A stretch of DNA of 64,000 nucleotides from Nisaea sediminum (lineage in GTDB: Bacteria > Pseudomonadota > Alphaproteobacteria > Thalassobaculales > Thalassobaculaceae), in assembly GCF_014904705.1 (NCBI RefSeq), contig NZ_JACZCQ010000013.1:1-64000 (forward strand), in the 5' to 3' direction. Each line of letters starts with the position of its first letter. The first letter of the stretch is position 1. The notes under the pieces are model-generated. The model made no database searches, was not told the origin of the DNA, and saw only the letters and a program-made list of their open reading frames with translations. Positions 1 to 64,000 of this stretch are shown here, one piece after another. The position numbers and the translations under genes were made by a program.

Positions 1-608
1 ATGCTCAGGTCGATCATTTGATCGAAAACCGGCAAACCACTCAAGGCCGCCGCCTGCGCATCCCTTTCCTATATCCACAATGTCAAAGAGCCGCCCGAAC
101 CTCCGTCCGAACCCCCGGAAAACAAAGCCTTAAACCCGCTCCCGAGACCCCCGCCGCCGCGCCGCTCAACACGCCGCCCCGCAACGGGAGGCGCCTTATA
201 CGACCCCACCCGCAAAACCGTCAACTACATATTTGCACTTTTTTTGACAGCGGCGATTTTCCGCCCGAACCGGCAGACGGACAGGTTCTCACGTCCGCTC
301 AGGCAGGCTGCGCTCCCGGCGCGGCGGCCCGGCCGGAGCGGTAAGACAGTGACGCCCCGTCTCTCCATCATCTCGGCATCTAGCTGTCACCCAGACATCA
401 AGGGCCCGAGCCGCCAGCGGACTGTCCATTCCACACAGGTTTCCGGCCGTGGCGGACCGCCGATTTCGGTTCCGTTGCCTGCACCGCCACGCTATATCAG
501 CGACCGCGCGTCACGATCAGCACTATACAGCGACGCGAAAAACCACCAGCAGATTAAATCTACGCTTTAAGTTGACGGCCCACTGTGCTGATTCAATTAC
601 ACTAAATC
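1..608. other. Leader region without a recognisable gene
   Basis: No open frame here resembles a known protein. The short frames are proline- and arginine-rich, as expected from random GC-rich DNA. A perfect 7-bp inverted repeat with a 2-nt centre (tcgatca/tgatcga, 10-25) lies at the left edge and looks like an operator for a gene beyond the window, possibly one on the minus strand that starts left of position 1. The rest (about 100-560) shows nothing I can name. Confidence 0.5.
10..25. promoter_or_regulatory. Perfect short palindrome, possible operator
   Basis: The sequence tcgatca-tt-tgatcga is a perfect 7-bp inverted repeat. It lies in non-coding DNA at the window edge, so the gene it might control is not visible. 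A chance origin is possible for a 14-bp match. Confidence 0.3.
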
Positions 609-637
609 TTGACTTCACACACGCCTCACAACAAAAT
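609..637 (+). promoter_or_regulatory. Possible sigma-70 promoter for the M23 peptidase gene
   Basis: TTGACT at 609-614 is separated by 17 nt from CAAAAT at 632-637, about 35 nt before the preferred ATG at 672. The -35 is good and the -10 matches four of six consensus bases. This is pattern matching only. Confidence 0.3.
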
Positions 638-671
638 CGGGCTAAATGTCGCGTTTTTTGGGGTCGCTTTC

Positions 672-2003
672 ATGAATCACCGGGTTCGCTCACGTTCGGC
701 AGTCATCGCCGGCGTTCTCGGCTCCGTTCTTCTCGCCGGCATTGCCGTGTCCGCGCTTCTCGGGACCATCGGTCCTGATTCCGATCCGACGACGGCAGAT
801 GCCTCGAGTGCGGTTCCCGCGCTGATCAGCGAGGCCAATGCCTTCAGCATCACTGCGCCGGACGGTTCCCCTGCCTCGGTGCAGACCAAGGCGGTCAAGG
901 TCGAGCGCGGCGACACCCTGATGAAGCTTCTGACCCGCAACGATATCGACCGCCGCGACGCGCATGCGGCGATTTCCGCACTCACCGAGGTCTACGATCC
1001 GCGTCGCATGCAGATCGGCCAGCTCTTCGAACTCTCGCTCGCCGATGGCGCGGCCGAGGCGGCCGGCCCGAACCTGGTCTCGCTCTCCTTCAAGGCCGAT
1101 CCTGTACGCAGCATCCAGGTTCGCCTGACCGACGACGGGGACTACCGGGCGGAGGTGAAGGAAAAGGCGCTGAAACGTGCCGACGGCTTCGGTGCCGGCA
1201 CCATCAAGAGCAGCCTCTATGAGGCTGCGATGGACGCCGATATTCCCGCCGCCGTGCTGCATGACATGATCCGGATCTTCAGCTTTGACGTGGACTTCCA
1301 GCGCGACATCCAGCCGGGCGACAAGTTCGAGGTGCTCTATGACGAGCATGCGACCGAAGAGGGCGCCGTGGTGCGCGTCGGCGAAATCCGCTATGCGGCG
1401 ATGACGCTCTCCGGCAAGGAAATGGCTTATTACCAATACACGCCGAAGAGCGGGATCACCGATTACTTCAATCCGAAAGGCCAATCGGTCCGCAAGACGC
1501 TGATGCGCACGCCGATCAACGGCGCCCGGCTTTCCTCCGGCTTCGGCAAGCGCAAGCATCCGATCCTCGGCTATACCAAGATGCATCGCGGCACCGACTT
1601 CGCGGCCCCGAGCGGCACCCCGATCATGGCCGCCGGCGACGGGGTGGTGGATTTCATCGGGCGCAACGGTGCCTACGGCAAGTATGTCCGCATCCGTCAC
1701 AACAGCAGCTACAAGACGGCCTATGCGCATATGTCCGGCTTCAAGCGCGGCCTGAAGCAGGGCGACCGGGTGAAGCAGGGCGACACGATCGGCTATGTCG
1801 GCACCACCGGCCGCTCGACCGGCCCGCACCTGCATTACGAAGTGCTGGAAAACGGCAAGCAGCGCAATCCGATGAGCGTGAAGCTGCCGGCGGGCGAGAA
1901 GCTCGCCGGGCAGGATCTGAAGCGCTTCGCGGCCTCCCTGCCCGCGCTGCAGCAACGCATCGCCGTCGCCCGCGGCGAAGGCCAGTTCCTGGCCCAGGAC
2001 TGA
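672..2003 (+). CDS. Secreted or membrane-anchored M23 family metallopeptidase (443 aa)
   Basis: Predicted zinc peptidase acting on peptidoglycan cross-links in the periplasm, of the MepM/OapA type. Residues 10-32 form a hydrophobic N-terminal signal or anchor. The middle part (about 70-280) has an OapA/LysM-like region with an 'ERGDTLMKLL' motif, followed by a C-terminal M23 domain (about 280-410). Zinc ligands are visible as H305-x3-D309 (HRGTD) and H386-x-H388 (HLH). The frame is open to a TTG at 609, but ATG 672 places the hydrophobic segment at the N terminus and is preferred. The gene stands alone and converges on the permease gene at 2044. The family call is firm; the exact bond cut is not known. 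Confidence 0.85.
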   Translation: MNHRVRSRSAVIAGVLGSVLLAGIAVSALLGTIGPDSDPTTADASSAVPALISEANAFSITAPDGSPASVQTKAVKVERGDTLMKLLTRNDIDRRDAHAAISALTEVYDPRRMQIGQLFELSLADGAAEAAGPNLVSLSFKADPVRSIQVRLTDDGDYRAEVKEKALKRADGFGAGTIKSSLYEAAMDADIPAAVLHDMIRIFSFDVDFQRDIQPGDKFEVLYDEHATEEGAVVRVGEIRYAAMTLSGKEMAYYQYTPKSGITDYFNPKGQSVRKTLMRTPINGARLSSGFGKRKHPILGYTKMHRGTDFAAPSGTPIMAAGDGVVDFIGRNGAYGKYVRIRHNSSYKTAYAHMSGFKRGLKQGDRVKQGDTIGYVGTTGRSTGPHLHYEVLENGKQRNPMSVKLPAGEKLAGQDLKRFAASLPALQQRIAVARGEGQFLAQD

Positions 2004-2043
2004 TATCCGGGACCGATCCGGGCCGCTCAGCCGGTTCCGGCGG

Positions 2044-3246
2044 TCACTCGGCCGGCACGCCGAAAATGGCGACGGCCGCGCAGAGCAGCGCGAGGGCGAG
2101 CCTGGCCGCAATAGCAGTTTTCGCATGCCCGTTCCGTGCCGTCGCGACCGCGGCCACCAGGCATTGCAGCATGTAGTAGACGGCGAAGGCGCGGCTCGCG
2201 AGCACGATGACGCCGTAAATATCGGTTTCCCAGAGCACGAGGGCGGAGACGAAGACGAAGAGCGGATAGACCTGGTGGCCGTTGAGGCGCCGGGTGGCGT
2301 CGTGGGCCAGCCCGGCGCCGCCGATCGCGTCGGCGACCGCGGCGCTGAACTGGCTTGCGATCGCGCCGAGTGTGAGGCCGATCGGCAGGAGCGGTGCAAC
2401 GATTGCAGCCGCGTCCATGATTGCGGTCTCGCCCTTGCCCGACATCGCGCCGTTCATCAGCGGGCCGAGCAAGGCGAAAAAAACGAGGTAGATCGCGGTC
2501 GCCGCGAGCTGGGCGTAGCGCATGGTCCGCACCCGGAGCTGGCGGCCGAATTCCTCTCCGATGAAGCGCGAGGTCTCGAAGCCCTGCACCATGATCAGCA
2601 TGCCGAGCAGCACGGGCAGGCTCGCAAGATCGCCGCGCGGCGCCGGCGGCAGCACGGAGCGTCCGTCGAGCACGCCCTCGATGTTGAAGGCCGCAAGCGC
2701 CGCCAGGAAGCCCCCGATGATCGCCAGCTTGAAGACCACCACGGTCGATTCCATGGCGATCACCCGCTTCAGCCCGCCCGACCATCCGAGCCAGCCGATC
2801 AGCGCGAGCAGCGCAGTCGCGATTCCCTTGGCCGCCACCGGGTCGGCGCCCGGAGCGACCAGCTTGATCACGAAGGCGCCGAGCAGGGCCAGGTAATAGG
2901 CCACCGAAATCACATAGGCGAAAAACAGCACGAAGGTGCTGAGCCGCTCGAGAATGGCGACATGGCGGGGCGGCTGGCCGCTCTCCAGCATCGGCTCGAC
3001 ATAGGCGATATTGTAGCGGACCGCGCCGCCGATCGCCCAGGACATGGCGCAGAGCAGCGCGATTCCCCCGATGGCCAGCCCGCCGAACTCGTGGCCCAGG
3101 AGCGGTGCCGAGACCAGGAATCCGCTGCCGATGATCGAGGCGAGCGGCGCCACCATCGCCCGCCAGGTCTCGGAGCGCGCGGCCGGGCCGAGCATGATCG
3201 CGGCGAAGATCCCGGCCGCGGTCAGGAGAAACAGGATTTCGATCAT
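2044..3246 (-). CDS. APC-superfamily-like amino acid permease (400 aa)
   Basis: Integral membrane protein with about eleven to twelve hydrophobic helices spread over its full length. A glycine-rich first-helix region (IIGSGFLVSAP, about residues 38-48) resembles the substrate-binding break of APC-type amino acid transporters. It starts at ATG 3246 and ends 41 bp from the convergent M23 gene. The neighbour upstream on the same strand is a dehydrogenase 81 bp away, so an operon is uncertain. The substrate cannot be read from sequence. The length is slightly short for a classic 12-helix permease. Confidence 0.55.
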   Translation of the reverse strand: MIEILFLLTAAGIFAAIMLGPAARSETWRAMVAPLASIIGSGFLVSAPLLGHEFGGLAIGGIALLCAMSWAIGGAVRYNIAYVEPMLESGQPPRHVAILERLSTFVLFFAYVISVAYYLALLGAFVIKLVAPGADPVAAKGIATALLALIGWLGWSGGLKRVIAMESTVVVFKLAIIGGFLAALAAFNIEGVLDGRSVLPPAPRGDLASLPVLLGMLIMVQGFETSRFIGEEFGRQLRVRTMRYAQLAATAIYLVFFALLGPLMNGAMSGKGETAIMDAAAIVAPLLPIGLTLGAIASQFSAAVADAIGGAGLAHDATRRLNGHQVYPLFVFVSALVLWETDIYGVIVLASRAFAVYYMLQCLVAAVATARNGHAKTAIAARLALALLCAAVAIFGVPAE

Positions 3247-3327
3247 GCGAGCATCCTTAAGCCATTTACCTCGGACGGGTAAACGGCCGCCGGCGTGAGA
3301 AATGTTCCGCCAAGGCGACGACCTGGC

Positions 3328-4119
3328 TCAGACCCAGCCGCCGTCGACGACGAAGTTCTGCGCCGAACACATGCTCGAGGCGTCAGAGGCCAGGAAAAGG
3401 GCCATCTGCGCGATATGCTCCGGCAAGACCTGGCCGGACAGGCACTGGCTCTTGGCGATCAGGTCCTTCACGGAATCGTCGACCCAGAGACGCAGCTGCT
3501 TCTCGGTCATCACCCAGCCCGGAACCAGCGTGTTCACGCGGATTCCGTCCGGCCCGAGTTCGCGCGCCAGACCGCGGGTCATGCCGTGGATCGAGGCCTT
3601 TGCCGCGGCATAGACCGGATAGCCCGCCGTCGCCATCATCCAGCCGACGGAGCCGAAATTGATGATCGAACCGCCCCCGGCGCGCTGCATGTCGGGCACG
3701 ACCGCCTGCGCGGCGAACATCGCGTGCTTCATGTTGACCGCCACCAGCTCGTCGAAACGTTCGGAGGTCAGCGAGTCCAAGCCATGTCGGACGTCGTTGG
3801 CGGCATTGTTCAGCAGAACCGTGATCGGACCGACGCGGCCCGATATCTCGCGGATCACGCTCTGGTAGGCCGTGGTATCGGTGATGTCGCAGGGCTCGAA
3901 GAGGACGGACAGACCGTCGGCAAGGAGCTCTTCGACCAGCCTGCGTGCCGGCGCCTCGGCAATGTCGACGAAGGCGGTATGGCAACCCTGGGCAGCGAAT
4001 GCGCGGACCAGCGCTTCGCCGATACCCGTGGCGCCGCCGGAAATCAGCACCGTCCGCCCGGCGAGGTCGGGATAGACCGCCGCCCGCATCTCTTCCGGCT
4101 GCATGTCCGGTCCTGCCAT
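3328..4119 (-). CDS. SDR family sugar dehydrogenase-like oxidoreductase (263 aa)
   Basis: Short-chain dehydrogenase with a Rossmann fold. The NAD(P) motif GGATGIG lies at 28-34, the NNAA motif at 104-107, catalytic Ser157 in the INFGS segment, and the Tyr170-x3-Lys174 pair. The C-terminal DGGWV ending is usual for the family. The gene sits 9 bp after gguB in the chvE-gguA-gguB unit on the same strand. In related bacteria, sugar 1-dehydrogenases (xylose, arabinose, galactose) are encoded beside such transporters. The likely role is oxidation of an imported aldose to its lactone in the cytoplasm. Sugar specificity is inference. Confidence 0.75.
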   Translation of the reverse strand: MAGPDMQPEEMRAAVYPDLAGRTVLISGGATGIGEALVRAFAAQGCHTAFVDIAEAPARRLVEELLADGLSVLFEPCDITDTTAYQSVIREISGRVGPITVLLNNAANDVRHGLDSLTSERFDELVAVNMKHAMFAAQAVVPDMQRAGGGSIINFGSVGWMMATAGYPVYAAAKASIHGMTRGLARELGPDGIRVNTLVPGWVMTEKQLRLWVDDSVKDLIAKSQCLSGQVLPEHIAQMALFLASDASSMCSAQNFVVDGGWV

Positions 4120-4128
4120 GGCAGCCCC

Positions 4129-5307
4129 CTAGCTCGACTTGCTCTTGTTGTAGACGTCGAAGATCACTGCCGCCAGCAACACCAACCCTTTGATGACTTG
4201 CTGCCAGTCGATCCCAACCCCGAGTATAGACATACCATTGTTCATTACACCCATGATGAAGGCCCCGACGACGGCGCCGACGATCTTTCCGACCCCGCCG
4301 GACATCGACGCGCCGCCGATGAAGACCGCGGCGATCACGTCGAGCTCGAAGGCCACGCCGGCTTTCGGCGTGGCGGTATTGAGGCGGGCGGCGAAGATCA
4401 GTCCGGCCAGCGCCGCGAGCATGCCCAGGTTTGCGAAGGTCAGGAAGGTCAGACGCTCGGTATTGATCCCGGAAAGCTTGGCCGCCTTCTCGTTACCGCC
4501 GATGGCGTAGATGCGCCGGCCGATGACGGTGCGATTGGTGATGAAGGTATAGACGGCGATCAGCACCGCCATGGTCATCAGCACGTTGGGCAGGCCGCGA
4601 TAGGTTGAGAGCAGGTAGGAAATGTAGAGAATCGCAAGAGCGATGATGCCGTTCTTGGCGGCGAAGAAGGCGAAGGGTTCCTCGACGATGCCGAAACTCA
4701 GCGCCCGGCGCCGCGCCCGCACCGCCAGCAGCACGATGGCGGCAACGGCAAGACCGCCCAGAACCAGCGCGGTCACGTTGAAACCGCGATGGCCGAGCGG
4801 ATCCGGCAGGAAGCCGGTCGAGAGCGCCTGGAAGCTCTTGGGGAACGGCCCGACCGACTGGCCTTCCAGCAGCCAGAGCGTGAGACCGCGGAACACCAAC
4901 ATGCCGGCCAGAGTGACGATGAAGGAGGGAATGCGCCAATAGGCAACCCAGTAGCCCTGGGCGGCCCCGATGGCGGCCCCAACCGCGAGGCAAAGCGGCA
5001 CCACCAGCACCGGCGGCAACTCCAATTGCACCAGCAGAACCGCCGCAAGCGCACCGATGAAACCGACCACGGAGCCGACCGAGAGGTCGATATGGCCGCA
5101 GACAATAACCAGCAGCATGCCGATGGCCATGATGATGATGTAGCTGTTCTGCAGGAACAGGTTGGTGAGATTGACCGGACGCATCAGGGTGCCGTCGGTC
5201 ATGAACTGGAAGAACACCATGATCACGACCAGCGCGGCCAGCATGCCGTACTCCCGGAGGTGGCTCGCCAGGTACTGGGCTATGGAGGTCTTGGCTTGAT
5301 CACTCAT
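4129..5307 (-). CDS. gguB: Monosaccharide ABC transporter permease, GguB/MmsB type (392 aa)
   Basis: Inner-membrane permease of the BPD_transp_2 (ribose/xylose) family. About ten hydrophobic segments run from residue 20 to 385, and the conserved loop FIGGASMSGGVGK (about 328-340) faces the ATPase. The length fits XylH/GguB proteins (about 390-400). It starts 7 bp after the ATPase gene gguA ends and is followed by the SDR gene, giving one operon chvE-gguA-gguB-SDR. It would form the channel for sugars delivered by the ChvE-like protein. Confidence 0.88.
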   Translation of the reverse strand: MSDQAKTSIAQYLASHLREYGMLAALVVIMVFFQFMTDGTLMRPVNLTNLFLQNSYIIIMAIGMLLVIVCGHIDLSVGSVVGFIGALAAVLLVQLELPPVLVVPLCLAVGAAIGAAQGYWVAYWRIPSFIVTLAGMLVFRGLTLWLLEGQSVGPFPKSFQALSTGFLPDPLGHRGFNVTALVLGGLAVAAIVLLAVRARRRALSFGIVEEPFAFFAAKNGIIALAILYISYLLSTYRGLPNVLMTMAVLIAVYTFITNRTVIGRRIYAIGGNEKAAKLSGINTERLTFLTFANLGMLAALAGLIFAARLNTATPKAGVAFELDVIAAVFIGGASMSGGVGKIVGAVVGAFIMGVMNNGMSILGVGIDWQQVIKGLVLLAAVIFDVYNKSKSS

Positions 5308-5314
5308 TGCGCTC

Positions 5315-6835
5315 TCATCCCGTCACGATCATGGACATGATCTTTTCCTGACTGGCCTCGGCGGCACTGAGTTCGCCGGCGAAGCTGCCCTCGTTCATCA
5401 CATAGATCCGGTCGCACATGCCGAGCAGTTCCGGCATCTCCGAGGAAATCATGACGACCCCCTTACCCTCGGCGGCCAGTTTGTTGATGATGCTGTAGAT
5501 CTCGAATTTCGCCCCGACATCGATCCCGCGGGTCGGCTCGTCCAGGATCAGCACCTCTGGGTCGGCAAAGAGCCATTTCGCCAGCACCACCTTCTGCTGG
5601 TTGCCGCCGGAGAGATTGACCACGCGCTGGAAAACGCCGGGGGTGCGGATGTTCAGCGCGGTGCGGAACTCCTCCGCCACGCCGCGCTCGCGGGCATCGT
5701 CGATCACGCCATGCTCCGCGACCGCCTCCAGGTTGGTCAGTGTGGTGTTGCGCAAGATGCTCTCGTCCAGAACCAGGCCGAGCGCCTTACGATCCTCGGT
5801 CACATAGGCGAGGCCGAAGCGGATGGCGCTCTCGACGCTGGTGGTGTCGATCTCCGTGCCGCGGAGGCGGACCCGGCCGCTGATATTCTGCCCATAGCTG
5901 CGGCCGAAAAGGCTCATGGCGAATTCGGTTCGTCCGGACCCCATCAGTCCGGCAATGCCGACGACCTCGCCGGCGGACACCTTGAGATTGATGTCGCGGA
6001 TCATCTGCCGGTCGGCATGCTCGGGATGGAAGACGTTCCAGCCCTCCACCTCCAGTAGGACAGAACCGATATTCGGCTCCCGCTCCGGATAGCGGTGCGC
6101 CATGTCGCGGCCGACCATGGCGCGGATGATCACCTCCTCGCTGATCTCCTTGCTCCGGCAGTCGAGCGTCGCGACGGTCGACCCGTCGCGCAACACGGTG
6201 ATGCTGTCGGCGACCTGGCTGATCTCGTTCAGCTTGTGCGAGATCAGGATCGAGGAAATGCCCTGCTCGCGGAATTCCTTCAACAGCTCAAGGAGCTTTT
6301 CGCTGTCGTTCTCCTGCAGGGCCGCGGTCGGCTCGTCCAGGATCAGCAGCCTGACCTGTTTCGACAGCGCCTTGGCGATCTCCACCAGCTGCTGTTTGCC
6401 GACACCGAGCGATTCGACCGGAGTCGAGGCGGACTCCTTCAGCCCGACCTTGCGCAGCAGCTCCTCGGCGCGGGCATAGGTCCGCGGCCAGTCGATCACG
6501 CCGCGCACGGCGATCTCGTTGCCGAGGAAGATGTTCTCGGCGATCGAGAGATAGGGGGCGAGCGCGAGCTCCTGATGAATGATAATGATGCCGACCGCCT
6601 CGCTGTCGGCGATGCCGCCGAAACGCGCAATCTCGCCGTCGTAGAAGATCTCGCCGTCGTAATCGCCTGCGGGATAGACCCCGCTCAGCACCTTCATCAG
6701 GGTGGATTTGCCGGCGCCGTTCTCGCCCACGACGGCGTGAATCTCACCGCGGCGCACGTTCAGCGAGACATCGTCCAGAGCCTTCACGCCGGGAAAGCTC
6801 TTGGAGATGTGCCGCATCTCCAGAATGTCATCCAT
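5315..6835 (-). CDS. gguA: Monosaccharide ABC transporter ATP-binding protein, GguA/MmsA type (506 aa)
   Basis: Double ABC ATPase of the sugar class. The first domain has Walker [10 protein letters not shown], an [15 protein letters not shown] signature region and Walker [12 protein letters not shown]. The second domain has a degenerate Walker A ([10 protein letters not shown]), which is normal for the second half of these proteins, and the signature [16 protein letters not shown] use ATG 6835; the frame also opens at a TTG at 6844. It follows chvE by about 60 bp that contain a strong hairpin, and it precedes gguB. It powers sugar import at the inner face of the membrane. Confidence 0.9.
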
Positions 6836-6854
6836 GGGACGCAATCCAAAAATC

Positions 6855-6880
6855 GGCCCGCCGGACCGTGCCGGCGGGCC
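6855..6880 (-). terminator. Intercistronic hairpin between chvE and gguA
   Basis: A perfect 10-bp stem (ggcccgccgg/ccggcgggcc) with a 6-nt loop. On the minus strand it is followed by a short T run (GATTTTTGG). It lies directly after the chvE stop. It probably acts as a partial terminator or mRNA stabiliser, so that the binding protein is made in excess over the membrane parts. Confidence 0.65.
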
Positions 6881-6897
6881 AAGACGGACAGTCGGGG

Positions 6898-7959
6898 TTA
6901 CTTGATCTGATCGGCCGTGTAGTAACCGCTGCCGATCAGGATCTTCTCCCAGTTTCCGGCATCGACCATCACCGGTTCCAGAAGGTAGGAGGGCACGACC
7001 TTGACCCCGTTGTCGTAGGTCTTGGTGTCGTTGATCTCCGGCTTGCCGCCACTGAGCAGGGCGTCGACCATGCCGACGGTGACCCGGGCGAGCTCGCGCG
7101 TATCCTTGAAGATCGTCGAATATTGCTCGCCGGCGAGGATCGACTTCACCGACGGCACCTCTGCGTCCTGACCGGAGACGATCGGCATCGGCGTCCCGCC
7201 GGAGCCGTAGCCGACCCCCTTCAGGGACGAGAGAATACCGATGGAGAGGCCGTCATAGGGCGACAGCACACCGTTCACCTGCTTGTCGGTATAGTAGGCC
7301 GAGAGCAGGTTATCCATCCGGGCCTGGGCCACGGCACCGTCCCAGCGCAGGGTTCCGACCTTGTCCATGCCCATCTGCCCCGAGAGCACCTTCACCTTGC
7401 CGGCATCGATCATCGGCTGCAGCACCGACATGGCGCCGTCATAGAAGAAATAGGCGTTGTTGTCGTCCGGCGAGCCGCCGAAAAGCTCGACATTATAGGG
7501 ACCCGCTCCCCGGGCCTTCAGGCCGTTGACCAACGAGGTCGCCTGCTGCACCCCGACCTTGAAATTGTCGAAGGTGGCGTAATAGTCGACATTCCCGCTG
7601 TCCCGGATCAGACGGTCGTAGGCGATGACCTTGATGTCCAGGGCAGCGGCGTTCTCCAGCGCGTTGGAGAGCGTGGTCCCGTCGATCGCGGCGATGACCA
7701 GAACGTCGACGCCCTTGGTGATCATGTTCTCGATCTGGGCGAGCTGGTTCGGAATATCGTCTTCGGCGTATTGCAGGTCGGTCTTGTAGCCGGCGGCCTC
7801 GAACTGCTCGACCATCGAATTGCCGTCGGAAATCCAGCGGGCCGAGGACTTGGTCGGCATCGAAATGCCGACATAGCCCTTCTCGGCGGCGGAGACGACG
7901 GACGTGAACAGGGACAGGCCAACGGCAGCCGCCGCCAGCAGACTCAAGGTGCGTTTCAT
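6898..7959 (-). CDS. chvE: Periplasmic multiple-sugar-binding protein, ChvE family (353 aa)
   Basis: Substrate-binding protein of a high-affinity monosaccharide ABC transporter. In Agrobacterium the homologue also passes sugar signals to the VirA kinase and to chemotaxis. The first 24 residues form a signal peptide ending in SAA. The mature protein keeps the ChvE signature segments, including [55 protein letters not shown] and [11 protein letters not shown]. The match is continuous along the length. It is the first gene of the chvE-gguA-gguB-SDR operon and is divergent from the LysR gene at 8149. The 189-bp gap between them holds two palindromes. Likely ligands are aldoses such as galactose, arabinose, xylose or glucose. 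Confidence 0.92.
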
Positions 7960-8075
7960 TTATTCCTCCCTCTCTGCGCCCGCGTTGTCTTTGCCGCTCT
8001 CTTTTCCGGACGGTACTGACGCCGCTCCCGCGGCAAGCAACCGGTGCGCATGGGCCTTAATCGACCATTGTCGAG

Positions 8076-8142
8076 GGTATTTGAAGCAATCATACCAATC
8101 AAATGCGATTAATGACCAATAACATACCATTTTTGATATGTT
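8076..8142. promoter_or_regulatory. Two inverted repeats in the chvE/gbpR divergent promoter, likely LysR-type operators
   Basis: The first repeat is GGTAT-N11-ATACC (8076-8096), which fits the LysR T-N11-A pattern exactly. The second is AACATA-N10-TATGTT (8121-8142), and it ends 6 nt before the gbpR start. The word CATACCA is also present as a direct repeat at 8091 and 8123, 32 bp apart (about three helical turns). The arrangement suggests sugar-responsive activation of chvE and autocontrol of gbpR. Confidence 0.6.
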
Positions 8143-8148
8143 TATTCC

Positions 8149-9123
8149 ATGGAGATCGGACTGACACATCGTCTGAAGCTGCCCCACCTGCGTCTGATTG
8201 TGGCGATCGCGGACCATGGGCAGCTCGGCCGGGCCGCCGACGCGATCGCCCTGACGCAGCCGGCGGCCTCGCGCATGCTGTCGGATATAGAGCGGATCCT
8301 CGGGGTCAGATTGTGTGAGCGGCATCCGCGCGGCCTGAGTTTCACGCTGATCGGACGTGTCATCGCCCGGCGCGCGCGGGCCGCCCTCATCATCTTGCGG
8401 GAAATGTCCCGCGAAATCGGCGAGCTGCAGCAGGGCACGGGCGGCGTGGTCCGGGTCGGCGCGGTAACCGGTCCGGCGGTAGGCTATGTCACGCCCGCCA
8501 TTCGGCAGCTGAAGGCGATCTATCCGGAGACCGAGATCCATGTCGATGTCGGCCCCAGCACCACGCTGGTCCGGGATCTGATCGCGGGCAGCCTGGATTT
8601 CGTCCTCGGGCGGATCCCCCCGGACGTCTCGCCGCACCAGCTTGATATCCAGAGCGGGCGGAGCGAGACCATCGACCTCGTCGTCCGGCACGACCATCCG
8701 CTCTCCTCCGCCCGGCGCGTCTCGCTGGAGGAGCTCGCAAGCTACGAATGGATCATGCAGGCGCGCGGGACACCGATCCGAACGGCGGTGGACGAAGCCT
8801 TCTACAGTGTCGGGATCCTGCCGCCCGACAACGTGATCAACACCGCGTCCCTGCTGGTGACGATCGCCCTTCTCTCCTCCTCGACCGCGATCGCGCCGGT
8901 TTCGCGGGAAGTGCACGACCTGCTGATCGGGGAGCGGATCGGCGCGCGACTTTCCCGTCTGGCGCTGGAACGGCCGATCGCCTTCGCTCCGTATAATCTC
9001 CTGATGGTCAAAGACCGGGCACTCTCCCCGGTGGCGGACCGGCTGCGCGCCCTGGTGATATCGGAACTCAGGGAGGAAAGCCGCATCCCGCGCCCGGCCA
9101 GACCTTTTGTCGCCGAAGCCTAG
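8149..9123 (+). CDS. gbpR: LysR-type regulator of the sugar operon, GbpR family (324 aa)
   Basis: N-terminal winged HTH (residues about 8-68, LSQPAAS-type helix seen as LTQPAASRMLSDIE) and a C-terminal periplasmic-binding-protein-like effector domain (about 95-310). It is divergent from chvE. In Agrobacterium GbpR has the same position and controls chvE in response to sugars. Sequence features such as the KLPHLRLIVAIADHGQLGRA start agree with this subfamily. The ATG at 8149 overlaps no other gene, and the upstream DNA is AT-rich with two palindromes. The likely effector is a monosaccharide. Confidence 0.82.
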   Translation: MEIGLTHRLKLPHLRLIVAIADHGQLGRAADAIALTQPAASRMLSDIERILGVRLCERHPRGLSFTLIGRVIARRARAALIILREMSREIGELQQGTGGVVRVGAVTGPAVGYVTPAIRQLKAIYPETEIHVDVGPSTTLVRDLIAGSLDFVLGRIPPDVSPHQLDIQSGRSETIDLVVRHDHPLSSARRVSLEELASYEWIMQARGTPIRTAVDEAFYSVGILPPDNVINTASLLVTIALLSSSTAIAPVSREVHDLLIGERIGARLSRLALERPIAFAPYNLLMVKDRALSPVADRLRALVISELREESRIPRPARPFVAEA

Positions 9124-9167
9124 ACAGGCGCCGGAAAGGCGCTCCAACGTCATTGCCGGGGGCGGAT

Positions 9168-9201
9168 TCACAACACGTGTCGCAATTGAGAGAAGTTGTG
9201 A
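9168..9201. promoter_or_regulatory. Inverted repeat upstream of the one-carbon operon
   Basis: Perfect 7-bp arms TCACAAC (9168-9174) and GTTGTGA (9195-9201) with a 20-nt spacer, about 90 nt before the MetF-like start. A second, 7-bp hairpin (ACCGCGC/GCGCGGT, 9248-9267) lies just before the ribosome binding site. The first could be an operator and the second could affect translation. No known riboswitch consensus was recognised. Confidence 0.35.
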
Positions 9202-9287
9202 CGCGCGCCAGCCATCAGAACGCCTCCGCTCGCCTTACATCCGGAGAACCGCGCGATCTTGCGCGGTACCGATGCAAGGAGAGCGCG

Positions 9288-10211
9288 ATGGCCGCTGGCA
9301 TGTCGGATATCCAGGCCCTGATCCGGGGCTTCTCTGTCGAGACCACGCCCGGCTCGGCCGCCAAGGTCGACGACTTCGCCGCGCTGCTTCCCCAGGGCAC
9401 GACAGTCAACGTGACCCAGCTCCCCGGTTCCGAGCTCTCCGACACAATCGCCGTGGCGAAGCGCCTGCGCGCCGAGGGCATGGTGCCGGTGCCGCACATC
9501 GCCGCCCGCAGCCTCACCGGCGCGGACGAACTCGCCCGCTATCTCGACGGCCTGGTCAGCGATGCGGGCGTCACCGAGGTTCTGGTGATCGGCGGCGGCG
9601 TCGACAAGCCGGCCGGCAGCTTCTCCGAGACCATGGACGTGCTCCGGAGCGGCCGGCTCGAGGCCGCCGGGATCGCCAAGGTCGGCGTCGCCGGCCACCC
9701 CGAAGGCTCGCCCGACATTTCCGAGAGCGGCCTCGCCGCCGCGCTTAAGGCCAAGAACGACTGGGCCAGGGAAACCGGCATCGAATGCTATATCGAGACC
9801 CAGTTCTGCTTCGACGCCGCCGCCATCCTGAAATGGGAGAAGGCGATCCGGGCGGCGGGCAACGAGCTGCCGATCCATATCGGCGTGCCGGGCCTCGCGA
9901 CCCTCAAGACGCTGCTGAAATTCGCCCAGGTCTCCGGCATCGGCCCCTCCATGCGGGTGCTCACGCGGCAGACCCGGAACATCGCGCGGCTGCTGACCGT
10001 GCAGGCGCCGGACCGGCTGCTGGTCGGGCTCGCCGACGGCATAGAGGCCGATCCGGACTGCCTGATCAGGCACCTGCACTTCTACCCCTTCGGCGGCCTT
10101 GCCAAGACCGTCGAATGGATCGACCAGGTCCAGGCCGGTGCCTACGCGCTCAACGGCAAGGGAGGCTTCGACGCCGCCCCTTTGTCGGCACGCGCCGCGG
10201 CGGCCTCGTAA
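9288..10211 (+). CDS. Methylenetetrahydrofolate reductase-like protein (307 aa)
   Basis: TIM-barrel protein of the MetF family, predicted to use FAD to interconvert methyl- and methylene-tetrahydrofolate in the cytoplasm. Visible family features are an N-terminal barrel strand with VNVTQLPG, the VPVPHIAARS segment, a nucleotide-binding-like VLVIGGGVDKPAG loop, and the C-terminal HLHFYPFGG. I chose ATG 9288 because AAGGAGA lies 4-10 nt upstream; the frame is open further upstream without support. It heads an operon with a methyl-THF:corrinoid methyltransferase and a RACo-type activator. That context suggests oxidation of methyl-THF formed by demethylation rather than methionine synthesis. Confidence 0.8.
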   Translation: MAAGMSDIQALIRGFSVETTPGSAAKVDDFAALLPQGTTVNVTQLPGSELSDTIAVAKRLRAEGMVPVPHIAARSLTGADELARYLDGLVSDAGVTEVLVIGGGVDKPAGSFSETMDVLRSGRLEAAGIAKVGVAGHPEGSPDISESGLAAALKAKNDWARETGIECYIETQFCFDAAAILKWEKAIRAAGNELPIHIGVPGLATLKTLLKFAQVSGIGPSMRVLTRQTRNIARLLTVQAPDRLLVGLADGIEADPDCLIRHLHFYPFGGLAKTVEWIDQVQAGAYALNGKGGFDAAPLSARAAAAS

Positions 10212-10248
10212 GCACCATTCTCGGCCTCTTCCAGGGAGACAAAGTCGA

Positions 10249-11154
10249 ATGACCGACACCGTCATAAGCTCGGCGACCAAGGAAATCGTGATCGGTTTCG
10301 AACGCCCCTTCTGCGTCATCGGCGAGCGCATCAACCCGACCGGCCGCAAGCTGCTCGCGGCCGAGATGGCGGCGGGCGACTACAGCCGCGTCGAGGCCGA
10401 CGCGATCGCCCAGGTCGAGGCCGGCGCCACCATGCTCGACGTCAATGCGGGCATCCCGCTGGCCGACGAGCCGGCGATCCTCGCCGAGTCGATCAAGTTG
10501 GTGCAGTCGCTGACCGACGTGCCGCTCTCCATCGACAGCTCGATCGTCGAGGCGCTGGAAGCAGGTCTCGCGGTCTACAAGGGCAAGGCGCTCGTGAATT
10601 CCGTCACCGGCGAGGAGGAGCGGCTCGAGGTCGTGCTGCCGCTGGTGAAGAAATACGGCGCCGCCGTGGTTGCGATCTCCAATGACGAGACCGGGATCTC
10701 CGAGGACCCGAACGTGCGCTACGAGGTGGCGAAGAAGATCGTCGAACGCGCCGCCGATTACGGCATCCCGCGCGAGGATATCGTGGTCGATCCGCTGGTC
10801 ATGCCGGTCGGCGCCATCAACCTCGCCGGACGCTCCGCCTTCGACCTGATCGGGCGGCTGCGCAACGAGCTCAAGGTGAACACCACCTGCGGCGCCTCCA
10901 ACATCTCCTTCGGCCTGCCGAACCGGCACGGCATGAACGCCGCCTTCCTCTCGATGGCGATCCATGCGGGGATGACCTCGGCGATCATGAACCCGCTGCA
11001 TGCCGAGGAAATGGGCGCGGTGATGGGCGCCGACGTGATGATGGGCCGCGACCCCGAATGCCGCCGCTGGATCAAGCGCTTCCGCGAAGCGCCGGCGGAA
11101 GGCGACGTCGTCAGCGCCCGCGGCAACCGCGAACGCCGGCGGCGCCGGGCCTGA
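10249..11154 (+). CDS. Methyltetrahydrofolate:corrinoid methyltransferase, pterin-binding type (301 aa)
   Basis: Pterin-binding TIM barrel related to AcsE/MtrH and the folate module of MetH. It would carry methyl groups between a corrinoid protein and tetrahydrofolate. Typical parts are VIGERINPTGRK (residues about 20-31), the ATMLDVNAGIP segment with the conserved Asp and Asn, LSIDSS, LVNSVTGEE, DPLVMPVG and NTTCGASNISFGLP. The last holds the conserved Asn used for N5 interaction in the family. The start is ATG 10249, with a GGGAG motif upstream. It follows the MetF-like gene by 37 bp and precedes the activator gene by 18 bp. Its partner is probably the corrinoid protein at 40080-40793. Confidence 0.85.
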   Translation: MTDTVISSATKEIVIGFERPFCVIGERINPTGRKLLAAEMAAGDYSRVEADAIAQVEAGATMLDVNAGIPLADEPAILAESIKLVQSLTDVPLSIDSSIVEALEAGLAVYKGKALVNSVTGEEERLEVVLPLVKKYGAAVVAISNDETGISEDPNVRYEVAKKIVERAADYGIPREDIVVDPLVMPVGAINLAGRSAFDLIGRLRNELKVNTTCGASNISFGLPNRHGMNAAFLSMAIHAGMTSAIMNPLHAEEMGAVMGADVMMGRDPECRRWIKRFREAPAEGDVVSARGNRERRRRRA

Positions 11155-11172
11155 CACAACAGAAGAGCGTCC

Positions 11173-13227
11173 ATGTCAGAATCCGACCCAGTATCGAGTT
11201 CCGGTCCGTTAGACATCCCTGACGACGTCTATGTGGTCTTCACGCCGTCCGGCCGGCGCGGCTTCGTGCCGCCCGGCACCACCGTGCTCGACGCGGCGCG
11301 CGCGCTCGGGGTCGATCTCGATTCCGTCTGCGGCGGCCGCTCCATGTGCGGGCGCTGCCAGATCCAGCTTTCCGAAGGCGAATTCGCGAAGTTCCAGATC
11401 ACCTCGCGGCCGGATGCCATCAGCCCGGCCACCAAGTCCGAGGAGCGCTATGCCGAGAAGCGCGGCCTGAAGCCGAAGCGGCGGCTCGGCTGCAACGCCA
11501 GGGTGCTCTCCAACTGCGTCATCGACATCCCGCCGGAAAGCCAGGTGCATCGCCAGGTGGTGCGCAAGCGCGCCGAGGTGCGGGACATCGAGATCCGCCC
11601 GGTCACCCACCTGCATTACATCGAGGTCCGCGAGCCGGACCTGCACGACCAGTCGAGCGATTTCCGCCGGCTCTGCGAATGCCTGCGCGAGCAATGGCCG
11701 AACTGGGGCATCGCCGACGACATCTCCTGCGACCACGCCGTGCTCACCACGCTGCAGAAGGCGCTGCGCGAGGGGAAATGGAAGGTCACGGTCGCGCTCC
11801 GCGAGGGCAACCGCGTCACCGGCGTCTGGCCTGGCTTCCGCGATAAAATTTATGGCCTTGCCGTCGATATCGGCTCGACCACCATGTCCGGCCATCTCTG
11901 CGACCTCGCGACCGGCAAGGTGCTCGCCTCGGCCGGCACCATGAACCCGCAGATCCGCTTCGGCGAGGACCTGATGAGCCGGGTCTCCTACGTGATGATG
12001 AATCCCGACGGCGAGGAGGAGATGACCCGCGTCGTGCGCGAGGCGGTGAACTTCCTCGCGACCCAGACGACGGCGGAGATCTCCGCCGGCTCGGACGAGA
12101 TCGTCGAGCTGGTCTTCGTCGGCAATCCGGTGATGCATCACCTGATGCTCGGCATCGATCCGACGGAGCTCGGCGGCGCGCCCTTCGCGCTGACGATCGA
12201 CACCGCCGTCGAACTGAGCGCCTCCGAACTCGACCTCTATCTCCATCCGGGCGCGCGGATCTATGCCCTGCCCTGCATCGCCGGCCATGTCGGCGCCGAC
12301 ACCGCCGCCGTCGTGCTCTCCGAGACGCCCTACAAGAACGACGAGATCACCCTGATCGTCGATGTCGGCACCAATGCCGAGATCGTGCTCGGCAACCGCG
12401 ACCACCTGCTCGCCTGCTCGAGCCCGACCGGCCCCGCCTTCGAGGGCGCGCAGATCTCCAGCGGCCAGCGCGCGGCGCCGGGCGCCATCGAGCGCGTGCG
12501 GATCGATCCGGAGACCCTGGAGCCGCGCTTCCAGATCATCGGCCGCGACCGCTGGTCGAACGAGCCGGAATTCGCCGAGGCAGCCGGGGAGATCGGCGGC
12601 ATCACCGGGATCTGCGGTTCCGGCATCATCGAGGCGATCGGCGAGATGTTCCTCGCCGGCATGATCACCACCGACGGCGTGATCGACGGCGCGCTGGCGG
12701 AGAAGTCGGAGCGGATCTATTCCGACGGCCGCACCTTCTCCTACCGGATCTCCGAGACCGTCTCGGTGACCCAGACCGACGTGCGCTCGATCCAGCTCGC
12801 CAAGGCCGCGCTCTATGCCGGCGCGCGCCTGCTGATGGACCGCCGCGGCGTCGATGCTGTCGACCGCGTGGTGCTGGCCGGCGCCTTCGGCAGCCATATC
12901 GACCCGAAATACGCCATGGTCCTCGGCATGATCCCGGACTGCGAGCTGGCGAACGTCACCTCGGTCGGCAACGCGGCCGGCACCGGCGCCCGCATCGCGC
13001 TGCTGAACGGCCAGGCGCGCAAAGAGATCGAGTGGGTCGTGCGCACCATCGAGAAGGTGGAGACGGCGGTCGAGCCGCGCTTCCAGGAACATTTCGTCGG
13101 CGCCATGGCGCTGCCGCACAAGACGGATCCCTATGCGCGGCTGCGCGCGGCGGTGAAGCTGCCGGAGCCGCGGAGCCTCACGGGCGGGGACGGCGAAGGC
13201 GGCGGACGGCGGAGACGGCGGCGTTAA
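11173..13227 (+). CDS. RACo-like reductive activator of corrinoid proteins, 2Fe-2S plus ASKHA ATPase (684 aa)
   Basis: Two-part protein. An N-terminal plant-type 2Fe-2S ferredoxin domain (about 20-115) shows Cys53-x5-Cys59-x2-Cys62 and a distant Cys107. It is followed by a linker and a long ASKHA-fold ATPase domain (DUF4445, about 225-660) with VDIGSTTMSGHLCD, VDVGTNAEIVLG and AGAFGSHIDP. Such proteins reduce inactive Co(II) corrinoid to Co(I) at the cost of ATP. This is needed when a B12 methyltransferase is accidentally oxidised. It ends with an arginine-rich tail. The gene closes the 9288-13227 operon. RACo-type proteins are best known from anaerobes, so their use in this apparently aerobic lineage is notable. 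Confidence 0.85.
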   Translation: MSESDPVSSSGPLDIPDDVYVVFTPSGRRGFVPPGTTVLDAARALGVDLDSVCGGRSMCGRCQIQLSEGEFAKFQITSRPDAISPATKSEERYAEKRGLKPKRRLGCNARVLSNCVIDIPPESQVHRQVVRKRAEVRDIEIRPVTHLHYIEVREPDLHDQSSDFRRLCECLREQWPNWGIADDISCDHAVLTTLQKALREGKWKVTVALREGNRVTGVWPGFRDKIYGLAVDIGSTTMSGHLCDLATGKVLASAGTMNPQIRFGEDLMSRVSYVMMNPDGEEEMTRVVREAVNFLATQTTAEISAGSDEIVELVFVGNPVMHHLMLGIDPTELGGAPFALTIDTAVELSASELDLYLHPGARIYALPCIAGHVGADTAAVVLSETPYKNDEITLIVDVGTNAEIVLGNRDHLLACSSPTGPAFEGAQISSGQRAAPGAIERVRIDPETLEPRFQIIGRDRWSNEPEFAEAAGEIGGITGICGSGIIEAIGEMFLAGMITTDGVIDGALAEKSERIYSDGRTFSYRISETVSVTQTDVRSIQLAKAALYAGARLLMDRRGVDAVDRVVLAGAFGSHIDPKYAMVLGMIPDCELANVTSVGNAAGTGARIALLNGQARKEIEWVVRTIEKVETAVEPRFQEHFVGAMALPHKTDPYARLRAAVKLPEPRSLTGGDGEGGGRRRRRR

Positions 13228-13528
13228 TGCATAATATGAGCTTCACCTGACGCCTAACGAATTCGCTATACGTAAACGTCATAAATTATGGTTTGGGATC
13301 AATTCGTTATATTGCTCTCACAATCTCGCACCGACATAAAAGTTATTTCGCAAAGGTGCTATGATACTTTAACCGACCTTATCAATTTGCTACGATTTCA
13401 TCTTCAACGCGCCATTCAATGTCCAATTAATCGCATTTTTGCGCATTCACCCATAAACTCGTTGACATCACGCAATAACAACCCCATTAGTTTTAAATTA
13501 CATATATTATACGCTTAGGGTCGCTAAG
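13228..13528. promoter_or_regulatory. AT-rich left border of the accessory island, with promoter-like sequences
   Basis: Base composition drops sharply here compared with the GC-rich gene before it, marking the start of the AT-rich island. There is a TTGACA at 13462-13467 and a TATTAT at 13505-13510 just before the XRE gene, but they are too far apart to be one promoter. No terminator with a clear T run was found after 13227 and no coding frame was recognised. Confidence 0.4.
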
Positions 13529-13777
13529 ATGATTGAACAATCTGGGACAGCTCACTGGTATGTGCATAAAGCGCGGACCCTTCGCATTTCGGCGAAGCTT
13601 ACGCTCAATAAACTTGCGACTTTGGCCGATATTTCTCGGCAGACCGCGACAAAGATTGAGAAGAATCACCCAGTAACCGAAGTTATAGCGGAAAAACATT
13701 TTAGCGCTTTAAACGACGCTCTTGGTGGCAAATTGCTACGCGACGATCACGTTAAGAGTTTTCCATTTAAGGGGTAG
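13529..13777 (+). CDS. Small XRE-family helix-turn-helix regulator (82 aa)
   Basis: DNA-binding protein with a Cro/CI-type HTH at about residues 16-65; the helices ISAKLTLNKLATLADIS and RQTATKIEKN fit the fold. It is short and has no second domain, as in regulators of toxin-antitoxin or defence operons. It starts at ATG 13529 with no strong ribosome binding site, and a TATTAT box ends 18 nt upstream, so a short or leaderless transcript is possible. Three small genes follow at once (4 bp, overlap, 1 bp), which suggests that it controls them. Codon use is AT-rich, unlike the flanking chromosome. Confidence 0.75.
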   Translation: MIEQSGTAHWYVHKARTLRISAKLTLNKLATLADISRQTATKIEKNHPVTEVIAEKHFSALNDALGGKLLRDDHVKSFPFKG

Positions 13778-13781
13778 CAAC

Positions 13782-13946
13782 ATGAGTCATATTCTTCACG
13801 AATTAGAGAATTTTTTAGATAAGATAGTCTTTCGCTCTTACTATCAAAAGATAGAGCGCGAACAAGAAGAAGCGAAGGTTATGCAAAAATTTGTCGCGGC
13901 AAAATTTAGCCGCGGCAATGTCTCAATTCAGTTCGGTCGTTTCTAG
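13782..13946 (+). CDS. Small hypothetical protein in the XRE operon (54 aa)
   Basis: Charged helical protein with an EREQEEAKVMQKF stretch and no membrane segment. The ATG at 13782 is preceded by AAGGGG at a good distance, and the gene lies 4 bp after the XRE gene. Its last 29 bp overlap the next gene in another frame, which implies translational coupling. No family was recognised. Because it is so small, its reality rests on the ribosome binding site, the spacing and the coupling. Confidence 0.5.
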   Translation: MSHILHELENFLDKIVFRSYYQKIEREQEEAKVMQKFVAAKFSRGNVSIQFGRF

Positions 13947-14613
13947 ATCGAAATTAATTTCACGGCCACATCAAGTGAAAAAGTACAAACATCAATTAGA
14001 TAGGCTTGTCAGCCATTACAACCATGTAGAGTATTTAGTGAAGACTTACGAGCTTCGCCAATACGAGGTACTGCTACCTGCTATAAATGAATTGAGATAT
14101 GCAGGCCGCAGAGCAATAGATATCATGGCGCTGCTCTCTAAAGAAAATGAAGCCGAACCCAATTCGGAAAAAGTTGATCAATATTTCGTCGATGCTGAAC
14201 TTGCATGCATCAGAGCCAAGCACGATATAGTCGACGCGCTCGTGCTTTACGGTCTTTCTCGAATTCAAAGCTTAAATGAAAAATATGATTTCGATGAGCT
14301 AGTCGCAGCTTTTCCCAAATTCAACTATTTCTCAAAATTTTTACTCTTCGCGAGACGCGAAATTCAACGGTCGCGCGAATTTCGGGAAGAAAGGAATGAA
14401 ATATACTCCGCCTTGTATGAGAAATTAGTGCCCGACTTTCTCGATTTCATGGACGAAGTAGATGCCAATTTCGACCAACTTGTCCAAGGAGAAAGAAAAC
14501 GACAGTATTTTCAAACCCTCTCTCCTCAGATTTCGTTTGGGTGGATCTTAGGTGGCCTCGGAATAGGAGGAAGCGCAATCCTCGCTCTAATCCAATATAT
14601 ATGGCGAGGATGA
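13918..14613 (+). CDS. Helical protein with a C-terminal membrane anchor, unknown family (231 aa)
   Basis: Residues 1-200 are strongly helical and charged, with a likely coiled-coil tendency in the SREFREERNEIYSALYEKL region. Residues about 205-228 form a single hydrophobic helix (WILGGLGIGGSAILALIQY), so the protein is probably tail-anchored with its bulk in the cytoplasm. I use ATG 13918; a TTG at 13891 is also in frame. It overlaps the 54-aa gene and is followed after 1 bp by another membrane protein gene. I do not recognise the family. Its place in an XRE-led operon suggests a toxin-like or defence role, but that is inference. Confidence 0.65.
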   Translation: MSQFSSVVSRSKLISRPHQVKKYKHQLDRLVSHYNHVEYLVKTYELRQYEVLLPAINELRYAGRRAIDIMALLSKENEAEPNSEKVDQYFVDAELACIRAKHDIVDALVLYGLSRIQSLNEKYDFDELVAAFPKFNYFSKFLLFARREIQRSREFREERNEIYSALYEKLVPDFLDFMDEVDANFDQLVQGERKRQYFQTLSPQISFGWILGGLGIGGSAILALIQYIWRG

Positions 14614-14614
14614 A

Positions 14615-14926
14615 GTGATTGATGATATCGCCAGTTTTGTTCTTACAAATTTCAATGCAATTTCAGCGATTGCAGGAGCACTCGGAGCTATTATATACAC
14701 GCTAAATCACTTTAGAGGTCATAATAATTTTCGCGTAGATGGAATGATGACTTTTGCAGGTGGATTTTACTCCGCTCCAGTTATTATTCTATTTGCAGTA
14801 TGCACTGTGAAGCCTGAATACTTTCAGAAAATTCCGAATGTTAATTTTTACGCCTTTCTACTAACAGTTTACATTGCATGGCAATCTTTATCTTTAATAA
14901 TAAGAAGCAAAAAAAGACAAATTTGA
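14615..14926 (+). CDS. Small integral membrane protein (103 aa)
   Basis: Three predicted membrane helices at about 8-30 (FNAISAIAGALGAIIYTL), 46-63 (MMTFAGGFYSAPVIILFAV) and 77-95 (FYAFLLTVYIAWQSLSLII), with a basic C-terminal tail (RSKKRQ). The GTG start at 14615 lies one base after the upstream stop, with GCGAGGA before it, so translation is coupled. It is the last gene of the XRE operon. No known family was recognised. A membrane effector or a partner of the anchored protein upstream is a reasonable guess. Confidence 0.65.
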   Translation: MIDDIASFVLTNFNAISAIAGALGAIIYTLNHFRGHNNFRVDGMMTFAGGFYSAPVIILFAVCTVKPEYFQKIPNVNFYAFLLTVYIAWQSLSLIIRSKKRQI

Positions 14927-15042
14927 AAATATTATCTTTTTAGGAACATATTATTAACTAAATAAATACACAAATAATTTATCTTTTAGCTCTCGCAAAA
15001 TTATAATTTACTGAAATAAATGCGAAAAATTCGCCCCTCCGG

Positions 15043-15070
15043 GAATTGATGCGACACGCAACTTAATTTG
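15043..15070 (+). repeat. REP-like repeat copy A
   Basis: Diverged copy of the island repeat: gaatt, then gcgacacgc, then aacttaatt. It lies exactly 60 bp before copy B in the same orientation. Confidence 0.5.
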
Positions 15071-15102
15071 CGCTTTAATTCCACAGCAACATTATTTTGA
15101 CA

Positions 15103-15130
15103 GAATTAAGGGGACACGTCACTTAATTAG
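15103..15130 (+). repeat. REP-like repeat copy B
   Basis: Best-formed copy: gaattaag, then gggacacgt, then cacttaatt. It forms a large imperfect hairpin with the inverted copy C (15164-15189), like a paired REP element. Confidence 0.65.
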
Positions 15131-15163
15131 CGGATAGCAACTCGTCGTCCCGGGGCGGACCTG

Positions 15164-15189
15164 GATTTAAGTCGTGTGTCCCCTTATTC
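15164..15189 (-). repeat. REP-like repeat copy C (inverted)
   Basis: Reverse-orientation copy; read on the minus strand it is gaataag, ggggacacac, gacttaaat. With copy B it encloses a 33-bp GC-rich spacer. Confidence 0.65.
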
Positions 15190-15198
15190 GGGCTTTTC

Positions 15199-15561
15199 TT
15201 AGCTCTGCTCGCGTCTATTGCTACTTGGCTCACTAACACGAGCGCGCGCGACAGCCCATAGGCTCAAAAAACCTGAATACGGGCAGAAAATTTCTCTGCT
15301 ATCCGTCAGGGTTTTAAAATTGTGGCACGTCCCTTGGCCAAATATGATTGTCCAAGGCTCCCCATTGAAGATCTTGGAGTCGAGCTCATTTTGCCGTTCT
15401 GGCGCTATGGCAAAAGGCGATTGCGCAACTGCATGAGTCAAACCTCGAATAAGAGCTTCACCGCCATCTTTCCGTGAACCTCTGGAAGACATCATGAGTT
15501 CCGTTAACGTTTCGTCGCCTTCGAAAATTGTTCGCTCGATCAAAGCGATCCATATTACCAA
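15199..15561 (-). pseudogene. Possible degraded or frameshifted gene
   Basis: This minus-strand frame encodes up to 120 residues with an amino acid mix that looks protein-like (segments LTELMMSSRGSRKDGGEALI and NGEPWTIIFGQGTCHNF). It has only a TTG start and a stop just upstream. A second minus-strand frame beginning at ATG 15676 (MDFWVIDIFKVALQVKSLNW) runs into it around 15560, shifted by one frame. The two together could be one gene broken by a frameshift. No family was recognised and the frame overlaps the start of the HNH gene on the other strand, so it may also be spurious. Confidence 0.22.
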
Positions 15562-15653
15562 CTCTGTCAGTGCGCGTTATCGGCGCTTCGCGAAACTCAG
15601 GTTTAAGCGCGAGCTTCCAATTTAGTGACTTTACCTGCAAAGCCACTTTGAAA

Positions 15654-16367
15654 ATGTCTATCACCCAAAAATCCATAAAAATTCTCTGGTCCTCGGCAGG
15701 CGGTCGCTGCTCCTTTCCTAATTGCTGGCAGCGTCTTTGCTTTCACGAGGCTGAAAAATCGGCGCCTTACACACTCGGGGAGATGGCACATATCTCCGGT
15801 GAAAAACCGGGGTCCAATCGGCATGACCCTGCTCAGACGGACAGCGAGCGAGATGATTATCAAAATTTGATATTGTTGTGTCCGACGCACCACGCACTAA
15901 TCGACCGTAAAGAGAATGAGCTTATCTATACGGTTCAGGATTTGCTTCAGATGAAGGCCGCGCACGAAGCGCGGGTGTTGGAACAAATGGAGATGGTCCA
16001 CGCGCCGACAAAGACAGCTGCTGCCCGCTTGATCCTTCCCCTACTCGAAGAGAATAGGCAGACTTGGCTCCACTGCGGCCCGTCGTCTGAACTCGCCCGC
16101 AGCCAACCTCATAACCAAGCAGCACATGCTGTCTGGGTGTCGGAACGTCTCTCGGTTATTGTTCCGAACAACCGAAAGCTCGCAGATCTGCTGGAAAAAT
16201 ATAAAGACCTCTTTGCTCCCAACGAACAAACCGCAGTAGCCGCTTTCTTGACTCATGCAAGGAGTTACGAGCTATGGGTGCAGGACGTAGTGCCATACGC
16301 AGCGGTAAAGCGTTTCCCGATCGAATTTGATAATCTTATTAGAGGAATTTCAAATGGGGGCACATAG
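15654..16367 (+). CDS. HNH endonuclease-domain protein (237 aa)
   Basis: Residues 10-100 form an HNH (beta-beta-alpha metal) nuclease domain with structural cysteines Cys19 (RCSFPNC, with Cys24) and Cys76. The likely catalytic His46 lies in EMAHISGE, followed by Asn71 (YQNLILLC) and His79-His80. The motif DRKENE-YTVQDLLQMKAAHE is usual for nucleases of this group. The C-terminal 130 residues are an unrecognised helical domain that could sense or bind a partner. I chose ATG 15654; the frame is open upstream but enters DNA with no matching sequence. The end overlaps the next gene by 14 bp. A role in DNA cleavage for defence is likely but not proven. Confidence 0.75.
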   Translation: MSITQKSIKILWSSAGGRCSFPNCWQRLCFHEAEKSAPYTLGEMAHISGEKPGSNRHDPAQTDSERDDYQNLILLCPTHHALIDRKENELIYTVQDLLQMKAAHEARVLEQMEMVHAPTKTAAARLILPLLEENRQTWLHCGPSSELARSQPHNQAAHAVWVSERLSVIVPNNRKLADLLEKYKDLFAPNEQTAVAAFLTHARSYELWVQDVVPYAAVKRFPIEFDNLIRGISNGGT

Positions 16368-16764
16368 CGATAATTTTCCATGGCCAAGCCACTATGGAAA
16401 TTACAATTTCTTCGAAGAACGGCTGTCTAACCACAGCAAGGTTGCATCTCTCAGGTCGCAAGGGGACGGCATCTATCAATTGACCCTAAAGCGAGGCGAA
16501 ACGCTGCGAGTTTTTATTTGCGAATGTTACGCTTTTGGTATTGCCGAGTACATGGAAACAATTGAACAAATTGGAAAACTAAACGCCGTCATAATCAATT
16601 CTGCATGGTGCGGTTATTCACCCGACGCCAAAAGGTTTTGTCGTGAATCTCGTGTCGGGCTTTTCACGATAGGCGAGTTCATGGCGGCTTTAAATCGCCC
16701 TAGATATTGGGATTACTTGACCGACGACGAGAAAGAATACTTCAAAAAACAAGGCTGGCTTTGA
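16354..16764 (+). CDS. Hypothetical protein, possibly Mrr/restriction-endonuclease-like fold (136 aa)
   Basis: Small soluble alpha/beta protein. The stretch LNAVIINSAWCGYSPDAKRF, followed by VGLFTIGEFMAAL, resembles the C-terminal half of Mrr-type restriction domains. There a strand is followed by a 'xFTxxAxxxA' helix and a strand with a Gly-Glu pair. A clear catalytic D/E-x-K was not seen, so it may be inactive or only distantly related. The start is ATG 16354 with AGAGGA 8-13 nt upstream, inside the HNH gene end. Its stop overlaps the TTG start of the next gene, so the three genes are translationally coupled. Confidence 0.55.
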   Translation: MGAHSDNFPWPSHYGNYNFFEERLSNHSKVASLRSQGDGIYQLTLKRGETLRVFICECYAFGIAEYMETIEQIGKLNAVIINSAWCGYSPDAKRFCRESRVGLFTIGEFMAALNRPRYWDYLTDDEKEYFKKQGWL

Positions 16765-17099
16765 ACTATAGTTTAGAAATTTATGGCTTTGGATCGGCAT
16801 TTACCAATGCTGATATGGTCAACGATATTGACTTTCTAATCATCCACCGGGACGCTAGTCAGACCTCATGTCGACTTGCTATTCAATGCAAACAGCATAT
16901 CGAAAATAAAGTCGACCACGCGCATGTTACGATGCTTTCGGCATCTGAAGAATCCTATTTCCAATTCATCAAAACTGCCCGCGCGACGTACCTTGGAAAC
17001 ATTAATGAAGATCACATTGACCAAGATGTTTCTGCCATTTGCCAAAATGCCCAACAAATCAGAAACTTAACCTTCTCTCTTCTGTCCGAGATCCGCTAA
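16761..17099 (+). CDS. Nucleotidyltransferase-fold protein (112 aa)
   Basis: The N terminus reads YGFGSAF...NDIDFLIIH, matching the nucleotidyltransferase signature hG-S-x9-D-x-D-h (Gly11-Ser12, Asp22, Asp24). Such proteins transfer nucleotides to proteins or RNA; minimal versions act as antitoxins or toxins. I chose TTG 16761 because it forms a TTGA overlap with the upstream stop; no in-frame ATG precedes the motif. The rest (30-112) is helical. It is the last gene of the HNH operon, and a REP-like repeat begins at its stop codon. The function in this trio is unknown. Confidence 0.6.
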   Translation: MNYSLEIYGFGSAFTNADMVNDIDFLIIHRDASQTSCRLAIQCKQHIENKVDHAHVTMLSASEESYFQFIKTARATYLGNINEDHIDQDVSAICQNAQQIRNLTFSLLSEIR

Positions 17100-17122
17100 T
17101 TTAGGGGACACGTGACTCAATT
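17097..17122 (+). repeat. REP-like repeat copy D
   Basis: taatttag, then gggacacgt, then gactcaatt. Same orientation as copy B. It starts at the stop codon of the nucleotidyltransferase-like gene, closing the island. Confidence 0.6.
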
Positions 17123-17190
17123 CGCCTTTTACTCCGTAGCCACACGATCTGGCTACAGTTGCGGCCTGCGTTGTCCATTTTCTGAATTCC

Positions 17191-17290
17191 CTCCTCGGCC
17201 GCCATTCCGGCCGGAGAGCCGGGATCCGGCTTTTCATGAGACGCTGACAGTGCTGATATGGATCCCGGATCACGTCCGGGAGGGCGGATT
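17191..17290. repeat. Extragenic hairpin repeat 1
   Basis: Contains 9-bp arms ccgggatcc (17219-17227) and ggatcccgg (17260-17268) with weaker outer complementarity. It resembles the repeats at 18511 and 18682 and is of the common alphaproteobacterial 'gtcat..ggatccc' type. It lies in the 261-bp gap between the island and the M20 gene. Confidence 0.5.
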
Positions 17291-17360
17291 GCGGTCTGCG
17301 ATCCGACTATCCCGCCCCTTCTTTCTGCCACCCCTCACTCCCCCAGCCCCGGAGCCCCAC

Positions 17361-18494
17361 ATGGACTTCAACGCCCTGCCCTTCGATTCCGACGCCATGT
17401 GCGCCGGCCTCCGCCCGTGGATCGAATGCGAGAGCCCGACCCACGACGCGGCTGCGGTCGACCGGATGATCGACCTTGCGAGCTACGACCTCGCGGCGAT
17501 GGGCGCGACGATCGAGCGGATTCCGGGGCGCATGGGCCTCGGCGGCTCGGTGCGCGCCAGCTTCCCGCATGCGAAGGCGGGCGAACCGGGCATCCTGATC
17601 GCGGGGCACATGGATACTGTGCATCCCGTCGGCACGCTCGCGAAGCTCCCCTTCCGGCGCGAGGGCGGGAAATGCTGGGGGCCCGGCATCCAGGACATGA
17701 AGGGCGGCAACTACCTCGCGCTCGAGGCGATCCGCCGGCTCGCCGCGGCGAATATCGCAACGAAGCTGCCCGTCACCGTGCTCTTCACGCCGGACGAGGA
17801 GATCGGCACGCCCGCGACACGGGAGCTGATCGAGGCGACGGCGCGGCGCCAGAAATACGTCCTCGTCCCCGAGCCGGCCCGCGCCGACGGCGGCGTGGTC
17901 TGGGGCCGCTATGCCATCGCGCGCTTCAACCTCCGGACCACCGGCACCCCGATCCATGCGGGCGTCGATCCGCGCCTCGGGCGCTCGGCGGTCCGGGAAA
18001 TGGCCCGGCGCATCCTCGAGATCGAGGAGATGAGCACCGACAGCTGCACCTTCTCGGTCGGCTGCGTGGTGTCGGACCAGCGCCACGTCAATTGCGTGCC
18101 CTCCGGCTGCTCGGCCGAGGCGCTCTCCATGGCGAAACGGCAGGCGGATCTGGATCAGGGCGTCGAGAAGATGCTGGCGCTGAACAATCCTGACGGAGAG
18201 GTCGGCTTCCACGTCGCACGCGGCGTCACGCGCCCGGTCTGGGAGCCGGGCGAAGCCGACAAGGCCTTGTTCGAGCATGCAAAGCGCCTCGCCGCGGATC
18301 TGGGTTTCGAAATCGACGCCCATATGGCGGGCGGCGGCTCGGACGGCAATTTCACCGGCGCGCTGGGCATCCCGACCCTCGACTCCCTCGGCGTCCGCGG
18401 CGCCGGCCTGCATACGCTGGACGAGCATATCGAAGTGGAGAGCCTCGCCGAGCGGGGCAAGCTGATGGCAGGGCTGCTGGCGACGCTGAGCTGA
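17361..18494 (+). CDS. M20 family metallopeptidase (377 aa)
   Basis: Zinc aminoacylase/carboxypeptidase of the M20 (ArgE/DapE/CPG2) family. The metal and catalytic motifs GHMDTVHP (about 81-88) and TPDEEIG (catalytic Glu, about 141-147) are present. The dimerisation domain follows (about 185-295), then the closing metal-ligand region with GGGSDGNFTGALG. The ATG at 17361 gives the usual N terminus; the frame is open upstream into repeat DNA. It is a single gene between repeats. The substrate could be an N-acyl amino acid or a dipeptide and cannot be fixed here. The cytoplasm is the likely site, since there is no signal peptide. Confidence 0.85.
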   Translation: MDFNALPFDSDAMCAGLRPWIECESPTHDAAAVDRMIDLASYDLAAMGATIERIPGRMGLGGSVRASFPHAKAGEPGILIAGHMDTVHPVGTLAKLPFRREGGKCWGPGIQDMKGGNYLALEAIRRLAAANIATKLPVTVLFTPDEEIGTPATRELIEATARRQKYVLVPEPARADGGVVWGRYAIARFNLRTTGTPIHAGVDPRLGRSAVREMARRILEIEEMSTDSCTFSVGCVVSDQRHVNCVPSGCSAEALSMAKRQADLDQGVEKMLALNNPDGEVGFHVARGVTRPVWEPGEADKALFEHAKRLAADLGFEIDAHMAGGGSDGNFTGALGIPTLDSLGVRGAGLHTLDEHIEVESLAERGKLMAGLLATLS

Positions 18495-18510
18495 TAGCGG
18501 CACCTTCACT

Positions 18511-18596
18511 CGTCATCCCGACGGACGTCGGGATCCACTGGGTCCACAATCCCGCTGTTTCATCAGTGGATCCCGGATCGGGGTCCGGGAATGACG
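18511..18596. repeat. Extragenic hairpin repeat 2
   Basis: Perfect 12-bp inner arms cgggatccactg (18529-18540) and cagtggatcccg (18564-18575), with outer gtcat/atgac ends. Such repeats are scattered between genes in many alphaproteobacteria. It follows the M20 stop by 17 bp, so it may also protect or end that transcript. Confidence 0.65.
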
Positions 18597-18633
18597 GGTT
18601 TGGGAGGCAGCCCCGAGAGCAGCGCAAGACATA

Positions 18634-18663
18634 GAATTAAGGGGGGACACGCGGCTCAATCGC
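18634..18663 (+). repeat. REP-like repeat copy E
   Basis: gaattaag, then gggggacacgc, then ggctcaatc. Same orientation as copies B and D, with two extra G residues in the core. It lies outside the AT-rich island, beyond the M20 gene. Confidence 0.55.
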
Positions 18664-18681
18664 GAAACCTGCCTCCCACCT

Positions 18682-18763
18682 CGTCATACCGGCGAAGGCC
18701 GGTACCCAGGGAACGCGACCTCGCTCTACGATCCCCTGGGCCCCGGCCTTCGACGGGGTGACG
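18682..18763. repeat. Extragenic hairpin repeat 3
   Basis: Nested arms cgtca/tgacg, gaaggccgg/ccggccttc (18694-18702 and 18743-18751) and cccaggg/ccctggg form a long imperfect hairpin. Same class as the repeats at 17191 and 18511. Confidence 0.6.
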
Positions 18764-18905
18764 ATGTTGGAATGATGGCCTCGATCCCGCCACATGGAAC
18801 GGGGCGTTGACCCGTGACGGCGGCCGGGCGGACAGTGCTCCCCAAGCGGGAACCACCCACCCGCAAACAAACAACCGGAACCAAACTCCAGGGAGATCCA
18901 CCGCC

Positions 18906-19874
18906 ATGGCCGACGCAATCACGATCCACGAACAGGGCGGTCCCGAGGTGATGCGCTACGAGGAGGTCTCGGTCGGCGCTCCGGGGCCGGGCGAGGTGCG
19001 GCTCAGGCAGACATGCATCGGGCTCAACTATATCGACGTCTACCAGCGCGCGGGCGTCTACAAGTTCGACCTGCCGGCCTGCATCGGCATGGAGGCGGCG
19101 GGCGTGGTCGAGGCGGTCGGAGACGGTGTCGAGGTGGTGAAGGTGGGCGACCGGGTCGGCTATGTCATGGGCGCGCCCGGCGCCTATGCGACCGAACGGA
19201 TCTACCCGGCGGAACGGCTGATCCCGCTGCCGGACGATATCGGCGACGAGCAGGCCGCAGGCTCCATGCTGAAGGGGCTCACCGTCTCCTACCTCTTGCG
19301 CCGCACCTTTCCGGTGCAGGCCGGCCAGACCGTGCTGCTGCACGCGGCGGCGGGCGGCGTCGGGACCATCGCCTGCCAGTGGCTGAAGAGGCTCGGCGCG
19401 ACGGTGATCGGCACCGTCGGCTCGGACGAGAAGGCGGAGATCGCGCGGGCGCATGGCTGCGACCATCCGATCGTCTATACGCGCGAGGATTTCCGGGCCC
19501 GGGTGATGGAGATCACCGGCGGCGAAGGCGTTCCCGTGGTCTATGACGGCGTCGGCGCCGCGGTCTTCGAGGGCTCGCTCGGCGCGCTCGCCCGCTTCGG
19601 CACGCTGGTGCATTTCGGCGCCGCCTCCGGCCCCGCGCCCGCGGTCGATCCGAAGCTGCTCGCCCCCAAGGCGCTCTACTTCACCCGCCCCGGCCTCGCC
19701 CCGCACACGGCGACGCGGGAGCTCACGCTCGATATCGCGGACGCCCTCTTCCAGAAGATCCGCGAGGGCGTGAAGATCGAGATCAACCAGAGCTACGATC
19801 TCAAGGACGCCGCCGAGGCCCATCGCGCACTCGAGGCGCGGGAGACCACGGGTTCGACGATCTTCAGGGTCTGA
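18906..19874 (+). CDS. qor: NADPH:quinone oxidoreductase, zinc-free MDR family (322 aa)
   Basis: Medium-chain reductase that passes electrons from NADPH to quinones or enones. The GroES-like N half is followed by a Rossmann domain with the AAAGGVGTIACQW motif (about 150-162), which is diagnostic for the QOR branch. No zinc cysteines are seen, as expected. The start ATG 18906 gives MADAITIHEQGGPEVM, the usual beginning of this family; the frame is open for 99 bp upstream without homology. It stands alone after the repeat-rich gap. The family call is strong and the in vivo substrate is uncertain. Confidence 0.88.
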   Translation: MADAITIHEQGGPEVMRYEEVSVGAPGPGEVRLRQTCIGLNYIDVYQRAGVYKFDLPACIGMEAAGVVEAVGDGVEVVKVGDRVGYVMGAPGAYATERIYPAERLIPLPDDIGDEQAAGSMLKGLTVSYLLRRTFPVQAGQTVLLHAAAGGVGTIACQWLKRLGATVIGTVGSDEKAEIARAHGCDHPIVYTREDFRARVMEITGGEGVPVVYDGVGAAVFEGSLGALARFGTLVHFGAASGPAPAVDPKLLAPKALYFTRPGLAPHTATRELTLDIADALFQKIREGVKIEINQSYDLKDAAEAHRALEARETTGSTIFRV

Positions 19875-20058
19875 ACGGGCGGAGGAACCGGCTCCGACCG
19901 GAGGACCCGCCGGCGTGACCAGACGCGGACGCCGAACCGGGTGACCCGCGCCCCCACTTTTCTCATGAGAATTTGGAAATAGGGGCCAGCCCCTCAGCTT
20001 TCCTTGACCTTATGTATCGAATAACCCTTCGACGAAAATGAACCCGACCAACGTCGGC

Positions 20059-20859
20059 TCACTGTTTCACCGCAACAATTTCCATACAAACGCGGTAACG
20101 CTCACTTATTCCGTATTTCATAGGCTTGAAACCGCATTCCTCAAGCAAAGAGAAAAGCCGCGTCCTGCTGAAATTATGATAGTGCTCGATCTCACCCAGG
20201 TACGGATTTGATTTTTGCAGGGTTAGCTGTTTCCAGATTATATTTTCAGTGTTCGGCATTGAAATTATGAGGCAACCATCCTTTTCCATTTTGGAAAATA
20301 GAGAATCCAATACTGTCTTTGGATACGGAATATGCTCCAAAACATCCATCATGCTTACAACGGACAAGTTCTTCGAAAAATCCAAATCCTGAACGAGATC
20401 GCAATAGGCTTCGAAACCAAGTTTTTTCATGACGTCGACATTGTCTTCCCGCAGGTCGACGCCTATGGCGTCAAAACCATATTCCTGGGCGGTAAACAGC
20501 AAAGACCCATTACCGAACCCCAGATCCAGCCAAATGCCACTGGCTTTGTAGGGAATCACTTTCTCAATTATGCGAGCCGAGATTATTCTCTGCTTCTCAA
20601 GCTGGTATCCCACTTTCTGATTTTCATTCGTCTTCGAAAATATCAACTTCAAAGCGTCATCACTGAAATATCCATCAACAAACTGATGATGGCAGACTCC
20701 GCAATCCATCCACTGCATTGTCGGAGGAATTTCCGGCCGATAAAGCGGGTGATCTCTGCAATCTCCGACCAGAGATTCTCTTATTTTTCCGGACCCGCAC
20801 AAAGGGCACGTTTCATATTTTTTTCTGATTTCCATTGACGAGATCACTGCTCTTTTCAT
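20059..20859 (-). CDS. Class I SAM-dependent methyltransferase with zinc-ribbon N terminus (266 aa)
   Basis: N-terminal Cys pairs (CPLCGSGK and CGVC) form a probable zinc ribbon. They are followed by a Rossmann methyltransferase domain with motif I LDLGFGNGS (about 111-119), an acidic strand end (GVDLRED) and the post-motif DVLEHIPYPKTVL. The layout is that of methyltransferases acting on sugars or small molecules in surface-polysaccharide or glycosylation loci. Base composition is clearly lower in GC than the neighbours, suggesting transfer. It lies 45 bp downstream of the OGT-type gene on the same strand, so it may modify the same glycan. The target is unknown. Confidence 0.75.
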   Translation of the reverse strand: MKRAVISSMEIRKKYETCPLCGSGKIRESLVGDCRDHPLYRPEIPPTMQWMDCGVCHHQFVDGYFSDDALKLIFSKTNENQKVGYQLEKQRIISARIIEKVIPYKASGIWLDLGFGNGSLLFTAQEYGFDAIGVDLREDNVDVMKKLGFEAYCDLVQDLDFSKNLSVVSMMDVLEHIPYPKTVLDSLFSKMEKDGCLIISMPNTENIIWKQLTLQKSNPYLGEIEHYHNFSRTRLFSLLEECGFKPMKYGISERYRVCMEIVAVKQ

Positions 20860-20904
20860 GACATCTCAAGGTGAATGACAGAAGCGCGAGGCTGGCCCCT
20901 TGAA

Positions 20905-22290
20905 CTACTCCGGTTCTTTAACCCAAATATCCTCGGGCGGCTTGCCCTCGAAATAGAGATCATACGCCTGCCGCAAGCCGTGCTCGAAATTGCGCGTATA
21001 TCGCCAGGTGTCGAAAAGCGGCTCTTTCATGCGGTTTTCCGCCAGCCTTGTCTTGATCGACGACAGCTTGTCGGGGGCAGACGCCAGTTCGAGGATGCGT
21101 TTTTCGTACTCCTCCTCCGTCTCGGCGATCAGCTCCGGCAGGCGAACCGCCCTCAGAAGGCTTGCCGCAACGCGTGCCGCAAACTGTTTCCCCTGCTTGG
21201 TCACGACCGGCAGCCCGCCCCAAAGGGCATCGCTGGCGGTCGTATGGGCATTACAATTGAAGGTATCGATGAAGAGATCTGCGTGCTTGTGGCGCGCGAG
21301 ATGCTCCGGATGCGGGAGCTTTCCCGCGAACACGAGACGCGCGGGATCGACGCCGCGTTTCTCTGCTTCTTTCCGGAGGTTATATTCTGCCCATATGTTC
21401 GACCTGAACAGCCAGAGAACGCTGCCGTCGACCTTGTCCAGGAGCCTCATCCAGACGTCGAACTCGCACGGGCCGATCTTGTAGTTGTTGTTGAAGCAGC
21501 AGAACACGAACCCGTCTTCGGGCAGGCCGAAGTCCGCGCGCGTCGTATCGGTCTTCGCAATCTCGCGCGTATTGTCATTGGGCTGGTAGCTATGCGGGAG
21601 ATAAATGATTCTCTCCGAATAGAACCGGCGCTGGTCGTCCGGAATAATGGTGGGGTCGGCGACGATGTAATCGATAAAGTCCGCCCCCATGGAGCCCGGA
21701 TAGCCGAGAAAATTGATCTGAACCGGGGCCGGACGGTGCCGGAAAATGCCGGAGCGCGCGTCTTCGGTATAGCCTTTGAGGTCCACGGCAATGTCCAAAC
21801 CATGCGATCGCGCGAGGTCCGCAACGTCACGGTCCGAAGAGTCCGCGACATCGAAAAAATGATCAACATCGCCTTCGGCACGTTTCCGCCAGTCTCCCGA
21901 CCTGATGCGTCCGTAACTGTAAGCAAACAGTTCAAACCCGGCGCGATCGTGCTCGCGCAGTAGCCCCGCGATCAGGAACATCGTCGCATGATCGTGAAAG
22001 TCGGCGCTGAAGTAGCCGATTTTCAAACGTTCCGGACGTGTCTGCGGCAAAGCGGGGAACGGGAGTGCCGACTGCCGGTCTTTTTCCGATGCCCAGGTCC
22101 TGGATCTCATGAAATGCTTTTCCGCGTTATCAACCCGCGACAACAAGAACCAACCTGGACCGGCTCTTGTCGTTGTGCCGAGCAGCGTATCAGAGAGTGA
22201 AGCTGCGCCCGCAAGGTCATACAGACTTCGCTTCCGACGAAGCAAATGACAAGTCGGCCAGAAACCGCCCGCGACATCCCTTGCGGGCAT
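20905..22290 (-). CDS. O-GlcNAc-transferase-type (GT41/SPINDLY) glycosyltransferase without TPRs (461 aa)
   Basis: The C-terminal catalytic region of GT41 enzymes is complete. It has KIGYFSADFHDHATMFL, the DLKGYTEDARSGIF segment, APVQINFLGYPGSMGADFIDY, the FNNNYKI segment with catalytic-site residues, and DTFNCNAHTTASDALWGGLPVVT for the UDP-sugar. The usual N-terminal TPR repeats are absent. The first 60 residues only weakly match the linker before the catalytic part, so the gene may be 5'-truncated or may use a separate acceptor-binding partner. It would transfer a sugar to protein (often flagellin in bacteria) in the cytoplasm. The methyltransferase gene follows 45 bp later. Confidence 0.75.
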   Translation of the reverse strand: MPARDVAGGFWPTCHLLRRKRSLYDLAGAASLSDTLLGTTTRAGPGWFLLSRVDNAEKHFMRSRTWASEKDRQSALPFPALPQTRPERLKIGYFSADFHDHATMFLIAGLLREHDRAGFELFAYSYGRIRSGDWRKRAEGDVDHFFDVADSSDRDVADLARSHGLDIAVDLKGYTEDARSGIFRHRPAPVQINFLGYPGSMGADFIDYIVADPTIIPDDQRRFYSERIIYLPHSYQPNDNTREIAKTDTTRADFGLPEDGFVFCCFNNNYKIGPCEFDVWMRLLDKVDGSVLWLFRSNIWAEYNLRKEAEKRGVDPARLVFAGKLPHPEHLARHKHADLFIDTFNCNAHTTASDALWGGLPVVTKQGKQFAARVAASLLRAVRLPELIAETEEEYEKRILELASAPDKLSSIKTRLAENRMKEPLFDTWRYTRNFEHGLRQAYDLYFEGKPPEDIWVKEPE

Positions 22291-22579
22291 CTTCCGCGAT
22301 AGCTCGCGCCGGCGTCTGCGTCACTGTCGATCCCATCAGGTGACAACAAGACCTATCGACGAGCCGGCAGCAGGAACTGGTCGGACATATTATCCACCGC
22401 GCTCTTGAAAGCGTCCACCGGCTGCACCCCGGCGGATGACGTTCTAAGACATGAAACCGACCCATTTCGAGCTTTCGGCACGCCTGCACCCTGGACAATA
22501 CTGCCAGTGGCAAGCGGCCAATCGTCCGTTTCATAGACGAGTGCCGGACCAACGGCACCCACCCGGAGGATCCATTCAC

Positions 22580-23248
22580 ATGACAGACGCGGTAATGGCG
22601 GTCTGGGGCGACGCGACGCCCGAATGCGACGCCGAGTTCAGCGAATGGTATCACCGCGAGCATATCCCGGAGCGGGTCGCCATGCCGGGCTGGCGCAACG
22701 GGCGGCGCTACCGCAAGCTCGGTCGCGGGAAACACAGGTACCTCGCGGCCTACGATGTCGAGCGGCTGGCCTGCTTCGACGATCCGGTCTACCGCCAGGC
22801 GCTCGACAACCCGTCGGACTGGACCCAGCGGATGATGCGGGAGTTCCGCAATTTCGTCCGCGCGACCAGCCGCGTCCGCTTCTCCAGCGGCGAGGTGCTG
22901 GGATCGGTGGTCGCGACCGTGCGCTACGCGCCGGGCAAGGGCGACGCGGAGGAAATCGCCCGCTGGCTTGCCGGCTCCGCCCTGCATGACATCCGCAACC
23001 GCGAGGGCATCACGCGCGTGCAGCACTGGGAGGCCGATCTCGGCCGCTCGCTCACGAAGACCGGGGAGCAGTCGATCCGCACGGGCAAGGACGGCGAGGC
23101 GCCGTTCACGGCAGTGATCGAGGGCACCGACCGCGCCTTCGTCGAGGCGGCGCTGGAGGAGGCCGGGATCGTCGAGGGTCTCAAGGCGCGCGGTGCGGCG
23201 CGGATCGAGGCCGGGCTCTACCAGATGATGTTCGCGCTGCACGAGTGA
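22580..23248 (+). CDS. EthD-like / dimeric alpha-beta barrel protein (222 aa)
   Basis: Two tandem ferredoxin-like halves are apparent. The first starts MAVWGDATPECDAEFSEWYHREHIPERV, split by family-typical 'W(Y/H)xxEHxPER' residues, and the second starts near residue 112 (VLGSVVATVRYAPGKGD). Proteins of this fold are small oxidoreductase- or monooxygenase-like enzymes or binding proteins. The start is ATG 22580, with CGGAGGA 8-14 nt upstream. The stop overlaps a possible GTG start of the GST gene, so the two are probably one operon. No specific reaction can be assigned. Confidence 0.55.
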   Translation: MTDAVMAVWGDATPECDAEFSEWYHREHIPERVAMPGWRNGRRYRKLGRGKHRYLAAYDVERLACFDDPVYRQALDNPSDWTQRMMREFRNFVRATSRVRFSSGEVLGSVVATVRYAPGKGDAEEIARWLAGSALHDIRNREGITRVQHWEADLGRSLTKTGEQSIRTGKDGEAPFTAVIEGTDRAFVEAALEEAGIVEGLKARGAARIEAGLYQMMFALHE

Positions 23249-23295
23249 GCCGACCGCATATCCCGACCGGTCCAGGAAAGAGCGGAAACCGCCCC

Positions 23296-24141
23296 ATGAA
23301 GATCATCCCGAGCACCGCCCCGGAACTCCCCTCCTCCGGCCTGCACCTCTTCCATTTCGGAACCTCCTCCTGCTCGCAGAAGCTCCGCATCGCGCTCCGG
23401 ATGAAAGGCGTGTCCTGGACGGGCCATATCGTCGATCTCTCCGCCCACGAAAATTACGGGGCCGACTTCCTCGCACTCAATCCGCGCGGGATGGTGCCGG
23501 TGCTGGTGCTCGACGGTGCGGTGCATGTCGAGAGCAACGACATCCTCATGCTTCTGGAGGAGCGCTTTCCGGAGCCCTGCCTCTTCCCCGCGCCGCAAAG
23601 GGAGGAGATCTCGGCACTGCTGGCCGAGGAGGACGCGCTGCATCACGATCTCCGGCGCCTCAGCTTCCGCTTCGTGCATGGCCGCAGCGGCACGACAAAG
23701 ACTCCGGAGCTGATGCGAGCCTATCGCGAGGGCGGGCCCACGGATGCGAAGAAGGAAGCAGAGATCGCCTTCTACGAACGGCTCGCGGAAACCGGGCTCG
23801 ACGAGGAGACCTGCAGCGCCTCGGCGGAAAGGTTCCGCGCCGCCTTCGACCGGTTCGAGGCGCGGCTGGCGGATCATCCCTTCCTCATCGGCGACCAGCT
23901 CACGGTCATCGACATCGCATGGTTCGTCTATGCCTACCGTCTCACCGCCGGGGGCTATCCTCTGAAAGAACTGCATCCGCGGATTCACGCATGGTTCGAG
24001 GCGCGGCGCGAGATGCCGGGCTGGGAAGAGGAAGTCGCCCTACCGCCCGTCGTGGTCGAGCGCGCCGCGGCAGCGCTCGCGCGGGATAGGGCGAAGGGAT
24101 CGACGCTCGCCGCGCTGCTGGGGGCCCCAGGCTCCGGCTGA
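23296..24141 (+). CDS. Glutathione S-transferase family protein (281 aa)
   Basis: Thioredoxin-like N-terminal domain (about 15-95) with FHFGTSSCSQKLRIALRMKG at the glutathione site, NPRGMVPVLVLDG (cis-Pro loop) and ESNDILMLLEERFP. An all-helical C-terminal domain follows (about 110-260), with the conserved IGDQLTVIDIAWF helix. The ATG at 23296 has AGGAAAG upstream, but a GTG at 23245 would give a GTGA overlap with the upstream stop and is also possible. It is likely co-transcribed with the EthD-like gene. Its role may be detoxification or thiol transfer; the substrate is unknown. Confidence 0.8.
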   Translation: MKIIPSTAPELPSSGLHLFHFGTSSCSQKLRIALRMKGVSWTGHIVDLSAHENYGADFLALNPRGMVPVLVLDGAVHVESNDILMLLEERFPEPCLFPAPQREEISALLAEEDALHHDLRRLSFRFVHGRSGTTKTPELMRAYREGGPTDAKKEAEIAFYERLAETGLDEETCSASAERFRAAFDRFEARLADHPFLIGDQLTVIDIAWFVYAYRLTAGGYPLKELHPRIHAWFEARREMPGWEEEVALPPVVVERAAAALARDRAKGSTLAALLGAPGSG

Positions 24142-24273
24142 ATTCCACCAGAAACAGGACTGCAACCTGCGTGTCACTGGACCGCGCGGCTAAAAAGAGC
24201 TTACATTTCAAGTGGGAACGGTAGTGAATGGGCGCGCGGCCGGGATACCCCGCGCCAGAGACGGAGAGATGAG

Positions 24274-25110
24274 ATGAAACGTCTTCTGGGCATTGTCGTC
24301 GGCGGCCTCGCGGTCCTTCTGGTGGTCGTCGCCGGGATCTTCTTCTTCGTGCTGTCCAATCTCGACGGCATCGTGAAGGACGTGATCGAGAGCCAAGGCT
24401 CGGAGGTCGCGGGCGTGCCGGTGACCGTCACCGGGGTCGAGATCAAACCGTTCGACGGGCGCGGCGCGATCAGCGGGCTGACGGTCGGCAACCCCTCCGG
24501 ATTCAAGAGCGACAGCGCGGTCGAACTCGGCGGCATCAGTGTCTCGATCGACACGGCGAGCGTCACCCAGCCGGTCATCGTCATCAAGGAAATCTCCGTC
24601 GACCGGCCGAAAGTGACCTACGAGCTTGCCCCCGGCGGCAACAATATCGACGCGATCTCCGCCAATGTGAAGAAGAGCACGGGCGACGGTTCGGCGGGCA
24701 AGGCGGAGCCGGGCGAGAGCGACGCGGCAGAGCGGAAGCTCGTGATCGAGGTGCTCAACATCCGTGGCGGCACGGTGCGTGTCGCAGCCTCCACAGGCAT
24801 TCTCGGCGACCAGCAGATCGAGGGCAGCCTGCCGGACATCACGCTGCGCGACATCGGCAAAGACAGCGGCGGCGCGACGCCCGAGCAAATCGCGGAGAAG
24901 GTCATGGCCGCGATCACCTCGGCGGCGAGCCAGACGGCGGGCACGCTCGGCGTCGGCAAGACGCTCGAGGGACTGAAGGACAATCTCGGCAAGCTCACCG
25001 GCGGGGCGATCCCGACCGACAGCGAAAGCACCAAGAAGGCGCTGGAGGATGCCGGAAAGAAACTCGACGGCACGGTCGGCGAAGGGCTGAAGAAGCTGTT
25101 CGGCAACTGA
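24274..25110 (+). CDS. AsmA-like membrane-anchored periplasmic protein (278 aa)
   Basis: A single N-terminal membrane helix (residues about 5-27) is followed by an AsmA/DUF748-like beta region. It has VPVTVTGVEIKPFDGRGAISGLTVGNPSGF and a repeat of the same 'IRGGTVRV' strand pattern near residue 165. The C-terminal third is low in complexity and rich in Lys, Gly and Asp. AsmA-type proteins take part in lipid transport or outer-membrane assembly in the periplasm. The ATG at 24274 follows GGAGAG. The gene stands alone and is followed by a strong hairpin. Confidence 0.6.
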   Translation: MKRLLGIVVGGLAVLLVVVAGIFFFVLSNLDGIVKDVIESQGSEVAGVPVTVTGVEIKPFDGRGAISGLTVGNPSGFKSDSAVELGGISVSIDTASVTQPVIVIKEISVDRPKVTYELAPGGNNIDAISANVKKSTGDGSAGKAEPGESDAAERKLVIEVLNIRGGTVRVAASTGILGDQQIEGSLPDITLRDIGKDSGGATPEQIAEKVMAAITSAASQTAGTLGVGKTLEGLKDNLGKLTGGAIPTDSESTKKALEDAGKKLDGTVGEGLKKLFGN

Positions 25111-25122
25111 CGAGCACAAAGA

Positions 25123-25155
25123 CCGCGCCGGGCCGACAGGTGCTGCCCGGCGCGG
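25123..25155 (+). terminator. Hairpin after the AsmA-like gene
   Basis: Perfect 11-bp arms (ccgcgccgggc/gcccggcgcgg) with an 11-nt loop, 12 bp after the stop. There is no T run, so it may work with Rho or as an mRNA end stabiliser. Confidence 0.5.
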
Positions 25156-25486
25156 AAACGCCAGCGGAATATGCGAAGCGCCGCTGAGTAATGCCGGTCA
25201 GTCCGGCCCCGACGAATACCCCCGAAATCGTTCCCTTCGGTCAGGACGGATCGGCTCCGCCGGTCTCGAGAGCGCTCCGTGCGTACGGCGGCACGGCGGC
25301 ACGGCGGCACGGCGGCACGGCGGCGCCATTGCCGGAATGATCGCCATCGTGCGCACATTTCTGAAATTCCGAAATTTTTGTGCCATTTTTTTCTTTTAAA
25401 AGTTGCATTCAAATTCATACTAAATATCGCCTTTTGAAGTGAAAGGCGCAGAAAACTCTCAGATATCCTTTGAAAGGGGACTTATC
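25156..25486. other. Intergenic region with tandem repeat and AT-rich promoter zone
   Basis: The left half holds a short tandem repeat (25285-25324). The right half (25360-25480) is AT-rich and leads to the secreted protein gene, with AAAGGGGA at 25472-25480 as its ribosome binding site. No coding frame was recognised. Confidence 0.5.
25285..25324 (+). repeat. Tandem 8-bp repeat, five copies
   Basis: Five perfect copies of ACGGCGGC in a row. It lies in non-coding DNA 160 bp before the secreted protein gene. The copy number of such a repeat may vary between strains. Confidence 0.9.
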
Positions 25487-26974
25487 ATGAGATGGAACAG
25501 AACAGTACCTGTGCGTTTTGTATGGTTATTCGCAGCCCTGACCCTCACCACCCTTCAGCCAGAAATTGCATTTTCCGCGGACTCCTACACGCTGAAGATC
25601 AATAACCAGAACACCACCAATATTCCGACCCCCTACGTCACCTTCACCTCGACCGGAATGAGCTACACCAACAGCACGGGAAGCACGGTACAGATCCCCG
25701 CCTACACCTCCGTCGCCCTCAGCGATATCGCGAACGCGGAAATCACGGTCTCCAGCACGGCGGTCGGCGGAGATTTCTATATTTCCAACAAGAAGCTCAA
25801 GTACCGGAACGGCAGCGGAGACTGCGTCGATATCTCCGCCGCCCATCCTGTCGCGCCGTCGCCGGTGAACCCGACCGACTGCAACATCAATACCCGGTGG
25901 CAGTTCGTGGAGACCGGCGGCGACTACGACCTCACCTACATCAACCTGTTCTCGGTGCCTCTCGCCCTCAAAGTCGGGAGCACAGAGTACGGCAATGTCA
26001 CCGCTGCAGAGATCAGCGCCCTGAAGACAACTCTCGGGAACCTGACCACCCCGAAGAACGCCGCCATTCATAACGATCCGAACGGCAACTTCGTGCGCGC
26101 GGTCAGCCCGGCGAATGCGGGACGCCCGGGCAGCACGCTGCTGCAGCAATACCCGACCTTCGACTCCTACCTCGCCAACCGGTTCACGCTGCCCGAATCC
26201 GGCGGTCATTTCTCCGCCATCAATATCAACAACACCTACAACGGCCCCGGCGTCAGCAATCCGAACTCGGTCTGTACCCTCAACACCAACGCGTTCCAGA
26301 GTCAGAATTATTCCGCGACCGCCTATTACATTTCCCTCGGCGGCGAGCGGAAATACCTCTCTCTGCTCTGGATCTTCGGAAGTGCGGACAAGGTGGGCGA
26401 CTTCGCGATCACGGGCGTGCGCCTGCGCGACTCCATGACCGGGGTGGCCGCCTGCGCCGGGAGCACCGGCCCGAGCTACTGCTACAGCACTCAGATGCGT
26501 CCAGAAGACCTTAACCAGGCCTTCTATACGGCGGTGATGTCCTATGCCGTCGACAACCCGGCCTGTCCGAATTTCTCGGCAATGGCGCCGATACATGACC
26601 CGAAGATCGTCGACACGGTCGAAAGCAACGGCGCGAACGACGTTTTCTCCGTCGTCGTACGGGACTTTCTGGTCGGTTTCGCCGGAGGATTTGTCGGAAG
26701 CGCAACACCCGCCCCCACCAACCCGACCAATGCCAAGACCTACGGCGCGATGACCAGCGGCGAATGGTCGAGCCTCGGGACGAAGCTGTTCGGCGGCCTG
26801 CAGCCCGATCACCGCTACTACAATCCCTGGGGCGCCGCCATTTACGGCACCTTCGGAAACGAGGTCTACGGTTTCCAGTATTCCGACTATTTCTCGAGTT
26901 CGATCGGAACCCCCCTGCTGCCGGTCCAGGCCGGAGGCACGGTGGAAATCACCATTCTCAACGAGAGTCAGTAA
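25487..26974 (+). CDS. Secreted GH64/thaumatin-like beta-1,3-glucanase-type protein (495 aa)
   Basis: The signal peptide covers residues 1-32 (hydrophobic WLFAALTLTTLQ, cleavage after FSA). The mature part is Asn/Thr/Ser-rich and beta-stranded. The opening YTLKINNQNTT and the segments DYDLTYINLFSVPLALKVG and GNFVRA resemble the thaumatin-like half of GH64 laminaripentaose-producing glucanases. The catalytic acids were not placed with certainty. ATG 25487 with AAAGGGGA at a good distance sets the start. A single gene with a perfect terminator after it. Codon use is less GC-extreme than the neighbours. It may attack fungal or algal beta-1,3-glucan outside the cell. Confidence 0.5.
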   Translation: MRWNRTVPVRFVWLFAALTLTTLQPEIAFSADSYTLKINNQNTTNIPTPYVTFTSTGMSYTNSTGSTVQIPAYTSVALSDIANAEITVSSTAVGGDFYISNKKLKYRNGSGDCVDISAAHPVAPSPVNPTDCNINTRWQFVETGGDYDLTYINLFSVPLALKVGSTEYGNVTAAEISALKTTLGNLTTPKNAAIHNDPNGNFVRAVSPANAGRPGSTLLQQYPTFDSYLANRFTLPESGGHFSAININNTYNGPGVSNPNSVCTLNTNAFQSQNYSATAYYISLGGERKYLSLLWIFGSADKVGDFAITGVRLRDSMTGVAACAGSTGPSYCYSTQMRPEDLNQAFYTAVMSYAVDNPACPNFSAMAPIHDPKIVDTVESNGANDVFSVVVRDFLVGFAGGFVGSATPAPTNPTNAKTYGAMTSGEWSSLGTKLFGGLQPDHRYYNPWGAAIYGTFGNEVYGFQYSDYFSSSIGTPLLPVQAGGTVEITILNESQ

Positions 26975-26988
26975 CCGCGCATGACAGG

Positions 26989-27020
26989 AACGCCCGGGAG
27001 CCGAAATCCTCCCGGGCGTT
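26989..27020. terminator. Strong hairpin terminator, probably bidirectional
   Basis: Perfect 12-bp arms aacgcccgggag and ctcccgggcgtt with an 8-nt loop, followed by tct. It lies between the ends of the secreted protein gene and the convergent acdS gene and can serve both. Confidence 0.75.
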
Positions 27021-27050
27021 TCTCCAACCTTGAACCGAGGTCCCCCAGCG

Positions 27051-28067
27051 TCACCCGTTCCGATACGTATAGCTGTAGCCGTTCAGCGCCGGGGCGCCGC
27101 CGAGATGGGCGTAGAGCACCTTCGAGCCCTCCGGGAAATAGCCCTTCTTCACCAAATCCATCATGCCCTGCATGGATTTGCCCTCGTAGACCGGGTCGGT
27201 GATCATCGCCTCGGTGCGGGCAGAGAAGCGGATCGCCTCGTTGGTCTCCTTACTGGGCACGCCATAGGCCGGATAGGCATAGTCCTCGAGGATGACGATC
27301 TCGTCGTCGCGGACCTCGCGGCCGAGTTCGACAAGTTCCGCCGTGTTGTCGACGATCTGGCGCACCTGCTCGCGGGTCTGTTTTGGCGTGGCGGAGGCGT
27401 CGATACCGATCACACGGTCGGCGCGGTCATCGGCGGCGAAGCCGACGATCATGCCGGCCTGGGTCGAGCCGGTGACGACGCAGACCACGATATAGTCGAA
27501 CCTGATCCCCATCTCGGCTTCCTGGGCGCGCACCTCCTCGGCGAAACCGACATAACCGAGCCCGCCATATTTGTGCACCGAGGCGCCGGCCGGGATGCCG
27601 TACGGCTTGCCGCCCGCGTCCCGCACCTCCTGCATCGCATTCTCCCAGCTCTGGCGGATGCCGATGTCGAAGCCCTCGTCGACCAGGCGGCTGTCGGCGC
27701 CCATCAGGCGGGTCATCAGGATGTTGCCGACCCGGTCATAGACCGCATCCTCGTGCGGGACCCACGCTTCCTGCACAAGCCGGCACTTCATCCCGAGCTT
27801 GGCGGCGACCGCCGCGACCATGCGGGTATGGTTCGACTGCACGCCGCCGATCGAAACCAGCGTGTCCGCATTCGAGGCGATGGCGTCGGGGACGATATAT
27901 TCGAGCTTGCGCAGCTTGTTGCCGCCCATCGCGAGGCCGGAATTGCAGTCGTCCCGCTTGGCGTAGATCTGCACCTTGCCGCCGAGCGCCTCGGTCATGC
28001 GGGGCAGATGCTCGATTGGGGTCGGCCCGAAGGTGAGCGGATAGCGTTCGAATTTCTCGAGGTTCAT
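27051..28067 (-). CDS. acdS: 1-aminocyclopropane-1-carboxylate deaminase (338 aa)
   Basis: PLP enzyme that opens the ring of ACC, the plant ethylene precursor, to 2-oxobutyrate and ammonia. Lys51 in the GGNK motif binds PLP. Ser78 (VQSNHTR), Tyr294-Glu295 (DPVYEGKS) and Leu322 (AHLGGAP) match the residues that separate true ACC deaminases from D-cysteine desulfhydrases. The length equals that of known AcdS proteins. It is divergent from an Lrp-type gene at 28226, the usual AcdR arrangement. The cytoplasmic enzyme gives nitrogen and carbon from ACC and can lower ethylene in plant or algal hosts. Confidence 0.93.
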
Positions 28068-28225
28068 GAGGAAGCTCCGTCGCGTGAAGAATGGTAAAAA
28101 CGCTAGCAGCGACGCGGAGGAAGGTGCTTCCGAAATTAAGGCCGCTTATTCAGTCGGACCGGTCGATTTCCGAATTTGGATAGTGTATTTTCTCAGAATT
28201 GAATGATTTTTCGAGAGAATCTTCC
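28068..28225. promoter_or_regulatory. acdS/acdR divergent promoter region
   Basis: The 158-bp gap holds an 8-bp palindrome gaccggtc (28157-28164) flanked by two similar words, ttccgaaatt near 28128 and ttccgaattt near 28169. AT-rich DNA before the acdR start includes tattttctcag. This would suit binding of an Lrp/AsnC octamer, but no exact site can be fixed by eye. Confidence 0.4.
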
Positions 28226-28690
28226 ATGTCAGAAGCACTCGATCGAACCGACCGCAACATTCTGCGTCATCTACAGAAGAACGGACGCCTGACCAATGCC
28301 GAGCTTGCCTCGCTGACCAATACCAGCCCCGCGACCTGCCACCGGCGGACCCAGCGCCTGTTCGAGGAAGGCTACATCTCCTCCGTCCGCGCCCATGTCG
28401 CGCCGGAGAAGGTGGAGCGCGGCACGCTGGTCATGGTCGGCGTCGTGCTCGACCGCTCGACACCGGAGAGTTTCGGCGCCTTCGAGGCGGCAGTGAGCGA
28501 CCTTCCCTTTATCCTCGACTGCCACCTCGTCGCCGGCGATTTCGACTATTTCCTGAAGATCCGGGTGCGCGACATCTCCGACTTCAACGGCATGCACGGC
28601 TCCAAACTCATCGCGCTGCCCGGCGTTCGCCAGACCCGGACCTTCTTCGTGATGAAGGAAGTGACCGACAACGCGCCGCTGCTGTTCTGA
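28226..28690 (+). CDS. acdR: Lrp/AsnC-family regulator, AcdR type (154 aa)
   Basis: N-terminal HTH (about 4-60, with NGRLTNAELASLTNTSPATCHRR) and a C-terminal RAM ligand-binding domain (about 68-150, with a conserved GDFDYFLKIRVRD strand). ATG 28226 is chosen; a TTG at 28199 is also open. The divergent placement next to acdS is the standard acdR position, where the Lrp protein activates acdS in the presence of ACC. Ligand binding is by homology only. Confidence 0.82.
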   Translation: MSEALDRTDRNILRHLQKNGRLTNAELASLTNTSPATCHRRTQRLFEEGYISSVRAHVAPEKVERGTLVMVGVVLDRSTPESFGAFEAAVSDLPFILDCHLVAGDFDYFLKIRVRDISDFNGMHGSKLIALPGVRQTRTFFVMKEVTDNAPLLF

Positions 28691-28703
28691 CGCGTTCGGG
28701 CCG

Positions 28704-30671
28704 TCAACCCGTGCGCACCTCGGCGAGGAAGCCGTTGACCGCGTTGATCAGTTCGCGTGCCTGTCCACCGAGTCCGTTCGCCTTCTCCTTCACGCCGAGG
28801 GACACCGTCCGTGTCTCGGAAGACGCCGAGACCACCTCACTGATATTGACGGTGACGTCCTGCACATTGGCGGAGGTGGACTCGACGCTGCGGGCGATCT
28901 CGTTCGTCGCGGCGGATTGTTCCTCCGCGGCCGCTGCGATGGTCCCGGCTATCTGGTCGATATCGTTGACCGTTCCGGCAAGCGACTCGATGGACTCGAC
29001 CGTGCTGCGCACAGCTTCCTGCACTTTCTGAATCTGGCCCCCGATCTCGTCCGTCGCCTGGCCGGTCTGGTTTGCAAGATTCTTCACCTCGGACGCGACG
29101 ACGGCGAAACCCTTGCCGGCATCGCCCGCGCGCGCGGCCTCGATGGTCGCATTGAGCGCCAGCAGGTTGGTCTGCTCGGCAATATCGGTGATCAGTCCGA
29201 CCACCTCGCCGATCTTGTCCGCCGCATCGGAAAGCTCGCGCACCTTGCTTGAGGTCTCTTCCGCCCGTTGGGCCCCCTCACGCGACATGCGGCTGGTATT
29301 CTGAAGCTGCTCGGTGATCTCGCGGATCGAAGCGGCCAGCTCCTCGGCGGCAGCGGAGACGGTCTGCACGCTGCTCTCGCTCTCGCGCGCCGCACTTTCC
29401 ACGGTATTGGCCCTGGACGAGGCATTGTCCGCGACCCGCAACAAGTTGTCGGCCGTGGTCCCGAATTCGGTGGCAGATCCGGCGACCGCATCGACGATGC
29501 CTTTGACCTGATCCTCGAACTTCTGCGCCAAATCAAGGACCGCTTGGCGACGCTGCTGTTCCGCCCGGGCCTTGTTCGCCTCTTCTTCCTGCTTCAGGCG
29601 CTCGGCCTCCACCAGCCCGTCGCGGCATTCCGCCATGGCGCGGGACATGACGCCGATATCGTCGGCCCGGTCCTGGTAGGCGATATCGGCGGTAAAGTCC
29701 TTCTGGGCGAGACGCCGGAGAACAGAGATCGCGTTCTGCAACGGCGCCGACACCAGCCGGTTCACGAAGAAGAGCAGCACCAGCAGGATGAGCGCACTGA
29801 TCGCGAGCAGCACGCCGGCGGAAATATAGGCATTGTCGATAGCCCGGTCGAAACGGGCCCGGTCGACCGCCACCAGTGCTGTTCCGATCACGTTCCCCGC
29901 GAAATCCGTGACGGGCTGCGCAGCGAGCGCCGAAGAAATCCCGGCGACCGGGACCTTCAGAGCGAAGGTTTCCGCCTTCATGCCGTCCGCGAGCAGGGTC
30001 GGATCGATCGTCATGTCCTCCGGGAAAGTGGAGGCCAGTTTCTGCATCCCGTCCTGACGGGCGATATAGAGCGCCGCATAGACACCGTGCTTCTCCCGGA
30101 AAGAGTCAAAGAAACTCTGACCAAAGGAAAGGCCGAACTCCACGGAGCCGATATGCCCCTCCGCATCGGCGATCGGCGCCACGCCCCGCATGCCGAGCCC
30201 GGCGACACCGACCTCGAGGCCCTTGGTCGACACCTTGTCGTTATTGACCCGTAGCACCGTGTTGCGGAACCCGGAGAGATCGTCCCCGAATTTCTCCGGG
30301 CGGTGCACCCGCAGGAAAGATGTTGCCGGCGGCAGGTGGAACTGGAACTGGTCAACCCCGTACTCGGCCTTTAATTCCTTGAATCCGGGGACGAAGATCG
30401 CAGCGAGACCATCCCGATCGCCGGCGCGCATCGCCCCGACGACGTTGGTCTGCAGTGCGATCAAGCGCGCCATCGACAGCGCCCGCGTACCTTCCTGTTC
30501 GATCTCCCGTGACAGGGTGGTCTGAACGGCCGTCAGGCGGTTCTGCAAAGCAGAGTTGGTCAGTTCAAGTGAGTTGTACAATCCGGAGCCGGTGCCGATC
30601 GCGATCGCAAGAAGCAATCCCGCCGCGACCAGCGCCGCAAGCTTCGTTTTTACCTGTAATTTCCGAAACAT
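28704..30671 (-). CDS. Methyl-accepting chemotaxis protein with a large periplasmic sensor (655 aa)
   Basis: First helix at about 12-32, then a double-Cache-like periplasmic domain (about 35-285) with [24 protein letters not shown] split features typical of the dCache_3/cache family. The second helix is at about 288-310, a HAMP domain runs to about 365, and a cytoplasmic signalling domain has the hairpin tip [22 protein letters not shown]. No C-terminal CheR-binding pentapeptide is visible. It starts at ATG 30671 in an AT-rich leader and converges on acdR, whose stop is 13 bp away. The ligand is unknown; a small organic acid is plausible for such sensor domains. Confidence 0.85.
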
Positions 30672-30788
30672 CCCGGGATCCCCATATCAGATCATTCAAC
30701 CGGGACTCTAAAGAGCAAGGATTAATTAAGTCTAAAAAGTGAAATACATTCAAACAATTGAATATATTTTTGGCTACGACCTGATACC

Positions 30789-31319
30789 TCAGGCGCCCCA
30801 ATAGGCCGGGACACGCCAGGGGCGCGGAACGGCAAGAGTTCCGGTCAGTCGCAGCGGCGCGCTGCCGAGTACCATCGACTGCCAAGCCTCCGCCCAGCCT
30901 TCCGGCAGTGTGTAGGGCGGAGAAATGTTTTTCTCGGCGGTAAAACCGAAACGGGAATAATAGCGGGGATCGCCGAGCACGAGAACCTTCCGGACCCCGC
31001 CTGCGGCGAGCTTCTCCAGTCCGGCACGGACGAGCGCGCTGCCAATTCCCCGACGCTGCCTTGACGGAGAAACCGCAAGCGGCCCGAGCAGTGCAGGCGT
31101 CTCCCGCTGGCCTTCGATATCGCAAGTCGTGAAGGCGATGTGGCCGACCAGATCCCCATCCTCCAGCGCGACGAGCGAGAACACACCTGAGGTCTCCAGC
31201 GCGAGATCCCGCAGCAGAGGCAGCAGGTCCTCCTCCGGGAATGCGGCGGGGTAGAGCGCTTCGATCGCAGGGACGTCCGCCTGCCCGCTCTCTCGGATCT
31301 CGATCCCCGGCCCGGCCAT
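30789..31319 (-). CDS. GNAT family N-acetyltransferase (176 aa)
   Basis: Acetyl-CoA-binding motif A is seen as VSPSRQRRGIGSALVRAGL (about 88-106), with the preceding strand LLGPLAV. A following VLVLGDPRYYSRFGF segment is shared with YhbS-like acetyltransferases. It begins 14 bp after the AhpD-like gene ends on the same strand, so both are likely one transcript. The acceptor substrate is unknown. Confidence 0.8.
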   Translation of the reverse strand: MAGPGIEIRESGQADVPAIEALYPAAFPEEDLLPLLRDLALETSGVFSLVALEDGDLVGHIAFTTCDIEGQRETPALLGPLAVSPSRQRRGIGSALVRAGLEKLAAGGVRKVLVLGDPRYYSRFGFTAEKNISPPYTLPEGWAEAWQSMVLGSAPLRLTGTLAVPRPWRVPAYWGA

Positions 31320-31332
31320 TCCCCGTACCGCC

Positions 31333-31938
31333 TCAGCTGTGCGACCAGTTATCCGGATCGTCGGATTGGTTCGGCGACAGTCCGAGAATATCGCCGTCCG
31401 TGCTTACGCCGAGCCCCAGAACCGTTCTGTTTGCGTAACAGAAGTAACTGACAACCTGGTTCACCTCGAGAATCCGCCCGTCGTCGAGCCCGGCCGCCCG
31501 CATCGCCTCGATATCCGTCTCGGCGAGACCGGCCGGATTACGCGTCAGTTTCTCGGCATAGCGGCACATTTCAAGCTCCGCTCCATCGAAAGCCTGCTCC
31601 GGTTTCCCCGCCTCGAGCGCGGCGCGGATTGCGTTTGCCCGCGCGTCGTCACCGAGCAGACGACAGAGGCCCTGGAAATGGTGTTCGACGCAATAGGCGC
31701 ACTGGTTGATCAGGCTGACATACACGCCGAGCGCCTCCAGCATCCATTTCGGCACCTTGTTGCCGGTATGGTGCAGCACGTACTTGTAGAGATGCATGTG
31801 CCCTTCCATGGAATGGGGGCGCAGGCTATGGGCCATCATGATGTTGTCGACATTGTCGTCCGGCCCCTTGACCCGGTCGTAGAGCGTCTTCAGGCGTCCT
31901 GTCGCCTCGGCATAGGGCACGGTCGCAATCCAGGTCAT
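31333..31938 (-). CDS. AhpD/carboxymuconolactone decarboxylase-like peroxidase family protein (201 aa)
   Basis: All-helical protein with the catalytic pattern E68-x11-C80-x2-C83-x3-H87 (LINQCAYCVEHH) of alkylhydroperoxidase AhpD-like proteins, which reduce peroxides through a disulfide. I use ATG 31938 (MTWIATVPY), preceded by AAGGAA; the frame is open 135 bp further without similarity. A second, C-terminal YFCYANRTVLGLGV helix completes the fold. It is cotranscribed with the GNAT gene. The reductant partner is not in the window. Confidence 0.8.
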   Translation of the reverse strand: MTWIATVPYAEATGRLKTLYDRVKGPDDNVDNIMMAHSLRPHSMEGHMHLYKYVLHHTGNKVPKWMLEALGVYVSLINQCAYCVEHHFQGLCRLLGDDARANAIRAALEAGKPEQAFDGAELEMCRYAEKLTRNPAGLAETDIEAMRAAGLDDGRILEVNQVVSYFCYANRTVLGLGVSTDGDILGLSPNQSDDPDNWSHS

Positions 31939-32085
31939 GGGATTTCCTTCACTCACACAATGCATGGGCCGCAGAGCTTCGACTTCCGCTCCTCCGGGGT
32001 CAAGCAACCATGCCTCACGCGCCCGTGAAGTGCGCGCCGCGGCCGGATGCCCCATGTCAGTCGGGATGATCATTGGGGGATCGAC

Positions 32086-32694
32086 ATGAACGCCGTTTCA
32101 CTTGCCGACTGGCGCCGCCGGGTGTCCGAACTCTATACCGACATCCGGCGCTCGGACGATCCGGAGGCGGCCTGGAAGCTCTGGCGGCAGACGCGGGACG
32201 CACTGTTCTGCGAGCATGCTCAGTCCCCCATCGAACGGGACCGGCGCGGCGCCTTCGGCTCCATCCCACTGTTCGACTACGATCCCGCAATGCGCTTCGA
32301 AGTCGCGCTGGAGGAGCCGGAGGACAAAGAGGTTCTTGCCGGAGAGATCGGTGCCGACGGGCACATCGCACTCCGGCCCTTCGCCCGGACACGGGGTCTC
32401 GCGTCGAAACTCGGAGGCGAGCTGACCGTATACTGGATCGAGGGCTATGGCGGCGGCACCTTTCTGCCCTTTACCGACGCCACCAGCGGGAACGAGACCT
32501 ATGGCGGCGGACGCTACGTGCTCGACAGCATCAAGGGTGCCGATCTCGGTCAGACCGATGACGGACGGCTGATCCTCGATTTCAACTTCTCCTACCACCC
32601 CTCCTGCTATCACTCTCCGGACTGGGTCTGCCCGCTGGCGCCGCCGGAGAACCGCTTGCCCGGGCCGGTCCGCGCCGGCGAACGGATGGGCTGA
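32086..32694 (+). CDS. DUF1684 family protein (202 aa)
   Basis: Conserved bacterial protein with the family's hallmark segments: SPIERD near residue 46, FDYDPAMRF, FTDATSGNETYGGGRYV, DFNFSYHPSCYHSP and PPENRLPGPVRAGER at the end. The function of the family is not established. ATG 32086 follows GGGGGA. It is divergent from the AhpD-like gene and lies 88 bp before a reductase gene on the same strand. Confidence 0.8.
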   Translation: MNAVSLADWRRRVSELYTDIRRSDDPEAAWKLWRQTRDALFCEHAQSPIERDRRGAFGSIPLFDYDPAMRFEVALEEPEDKEVLAGEIGADGHIALRPFARTRGLASKLGGELTVYWIEGYGGGTFLPFTDATSGNETYGGGRYVLDSIKGADLGQTDDGRLILDFNFSYHPSCYHSPDWVCPLAPPENRLPGPVRAGERMG

Positions 32695-32782
32695 TCCGGA
32701 CTCCCCGCGTCCCAAAAACGGAAATCCCCTTGCCGCAGATATCCTCCGCGGTGTGCAGTCGGAGAAAAGGGGAGGAAGGCGG

Positions 32783-33829
32783 ATGCCAAGGATGAACGCC
32801 CTGGTACTCGGGGCGAGCGGGATGGTCGGCGGCGCGATCTGCCGCCAGCTCATCTCGGAGGGCCACGCAGTCACCGGTGTCAGCCGGAAACAGCTCCGGA
32901 CGGATTTGCCGATACGTCATGTCCCGATGGACATGCTCGACCCAGAGGATTGCCGCGCCAAGGCCGAAAAACTCTCCGACATCACCCATGTCTTCTATGC
33001 CGGGCGTGCGCCGCACGGCGAGGGCGGGAACGAGTCGGTCGAGGACAATCTCGCCATGCTGGTCAACGCGGTGGAAGCGATTTCCGCCGCCGCACCCGGC
33101 CTGGAGCACGTCAATCTCGTGCACGGCACCAAGTATTACGGAAACCATCTCGGCGCCTACAAGACGCCAGCCGAGGAGGACGATCCGCGGGCGCCCGTGC
33201 CGAACTTCTATTTCGACCAGCAGGACTGGATCTCCGCTCTCGACGTGCCCTGGAGCTGGAGCGCGGTGCGTCCGCCGCTCGTCTTCGGCTTCACACCCGG
33301 CAAGGCGCGCAACCTCGTCTCGGTCCTCGCCGCCTATGCCGCGATCATGAAGGAGCTCGGCCGCCCCTTCAGTTTTCCCGGCACGGAGACCGCCTTCGAC
33401 TGCCTTGCCGAATGCGCCCACTCCGAGCACCTCGCCCGCGCCATCGTCTGGATGGCGGGCGCGCCGGAGGCCGCCAACCAAGCCTTCAACATCACCAACG
33501 GCGACATCTTCCGCTGGCGTTACATGTGGCAGCGCTTCGCCGCCTATTTCGGCATGGAGGCCGGGCCGCCACTCGGCATTTCGCTGTCAGAAACCATGGC
33601 TGAGCACGAGCCGGTCTGGAACCGCATCGTCGAGAGGCACGGGCTCGCCCCGACGCCCTACAGCGACATCGCGCTCTGGCCCTATGCCGACTACGTGTTC
33701 GCTCCGACCTGGGACATCGTCTCGGACACGACCAAGGCGCGGCTCGCGGGCTTTCATGCGGTGATCAAGTCCGAACAGATGTTCATCGACCTGTTCGACC
33801 GGTATCGCGCTGCACGGCTCATTCCGTGA
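32783..33829 (+). CDS. NAD(P)-dependent SDR, PRISE/progesterone 5-beta-reductase-like (348 aa)
   Basis: Extended Rossmann reductase. The nucleotide loop LGASGMVGGAI (about 8-18) is followed by a HGTKYYGNHLGAYKTPAEED region and NFYFDQQDWI, which match PRISE-type enone reductases rather than sugar epimerases. A late NGDIFRWRYMW segment is also typical. ATG 32783 follows GGGGAGGAAGG. Its end lies 190 bp before the ugp operon. A substrate with an activated C=C bond is likely, but the identity is unknown. Confidence 0.7.
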   Translation: MPRMNALVLGASGMVGGAICRQLISEGHAVTGVSRKQLRTDLPIRHVPMDMLDPEDCRAKAEKLSDITHVFYAGRAPHGEGGNESVEDNLAMLVNAVEAISAAAPGLEHVNLVHGTKYYGNHLGAYKTPAEEDDPRAPVPNFYFDQQDWISALDVPWSWSAVRPPLVFGFTPGKARNLVSVLAAYAAIMKELGRPFSFPGTETAFDCLAECAHSEHLARAIVWMAGAPEAANQAFNITNGDIFRWRYMWQRFAAYFGMEAGPPLGISLSETMAEHEPVWNRIVERHGLAPTPYSDIALWPYADYVFAPTWDIVSDTTKARLAGFHAVIKSEQMFIDLFDRYRAARLIP

Positions 33830-33895
33830 TCCCGTGCCGTTAGGGAGGTCAACCCTAAATGACCTGATGTTCGTCACACGACGCGCCCAATCGCT

Positions 33896-33934
33896 TGAAC
33901 TTAAACGCATATCGGAACTGCAATCTTAAGTTCA
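33896..33934. promoter_or_regulatory. Inverted repeat upstream of the ugp operon
   Basis: Perfect 9-bp arms tgaacttaa (33896-33904) and ttaagttca (33926-33934) with a 21-nt spacer, about 85 nt before ugpC. No T run follows, so it looks like an operator rather than a terminator. It does not resemble a Pho box. Confidence 0.5.
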
Positions 33935-34019
33935 CCGAATCGATACACCTGAGTCGCCGTTCCGCTCACACGCGCCGCATAGGCTGGGCTCCTGACATAT
34001 TTTCTGTTGGGGGCGGTGC

Positions 34020-35153
<1,134 letters not shown>

Positions 35154-35276
35154 AGTCCCGGAACCGCAACAAGAAGGACTCCGGACCTTCAACCTTCTTC
35201 CAAAAGACCCACACGGGGCTTTGCGACACTCATGCTGGGGCAATCTGTGCGCCCCTGATTTCAGGGAGATTTAGTC

Positions 35277-36665
35277 ATGAAGCGGAACAAGTTCTGGCTT
35301 GCCGGCATGCTCGCCGCGGCCGTTACGTTCGGCGCGGCGGATGCGTCGGCCGAGCGCATCAAGATCAACTGGTGGCACGCGATGAGCGGCGGCCTCGGCG
35401 AAGGCGTGGACGAAATCGTCAAACGCTTCAACGAGAGCCAGGACAAGTACGAGATCGTCGCGACCTGGAAAGGCCGCTACCGCCACCTGCTGACCCAGAC
35501 CATCGCCGCGATCCGCGCCGACGAGCAGCCCCACTTCTTCCAGAACAACGAGACCGGCGTCATCACCCTGATGCTCTCCGGCGCCATCGTTCCGGCGGAA
35601 GACCTGATGGCCCAGCACGGCGCGGCGCTGACCAAGACCGACTATCTCTCGCCGGTGACCGCGACCTATACCGACCCGAACGGCAAGCTGCTCGGCATGC
35701 CCTTCAACAGCTCGTCACCGATCCTCTACGTCAACAAGGACATGTTCGACGCCGCCGGCCTCACGGAGCTGCCGAAGACCTGGGACGACATGGAGGACCA
35801 GATCCGCAAGGTGCAGGCCTCCGGCGTCGAGATCCCGCGCGGCGGCAAGCCCTGCGGCTATGCCTTCTATGCCGGCATGTGGGGCGATCTCGAGAACCCG
35901 ATGGCGCAGCAGAAGCAGTTCTACGCGACCAAGAACAACGGTCTCGACGGGCTCGGCGCGCGGCTGGTCTATGACGAGCCGAACGGCTTCGCGATCAACC
36001 ACATGAAGCGGATCAAGCGCTGGCTGGACGAAGGCCTCGCCGAGTTCGGCGCCGAATCCCAGACCGACTGGAGCAGCGGCGGGCTGAAGAACTTCCAGGC
36101 CGGCAACTGCCTGTTCCACATCCGCTCCACCGCGAGCCACGCCACCATGGAAGGCAACCAGTTCAACTGGACCGCCGCCCACCTGCCCTACGAGGCCGGC
36201 ACCACCCCGGTGAACACCACCATCGGCGGGGCCGCGCTCTATGTGCTGAAGGGGTTCTCGGACGAGGAATACGCGGGTGTCGTCGAGTTCTTCAAGTCGC
36301 TGACCTCGGTCGAGATCCAGAAATACTGGCACAAGAAGACCGGCTACGTGCCGATCACCAAGCAGGCCTACAATGAGCTGAAGGCCGAGGGCTATTACGA
36401 CCAGTATCCAACCAAGGAACTGGCGGTGATCCAGCTGCTGCGCGGTGGCGACAATCCGCATCCGGCCGCCCGCGTCCCGCGGCTCGGCAATTTCGAGAAT
36501 GTCCGCATCGCTCTCGAGGGCGAGTTGCGCAAGGTCTGGGCGAACGAACAGACTGTCGAGCAGGCCTTCGCCAGTGCCGTCCGTCGCGGCGACGAGATCC
36601 TGCGCCGGTTCGAGAAGCAGAACTCTCGAGCCGCCGAAGACCTCTATCCGATGCTGGTCGAATAA
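35277..36665 (+). CDS. ugpB: Periplasmic glycerol-3-phosphate/glycerophosphodiester-binding protein UgpB (462 aa)
   Basis: Signal peptide 1-25 (cleavage after ASA). The mature part follows UgpB closely: INWWHAMSGGLGE at the start, MPFNSSSPILYVNKDMF, KNNGLDGLGA, the IGGAALYVLKG segment, HKKTGYVPITKQAY and RVPRLGNFENVR. Ser and Trp contacts of the UgpB site are largely in place. E. coli UgpB binds glycerol-3-phosphate poorly and glycerophosphocholine well, so either may be the ligand here. It lies 123 bp after ugpC and 69 bp before ugpA. Confidence 0.88.
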   Translation: MKRNKFWLAGMLAAAVTFGAADASAERIKINWWHAMSGGLGEGVDEIVKRFNESQDKYEIVATWKGRYRHLLTQTIAAIRADEQPHFFQNNETGVITLMLSGAIVPAEDLMAQHGAALTKTDYLSPVTATYTDPNGKLLGMPFNSSSPILYVNKDMFDAAGLTELPKTWDDMEDQIRKVQASGVEIPRGGKPCGYAFYAGMWGDLENPMAQQKQFYATKNNGLDGLGARLVYDEPNGFAINHMKRIKRWLDEGLAEFGAESQTDWSSGGLKNFQAGNCLFHIRSTASHATMEGNQFNWTAAHLPYEAGTTPVNTTIGGAALYVLKGFSDEEYAGVVEFFKSLTSVEIQKYWHKKTGYVPITKQAYNELKAEGYYDQYPTKELAVIQLLRGGDNPHPAARVPRLGNFENVRIALEGELRKVWANEQTVEQAFASAVRRGDEILRRFEKQNSRAAEDLYPMLVE

Positions 36666-36734
36666 CGGCCGCCATCACGACCGGGGCGGCATCCCGCCGC
36701 CCCGGCTTCCTCATCCAGTTTCCGGACGGTTCGC

Positions 36735-37622
36735 ATGCGACGGGTCACCTTCGACGGGCGCTGGCTGCCCTACCTGCTGCTCTTCCCGCAGCTCCTGATC
36801 CTCACCTGGTTCTTCTTCTGGCCGGCGGCGCAGGCGCTCTACCAGGCCTTCACCCTCGCCTCGCCCTTCGGCGGTTACTCGGAGTGGGTCTGGTTCGAAA
36901 ACTTCTCCGACATGCTGAGCCAGCCGGAATATCACAAGGCCATCTGGGTCACCGTGGTCTTCAGCGCGCTCACCACCGCGCTCTCGCTCGGCCTTGGCCT
37001 GCTCTTCGCACTCTTCGCCGACCGGGTGCTACGCGCAACCGACGCCTACCGCATCCTGCTTATCTGGCCCTATGCGGTCGCCCCCGCCATCGCCGGCGCG
37101 CTCTGGACCTTCACCCTCGATCCGCATTCCGGCGTCGTCGCCTTCGCCCTGAAGCAGCTCTTCGACTGGGGTTGGAACCCGGAGCTGTCCAGCTTCGACG
37201 CCATGGCGCTGGTGGTCTTCGCCGCCGCCTGGAAGCAGGTCGCCTACAACTTCGTCTTCTTCCTCGCCGGCCTGCAATCGATCCCGCGCGCGGTGATCGA
37301 GTCGGCGGCGATGGACGGGGCGGGGCCGCTCCGGCGGATCCGCGACATCATCCTGCCGCTGCTCTCGCCGACCACCTTTTTCCTGATCGTGCTGAACGTC
37401 GTCTATGCCTTCTTCGACACGTTCGGAATCATCCACGTGACGACCGAGGGCGGTCCGGGCGACGCCACCACGATCCTCGTCTACAAGGTCTTCCGCGACG
37501 GCTTCATCGGCCTCGATCTCAGCGCCTCGGCGGCGCAGTCGATCATCCTGATGGTGGTCGTTATCGCCCTCACCGTCTTCCAGTTCCGCTTCCTCGAGCG
37601 GCGTGTCCATTACGCGGGCTGA
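36735..37622 (+). CDS. ugpA: Ugp ABC transporter permease UgpA (295 aa)
   Basis: Six membrane helices. The EAA loop is seen as ESAAMDGAGPLRRIRDIILPLLSP (split: ESAAMDGAG at about 195-203). It pairs with UgpE to form the membrane channel. The length equals that of E. coli UgpA (295). It precedes ugpE by 4 bp, so the two are translationally linked. Confidence 0.88.
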   Translation: MRRVTFDGRWLPYLLLFPQLLILTWFFFWPAAQALYQAFTLASPFGGYSEWVWFENFSDMLSQPEYHKAIWVTVVFSALTTALSLGLGLLFALFADRVLRATDAYRILLIWPYAVAPAIAGALWTFTLDPHSGVVAFALKQLFDWGWNPELSSFDAMALVVFAAAWKQVAYNFVFFLAGLQSIPRAVIESAAMDGAGPLRRIRDIILPLLSPTTFFLIVLNVVYAFFDTFGIIHVTTEGGPGDATTILVYKVFRDGFIGLDLSASAAQSIILMVVVIALTVFQFRFLERRVHYAG

Positions 37623-37626
37623 TCCG

Positions 37627-38547
37627 ATGACCGAACGCACCCCCATCCTCGACGTCCTGACCCACCTCCTCCTGATCCTCGGGATCCTGGTGACCGGTTT
37701 CCCGATCTATGTCGCGCTCGTGGCCGCCACCCTGACGCCGCAGGAAGTGAACGGCTTGCCGATGCCGATGTTCTTCGGCGACCAGCTGCTGGCCAACCTG
37801 CAGGAGACCTGGAGCCGGGCGGATCTCGGCCTGCAGCTCTTCAATTCGGCGGTCCAGGCGGTCGGCATCACCATCGGCAAGGTGGCGATCTCCATCCTCT
37901 CCGCCTTCGCCATCGTCTATTTCGACTTCCGCTTCAAGATGACCGCCTTCTGGATCATCTTCATGTCGCTGATGCTGCCGATCGAGGTCCGCATCGTGCC
38001 GACCTACGAGGTCGCGGCGAACGCGCTGACACCCTTCCTCTGGCTCGGCGAGCTGCTGCGGCTCGACGATCTTGCGTCCTGGATCGCCGGCGAGCGGGTG
38101 ACGTTCGACGTGAAGGTCAGCCTGCTCAATTCCTACGCGGGGCTGATCTTCCCGCTGATCGCCTCGGCCACCGCGACCTTCCTCTTCCGCCAGTTCTTCC
38201 TCACCGTGCCGAACGAGATGTGCGAGGCGGCGAAAATCGACGGCGCGGGACCGATGCGCTTCCTTGCCGACATCCTGCTGCCGCTTTCGCGCACCAACAT
38301 TGCCGCGCTCTGCGTCATCCTCTTCATCTATGGCTGGAACCAGTATCTCTGGCCGCTTCTGGTAACGACGGATCCGGCCTATTCGACGGTCGTGATCGGC
38401 ATCGCCAAGCTGATGCCCTCACCCGAAGCGGTGCCGGAATGGAACCTCGCGATGATGGCATCGCTGATCGCCATGGCACCGCCGGTCCTGGTCGTGGTGT
38501 TCCTGCAGCGGCTCTTCGTCAGGGGCCTCGTCGAGAGCGAGAAATAG
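37627..38547 (+). CDS. ugpE: Ugp ABC transporter permease UgpE (306 aa)
   Basis: Six membrane helices. The EAA loop CEAAKIDGAGPMRFLADILLPL is visible in part (CEAAKIDGAGP). Compared with E. coli UgpE (281 aa) there is an extra stretch around residues 130-165 (LGELLRLDDLASWIAGERV). The same long loop is common in alphaproteobacterial UgpE. ATG 37627 is used; the frame opens earlier inside ugpA. It is the last gene of the operon. Confidence 0.88.
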   Translation: MTERTPILDVLTHLLLILGILVTGFPIYVALVAATLTPQEVNGLPMPMFFGDQLLANLQETWSRADLGLQLFNSAVQAVGITIGKVAISILSAFAIVYFDFRFKMTAFWIIFMSLMLPIEVRIVPTYEVAANALTPFLWLGELLRLDDLASWIAGERVTFDVKVSLLNSYAGLIFPLIASATATFLFRQFFLTVPNEMCEAAKIDGAGPMRFLADILLPLSRTNIAALCVILFIYGWNQYLWPLLVTTDPAYSTVVIGIAKLMPSPEAVPEWNLAMMASLIAMAPPVLVVVFLQRLFVRGLVESEK

Positions 38548-38563
38548 GAACTCACAATTTAAT

Positions 38564-38589
38564 CATTCAAACATCAGATTTTTTGAATG
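38564..38589. promoter_or_regulatory. AT-rich inverted repeat between ugpE and the DsrE-like gene
   Basis: 8-bp arms cattcaaa (38564-38571) and tttgaatg (38582-38589) with a 10-nt loop. It may be an operator for the next gene or a weak terminator for ugp, since the loop and second arm give a run of T residues. Confidence 0.4.
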
Positions 38590-38652
38590 TAATATTCCTT
38601 TACGGGACCGCTGCACGCGTCAAACCAAGCGGCGGCCTGACGGGAGGAAATT

Positions 38653-39102
38653 ATGAAAAAATCAGCGGCGCTCGTCTGCGCCTTACTTGTCCTTGCCTTT
38701 TTCAACACCGCCTCGCCCGCGTCCGGCAGCGAGAAGGTCCGCCATCTCGCCGTGCATGTGGACCAGGACGACCCCAAGGTGATGAACCTTGCACTCAACA
38801 ATATCCAGAACCTGAAAAAGCACTACGGAGACAAGGGCGAAAAGATCGTCATCGAGCTGGTCGCCTATGGTCCAGGGCTTCACATGCTCCGGGCAGACAC
38901 ATCTCCGGTCAAAGACCGCATAGCGACAATGAGCCTTGAGAACGAGGACCTCACCTTCTCGGCCTGCATGAACACGCGCAAGAAGATGGCGGCGGCATCA
39001 GGCAAGGAAGTTCCGATCCTGAGCGAGGCCCAGATGGTCCCGTCAGGCGTGGTCCAGCTGCTCGAACTTCAGGAAGACGGCTACAAATACATCCGGCCCT
39101 AG
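38653..39102 (+). CDS. Periplasmic DsrE-family protein (149 aa)
   Basis: Signal peptide 1-26 (LVCALLVLAFFNTASPASG). The mature part has the DsrE/F fold pattern with a first strand LAVHVDQDDPKVM, a helix NLALNNIQNLKKHYG and a strand EKIVIELVAYGPGLHML. One Cys is present (FSACMNT), a possible sulfur-carrier site. ATG 38653 follows GGGAGGAAA. Cytoplasmic DsrE proteins handle sulfur; the exported versions are uncharacterised. Its stop shares the CTAG with the convergent gene at 39099. Confidence 0.7.
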   Translation: MKKSAALVCALLVLAFFNTASPASGSEKVRHLAVHVDQDDPKVMNLALNNIQNLKKHYGDKGEKIVIELVAYGPGLHMLRADTSPVKDRIATMSLENEDLTFSACMNTRKKMAAASGKEVPILSEAQMVPSGVVQLLELQEDGYKYIRP

Positions 39103-39413
39103 CCCGGAGCATTGCCTCCATTGGCGATGAGCGCCTTGAGGCGCTCACCGTCATACTCGGCCTCAAGTGCCTCGGCCGCGGCCTGTGCCTCGGCCTCGAG
39201 CTCGGCGCCGCATTCGACAGGGTCGGAGCGGCGCCAGCCCGCCAGATAAGCATCCTCGTCCTCGGAGCCATCGCGCATCGCCGCCATGTCGATGGCGTGG
39301 ATGAAGCGCACCGGAAGCTCGACCTTGGCCTGGTTCCGGCGCCGTCCGCGGCCTTCCTCGGCGATCACCTGGGCCGGAATGTCCCGCCAGTAGACGGTGA
39401 TGAGATGCGCCAT
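39099..39413 (-). CDS. Small 'virulence factor'-domain protein in the corrinoid operon (104 aa)
   Basis: Begins MAHLITVYWRDIPAQVIAEE and then has a basic RGRRRNQAKVELP segment and an acidic, Ala/Glu-rich end. It matches the small family annotated by name as 'virulence factor', whose members sit beside corrinoid methyltransferase genes. No biochemical role is known. I chose ATG 39413, with GGAG 11-14 nt upstream, 13 bp after the DUF1638 gene. The upstream extension in this frame would overlap the DUF1638 gene and has no supporting features. It is probably an accessory protein in B12-dependent methyl transfer. Confidence 0.6.
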   Translation of the reverse strand: MAHLITVYWRDIPAQVIAEEGRGRRRNQAKVELPVRFIHAIDMAAMRDGSEDEDAYLAGWRRSDPVECGAELEAEAQAAAEALEAEYDGERLKALIANGGNAPG

Positions 39414-39426
39414 CTGTCCGCTCCGT

Positions 39427-40068
39427 TCAGTGCCCCTGCCGGGCGGTTTCGATGCGCCCGTTCCGGGCTTCTTCGATGAAAGTCTGCAGCTCGCCATATC
39501 CGCAATAGCGGTATTCGAAGGCCAGGCCGAGCCGTTCGGCGGCCTGTGCCGCTTTCGCCTTCAGGCGTTCGTCCTCCGTCTGGGCAATATAGACCAGTGC
39601 TGTGTAATTCCCGAAATACATGTCCCGGAGCTCCGGGAACCGGTCAAGGCCGAGACCTTTCACAATCAGCCGGTCGAAGTGCCGGACGAGGTAATCGGTC
39701 AGGAAGAACCGGGCCGGATCGGCATCCGTCATCCGGGTGAATTCGTCTGTCCCCATGAAGAACTGGTAGCAGTGCGGCCCTGCGATCCGTTCGACGCCGA
39801 ACTCCTCGATCACCGCGTCGACCTCGCCGCCCGTGCCGCAATCGCCATAGGCGACGAACACGCTGTCATAGCCTGACGCTGCCTTCAGCTTGCGGCGGAG
39901 GCCGGGTGCGATCTTTTCCGGGTGATTGTGCCAGATGGCGGGCAGGCAGGTGATGTCGAGCGCGTCCCAGCCGGTCGCCTCCTTCAGGGCGACCAGCTCG
40001 CGCCCGAGCGCGCCGCAGGCCACAACCAGGGCCCGCGGCATTGCTTGCTCTGTCGTCGGAGCGGCCAT
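39427..40068 (-). CDS. DUF1638 protein in the corrinoid operon (213 aa)
   Basis: Conserved segments of the family are visible: LVVACGALGRELVAL, LPAIWHNHPEKI, VAYGDCGTGGEVDAVI, GPHCYQFFMG and YCGYGELQTFI. Several Cys and His residues (CGALG, HNHP, CGTGG, HCYQF) suggest a metal or corrinoid site. The family is repeatedly found with MttB/MttC-type genes, but its function is unknown. The start is taken at ATG 40068; another ATG at 40041 is possible. It follows the corrinoid protein gene by 11 bp. Confidence 0.75.
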   Translation of the reverse strand: MAAPTTEQAMPRALVVACGALGRELVALKEATGWDALDITCLPAIWHNHPEKIAPGLRRKLKAASGYDSVFVAYGDCGTGGEVDAVIEEFGVERIAGPHCYQFFMGTDEFTRMTDADPARFFLTDYLVRHFDRLIVKGLGLDRFPELRDMYFGNYTALVYIAQTEDERLKAKAAQAAERLGLAFEYRYCGYGELQTFIEEARNGRIETARQGH

Positions 40069-40079
40069 CGCCGCCCCGC

Positions 40080-40793
40080 TCAGCTGACGCCCATGGCGGC
40101 CGAATTGGAGCGGTCGCGCTCGGCGATCAGCTTCTTCGCCATCTCCACCGCGACGGCCGCATCGCGGCAATAGCCGTCCGCACCGACATTCTCGGCGAAG
40201 GCCTCGTTCAGCGGCGCGCCGCCAACGAGGACGATGTAATCGTCGCGGATGCCCTTTTCCTTCATGGTGTCGATCACGACCTTCATGTAGGGCATGGTGG
40301 TGGTCAGAAGCGCCGACATGCCGAGGATGTCCGGCTTGTGCTCCTCGATCGCCGCCAGATAATTCTCGACCGGGTTGTTGATCCCGATATCGATCACTTC
40401 GAACCCGGCGCCTTCCATCATCATCGAGACGAGGTTCTTGCCGATATCGTGGATGTCGCCCTTGACCGTACCGATCACCATCTTGCCCATCCGCGGCGCG
40501 CCGGTCTCGGCGAGCAGCGGGCGCAGGATGGTCATACCGGCCTTCATGGAGTTGGCCGCCATCAGAACTTCGGGCACGAAGAGGATGCCGTCTCGGAAGT
40601 CGATGCCGACGATCCGCATGCCTTCGACCAGCGCCTCGGTCAGGACCTTGTAGGGCGTCCAGCCGCGCTCGAGCAGAATGTTGACGCCTTCCTCGACCTC
40701 GTCCTTCAGGCCGTCATAAAGGTCGTCGTGCATCTGCTGCACGAGTTCTTCGTCGTCCAGTTCCGACAGAACGATATCGTCTTCTTCGGCCAT
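40080..40793 (-). CDS. Corrinoid (B12-binding) methyl-carrier protein, MttC/MtbC type (237 aa)
   Basis: Helical cap domain (about 15-100, with VNILLERGWTPYKVLTEAL split features), then a Rossmann B12-binding domain (about 105-225). The cobalt-ligating motif is D113-x-H115-x2-G118 (GDIHDIGKN), with downstream GMSALLTTT and the GGAPLN loop that cradles the nucleotide tail. It shuttles a methyl group between a substrate-specific methyltransferase and the methyl-THF enzyme. It is the first gene of a three-gene operon with DUF1638 and the small protein. No MttB homologue is adjacent. The methyl-THF partner and reactivator are probably those at 10249-13227. Confidence 0.88.
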   Translation of the reverse strand: MAEEDDIVLSELDDEELVQQMHDDLYDGLKDEVEEGVNILLERGWTPYKVLTEALVEGMRIVGIDFRDGILFVPEVLMAANSMKAGMTILRPLLAETGAPRMGKMVIGTVKGDIHDIGKNLVSMMMEGAGFEVIDIGINNPVENYLAAIEEHKPDILGMSALLTTTMPYMKVVIDTMKEKGIRDDYIVLVGGAPLNEAFAENVGADGYCRDAAVAVEMAKKLIAERDRSNSAAMGVS

Positions 40794-40980
40794 ATCGCCT
40801 CCACGCGAAAACCGCCCGGGATCCGAGCTTTCTCACAACAAGTACGGTGCAAACGTCCTACCTCTATGCTTGCGGGCGACACCAAGTGTCGGTAGCGCGA
40901 CCACGCGGGGACAATCAAAAGCTGGCCAATCGCGTCACCGGATAGTACTTCAAGACAAAATTCTACGAAAAGTTAAACGA

Positions 40981-42159
40981 TTGGAGACCGCCTTGCTGCT
41001 TGTCACAGCCGTCGACGGCCCTTCAACCGCGGAGGTCGGTTCCGTCGCGCGTTACACGGCGACCGCCTTCAACCAGCCGGCCCCTTCCGAAAGCGATCTT
41101 GCCCTGATCAACTGGGAGGTGCGTTGCGACGGCGTCCGCGTGGCCCGCGCGATGAATGCGGGACCCCGGTTCGATTTTTCGATTACGCCGGAATATGCCG
41201 GACGCACCCTGATCGTGATGCCGTTTGCAAACAGCCCGACGGAAAGGGTCTCCGTCACCACCCGGATTGCCGGCGCCCAGCAAAAGATCGATCGGCCGGC
41301 GGAGGTGACGCTCAGGATCGACGGACAGCGCTATTTCGCGCAGGTGAACGGCGGCGCCGAGTTCTTCGTCGGCAGCGACGTTTCCTACCAGCAGCGCCGC
41401 GGCCTGATGAACACGACGCCGGGAACCAATGTCTTTGCGCCGCAGGACTACCGCGAGCAGTTCGGTTTTTGGGCGGACGTGATCACGCCCACGGCGATAT
41501 GCGAGAGTCAGGGCAGTTTCCATTGCCTCAATACCTATGACCGCGCCGCCTTCACCTTCGGCTTCTATCAGGAAGCCGCACACGAGCCGGACGAGAATTT
41601 CGTGCTTCTGCTGCGCCGTTTCCTGCTGCTGCCGGAAGCTGCGTTCTATTTTCCCGATCTGACGCTCGCCGGAGGACATGTCGCGCAGAAGACGCCGGAC
41701 GGCACGGTGCAGATCGAGGACAGGAGCAGCAGCGAAGCGCTGATGAACTACCTCAATCCCGACGCGGACAAGGTCGGCGAGCAGGAAGCCGAGATCGCGG
41801 CGAAATTCGTCCATTGGGCGGAAAACAGCGCGGACAACAGGGCGACCCAGGTGGTCTTCACGATCGAGCAGCAGCGGCAGAAGTTCGCCGACTATGCGCG
41901 GCGCTACGATCTGGACGGAGCGGAGGACAGCGTCTGCATTGTTGTCGCCGACATCCGCCATCAGGGCCGGGCGAAGAGCAGTGTGATCGAACAGGCGCTT
42001 GCCGCGTCCGATCCTTTGAATTCCCTGCTGGAGATCGGCGCCGACAACTACCCGGAACGCATCCGGACGCTGCGCAATGAAATCGGCCGGATGACCGAGG
42101 AAGGCATCCTCGGTCATCACAGCTACAGCCTGACCAATCGGGACTTCGTGCTCGACTAG
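40981..42159 (+). CDS. Hypothetical protein with Ig-like N terminus and lysozyme-like core (about 392 aa)
   Basis: The N-terminal 110 residues look like beta-strands (VDGPSTAEVGSVARYTATAF). The middle holds ICESQG...FTFGFYQ, where Glu175 and Gln197 mimic the E...G-x-Q pattern of lysozyme or transglycosylase folds. This suggests a peptidoglycan-active enzyme, but no family was firmly recognised. No signal peptide is seen. The start is uncertain: TTG 40981 follows an AT-rich, promoter-like stretch, and a TTG at 40870 is also in frame; no ATG is near. The stop shares a CTAG with the convergent gene at 42156. Confidence 0.5.
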   Translation: METALLLVTAVDGPSTAEVGSVARYTATAFNQPAPSESDLALINWEVRCDGVRVARAMNAGPRFDFSITPEYAGRTLIVMPFANSPTERVSVTTRIAGAQQKIDRPAEVTLRIDGQRYFAQVNGGAEFFVGSDVSYQQRRGLMNTTPGTNVFAPQDYREQFGFWADVITPTAICESQGSFHCLNTYDRAAFTFGFYQEAAHEPDENFVLLLRRFLLLPEAAFYFPDLTLAGGHVAQKTPDGTVQIEDRSSSEALMNYLNPDADKVGEQEAEIAAKFVHWAENSADNRATQVVFTIEQQRQKFADYARRYDLDGAEDSVCIVVADIRHQGRAKSSVIEQALAASDPLNSLLEIGADNYPERIRTLRNEIGRMTEEGILGHHSYSLTNRDFVLD

Positions 42160-42875
42160 GCGACTTCCCGCGTGTCCATGCGTGCTTCGCCGTCATGTAG
42201 GAAACATGCCTTGGTGAAGAGCGTCAGGTCGACCGGGTTCGGCAGCCTCACATCCGCCAGTCCCGGGAGGCCGGCGGCGCCCCGCTCGAACGCACGGTCG
42301 ATCTGGGAAATCAGCACCAGAATGTGTCCCGACGAGACGACAAAGCGCTTCAGATTGCGGATCTGGACACCGATTTCAGGATTTGTGCGCCGCTGGTCCA
42401 GAAGCTGCAAGTAGTCGATGACAGAGAGCGTGCCGCGCGGTGAGTCCGACAACCGCGCGATGATATGCGCGGCGCAGATTTCGTCGGAGGTATCGAGCGC
42501 GAAGGCGTTGGCGGCAGACGCGCCGGCACCCAACGATCCAAGGCTCCGGGCGACATCTTCCTCGTGATAATCGAGGGTAAAGAATGTGCCGCCCCGGCCG
42601 GTTTTCGCGGCCTCCAGCAGCAATCCCAGTCCGAGCAGCGTCTTGCCGTGACCCGGCCGCGCGCCGAGCAGAACCGTGTCGCCCGGCTCCAGTTGCGCGT
42701 AAAGGTCGGCTGCCGGCCGGTGCTCCCGCCCGACCCGGGCGGCAAGCTGGCTCCAGCTTCGGAAGCCTTCAATGACGGCGATCCGGTCGAGCGCCTTGTT
42801 GAGGGGAATGCCTTCCGCACGGGAGAGCAGGCGGGCCTGGCGTTTCAGGCGGAAAAGCGGTGCAGAGAGTTTCAT
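42156..42875 (-). CDS. Short DnaB/RecA-like ATPase (239 aa)
   Basis: RecA-fold ATPase with Walker A GARPGHGKT at 71-79, an acidic FFTLDYHEED strand and Walker B SVIDYLQLLD (Asp154). This matches the C-terminal domain of replicative DnaB helicases, including ISQIDRAFE, which is like the DnaB 'LSQLNR' motif. The N-terminal DnaB domain is absent and is replaced by a 55-residue helical segment. It is a small version of about half the usual length. It may act with phage-like or repair proteins rather than in replication. It converges on the lysozyme-like gene. Confidence 0.7.
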   Translation of the reverse strand: MKLSAPLFRLKRQARLLSRAEGIPLNKALDRIAVIEGFRSWSQLAARVGREHRPAADLYAQLEPGDTVLLGARPGHGKTLLGLGLLLEAAKTGRGGTFFTLDYHEEDVARSLGSLGAGASAANAFALDTSDEICAAHIIARLSDSPRGTLSVIDYLQLLDQRRTNPEIGVQIRNLKRFVVSSGHILVLISQIDRAFERGAAGLPGLADVRLPNPVDLTLFTKACFLHDGEARMDTREVA

Positions 42876-43048
42876 TGCGGAACCTCCTGATGCGGACGAA
42901 ATCGCAATCCCTCCTTATGCGCATGCCCGGTCAGCGGATCCGAGAAGTGAGATGCCCCGCATGTCGGATGCTTTCCCGTTGGAGGGGGGAGGCCCGGGCC
43001 GGACCATGAAATGAAGTCTAGGACCGGTAACAGACAGACTCAAGCCCG

Positions 43049-43894
43049 TCAGACGCCTGCCTTCAGTGTATGCGCGTGATTGAGCGGTCCGTGCCCATGG
43101 CCGTAGCCCGGCGCGCTGAGGATCGCCTTGCGGACATAGTCGCGCGCCCGGGCGACAGCCTCCTCGACGCCGAGCCCCTGGGCGAGGCCCGCCGCGATGG
43201 CGGAAGCGGTGGTGCAACCGGTGCCGTGGGTGTGGGCGGTATCGATCCTCTGCCCGCGGAACTCAACCGGTTCCTTATCTTGGGAGATCAGGATATCGAC
43301 CAGCTCGCTGCCCTCCATGTGCCCGCCCTTCATCAAAACATGCTTCGGGCCGAGCTTGAGCAGGGCTTCCCCCGCCTTAAGCATGTCGTCGCGGCTCTTG
43401 ATCTCGCGCGCGGTCAACAGCGCCGCTTCCGGGATGTTCGGCGTCAGGATGGTCGCGCGGGCCACCATCTTGCGCTTCATCGCCTCCAGCGCCTGGGATT
43501 CGAGCAGCGGATGCCCGCCTTTCGCCACCATCACCGGATCGACGACCAGCGGCACGTCCCGCGCGAAATCGTCCAGCGCCTTGCGCACCGTCTCGATCAC
43601 CGGGATCGAGTGCAGCATGCCGGTCTTGATGCAATCCGCGCCGAGATCGGTCAGCACGACCTCCATCTGCTTGCGGATGAATTCCTCATGCACCTCGTGG
43701 ACGTCGTGGACACCCTCGGTGTTCTGCGCGGTCAGCGCGGTGATCGCCGTCATGGCGAAGCCGCCGAGCCCGGTCACCGCCTTGATGTCCGCCTGGATGC
43801 CGGCGCCGCCGCCGGAATCGGAACCGGCGCAGATCAGCACGCGTCCACGGATCTCGTGCAGACCGCTCATGTCGACGGAATTATCCTGCGGCAC
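43049..43894 (-). CDS. thiD: Hydroxymethylpyrimidine/phosphomethylpyrimidine kinase (281 aa)
   Basis: Ribokinase-fold enzyme of thiamine synthesis that phosphorylates HMP and HMP-P. Typical parts are [41 protein letters not shown] and the anion-hole/base region [20 protein letters not shown] 43894 is preferred because GGGAG lies 8-12 nt before it, although ATG 43870 is also possible. It overlaps the end of glmM by 14 bp and is the last gene of the long minus-strand cluster. Confidence 0.9.
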
Positions 43895-45245
43895 GTTCAA
43901 TCTCCCGTGCGATGTCGTTCACCACGGCCTCGACGAGCTTGCTGTCCTCGCCTTCCGCCATCACGCGGATCAACGGTTCCGTTCCGGATTTCCGGATCAG
44001 GACGCGACCGCTGTCCGCGAGGCGCGCCTCGCCTTCGGCGATTGCCGCCTTCACCGCATCGGTGCCGAGCGGCGGCTCGCCCGAATAACGGACGTTCTTC
44101 AACAATTGCGGCAAGGGTGTGAAGATCGAGGCGACTTCGCTCATCGGCCGGCCGGAGGAAATCAGCACCGCGAGCACCTGCAGCGCCGCGATCAGCCCGT
44201 CTCCGGTCGTCGCATGATCGCTCATGATCATGTGCCCCGACTGCTCGCCGCCGAGATTGAACCCCTCGGCGCGCATCTGCTCCAGCACGTAGCGGTCGCC
44301 GACCTTGGTGCGGTGCATGCCGATGCCGATCCCGGCGAGATATTTCTCAAGGCCGAGATTGCTCATCACCGTGGTGACCAGCGCCCCGCCCTTCAGCATT
44401 CCGGCCTCGGCCCAGGAGGTGGCGATCAGGCCCATGATCTGGTCGCCATCGATGATCCGGCCGCTTTCGTCCGCCATGATCAGCCGGTCCGCATCGCCAT
44501 CGAGCGCGATGCCGAGATGGGCGCCGCTTTCGACCACGGCGTTGCACATCGCCTGCGGAGCGGTCGCACCGCAGCCCGCATTGATGTTGGTCCCGTTCGG
44601 CTGCACGCCGATCTCGACCACTTCGGCCCCGAGTTCGAACAGCACCCGCGGCGCGACCCGGTAGGCCGCCCCGTTGGCGCAATCGACCACGAGTTTCAGC
44701 CCGTCGAGGCGCAACCCCTTCGGGAACGTGTTCTTTGCGATCTCGATATAGCGACCTTGGGCATCGTCGAGCCGCCGCGCGCGCCCGAGCCTGTCCGCCG
44801 GCGCCCGATCGCCGGCATCGAGGCGGTCGATCCGGTCCTCGATCTCCTGCTCGACCTCATCGGAAAGCTTGAAGCCGTCCGGCCCGAACAGCTTGATGCC
44901 GTTATCCTGATAGGGATTGTGCGAGGCCGAAAGCATGACGCCCAGATCAGCCCGGAGTGAGCGGGTCAGGCTCGCCACCGCCGGCGTCGGCAACGGTCCG
45001 AGCAGCACCACGTCCATTCCGATCGAGGTAAAGCCCGCCACCATAGCGGGCTCGAGCATATAGCCGGAAAGCCGCGTGTCCTTGCCGATCACGGCCAGCG
45101 GCCGGTGCCCGGTCTTCGGCGCCCCATTGCTGTGGACGAAATGGCGGCCCGCAGCCATGGCCACCCGCAGCGCGGTTTCGGCGGTCATCGGCTCGCTGTT
45201 GGCCGTGCCCCTGATGCCGTCGGTTCCGAAAAGAGATCTGGTCAT
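43881..45245 (-). CDS. glmM: Phosphoglucosamine mutase (454 aa)
   Basis: Converts glucosamine-6-phosphate to glucosamine-1-phosphate for peptidoglycan and lipopolysaccharide. The start is [13 protein letters not shown]. The phosphoserine Ser108 lies in the SASHNP loop, the magnesium site is DGDADR at 249-254, and the substrate loop GGEQSGH is present. The length is as expected. It follows folP by 42 bp and overlaps thiD, which fits the conserved ftsH-folP-glmM order. Confidence 0.95.
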
Positions 45246-45287
45246 GGAGTACCGAACAAGTGTGACGATTGACGATCGGGGCGCAGT

Positions 45288-46421
45288 CTACCGCTCTCCG
45301 GCAACCGCCGCCCATATTTTTAGCGCCTGCGCCGTCTCGGCGACGTCGTGCACGCGCAGGATCTGCACGCCCTGCTCGATCCCGGCGAGCGCTGCCGCGA
45401 GGGAGCCTGGAACCCGTTGTTTCGCTGGCTCTTCCCGGCTGAGCAGACCGATGAAGCGCTTGCGCGAGACGCCAAGCAGAACCGGACATCGAAGTCCATG
45501 GAGCAGACCGAGCCGGGCCAGAACCTCGAGATTATGCCTGGCGTTCTTGGCGAATCCGATGCCGGGATCGACGATCATGCGCGCCCGGGCGATGCCGTCC
45601 CGCTCGGCCTCGAGCACGCGCGCCTCGATCTCCTCGAGAACCTGCAGGGGCGAGAAATCGTAGACCGCCTCTCCCTGCATGCTCTGCGGTTCGCCGCGCA
45701 TATGCATCAGCATCGCCGGAACGCCCGCCTCCGCGACGATGCGGCGGCTCTCCGGATCTTTGAGCCCGGTCACGTCGTTAACGATGTCGGCTCCCGCATC
45801 GAGAGCCGCACGCATGACGTCCGGGCGGCGGGTATCGACGCTGATCACCGGGCGTTTGGCTCCCGCGCGGCGGCGGATGCCCTCGATCACCGGCACGACA
45901 CGGCGCAGCTCCTCATCGACCGGGACCGGGTCCGCACCCGGACGGGTCGACTCGCCCCCGATATCCAGGATGTCGGCGCCCTGCATCAGAAGCTCGAAGG
46001 CATGGTCGACAGCGACGTCACGCTCAGCGAAGTCACCGCCGTCGGAGAAGCTGTCGGGGGTCACATTGACGATGCCCATGACCAGCGGCCGGCCCTGCGG
46101 CAACCCGCAGAGCGGTGCGCGCGCCGCTGTCAGCGCGAGCATTTCCGCCTCGAAGGCGTCCGCGAGACCTTCTCCGGCCGACCATTCCGCAGCGATGCCA
46201 AGCGGAACCGGTCCGATCAGATGGATCGCCTCGCCCGAGCGCGCAATGATTTCGACAGTGGTGAAGGCGCCGGGTCCGCCCGCGAGCGGCCGGGCAACGC
46301 CGGCATCGGCAAGGCGCGCGGCACTCTCGCCCCAGAGCAGCCCATCCGGACGCAGGCGCAGCCGCGCTCCGGATGGCAAAAGGCCGCGCCGAAGCGCGGC
46401 CTCTCGAAGGATTTCGGCCAT
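45288..46421 (-). CDS. folP: Dihydropteroate synthase (377 aa)
   Basis: Folate-pathway enzyme that joins p-aminobenzoate to the pterin. The TIM barrel holds GIVNVTPDSFSDGG (about 144-157), DIGGESTRPGA and a late GVSRKRFIG. The 130-residue N-terminal extension (AEILREAALRRGL onward) is common in alphaproteobacterial FolP. ATG 46421 is 4 bp from the ftsH stop; the frame upstream is inside ftsH. A perfect hairpin (aggccgcgc/gcgcggcct, 46380-46400) lies inside its first codons. Confidence 0.92.
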   Translation of the reverse strand: MAEILREAALRRGLLPSGARLRLRPDGLLWGESAARLADAGVARPLAGGPGAFTTVEIIARSGEAIHLIGPVPLGIAAEWSAGEGLADAFEAEMLALTAARAPLCGLPQGRPLVMGIVNVTPDSFSDGGDFAERDVAVDHAFELLMQGADILDIGGESTRPGADPVPVDEELRRVVPVIEGIRRRAGAKRPVISVDTRRPDVMRAALDAGADIVNDVTGLKDPESRRIVAEAGVPAMLMHMRGEPQSMQGEAVYDFSPLQVLEEIEARVLEAERDGIARARMIVDPGIGFAKNARHNLEVLARLGLLHGLRCPVLLGVSRKRFIGLLSREEPAKQRVPGSLAAALAGIEQGVQILRVHDVAETAQALKIWAAVAGER

Positions 46422-46425
46422 CGGT

Positions 46426-48360
<1,935 letters not shown>

Positions 48361-48406
48361 GCTGATCGTGCCTCGGTAGGGTTCCTATACAGCCGGAGGC
48401 CCATTC

Positions 48407-49828
48407 TTAGACTTTCGCTCCGGCCCTGTCATCCCTGCTCGCCCGGAACGCATCTGCGACCCAGGGTACGGCGGGACGAAATTCTATTTGAAGACGGCCG
48501 TCTTCCGACTGCGCCGCATCTGTCCACGTCTCCGGAAAGTGGGGGGCAAAGAGACGCCCGTCAAGGTCGGTGACCGCCGGAAGCGAGCATCGGACACTCT
48601 CGGGCAGCGCCAGCGCCGACCCTGCCGGAGGCCGCAGACGGCGCAGGCGGCGGTCGCCCGCGCGGGTCAGCATATGTACCCAGGCAGGCCGGTCCTCGCG
48701 CCAGATGACGTCGAAGCGACCGTCCCAGCGTAACCCGGCGCCGGCCCCGACAATCCGGGGCCGCAGGCCGCGTGGCGTCTCCCGCACGATCCAGATGCCG
48801 TCCTTTTCCGTTCTCCAGACCAGGCACCCGGCGAGCGTGACACGCGAGAAGCCGCCCTCGGAGACCCAGCGCTCGAGCCGCGCCAGACTTTCCCCACGCG
48901 GCGGATGGCCTCCCCCGCCGACGGATTGCAGCAGGCCGGAGAGCAGTTTGCGACGCAAGGCCGCGGGCAGCCCCTTGAGCGTGATCGGGTCGAGGCGCAC
49001 GAAACCGCGCGGATCGAGCTCTCCCGCCTCCCGAAGGAAGGAGGCTAGCGTGCCGTCGCTCCAATCCCGGAGCCGGGAGAACACCGATGCCACACGATGG
49101 AGCACCATCGCGTCCAGACCGGCGGCGCGACGGCCGTCCGCCTCCTGGCGCACCCTGACCCGCTCGAACTTGCGGTTCCGGTTGCTCGGGTCCTCGATCC
49201 AGGCCTGGGCTTCCGTCACACAATGGGCCCTGAGGCGCTGCGGCGAAATACCGAGCAGCGGCCGATAGACGGGGAATTCCGCGTGCATTTGACGCATCCG
49301 AATTCCCGCGAGCCCGTCGGGACCGCTGTCCCGGCCAAGCCGCATGACCATGGTCTCGGCCTGGTCTTCGAGATGATGCGCGAGGAAAATTCCCCGGGCC
49401 CCAAGCTCCCGGGCACGACCCGTCATGAGCGCGAACCGGGCCGCGCGCGCCGCCGCCTGAACGCCAGCTACCGGCTTGCCCGCGGACCAGCGGAGGATAT
49501 CGGACGCAATACCGCGGGCTTGCAGCCAGCCGGACACACGGGCGGCTTCCGCCGCGGACTCCGCCCGCAGCCCATGATCCACGATGAGGGCTCGGAACCG
49601 GTGCCCATTGGCCCGGCACCAGCGATCAAGGAGCAGGCAGAGGGCCATGCTGTCGGCACCGCCGGAAACACCGGCGAGAAAGAGCGACGGTGGCGCGTCG
49701 GTCAAGGCCGGCTCAACGGCCCGGATCAGCCGGCCGAACTCGTCCTCGCCGACCGGCGCGACGCCGATCTCGGCGCTCTCCCGCCGTCCGGGCCGGAGAT
49801 CAGCAGCCGATGCGTTTGCGCTCGGCAT
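48407..49828 (-). CDS. tilS: tRNA(Ile)-lysidine synthase (473 aa)
   Basis: Changes cytidine 34 of the CAU anticodon tRNA-Ile to lysidine, so that AUA is read as isoleucine. The PP-loop ATPase motif SGGADS is at 55-60, followed by DHGLRAES and HHLEDQAETMVMRL typical of TilS. Its C-terminal domain is divergent. The frame opens at ATG 49858 too, but ATG 49828 leaves only a short overlap with ybgF (stop at 49800). Position between ybgF and ftsH is conserved in the class. Confidence 0.88.
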   Translation of the reverse strand: MPSANASAADLRPGRRESAEIGVAPVGEDEFGRLIRAVEPALTDAPPSLFLAGVSGGADSMALCLLLDRWCRANGHRFRALIVDHGLRAESAAEAARVSGWLQARGIASDILRWSAGKPVAGVQAAARAARFALMTGRARELGARGIFLAHHLEDQAETMVMRLGRDSGPDGLAGIRMRQMHAEFPVYRPLLGISPQRLRAHCVTEAQAWIEDPSNRNRKFERVRVRQEADGRRAAGLDAMVLHRVASVFSRLRDWSDGTLASFLREAGELDPRGFVRLDPITLKGLPAALRRKLLSGLLQSVGGGGHPPRGESLARLERWVSEGGFSRVTLAGCLVWRTEKDGIWIVRETPRGLRPRIVGAGAGLRWDGRFDVIWREDRPAWVHMLTRAGDRRLRRLRPPAGSALALPESVRCSLPAVTDLDGRLFAPHFPETWTDAAQSEDGRLQIEFRPAVPWVADAFRASRDDRAGAKV

Positions 49829-50885
49829 CCGCCCGGCGCTTGATATTGTCCGACGCATTCGGGAAATCGGCCCTCAGCTTGTCGAAGGTGACGCAGGCAT
49901 CGTCCTTGCGATCCATACGGGCGAGGGAAAAGCCGAGCTTCAAGAGATTGTCCGCGGTCTTCGAACTGCCCGGGTAATCGGTGTAGCCGGTCGCGAAGGT
50001 CTTGGCCGCGAGAGGGAAGTCCTTGCGCACGTAATAGGTCTCGCCCAGCCAGTACATGGCATTGCCCGCAAGCGGGCTCTTCGGGTGGCGCTCGAGAAAC
50101 AGGCTCAGGGCCTTCTCGGCGGAGTCGAAATCCTGCTTCTGCAGATAGGCGAACGCGTGCTTGTACTGTTCCTCCGGCGTCCCGTCCGGGAGGATCTGTC
50201 CGGCCGACGGAGCACTCGCCACCGCCTCGGGCTTGCTCGCCGCCGCGCCGCCCTCCGGTGCGGGCAGCTGGGCCGTTCCCTCGTCCACAGCCTTGATCTC
50301 GGCCTGGCTCAAGGTCCCCAGAACCCCCTGACCCTGCCCCGGAACAGGCGCAGGCTCAGCCTGCGGAGCCTGGGCGATCGCGCCGCCACCTGGACGGGGT
50401 TCGCCGGACTGAACCGGCGCGCCGCCCTGCTCCAGCGCCTGCAGCCGGAAATCGATGTCGCGCACCAGCCGGTCGAGGCGTCCGGAATTCTGCTCGACGC
50501 GGAACTCGACCTCCTCGATCTTGCCGGTCAGCGAGCGGATCAGCGTTTCCAGCTGCTGCAGACGCACTTCGACGCGCGCGGCATAGCTGGTGTCGAGCGA
50601 TCCCGATTGGCCCCCCGCAGAGGCGGAGGACCCGGAGCCGCGGGTGATGGGAGCCGGGCTGACAGGTGTCGCCGTAATCCCGGTTCCGGCGCCGCCGGCC
50701 CCCGGAGTCGAGAGCGTGTTGCGATAGAGCTGGCGCTGCAGGTCCTGCATGTCCCGCTCCATCCGGTCGAGCCGGTTAAGCAGATTCTGCACATCCTGCG
50801 CGGCGGCAGACCCGATCGACGTCATGGCTATCGCGACAGCCGCGCCGAACAGACAGAACCCGCGCACTCCGTACCGCCTGATCAT
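49800..50885 (-). CDS. cpoB: Cell division coordinator CpoB / YbgF (361 aa)
   Basis: Periplasmic partner of TolA that couples outer-membrane constriction to peptidoglycan synthesis. The signal peptide is at 1-29 (ending AAAQ). A coiled-coil trimerisation part (about 30-155, with repeated Leu-Arg heptads) is followed by a long Pro/Ala/Gly linker and a TPR region (about 240-355, YKHAFAYLQKQDFDSAEKALSLF). Its promoter lies between 50886 and the pal terminator. It is the last Tol-Pal gene and overlaps the tilS start. Confidence 0.88.
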   Translation of the reverse strand: MIRRYGVRGFCLFGAAVAIAMTSIGSAAAQDVQNLLNRLDRMERDMQDLQRQLYRNTLSTPGAGGAGTGITATPVSPAPITRGSGSSASAGGQSGSLDTSYAARVEVRLQQLETLIRSLTGKIEEVEFRVEQNSGRLDRLVRDIDFRLQALEQGGAPVQSGEPRPGGGAIAQAPQAEPAPVPGQGQGVLGTLSQAEIKAVDEGTAQLPAPEGGAAASKPEAVASAPSAGQILPDGTPEEQYKHAFAYLQKQDFDSAEKALSLFLERHPKSPLAGNAMYWLGETYYVRKDFPLAAKTFATGYTDYPGSSKTADNLLKLGFSLARMDRKDDACVTFDKLRADFPNASDNIKRRADAERKRIGC

Positions 50886-51000
50886 ACTTCAAACTCCCGG
50901 CCTCTGATTTACCGCAAAGCCCAGTATCGCCCGATATTCGAGCAGGAATATGGCATCGATGCGGCTGATCGCACCCGATGCCCTGCACCTCAAAAGACGA

Positions 51001-51030
51001 CGCGCCGGTCTGGAACCCCAGACCGGCGCG
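51001..51030 (-). terminator. Terminator after pal
   Basis: Perfect 13-bp stem (cgcgccggtctgg/ccagaccggcgcg) with a 4-nt loop, followed on the minus strand by TCGTCTTTTG. It lies between the pal stop and cpoB, so cpoB-tilS probably has its own promoter. Confidence 0.8.
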
Positions 51031-51057
51031 GTCCTATTCACGTCAACCGGCAGAACC

Positions 51058-51567
51058 TTAGTTGATGGTGGTCACACCACGACGGTTCTGGGCCCAGGCT
51101 TCCTCGTTGCTGCCGAACGCAACCGGACGCTCTTTGCCGTAGCTGATGGTCGCGATACGGCCCGCATCGATACCGAGCGCGACCAGATAGTCCTTCGCCG
51201 CGGTGGCACGACGCTCGCCGAGGGCGAGGTTGTATTCACGGGTACCGCGCTCGTCACAGTGACCTTCGATCGTGACCGTCACGCTCGGGTACTTGCGCAG
51301 CCAGAAAGCCTGGCGCTCAAGCGTCGTACGCGCTTCAGACGACAGGTCGTATTTATCGAAGTCGAAGAAAACCCGATCACCGACTTCCGCGACAAACTCC
51401 TCGCGGGACCCTGCTACGGGGCCGGACGGCGCCGCGCTCGTCGCAGGCTGGTTCGCAGCCGGCACAGTCGATCCCGCGCCGCCCGACTGGGAAGCAGTCT
51501 CCTGGTCGGTCGAGCACGCGGCAACGAGCAACGCCGCGGCCACGATTGAAAGAAACTTCTTAGCCAT
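51058..51567 (-). CDS. pal: Peptidoglycan-associated lipoprotein Pal (169 aa)
   Basis: Outer-membrane lipoprotein. The lipobox is LLVAAC with Cys18, followed by a Ser/Ala/Thr linker and an OmpA-like peptidoglycan-binding domain (about 58-169). That domain holds FFDFDKYDLSSEA and the motif IEGHCDERGTREYNLALGERR. It links the outer membrane to the wall and to TolB. It lies 168 bp after tolB, with the Tol genes upstream, and is ended by a strong terminator. Confidence 0.95.
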   Translation of the reverse strand: MAKKFLSIVAAALLVAACSTDQETASQSGGAGSTVPAANQPATSAAPSGPVAGSREEFVAEVGDRVFFDFDKYDLSSEARTTLERQAFWLRKYPSVTVTIEGHCDERGTREYNLALGERRATAAKDYLVALGIDAGRIATISYGKERPVAFGSNEEAWAQNRRGVTTIN

Positions 51568-51735
51568 TCTAAAACACCCCCACGGAAGTGAGCCTTCGAT
51601 CCAAGTTAACGGTCGTGCCCCTGCGACTCATAGCTGGACGCGCCAATCCTTTGTGTTGTTTAACAGATTTCAACACGTTGGGATAGCCGCTCGTTATCGG
51701 ATTCGCTCGATCGCGCGCAATATATTTGCCCGCAG

Positions 51736-53106
51736 TCAGGGAATCAAGGGCGACCATGCGGGGTCGGAAGCGTCCACCGGAGTGACAATTTCGCGCTCGT
51801 TATACCCTGTAAGGTCAATGGAATAGAGTCTGGTTTTGCCACCACGACCGGATGAATCCGATGGGAACTGCTTGAAATATATCAAAACTCTCCCGTTCGG
51901 GGCCCAGGTCGGAGCCTCCACGAGATAGCCTTGCGCCAACAGACGCTCGCCGGTTCCGTCGGGCCGCATGACACCGATATAGAACTGCCCGCCCGCCATT
52001 TTGGTGAAAGCGATCAAGTCCCCGCGTGGCGACCAGACCGGCGTGGCATAGCGCCCCTTTCCGAAACTGATTCGCTGCACGTTCCCGCCGCTTGAGTCCA
52101 TCACGTAGATTTGTTGCGTGCCGCCCCGGTCGGAGTTGAAGGTGATCTGCGAGCCGTCCGGCGAAAAGGTCGGCGAGGTATCGATTGACGGGCTGTCGGT
52201 CAGGCGCCGGACCCTGCGGGTCGCCAGATCCATCGTGTAGATGTCGGTGATGCCGTTCCGCGCGAGGCTCATGATCACCCGGTTGCCGTCCGGCGAGAAA
52301 CGCGGTGCGAAGGTCATGCCCGGGAAATCACCGAGAACCTCCTGCTGTCCGGTCTCGATATTGAAGATGTAGACCCGCGGCTTGTCGTTGTAATAGGCGA
52401 GATAGGTGATCTCCTGCAGGGTCGGCGAGAAACGCGGCGTCAGCACGAGATCGCGGCCGTCAGTCAGGAAACGGTTGTTGGCGCCGTCCTGGTCCATGAT
52501 CGCGAGGCGCTTGGTCCGGCGGTCCGGCGGGCCGCTCTCCGCGATATAGACAATACGGGTGTCGAAATAGCCACTCTCGCCGGTCATGCGCTGGTAGATC
52601 GCATCCGAGATGATATGCGCGACGCGGCGCCAGTTCGCGGGCACCGTGGTATAGGCATTCGCGACCATCTGCTGTTCCGCAAAGACGTCCCAGAGCCGGA
52701 ACTCGACCTTCACCGCCCCGCTGGCCTCGAAGCTTACCGCGCCATGCACAAGGGCCTGCGCGTTGATGATCCGCCAGTCACCGAACCGTGGCAGTGCGCT
52801 CAGCGAGACATTCTGCTGGATGAAGGCCGACTTGCTGATCGGCGCAAAGAGGCCGGAACGCTCCAGGTTTGCCGCGATCACCGCCGCAATGTCGCGGCCG
52901 ATCTGGGCGCTTTCACCGTTGTTACCGGTAAAGTCCGCGATCGCCACGGGCAGCGGATCGACCTTGCCCTGGGTGATATCGATCCGGAGCTCGGCGCGTG
53001 CCGTGCCGGCGAAGCAAAGCGCGGCGAACAGGGCGGGCAGGAGCAGACGCCAGAACAGCGCGGCAGGTGAAAATTCGGCAGTCCGGGACAGTCCAGCGAA
53101 CCTCAT
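51736..53106 (-). CDS. tolB: Tol-Pal system protein TolB (456 aa)
   Basis: Periplasmic protein bridging Pal and TolA. The signal peptide covers 1-37 ([12 protein letters not shown]). An N-terminal alpha/beta domain ([20 protein letters not shown]) is followed by a six-bladed beta-propeller with repeated PD40 motifs such as [29 protein letters not shown] and [15 protein letters not shown] 53106 starts at MRFAGLSRT; the frame extends 81 bp upstream into the tolA end without a signal. It lies 35 bp after tolA. Confidence 0.95.
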
Positions 53107-53141
53107 GATCGGCCTCTCAAGTCGGTCGTGATCGCAGATCT

Positions 53142-54104
53142 TCACAGCAGATCCCTCGGATTGAAGGTCATGGTGATGGTCTTCCATGCCTCGTATTTTT
53201 CAGGCGGCAGCGGAAGCTTGCCGCAGCTCAGAACCGCGCGCCGCGCACTCTCGGCGGCGGTGCGGAAGAAAGTGTCGCGGGAAAGACGCGACTGATCGAC
53301 GATGCGAGCGTCCCGCACGCTGCCGTCGGCGTTCATCTGCAGCGCGATCTCGATATAGAGATCCCCGGCATCCTTGGCGCCGGCCGGCACGTTCCAGCAT
53401 TGCGCGATCTGCCGGCGGACGGCGTCGATCTCGCTGACGGAGACCTTGTTCTCCGGATCGAAGGCCTTGTCGGAGCGGCTGCGCGCGGGCGCGTTCAGCT
53501 TCGCCAAGACGTCCTTCAGCGGATCGGTCTTGTCCTCTTTCTTCTTCTCTTCCTCTTTCGGCTTGGCCGCGACCGTCGGCTCGGTCTTCTCGAGCGTCTT
53601 CAGCAGACGCGAGAAATCCTGCTTCTTGTCGTCCTTCTTCGGCTTCTCCGCCGTGTCCTTCGGATCCGGCACGGGAGCGCGCGGCTTCGGGCGCGGCTTG
53701 GGCGCCGGCTGCGGCGCCTGGGCGACCTTCTCCGGTTCCGGCTCCTTTGCAGGTGCAGGCTTCGGAACCGGCGCCGGTTCCGGCTCGGGGGCCTCGGCGA
53801 CGGGTTTCGGTGCTGGCTCGGGCGCCGGGGCGGGCGGGGGCGGAGGCGGCGGAGCTTCGGCCTGAGGCGGCGGAGGCGGAGCTTCCTTCGGCTCGGGCTT
53901 CGGCGTTTCGGGCTCCGGCTCCTTGGGCTTTTCAGGCTCGGCCGTCACGGTCGGGGTATTCGTCACCTCGGTGATCGGTACCATATCGACGATCACCAGC
54001 TGCTCCGGAAGGATGTCGTCGTTCCGGAGCTGGGGCAGGCCGAACCAGGCGATGGCAAAGACCGCCGCGTGCAGGCCGACAGATATGGTGAGCCCCGTGC
54101 GCAT
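53142..54104 (-). CDS. tolA: Tol-Pal system protein TolA (320 aa)
   Basis: Inner-membrane anchored spanning protein. The N-terminal helix is at about 4-20. A very long Pro/Glu/Lys/Ala-rich region (about 55-210, [20 protein letters not shown]-type) spans the periplasm. A C-terminal domain (about 225-320) holds [22 protein letters not shown], which is typical for the TolA/TonB end that binds TolB. It follows tolR by 4 bp. The proline-rich repeats are expected for the family and are not a sign of misannotation. Confidence 0.92.
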
Positions 54105-54108
54105 GGTG

Positions 54109-54558
54109 TCAGCGCGTTCCCTTCATCGTGTCCGGAATCTCGGCAAGCAGGGCGACCTTGGTGAAGCCGGCGGCACTGATCAGCCCCATCACTTCCATCA
54201 CCGTGCCGTACTGGATCGCCTTGTCGCCGCGCACGAAGATACGCACGTCGGGTCGCTGTCCGGTGACCGCGTTCAGCCGCGGCACCAGGTTTTCGCGCGG
54301 CACCTCGGTTTCCTGCAGGAAGATCACGCCCTCCGCATTGACGGAGACCACCAGCGGCTCGACCTCGTCGGTGAGCTGGGCCGCTTCGGTCTTCGGCAGA
54401 TCCACCGGCACGCCGACGGTGAGCAGCGGCGCCGTCACCATGAAGACGATGAGCAGCACGAGCATCACGTCGACCAGCGGGGTCACGTTGATCTCACTGA
54501 GCGGGCGGTAGCGGTTCCGCCCCTTTCCGCGCCCGTTTCCGATCATGGAAGCGGCCAT
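54109..54558 (-). CDS. tolR: Tol-Pal system protein TolR (149 aa)
   Basis: Single-helix inner-membrane protein. The helix carries [22 protein letters not shown] with the proton-path Asp, and a periplasmic dimer domain follows (about 50-140). With TolQ it forms the proton-driven motor that energises TolA. It follows tolQ by 3 bp. Confidence 0.94.
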
Positions 54559-54561
54559 GGC

Positions 54562-55293
54562 TCAGCCCCCCTCGTCGAGCTGGCGCGAGAGGATCGAGGC
54601 GAACTCGGCCGAGAAGCTTTCCAGACGGCCTGCGAAACGGCCGAGGTCGGTCGAGATCTTGTTGTAGGCGATGACCGCCGGGATGGCGGCGATCAGACCG
54701 AGCGCGGTGGCGAAGAGCGCCTCGGCGATCCCCGGCGCGACGACCGCGAGCGAGGTGTTCTTGGTCGCGGCGATGGACTGGAAGCTGTTCATGATCCCCC
54801 AGACCGTGCCGAACAGGCCGACGAAGGGCGCGACCGAGCCGACCGAGGCAAGGAAGGTCATGTGCTTTTCCAGCCGGTCCATCTCCCGGCCGATCGAAAG
54901 CTGCATCACCTGCTCGATGCGCTGGCGCAGGCTCGCCCGGATCTCCGAACCCTTGGAGGTCAGCCCCTTGGCGGCCGAGCGGCGCCATTCCCGCATCGCG
55001 GCGGAGAACACAGCCGTCATCGGATCGCCGGGCTGCCCGCCGATCCGGTCATAAAGGTCCTCAAGCGAGCCGCCGGACCAGAAGCTTTCCTCGAAATCCT
55101 CGGCCGCCTTGGAGAGACGGCGCAGCTTCAGCGTCTTGTCGACGATGATGGCCCAGCTCCAGACCGAGGCCAGGATCAGGATGACCATCACGGTCTTCAC
55201 GATCCAGTCCGCGGCCAGGAAGAGGCCCCAGATGCTCATGTCGGTGGCGGCCGTACCCCCAAGCGCTACGGTGTCGACGACTGTCTGTTCCAT
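54562..55293 (-). CDS. tolQ: Tol-Pal system protein TolQ (243 aa)
   Basis: Three-helix MotA/TolQ/ExbB proton-channel protein. Helices are at about 25-48, 138-158 ([17 protein letters not shown]) and 176-196 ([23 protein letters not shown]). Conserved Thr residues lie in the last two helices. It starts ATG 55293, 7 bp after ybgC, and leads the tolQ-R-A-B-pal unit. Confidence 0.95.
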
Positions 55294-55300
55294 CTAGATG

Positions 55301-55807
55301 CTAATCCCCGGATTTCTGAACGTCCGCCTTCGGCGGTTCCTGGTTCGTCCCAGCCATGATCGGACGGTCCAGTTTTTCCCGGACCGATTTCGGGACCCTG
55401 ACAGGCCGGCCCTTGGCGTCGATGCACGCGATCGTGCTTGCGACCCGAACCAGATGGCCGTCAGTTCCCGTTTTTCTGATTTCCTGTTCCACCTCGAAGG
55501 AGGCGCCTTTCGTCTCCGCGATCCGCGTCGCGATCTCGAGCGCATCGTCCAGACGGGCCGGCAGGCGGAAATCGATGACACTGCGCCGAACCACGAAAAA
55601 AACGCCTTCAGCATCGGAAAGTTCCGACTGGGAAATACCGAGATCTCGGAGATATTCCGTCCGACCGCGCTCGGCAAAGCGCAGGTAGTTGGCGTGATAG
55701 ACGACGCCGCCGGCATCCGTGTCCTCGTAATAGACCCGGGCGCGGAGCACATGGGCGCCATCCGCCGTGAACGAGGTCACCGCAGGCATCGACTTGCGCT
55801 CAGACAT
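55301..55807 (-). CDS. ybgC: Acyl-CoA thioesterase YbgC, Tol-Pal associated (168 aa)
   Basis: Hotdog-fold thioesterase. The catalytic Asp lies in [18 protein letters not shown], the hallmark of the family. It hydrolyses short-chain or acyl-carrier thioesters; its link to Tol function is by conserved location. ATG 55807 overlaps the ruvB stop by 8 bp. Confidence 0.93.
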
Positions 55808-56879
55808 CGCACCCCTCGGGATCGTCCTCGAGCAGGGTCATCTGCGCGACTTCGGCCGGCGTGCGATTCGGCGCGGCAAGACCGAGATAGCGGTAGGCGG
55901 CCTCGGACAGCACCCGGCCGCGCGGTGTCCGCTGCAACAGGCCCTGCTGGAGCAGATAGGGTTCGATCACTTCCTCAATCACGTCGCGCTGTTCGGAAAG
56001 CGCGGCGGCCAGTGTTTCCGCCCCGACCGGTCCACCGCCGTAATTCTCGGCGATGCAGCGCAGATATTTCCGGTCCATCGCATCCAGTCCGCGCTCGTCG
56101 ATATCGAGCCGGTTGAGCGCGCCGTCGGCCGCCTTCTGGCCAATCTCCTCGACCCCGGCGACTGCCGCAAAGTCGCGCACCCGGCGCAGCAGGCGCCCGG
56201 CGACGCGCGGCGTGCCGCGGGACCGGTTTGCGATCTCGGTGGCACCGTCCGGCAGCAGGTTCATGCCGAGCAGGGACGCACCGCGCATGACGATGCTCTG
56301 CAGCTCCTCCGGGGTGTAGAATTGCAGCCGCAACGGAATGCCGAAGCGTTCGCGGAGCGGCGTCGTGATCAGGCCGGAGCGCGTGGTCGCCGCCACCAGC
56401 GTAAAGGGTGGCAGATCGATGCGGATCGAACGCGCGGCCGGCCCCTCGCCGATTATGAGGTCGAGCTGAAAGTCCTCCATGGCGGGATAGAGCACTTCCT
56501 CTACGGCAGGATTAAGGCGATGTATCTCGTCGATGAAGAGCACGTCGCGGGCCTGCAGATTGGTCAGAAGCGCTGCGAGATCGCCCGCCTTTGCGATCAC
56601 CGGACCCGAAGTCGCACGGAAGTTCACCCCGAGCTCGCGGGCGACGATCTGCGCCAGCGTTGTCTTGCCGAGACCGGGCGGGCCGAAGAACAGCGTGTGA
56701 TCCATCGCTTCTTCGCGGGCTTTGGCAGCCTCGATGAAAACCTTGAGGTTTTCCCGGCTCTGCTTCTGGCCGACGAAATCGTCGAGCGTGACCGGCCGGA
56801 GCGCCCGTTCCGGGGTATCCTCGACGGAGCGCTCCCCATCGACCAGGCGGCCGCCCTCCTCGTCTTCCCAGGCACTCAC
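55800..56879 (-). CDS. ruvB: Holliday junction branch migration ATPase RuvB (359 aa)
   Basis: AAA+ motor that drives branch migration with RuvA. Walker A GPPGLGKT at 66-73, Walker [11 protein letters not shown], the arginine-finger region and a C-terminal winged helix are all present. The GTG start at 56879 overlaps the ruvA stop (GTGA), so translation is coupled. Confidence 0.96.
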
Positions 56880-57499
56880 GAGGCGAGCTCCTTCAGACCG
56901 CCGGTGATGAGCTGGTCAAGCCCGGCATCCGCGCCGGCGGACTTTGCCGCGGCGTGGACCGCGCCATAGGCCACGCTGCGGTCATAGCCGAGATTGACGA
57001 GGGCCGAGATCGCGTCCGCCACCGCAGCGGACTCCTTCGACGTCGCCTTGCCCTTTCCGGCGGCTGCCGGCGCGGCGGCGTCCGCTCCGAGGGAGACGTT
57101 CACCGCCTTGTCCTTCAGTTCGTTGACGATGCGCCCGGCCAGCTTCGGCCCGACCCCGTCGGCGCGGGTCAGCATCTTGGCGTCGCCGGCCGCGACGGCC
57201 CGGATGATCTCGTCCGGCGAGAGCGCGGAGAGGATCGAGAGGGCCGCCTTGGCGCCGACACCCTGAACCGTCTGCAGCATCCGGAAGCAATCCTGCTCCG
57301 CCTTGTCGGCGAAGCCGTAGAGATGGATATGGTCTTCGCGGACATGGGTCTCGACATGGACCGAGACCTCGCCGCCGCGGTCGCCGAGGCGTCCGAGGGT
57401 CCGGCTGGAGGCGAAGATCAGATAGCCGACGCCGCGGACATCGATGACCGCCGAGCCGTCGCCGAAAGAGTCCAGGATCCCGCGCAGTTTCGCGATCAC
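56876..57499 (-). CDS. ruvA: Holliday junction DNA-binding protein RuvA (207 aa)
   Basis: Three domains are visible: an OB-fold start ([23 protein letters not shown]), two HhH DNA-binding motifs ([16 protein letters not shown] and [16 protein letters not shown]) and a C-terminal RuvB-binding domain (about 155-207). It begins at GTG 57499, overlapping the ruvC stop by 4 bp. Confidence 0.96.
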
Positions 57500-58074
57500 A
57501 GCCCCATCTCCTTCCTGAGCGCCGCCTGCACGGCCTTCTCATAGCCGCCGGTCGCGGATTGCTTGCGGATCCGGGAGACCCCGACAGAGTCGCCGAAGGC
57601 ATGACGGCTCTGGGCGAAATGTGCGTGGCAGATCGCGACCGCAAGCGCATCGGCCGCATCCGGGCTTTCGAAGGCGGCATCCGGCAGCAGCTTGGTCACC
57701 ATGACCTGGATCTGGTCCTTGTTGGCGTGCCCGGCCCCGACCACGGTCTTCTTCACCCGGTTCGGCGCGTATTCCGTCACCCGCATCCCCTTCTTGGCCG
57801 GGGCCAGCAGCACGGCGCCGCGGGCAAGCCCCAGCTTCAGGGTCGATTCCGGGTTCTTGTTGACGAAGGTCTCCTCGACCGCCGCCTCGTCGGGGCGATG
57901 GCGTTCGATGATCTCAAGCACGCCGTCATGCAGCTCCAGCAGCCTCTCGGCGATGCTCAGGGAGGCCGTCGACTTCAACGTCCCGTTGGCGACATGACGC
58001 AGACGATTGCCGTCCACGTCGATGACGCCCCAGCCGGTGAAACGGAGGCCCGGATCGAGACCGAGAAGCCTCAT
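57496..58074 (-). CDS. ruvC: Crossover junction endonuclease RuvC (192 aa)
   Basis: RNase H-fold nuclease that cleaves Holliday junctions. Asp7 lies in LGLDPGLR, Glu in [10 protein letters not shown], and the acidic pair in [14 protein letters not shown]. It is the first gene of ruvCAB, 37 bp after yebC. Confidence 0.96.
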
Positions 58075-58110
58075 GTCAGCAGCATCTCCCCAGTTTACGC
58101 AAAACGGCGA

Positions 58111-58863
58111 TCAGGCCGCCGCCGTCAGCTTGCGCATGACGTCGTCCGGGATCTCGAAATTGGCCGAGACCGACTGCACGTCGTCATTGTCCTCAAGCAC
58201 GGCGAGCAGCTTCATGATGGTTTCCGCCTGCCCCTCGTCGACGGGCACCGTGTTCTGCGGCTTCCAGGTGAGCTCCGCGTTTTCCGGCGCACCGAATTTT
58301 TCCGAGAGCGCCTCCCGGACGGCGCTCAGCTCGTCCGGCGCACAGGTGATTACGTGACCGTCCTCGGTGGACTCGACATTCTCCGCGCCGGCCTCGAGTG
58401 CCGCTTCGAACATGTCGTCAGCCCCCGCCTTGTCCGCCGGATAGCTGATCTGCCCGATCCGGTCGAACATGAAGCTGACCGAATTGGTCTCGCCGAGCGT
58501 CCCGCCATGCTTGGAGAAAGCGGCACGCACTTCGGACGCCGTTCGGTTGCGGTTATCCGTCAGCGCCTCGACGATCATCGCGACACCGCCGGGCGCATAG
58601 CCTTCGTAGCGGATATCCTCGTAGTTATCGTCCTCGCCGCCGCCTTCGGCCTTCTTCAGGACACGGTCGATATTGTCCTTCGGCATGTTCGCTTCGCGGG
58701 CCGCCTGGATCGCGGAGCGCAGACGCGGGTTCGATGCGGGGTCCGTGCTGGCCTTCGCCGCGACCGCGATTTCCCGGATCAGCCGTGTGAACAGCTTGGC
58801 GCGCTTCTTATCCTGCGCACCTTTCCGGTACATGATGTTCTTAAATTGGGAATGCCCTGCCAT
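58111..58863 (-). CDS. yebC: YebC/PmpR-family probable transcription or translation factor (250 aa)
   Basis: Starts [23 protein letters not shown], the invariant family opening. It continues with [24 protein letters not shown] (here [15 protein letters not shown]) and ends with a YebC-type domain. The family regulates transcription or relieves ribosome stalling. Its position before ruvC is conserved. The leader upstream lies in a 423-bp gap. Confidence 0.94.
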
Positions 58864-59286
58864 TTCCTTCAGTCCTCAATGGAGTCCGGCTTTTGCGAAT
58901 TGCCGGCGCGGCGGTTCGTCTGCCCGACCGGACCGGCGGGCCGGAACAATCTGCGAATCGGGCGCCAAGTCAAGAGCCCCGGACAGATTTTCACACTACC
59001 GGACCGCAGATTTCCGCCAAATTAAGCCTGACCCAGTCTAGTCGATCTCGGGAAATTTTATACCAGATATTGTGCCAATGCGCATCTCTGACAGAGGATT
59101 TTTGCAGCAGGGCGATAAATCGCCATATACGGAACTTGGTAATTTTATTCGCCACTTTGGATTGAGAGAGAAACAATCTGACTATAGCCTTCCCTATCGG
59201 AAGTCGACTAAACTCCCTGAACTTTGCGTGATTTTCGAAGGTCCCCGAAACTTCAATGAATTGGGACCGGGAAAACAGGGTTGAAC
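58864..59286. other. Long intergenic region between yebC and the response regulator gene
   Basis: Both genes point outward, so promoters for both must lie here. The middle (59050-59230) is AT-rich. A TTGAGA at 59162 and TATAGC at 59183 are only 15 nt apart, too close for a confident promoter. A 70-codon plus-strand frame (59072-59284) has no protein-like features and is not called. No RNA gene was recognised. Confidence 0.45.
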
Positions 59287-59853
59287 ATGTCTCTAGGGCC
59301 GATCAACGAAGCGCGATTCCAGCGTCTGACCGTCATGATTGTCGAGGACAGTCAGCCGATGCGGGAAGTGCTGCGCGCGATGCTGCAGGCGATCGGGGTC
59401 AAGAACATCGTCGACGCACGCGACGGGAACCATGCGATCCGCAAGCTGAGCGAGTACCAGATCGACGTCATCATCACCGACTGGGTGATGGAAGAGATGG
59501 ACGGGCTGGAGCTGACACGCTGGATCCGGACGTCGCCGCACAGTCCCGACGAATTTCTGCCGATCATCATGGTCAGCGGTCACACCGAGGCGCACCGGAT
59601 CGAGATGGCGCGGGATGCCGGCGTGACGGAATTTATCGCCAAGCCCCTGTCCGGTGTCGGTCTCATTCAGCGCATCGTCGCGGTGATCGAACATCCACGC
59701 CCCTTCGTGCGCACGGACGACTATTTCGGTCCCGACCGCCGCCGCAAGGTCGAGCCGTTCGACGGTGAGGAGCGCCGCGCCGCCGAGCTCCGCGACAGGG
59801 ATGCGCGAATGACACCCCCTCCTGCGAAAGCCCACAGCCACGCCCGTTCGTGA
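59287..59853 (+). CDS. Single-domain response regulator with extended C terminus (188 aa)
   Basis: CheY-like receiver domain (about 15-140). The acidic pair Glu20-Asp21, phosphoacceptor Asp65 (IITDWVM), Ser97 (IMVSGHT) and Lys119 (IAKPLS) are all present. The C-terminal 48 residues are charged and have no DNA-binding fold; they carry FGPDRRRK, a motif seen in several alphaproteobacterial receivers. ATG 59287 is preferred over TTG 59281. The gene is followed 10 bp later by an HPt-like protein gene, so the two probably form a phosphorelay. The kinase is elsewhere. Confidence 0.88.
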   Translation: MSLGPINEARFQRLTVMIVEDSQPMREVLRAMLQAIGVKNIVDARDGNHAIRKLSEYQIDVIITDWVMEEMDGLELTRWIRTSPHSPDEFLPIIMVSGHTEAHRIEMARDAGVTEFIAKPLSGVGLIQRIVAVIEHPRPFVRTDDYFGPDRRRKVEPFDGEERRAAELRDRDARMTPPPAKAHSHARS

Positions 59854-59863
59854 AAGGTAGCCG

Positions 59864-60373
59864 ATGCCCACCCACCCGAAAGGCCAGTCCCCGAAAGGCT
59901 CCTACGAGGTCATTCATCAGCCCAACAAGCTGAAGGATCTGGTCGGCGGGCCGGCGCGCATGGACGAGAGGCTGATCGAGAAGGCGGAAGCGGCGCTGGC
60001 CGAAGCGATCGCCAATATCGACCTCGCGGAAACCGCGAAGGAAAGCATCGAAAAACTGGACACGGCCGTCGAGCTCCTGCGGCAGGACGGCACGGAGCCG
60101 GCCGGACCTGAACGCACGATCTACACGGTCATGCATGACCTGCGCTCTCAGGGCGCGAGCTTCGGATATCCGATGGTGGAAAAGATCGCGACCTCGATGA
60201 ACCGCTATCTCGAACTCGGCGAACCCGGCGCGCGCGGACATAACGACATCGACGCGATCAAGGCCCATGTCGATGCCCTGAAGGCGGTCGTGGCGACGAA
60301 GATGAAGGGCGAGGTCGGAGCCATCGGCCAGCAGATCGTCGACGGCCTCTACAAGATTTCCCGGACGAAGTAG
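59864..60373 (+). CDS. HPt-like helical protein, putative phosphorelay partner (169 aa)
   Basis: Mainly helical protein. The segment VMHDLRSQGASFGYPMVEKI (residues 90-109) resembles the HPt active-site helix, where His91 would take the phosphate and a Gly-rich turn follows. It lacks other known domains, and the flanking helices (36-75 and 115-165) fit a four-helix bundle. Its place 10 bp after a receiver-only regulator supports this idea. It is a reasoned inference, not an established family. Confidence 0.6.
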   Translation: MPTHPKGQSPKGSYEVIHQPNKLKDLVGGPARMDERLIEKAEAALAEAIANIDLAETAKESIEKLDTAVELLRQDGTEPAGPERTIYTVMHDLRSQGASFGYPMVEKIATSMNRYLELGEPGARGHNDIDAIKAHVDALKAVVATKMKGEVGAIGQQIVDGLYKISRTK

Positions 60374-60383
60374 TCCCTCGGCA

Positions 60384-60827
60384 CTAAGGATCCAGGCGCA
60401 GCGGCTCCATCGCGGCCCGCATCCGGTCCGGGATCGGAACCGGGGTCTGGCTCTCGCGCTCCACATAGACATGCACGAAATGGCCGAGCGCGGCGATCTC
60501 GTCGTCGCCTGCGCGGAACAGGCCGACATTATAGGCCACGCTGGAGCGTCCGATCTTCTCGACCCGGATGCCCGCCTCGACCACGTCCGGAAAGACCAGA
60601 GACTTTTTGAACTGGCAGCGGGTCTCGACGACGAGGCCGATTACCGGGCTGTTGTGGATGTCGAGCCCGGCTTCCCGGATCAGGTGACTGTTCACCGCGG
60701 TATCGAAATAGGAATAGTACTGGACGTTGTTGACGTGCCCGTAGACGTCGTTGTCCATCCAGCGGGTCGGGATCTCCAGCCACCAGCGGAAACGGTCCCG
60801 GGTTTCCGTCACGGCCGTCGCGCTCAC
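60384..60827 (-). CDS. 4HBT-type acyl-CoA thioesterase (147 aa)
   Basis: Hotdog fold with the catalytic Asp in PTRWMDNDVYGHVNNVQYYS. The length suits the family. It starts at GTG 60827, overlapping the alpha/beta hydrolase stop (GTGA), so it is translated after that gene; the longer open frame upstream is inside that hydrolase gene and is not used. It is expected to act on a short- or medium-chain acyl-CoA; the specific substrate is unknown. Confidence 0.85.
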   Translation of the reverse strand: MSATAVTETRDRFRWWLEIPTRWMDNDVYGHVNNVQYYSYFDTAVNSHLIREAGLDIHNSPVIGLVVETRCQFKKSLVFPDVVEAGIRVEKIGRSSVAYNVGLFRAGDDEIAALGHFVHVYVERESQTPVPIPDRMRAAMEPLRLDP

Positions 60828-61624
60828 GCCTTGCCTCCGAAGAAATCCGCGAGCACGTCGAGGGTCTCGTCGGGCTGCTCGATCATCATCATGTGCCCGG
60901 CGTCCGGCAGCACGCTCGTCGTGCAGTTCGGGAGCGCTTCGGTAAGCGGCCGGGCAAGCTTGGCCGGTGTCATCTTGTCGTCGGAGCCGCAGAGCAACAA
61001 CGCCGGGCAGGAGAGCTTCGCCGCCGTCTCGAGCGCCCCGCCATAGGCGTCGCAGGCGGCGAGATCGGTCGCCAGGACGGCATAATCGCCCGCCTCCAGC
61101 AGCCGCATGCTGGCTCCCGAGACCCAGCTTCCGGGCGCCCGGTGACCGCCGATCTGCGCCCTGCGCCCGACGCCCCAGCCCACCATGGTTTCCAGCGCCG
61201 CGTGATTGGAGTTCCGCGCCGCGCCGAGCAGATCCGGATGCACTTTCATCTCCGGCACGGACCCGAGCAGCGCGAGCGCCTTCGCGCGGGCGCCGAGCCG
61301 GGCCGCGACCTCGAGGGCGACCAGAGCACCCATCGAGTGCCCCATGACCACGACGTCGCGCGCCCCGGCCGCGTCCAGCGCCGCGACACACCAGTCGGCG
61401 ATCGCCGGGATCGTCTCCGGCGCGGGCCCCGCGCTGCGCCCGTGCCCCGGAAGGTCGATCGCAAGCACGGAGAAACCGTGATGCGCGAAATAGCGCGACT
61501 GCAGGGACCAGACCGTATGGTCCATCCCGGCCCCGTGCAGCATCAGAAGGGTCGGTTTGGCCCCATCGAAGGGACGGCCCCCGGTCGCCGCGAAGGCCTC
61601 GCGGCCGGCAACTTCGAACTTCAT
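60824..61624 (-). CDS. Alpha/beta-fold hydrolase (266 aa)
   Basis: Catalytic triad visible: Ser97 in GHSMGA, Asp in LCGSDDKMTPA and His in PDAGHMMM. The oxyanion HG motif is at MLHGAGM (28-34). It belongs to the broad esterase/hydrolase family and the substrate is not known. It lies 3 bp after metY on the same strand and overlaps the thioesterase gene, forming a metY-hydrolase-thioesterase operon. Confidence 0.85.
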   Translation of the reverse strand: MKFEVAGREAFAATGGRPFDGAKPTLLMLHGAGMDHTVWSLQSRYFAHHGFSVLAIDLPGHGRSAGPAPETIPAIADWCVAALDAAGARDVVVMGHSMGALVALEVAARLGARAKALALLGSVPEMKVHPDLLGAARNSNHAALETMVGWGVGRRAQIGGHRAPGSWVSGASMRLLEAGDYAVLATDLAACDAYGGALETAAKLSCPALLLCGSDDKMTPAKLARPLTEALPNCTTSVLPDAGHMMMIEQPDETLDVLADFFGGKA

Positions 61625-61627
61625 GAC

Positions 61628-62935
61628 TTATCCTGCCTTGCGCATGGTCGCGGCGCGCAGCGCCTGCTTCAGGTCGGCGATCAGATCGCCCACATCCTCC
61701 AGGCCGACGGAGAGCCGGACCAGATCCTCCGAAAGGCCGGCCGCCTTCATCATCTCGGCGTCCATCTGCTGGTGCGTGGTGCTGGCGGGATGGATGACCA
61801 GGGACTTGGCGTCGCCGACATTGGCGAGATGGGACCAGACGCCGAGCCGCTCGATGAAGGTCTTGCCGGCCTCGCGCCCGCCCTTGATGCCGAAGGCGAT
61901 CATAGAGCCCGCGCCTTTAGGCATCAGGCGCTTCGCAAGTTCATGATCCGGATGGCTGTCCAGTTCGGGATAGAGCACCCACTCCACCGCCTCTGAGTCT
62001 TCGAGGAAGGCCGCCACCTTGCGCGCATTGGCGACATGGCGGTCCATCCGGAGCGGCAGGGTCTCGATCCCCTGCATCAGGTGGAAGGCGTTCTGCGGCG
62101 AGAGACAAGCGCCGAAATCCCGCAGGCCCTCGGCCCGCGCCCGCATGCAGAAGGCCTGCGGTCCGAACTCTTCGGCGAAGTCGAGGCCGTGATAGCCCGC
62201 ATAGGGTTCGGTCAGGGTCGGAAACTTGCCGGAGGCTTCCCAGTCGAACCGCCCGCCGTCGACCAGAACGCCGCCGATCGCCACGCCATGCCCGCCGAGC
62301 CACTTGGTCGCCGAATGCATGATCAGGTCGGCCCCGTGGTCGAAGGGACGGCAGAGATACGGCGTGGTGAAGGTGGAATCGATCATCAACGGAATGCCCG
62401 CCTCATGCGCCACCGCGGCGAGCGCCTCGATATCCAGTACCTCGAGGCCGGGATTGCCGATGGTCTCGGCGAAGACCAGCCGGGTCTCCGGCCGGATCGC
62501 CTTGCGGAAGCCCTCGATGTCGCGCGGATGGACCTTGGTGGTCTCGATGCCGAAGCGCGGCAGGGTATGGCTGAAGAGATTGTGGCTGCCGCCATAGAGC
62601 GCGCTGGAAGCGACGATGTGGGAGCCCGCCCCCATCAAGGTCGCGATCGCGAGATGCAGCGCCGCGTGGCCGCTGGCGGTCGCCACCGCGCCGACACCGC
62701 CTTCCAGCGCTGCCATACGCTCTTCAAGCACCGCGACGGTCGGGTTGGAGATCCGCGAATAAATGTGGCCGGCGCGCTCCAGGTTGAACAGCGACGCCGC
62801 ATGCTCCACGTCGCGGAAGACGTAGGACGTGGTCTGGTAGATCGGCACCGCCCGGGCGCCGGTATCGCTGTCCGGATGCTGCCCCGCATGCAGTGCGAGC
62901 GTGTCGAAGCCGAAAAGATTGCCGTCGGAAGCCAT
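61628..62935 (-). CDS. metY: O-acetylhomoserine aminocarboxypropyltransferase/sulfhydrylase (435 aa)
   Basis: PLP enzyme that makes homocysteine from O-acetylhomoserine and sulfide. The Cys/Met-metabolism fold includes the PLP lysine Lys211 in SATKWLGGHG, TTSYVF near the start and ATASGHAAL. The length matches OAH sulfhydrylase rather than the shorter MetZ/MetB. It leads an operon with the hydrolase and thioesterase genes. Its long leader (62936-63258) holds a plus-strand terminator-like hairpin. Confidence 0.92.
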   Translation of the reverse strand: MASDGNLFGFDTLALHAGQHPDSDTGARAVPIYQTTSYVFRDVEHAASLFNLERAGHIYSRISNPTVAVLEERMAALEGGVGAVATASGHAALHLAIATLMGAGSHIVASSALYGGSHNLFSHTLPRFGIETTKVHPRDIEGFRKAIRPETRLVFAETIGNPGLEVLDIEALAAVAHEAGIPLMIDSTFTTPYLCRPFDHGADLIMHSATKWLGGHGVAIGGVLVDGGRFDWEASGKFPTLTEPYAGYHGLDFAEEFGPQAFCMRARAEGLRDFGACLSPQNAFHLMQGIETLPLRMDRHVANARKVAAFLEDSEAVEWVLYPELDSHPDHELAKRLMPKGAGSMIAFGIKGGREAGKTFIERLGVWSHLANVGDAKSLVIHPASTTHQQMDAEMMKAAGLSEDLVRLSVGLEDVGDLIADLKQALRAATMRKAG

Positions 62936-63258
62936 GCGCTGTCCCTCCCTGATGGGCGCCGGTCGCGTTCGGGCGCGATCTTCGACGGATGCCTTATCAG
63001 ACGCAAGGAGAGACGCAAGAGAGAAAGGCTCGGAAGGGTGCTCTTGCGGCCCCGGGAGTGCCCCTACAGCTCCCGAAACCGCCGGTCAGAATCGAAGGAC
63101 CGCGCCGAAGCGCGGCCCCTCTTTTTGTTCTTTTTTAGACTTTGAGCACCCTGTTCAACTTGCCCGGAGCAGACGGTAATGCCCCCACAGGAAATGTCAA
63201 GTCGGAGTCAGCGAAGCGACGGAAATGTTACAATGAACCGTTCGTTCGAAGCTAACCG
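62936..63258. other. metY leader / intergenic region
   Basis: No gene was recognised. On the minus strand TTGACA lies at 63200-63195 and could be a -35 element for metY, but no good -10 follows at 16-18 nt. A strong plus-strand terminator-like hairpin is at 63096-63136. No SAM riboswitch consensus could be fitted to the leader. Confidence 0.4.
63096..63136 (+). terminator. Terminator-like hairpin on the plus strand
   Basis: Stem aggaccgcgc/gcgcggccct (one mismatch) with a CGAA loop, followed by ctttttgttctttttt. The T run is on the plus strand, opposite to metY. No plus-strand gene leads into it, so it may end a small RNA or limit antisense reading into the GNAT side. Confidence 0.65.
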
Positions 63259-63792
63259 TCAGCCCTGTCCGGCGCGCCGCACCGGCAGCACCATCTGCCG
63301 GATCGAAACCGTAGAGCCTTGAATCCTAAGCGCCCTCGGCTCCACGCCCCAGGTGACGAATCCGACGCTCTCATAGAGCGCGCGCGCGGCCGGCGCGAGA
63401 TCCGAAACACCAAGATGTATGTCGGTAACTCCGTCCATGCCACCGGCATGACCGATCGCCGCCTCGAGCAGCGCCCGCCCCATGCCGGCTCCGCGCGCAT
63501 CCCGCTCGACGAACATGGTCCAGAGATGAACCTTGTGCCGGGTCTTCAGCTTCTTTTCGCGGAACAGACCGACACAGCCTTTGAGGCGATCGGTAAAGCC
63601 GCCGAAAACGACTCCGTCCTCCCGGCGCGCAAAAAGCGCGCTGGCATCGGATTCCGTTTGCAGGAAATCGTCCTCCGGAGCGGCGCTGAATGCCGCCGGA
63701 AAGACTTCCAGCGCGCTTTTCCTGAGAGCGAGGAAGGCAGCCGCATCCTGCGCGCCGAGGAGGCGGACCGAGAATGCTGCGCCGCCGCTCAC
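63259..63792 (-). CDS. GNAT family N-acetyltransferase (177 aa)
   Basis: Acetyl-CoA motif A reads VERDARGAGMGRALLEAAI (about 94-112), with preceding strand LWTMFV. It starts at GTG 63792, overlapping the ubiX stop (GTGA), so it is co-translated with ubiX. The acceptor is unknown. Confidence 0.82.
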   Translation of the reverse strand: MSGGAAFSVRLLGAQDAAAFLALRKSALEVFPAAFSAAPEDDFLQTESDASALFARREDGVVFGGFTDRLKGCVGLFREKKLKTRHKVHLWTMFVERDARGAGMGRALLEAAIGHAGGMDGVTDIHLGVSDLAPAARALYESVGFVTWGVEPRALRIQGSTVSIRQMVLPVRRAGQG

Positions 63793-64000
63793 GACTCGTC
63801 CTTCTCCCGCCAGCGATGGACCGTTCCGCTGTCGAGATCGAAGAGATCCAGGACCCGTCCGAGCGAATGATCCACCATGGCGGCAATGCTTTCCGGCTTG
63901 GCATAAAAGGCCGGCACCGGCGGCGCGATCACCGCCCCCATGTCCGACAGCGCGAGCATGTTGCGCAGATGCCCCGAATGAAGCGGCGTCTCGCGCACCA
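63789..64000 (-). CDS. ubiX: Flavin prenyltransferase UbiX, C-terminal part (cut by the window edge)
   Basis: Only the last 70 residues are in the window. They read VRETPLHSGHLRNMLALSDMG, then APPVPAFYAKP and VDHSLGRVLDLF. These are the conserved C-terminal motifs of UbiX, which makes the prenylated FMN cofactor for UbiD decarboxylases. The N-terminal flavin-binding part lies outside. It is coupled to the downstream GNAT gene. Confidence 0.85.
   Translation of the reverse strand, partial: VRETPLHSGHLRNMLALSDMGAVIAPPVPAFYAKPESIAAMVDHSLGRVLDLFDLDSGTVHRWREKDES

Follow-up and report, generated by a model that had tools for sequence, protein, structure and literature searches.

Three small overlapping genes in the window, the 64,000-nucleotide stretch of DNA analysed here, form a real conserved set and not a chance neighbourhood. 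They encode an effector with an HNH nuclease head, a small protein that we call ORF2, and a putative minimal nucleotidyltransferase (NTase), and genes for the three proteins stand in that order at 31 loci. Judging from the genes with which the trio is associated, the cassette is very probably a defence system, with the head of the effector as its interchangeable killing part. A more specific reading has, in our judgement, about an even chance of being right: a three-gene, effector-modular anti-phage system of the abortive-infection type, with ORF2 as the link through which the NTase controls the effector.

The effector gene (15654..16367, + strand) encodes a Cap5/PDC-M68A-type HNH head (residues 1 to ~116) and a C-terminal helical domain (residues ~119-237; 16008..16364, + strand), the latter delineated by alignments of 22 and 14 rows and proposed here as a control surface. 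ORF2 (16354..16764, + strand) is a small switch-like protein without a known family; its Tyr59 is encoded at 16528-16530. The NTase gene (16761..17099, + strand) encodes the predicted minimal nucleotidyltransferase, with G11 and S12, D22-x-D24 and, by alignment, His55. The first two genes overlap by 14 bp and the last two by 4 bp; these coordinates and overlaps are as an earlier, sequence-only reading of the window had given them. The NTase start is a TTG codon at 16761. The sole ATG listed for this gene is at 16815, and a start there would leave out the motif's GS.

The cassette sits in an island of low G+C (13250..17150 in a composition profile, limits approximate), within which 500-base windows have a G+C content of 0.35-0.53, against ~0.65-0.72 outside. 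The value for the cassette itself is 0.473, compared with 0.633 for the remainder of the 64,000 nucleotides. Of 146 genomes in the relatives set, the window's own is the single one with ORF2; all four same-genus genomes searched lack it. Because of this absence and the low G+C, acquisition of the cassette from elsewhere fits.

A repeat search found 28-nt imperfect direct repeats that bracket the cassette. The left copy lies at 15104..15131 (+ strand); the right copy, at 17098..17125 (+ strand), is 86% identical to it and overlaps the NTase stop codon. A further direct copy of the same family is found at 15044-15071 and an inverted, shorter one at 15164-15184. The sequence-only reading had taken repeats here for REP-like borders that fit a mobile unit. 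We rejected REP elements as the borders, since the repeat is not enriched genome-wide: GGGGACACGT has only two mismatch-free sites in the genome of 5.0 Mb, and allowing up to one mismatch gives 57 + 46 sites, a number equal to the 52 + 51 sites of a reversed-pattern control. Of the 7-base core GGGGACA, three copies lie within 1.5 kb of the cassette in the window, and at some of the relatives it is found only here and there. These are local copies, then, not members of a genome-wide REP family, and the direct repeats may be what a single insertion left behind. The idea of a mobile unit stands on other grounds, namely plasmid copies, integrases, low G+C and absence from the same genus.

How widely is the trio conserved? 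A search of public genomes with ORF2 yielded 12 relatives with 51-72% identity, in Mesorhizobium, Nitratireductor, Brevundimonas, Roseicyclus, Novosphingobium (two), Martelella, Vogesella, Pseudogulbenkiania, Citrobacter, a Bathymodiolus symbiont and Curvibacter, which we take to be Alpha-, Beta- and Gammaproteobacteria. An HNH gene lies upstream in 12 of these 12 genome-contig matches and an NTase gene downstream in 11; in the twelfth (L013) the available contig sequence ends. All ORF2 queries together gave 32 distinct records: 4 + 8 + 1 plasmids, 12 genome contigs, three genomes besides the window's own, and 1 + 1 + 2 viral contigs. An HNH gene accompanies ORF2 in 32 of 32, a count that includes four records of the queries themselves and five (H4, H58, H59, H62 and H64) in which the HNH gene is known from feature names alone. 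Plasmid copies come from Novosphingobium and Acinetobacter and, more distantly, Klebsiella. Using the HNH protein as query, we reached further clades, carried on plasmids of Vibrio, Ensifer, Phaeobacter, Rhizobium and Polymorphobacter, and profile searches added trio loci in further genomes. The earlier suggestion to look for the same gene order elsewhere is thus answered by 31 loci over a wide distance, and the opposite prospect, that the genes would rarely be found together, is contradicted by them.

The count of 31 includes the near-identical pairs L010/L017 and L011/L012, a locus whose NTase is broken (L031) and one whose NTase is shortened to 70 aa beside IS66 genes (L003). Left out were four loci at which the available sequence ends (L013, L019, L020 and L021), three that are the same contigs as others (L018, L043 and L044, the same as L017, L022 and L023), four that have only the HNH head in common (L024 and L033-L035), and the broken locus L059, for which 9,000 of 12,647 bases were examined. 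Junctions were measured at 28 of the 31 loci: effector and ORF2 genes range from 3 bp apart to a 17-bp overlap, and ORF2 and NTase genes from 4 bp apart to overlapping by at most 104 bp, according to which start is taken.

The effector's C-terminal domain was detected in five of 398 genomes (~1%) in an even sample of the window's phylum, its own genome included and one false match removed, in two of 369 in an even sample of another class, and in three of 289 in the sample of the window's class: its own genome, the broken L059 and one other. Two candidates were dropped along the way, G279 as a TPR-type protein by eye and G153 at E 7.9e-4 with the trio absent. Phage records had no matches to clade B ORF2 or to the swapped-head effector described below, plasmids none to that effector, and viral contigs none to it or to clade C ORF2.

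The sequence-only reading had described the effector as an HNH nuclease with an extra C-terminal domain, and both parts are borne out. The head matches PF13391 (HNH_2) in Pfam above the cut-off (E 9.1e-7), and His46 and Asn71 of the HNH motif are invariant in an alignment of 16 sequences. Among PADLOC profiles it matches PDC-M68A (E 1e-31, residues 2-114) and SAVED_HNH (E 2.1e-30, residues 2-116); the SAVED_HNH and Effector profiles reach no further than residue 127 of 237. The best match to a PDB sequence is 9om4_A, a 435-aa 'HNH endonuclease' (E 1.8e-28), followed by SAVED proteins and Cap5 at E 2e-17 and weaker, among them 7rwk_A (Cap5; E 4e-17, query residues 2-111). All the PDB sequence matches are limited to the head, save two insignificant ones to designed proteins. 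Structure comparison points the same way. The predicted model has a pLDDT of 80.2, with residues 1-11, 13-15 and 30-42 below 50, and its top seven Foldseek matches are Cap5 structures over 115-117 columns (probability 1.00, E 0.012-0.048); none of the matches has an E-value below 0.001.

The C-terminal domain, of ~120 residues, is predicted to be an all-helical bundle, with pLDDT of 84-97 in its blocks and 71 in the last. Its motifs, N..GP..W..PNN..H..FP, are present in every clade aligned (22 rows). A convincing PDB fold match was not found with Foldseek, and neither the window protein nor its relatives have a Pfam or PADLOC match at cut-off in this region. This unnamed helical domain occupies the place of SAVED in Cap5.

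A pointer to the division of labour within the effector comes from two loci, L039 (in genome G549) and L055 (G896), in which another head is joined to the same helical domain and followed by ORF2 and the NTase. The new head is a segment that, judged by eye, looks transmembrane. The L039 effector matches the C-domain profile at E 4e-13, L055 was found with the L039 protein as query (E 2.3e-19), and the 14-row alignment of the domain takes in both transmembrane-type relatives. Their ORF2 proteins are shorter (104 and 100 aa) and keep the tyrosine. Compared by hhalign with profiles built without them (17 other sequences for ORF2), the ORF2 pair scored a probability of 95.15 (E 2.9e-8; 94.11 and 79.34 singly) and the NTase pair 96.30 (E 1.7e-9; 93.57 and 92.63 singly). 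Shuffled controls, 20 for each protein, reached a probability of at most 1.72%. The swap, from two loci, supports a split between a head that kills and a control unit that is conserved: where heads change and the C-terminal domain is shared, the head would kill, and the domain, ORF2 and the NTase would gate it. These last three quite probably act together as a sensing or gating unit. That a Cap5-type HNH head occurs without SAVED also suggests an exchange of effector heads between sensing modules that are not related.

What surrounds the trio argues for a role in defence. There are 174 neighbour ORFs within 4 kb, of which 148 were listed; we hand-picked 85 of these, mainly longer ones, and with three added from L055 and L060 the set came to 88 proteins from 26 loci. 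They match 59 PADLOC families at E<=1e-20 (families, not a protein count), against two families and three member matches for 48 window ORFs outside 12-22 kb; the enrichment is not a rate, because neighbours were hand-picked, one protein can match several families and the single control window is from another genome. At least seven neighbour genes at five of the 26 loci strongly match known or candidate defence genes. They include Drt3a, Drt3b and PDC-S01 at L002 (the first two annotated, and also in the PADLOC scan), DruH at L006, LmuB at L032 (both by PADLOC), a type IV restriction enzyme at L015, a single protein that takes 11 PADLOC families, and Shedu at L030 (from the record annotation, and also in the PADLOC scan). 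When 10 long neighbours were scanned singly against PADLOC, four matched, namely the DruH, type IV restriction, LmuB and PDC-S01 genes, and six did not. IetA, PDC-S42 and PDC-S66 are also among the neighbour matches listed, unmapped to loci. A separate observation concerns L060, where a TIR-like gene, identified by eye, overlaps the start of the HNH gene by about 11 bp. The sequence-only reading had proposed a possible new defence cassette, and the conserved order, the exchangeable head and the defence-gene neighbours favour it, by association only.

The same surroundings could instead mark an accessory of mobile elements, serving not immunity but the maintenance of plasmids, exclusion, or a barrier to plasmids akin to restriction. 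The copies on plasmids speak for this, as do integrases annotated no more than 5 kb away at L002, L029 and L032 and an integrase-like ORF, recognised by eye, that adjoins the HNH gene at L050. Against it, some neighbours strongly match anti-phage genes, and a transmembrane head suits killing more than the exclusion of DNA. We give this explanation little credence and hold to defence as the probable function of the cassette.

If the head kills, how is it controlled? ORF2, which is 136 aa long in its window-type form, matches no Pfam, PADLOC or NCBIfam family even at E-values up to 10, and its profiles have no meaningful match among PDB sequences. Its family is nonetheless broad. Clade B, from Klebsiella and viral contigs, is homologous to the window type (hhalign probability 99.96). 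Clade C/D proteins are ~213 aa long; their C-terminal half is homologous to the window type (98.18, E 4.7e-14) and weakly resembles their own N-terminal half (27.58, E 6.5e-4), and a tandem duplication is suggested by these alignments. Across 19 diverse members, with clades C/D represented by their C-terminal halves, Tyr59 is present in 19 of 19 and is the sole invariant column among the 100 columns with at most two gaps; no Asp, Glu or Lys is invariant in the 19. ORF2 had earlier been likened to part of the Mrr restriction fold. That likeness proved weak, amounting to one profile alignment with an Mrr-type neighbour of L055 (probability 27%, E 6.8e-4).

The NTase is 112 aa long. The sequence-only reading had called it a minimal nucleotidyltransferase with GS-x9-DxD, and the motif is plain to see: GS at residues 11-12, nine residues, then D22-x-D24. 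F10, G11, S12, D22 and D24 are invariant in 22 rows. Pfam leaves the window copy undecided, with Mrr_cat (E 0.0034) ahead of Polbeta (E 0.017) and both below the cut-off. The NTase family of the relatives is PF01909/PF18765, and L028 (E 1.1e-6) and L055 (E 1.1e-4) exceed the cut-off of PF01909; DUF6932 reaches its cut-off in the NTases of L028 and L039. Because of the motif and these matches, we prefer an NTase identity over Mrr_cat and regard the window protein as a minimal Pol-beta-type nucleotidyltransferase by sequence. PADLOC profiles PDC-S09 and PDC-M63A match relatives' NTases at about 1e-5 to 1e-3. Two PDB matches are weak and serve as leads only: DNA polymerase beta with the NTase profile (E 0.018) and a putative minimal nucleotidyltransferase with the L055 protein (E 0.82).

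A different way to use such an enzyme would be to make a nucleotide signal, as in CBASS, which ORF2 or the helical domain would bind and so turn on the nuclease. The HNH head does resemble that of Cap5. Effector heads are also interchangeable in CBASS, as they appear to be here. No SAVED match accompanies the head, and the window NTase has no cyclase match in PADLOC at E up to 10. Two PADLOC cyclase profiles touch the NTase of one relative, L023, at E 0.023, but they are 261 and 310 positions long against 112 aa. On balance a second messenger is very unlikely.

Whether the NTase is catalytic turns partly on its third metal ligand. Sections of PMC7641770 give D39, D41 and D71 as the catalytic residues of MntA, the NTase of HEPN-MNT. 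By alignment and spacing, His55 corresponds to MntA D71: the distance from the second Asp is 31 residues in the window NTase and 30 in MntA. This position is His in 13 of the 22 NTases, the window's included, Asp in eight and Asn in one, and catalysis is therefore not assured. A dead NTase could serve with ORF2 as a binding scaffold, the three proteins forming a complex that senses phage nucleic acid or protein directly. The His or Asn in 14 of 22 NTases would be explained in this way, as would an ORF2 with no recognisable active site. A mere scaffold would have no need of F-G-S and D-x-D, which are kept in 22 of 22, or of the third Asp, kept in eight. We judge a scaffold distinctly unlikely and return to an NTase that acts on ORF2.

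What might it transfer, and to what? MntA attaches AMPs to a HepT tyrosine, as reported in the same sections of PMC7641770. Because the sole invariant residue of ORF2 is likewise a tyrosine, Tyr59 is the natural candidate acceptor. In the mechanism that we propose, the NTase would nucleotidylate the candidate Tyr59 on ORF2, as MntA does the HepT tyrosine; ORF2 would act through the shared helical domain of the effector; and the killing head, a Cap5-type HNH DNase or a membrane protein, would then be let loose. By analogy with MntA, transfer to Tyr59 with the state of ORF2 deciding effector release has somewhat less than an even chance of being correct. The full picture, an undescribed module in which the NTase nucleotidylates the ORF2 tyrosine and ORF2, via the helical domain as receptor, unleashes interchangeable heads, seems to us rather unlikely to hold as a whole.

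Does ORF2 switch the effector on, or hold it off? We lean slightly towards 'on', because two loci, L031 and L059, keep a full-length HNH protein with the NTase, or both ORF2 and the NTase, broken or missing. L031 has an NTase whose frame breaks after DxD; in L059 the ORF2 match stops past residue 33, and an NTase was not found in the 9,000 bases examined. The opposite arrangement is a toxin-antitoxin system: the NTase, with ORF2, would constantly neutralise an HNH or transmembrane toxin, and infection or plasmid loss would lift the block. Overlapping genes and several plasmid copies agree with this, and minimal NTases serve as antitoxins in HEPN-MNT, as sections of PMC7641770 describe. A strict pair of this kind predicts a lethal or mutated toxin at L031 and L059, where the HNH protein is full-length; these are two loci, and they could reflect the decay of dead loci. 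We consider a toxin-antitoxin system unlikely and still lean slightly towards an effector that ORF2 switches on.

What would the cassette add? It would amount to a defence system of three genes that brings a control domain and a switch protein of its own, neither of which has a model in the Pfam, PADLOC and NCBIfam scans made here. If the mechanism is right, protein nucleotidylation would gate an anti-phage effector, a logic between those of HEPN-MNT and CBASS in a member of neither. Nucleotidylation of Tyr59 would open the question of how minimal NTases control immune effectors other than HEPN RNases.

Three known systems come closest. CBASS shares the head of the effector, which is of the Cap5 type in sequence and fold. 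The effector here has no SAVED match, and its matches to SAVED proteins and Cap5 cover the head only; the partner NTase is a minimal one and not a CD-NTase, with no cyclase match for the window copy. Lacking matches both to SAVED or another receptor domain and to a CD-NTase cyclase, the cassette was not assigned to CBASS. HEPN-MNT, as far as sections of PMC7641770 describe it, has in common with the trio an operon of a minimal NTase and a nuclease and a conserved tyrosine in the partner protein, Tyr104 of HepT being the acceptor. The MntA motif is GSX10DXD, and the GSX9DXD of the window, one residue shorter, was counted as equivalent. The differences are that the effector has an HNH or another head, not HEPN, that a third protein, ORF2, bears the invariant tyrosine, and that the third Asp of MntA, D71, is His55 in the window and Asp in eight of 22 NTases. 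None of the three window proteins matches a HEPN family in Pfam, PADLOC or NCBIfam (RX4HXY toxin). Without a HEPN toxin and with His at the third catalytic position, the cassette falls outside HEPN-MNT as well.

The third is the ABC-three-component (ABC-3C) system with an HNH effector, represented by L034. There a related HNH head is followed by a small overlapping gene, and beyond it lies a gene annotated as ABC-3C middle component 6, as well as one for a DUF2326 protein; the match to the window effector is confined to the head (query residues 10-117). In the window, ORF2 and the NTase follow the HNH gene, and the six island proteins scanned have no ABC ATPase or middle-component match in Pfam, PADLOC or NCBIfam, so membership was rejected. 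Narrower likenesses end at single parts. The match to PADLOC candidate PDC-M68A stops at the head; PDC-S09, PDC-M63A and Pfam DUF6932 match relatives' NTases only, not the helical domain or ORF2; and in place of the D...(E/Q)xK of Mrr and other PD-(D/E)xK proteins, ORF2 has its invariant Tyr. A description of the trio was not found in the literature searched, and one in bioRxiv or a supplement is possible. The original impression that the combination matches no named system thus holds as far as matches in PADLOC, Pfam, NCBIfam and the PDB go. With parts related to families already known, the cassette appears in kind to belong with the modular, effector-based anti-phage systems.

At two loci the HNH effector gene of the trio stands beside a damaged partner. 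On a Rhizobium leguminosarum plasmid, the gene for the minimal nucleotidyltransferase (NTase) is broken (L031:5316-5480); the break lies after the DxD motif, and both HNH and ORF2, the small protein, are full-length. Two sister plasmid records, compared for HNH-ORF2 only, carry the same pair. At the second locus, a full-length HNH gene (L059:2590-3303) is accompanied by an ORF2 truncated after residue 33. Beyond this cut, transposase-like sequence was seen by eye.

Other trios have additional neighbours. A gene judged TIR-domain-like by eye (L060:4500-5858) overlaps by about 11 bp the start of the HNH gene in a trio of clades C/D, the relatives with an ORF2 of ~213 aa; with this trio it perhaps makes up a four-gene version. 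Directly upstream of the trio in which a putative transmembrane segment replaces the HNH head lies an Mrr-like protein (L055:5129-5980), in which hydrophobic segments are visible by eye.

In the interval bracketed by the flanking repeats, the window has a minus-strand ORF (15199-15561), a candidate gene at best, immediately before the cassette. The low-G+C island holds three further genes (13529-13777, 13891-14613 and 14615-14926), possibly a second small cassette. One is an HTH gene, whose Pfam HTH_3 match scores 23 bits, equal to its cut-off; the Pfam scan gave no significant family match for the other two. Hydrophobic stretches were noted by eye in both non-HTH genes.

Finally, an Agrobacterium pTi protein (L035:3983-5413) has a related HNH head joined to what we take, by eye, to be a phosphorylase-like domain; this protein is a further reuse of the head.
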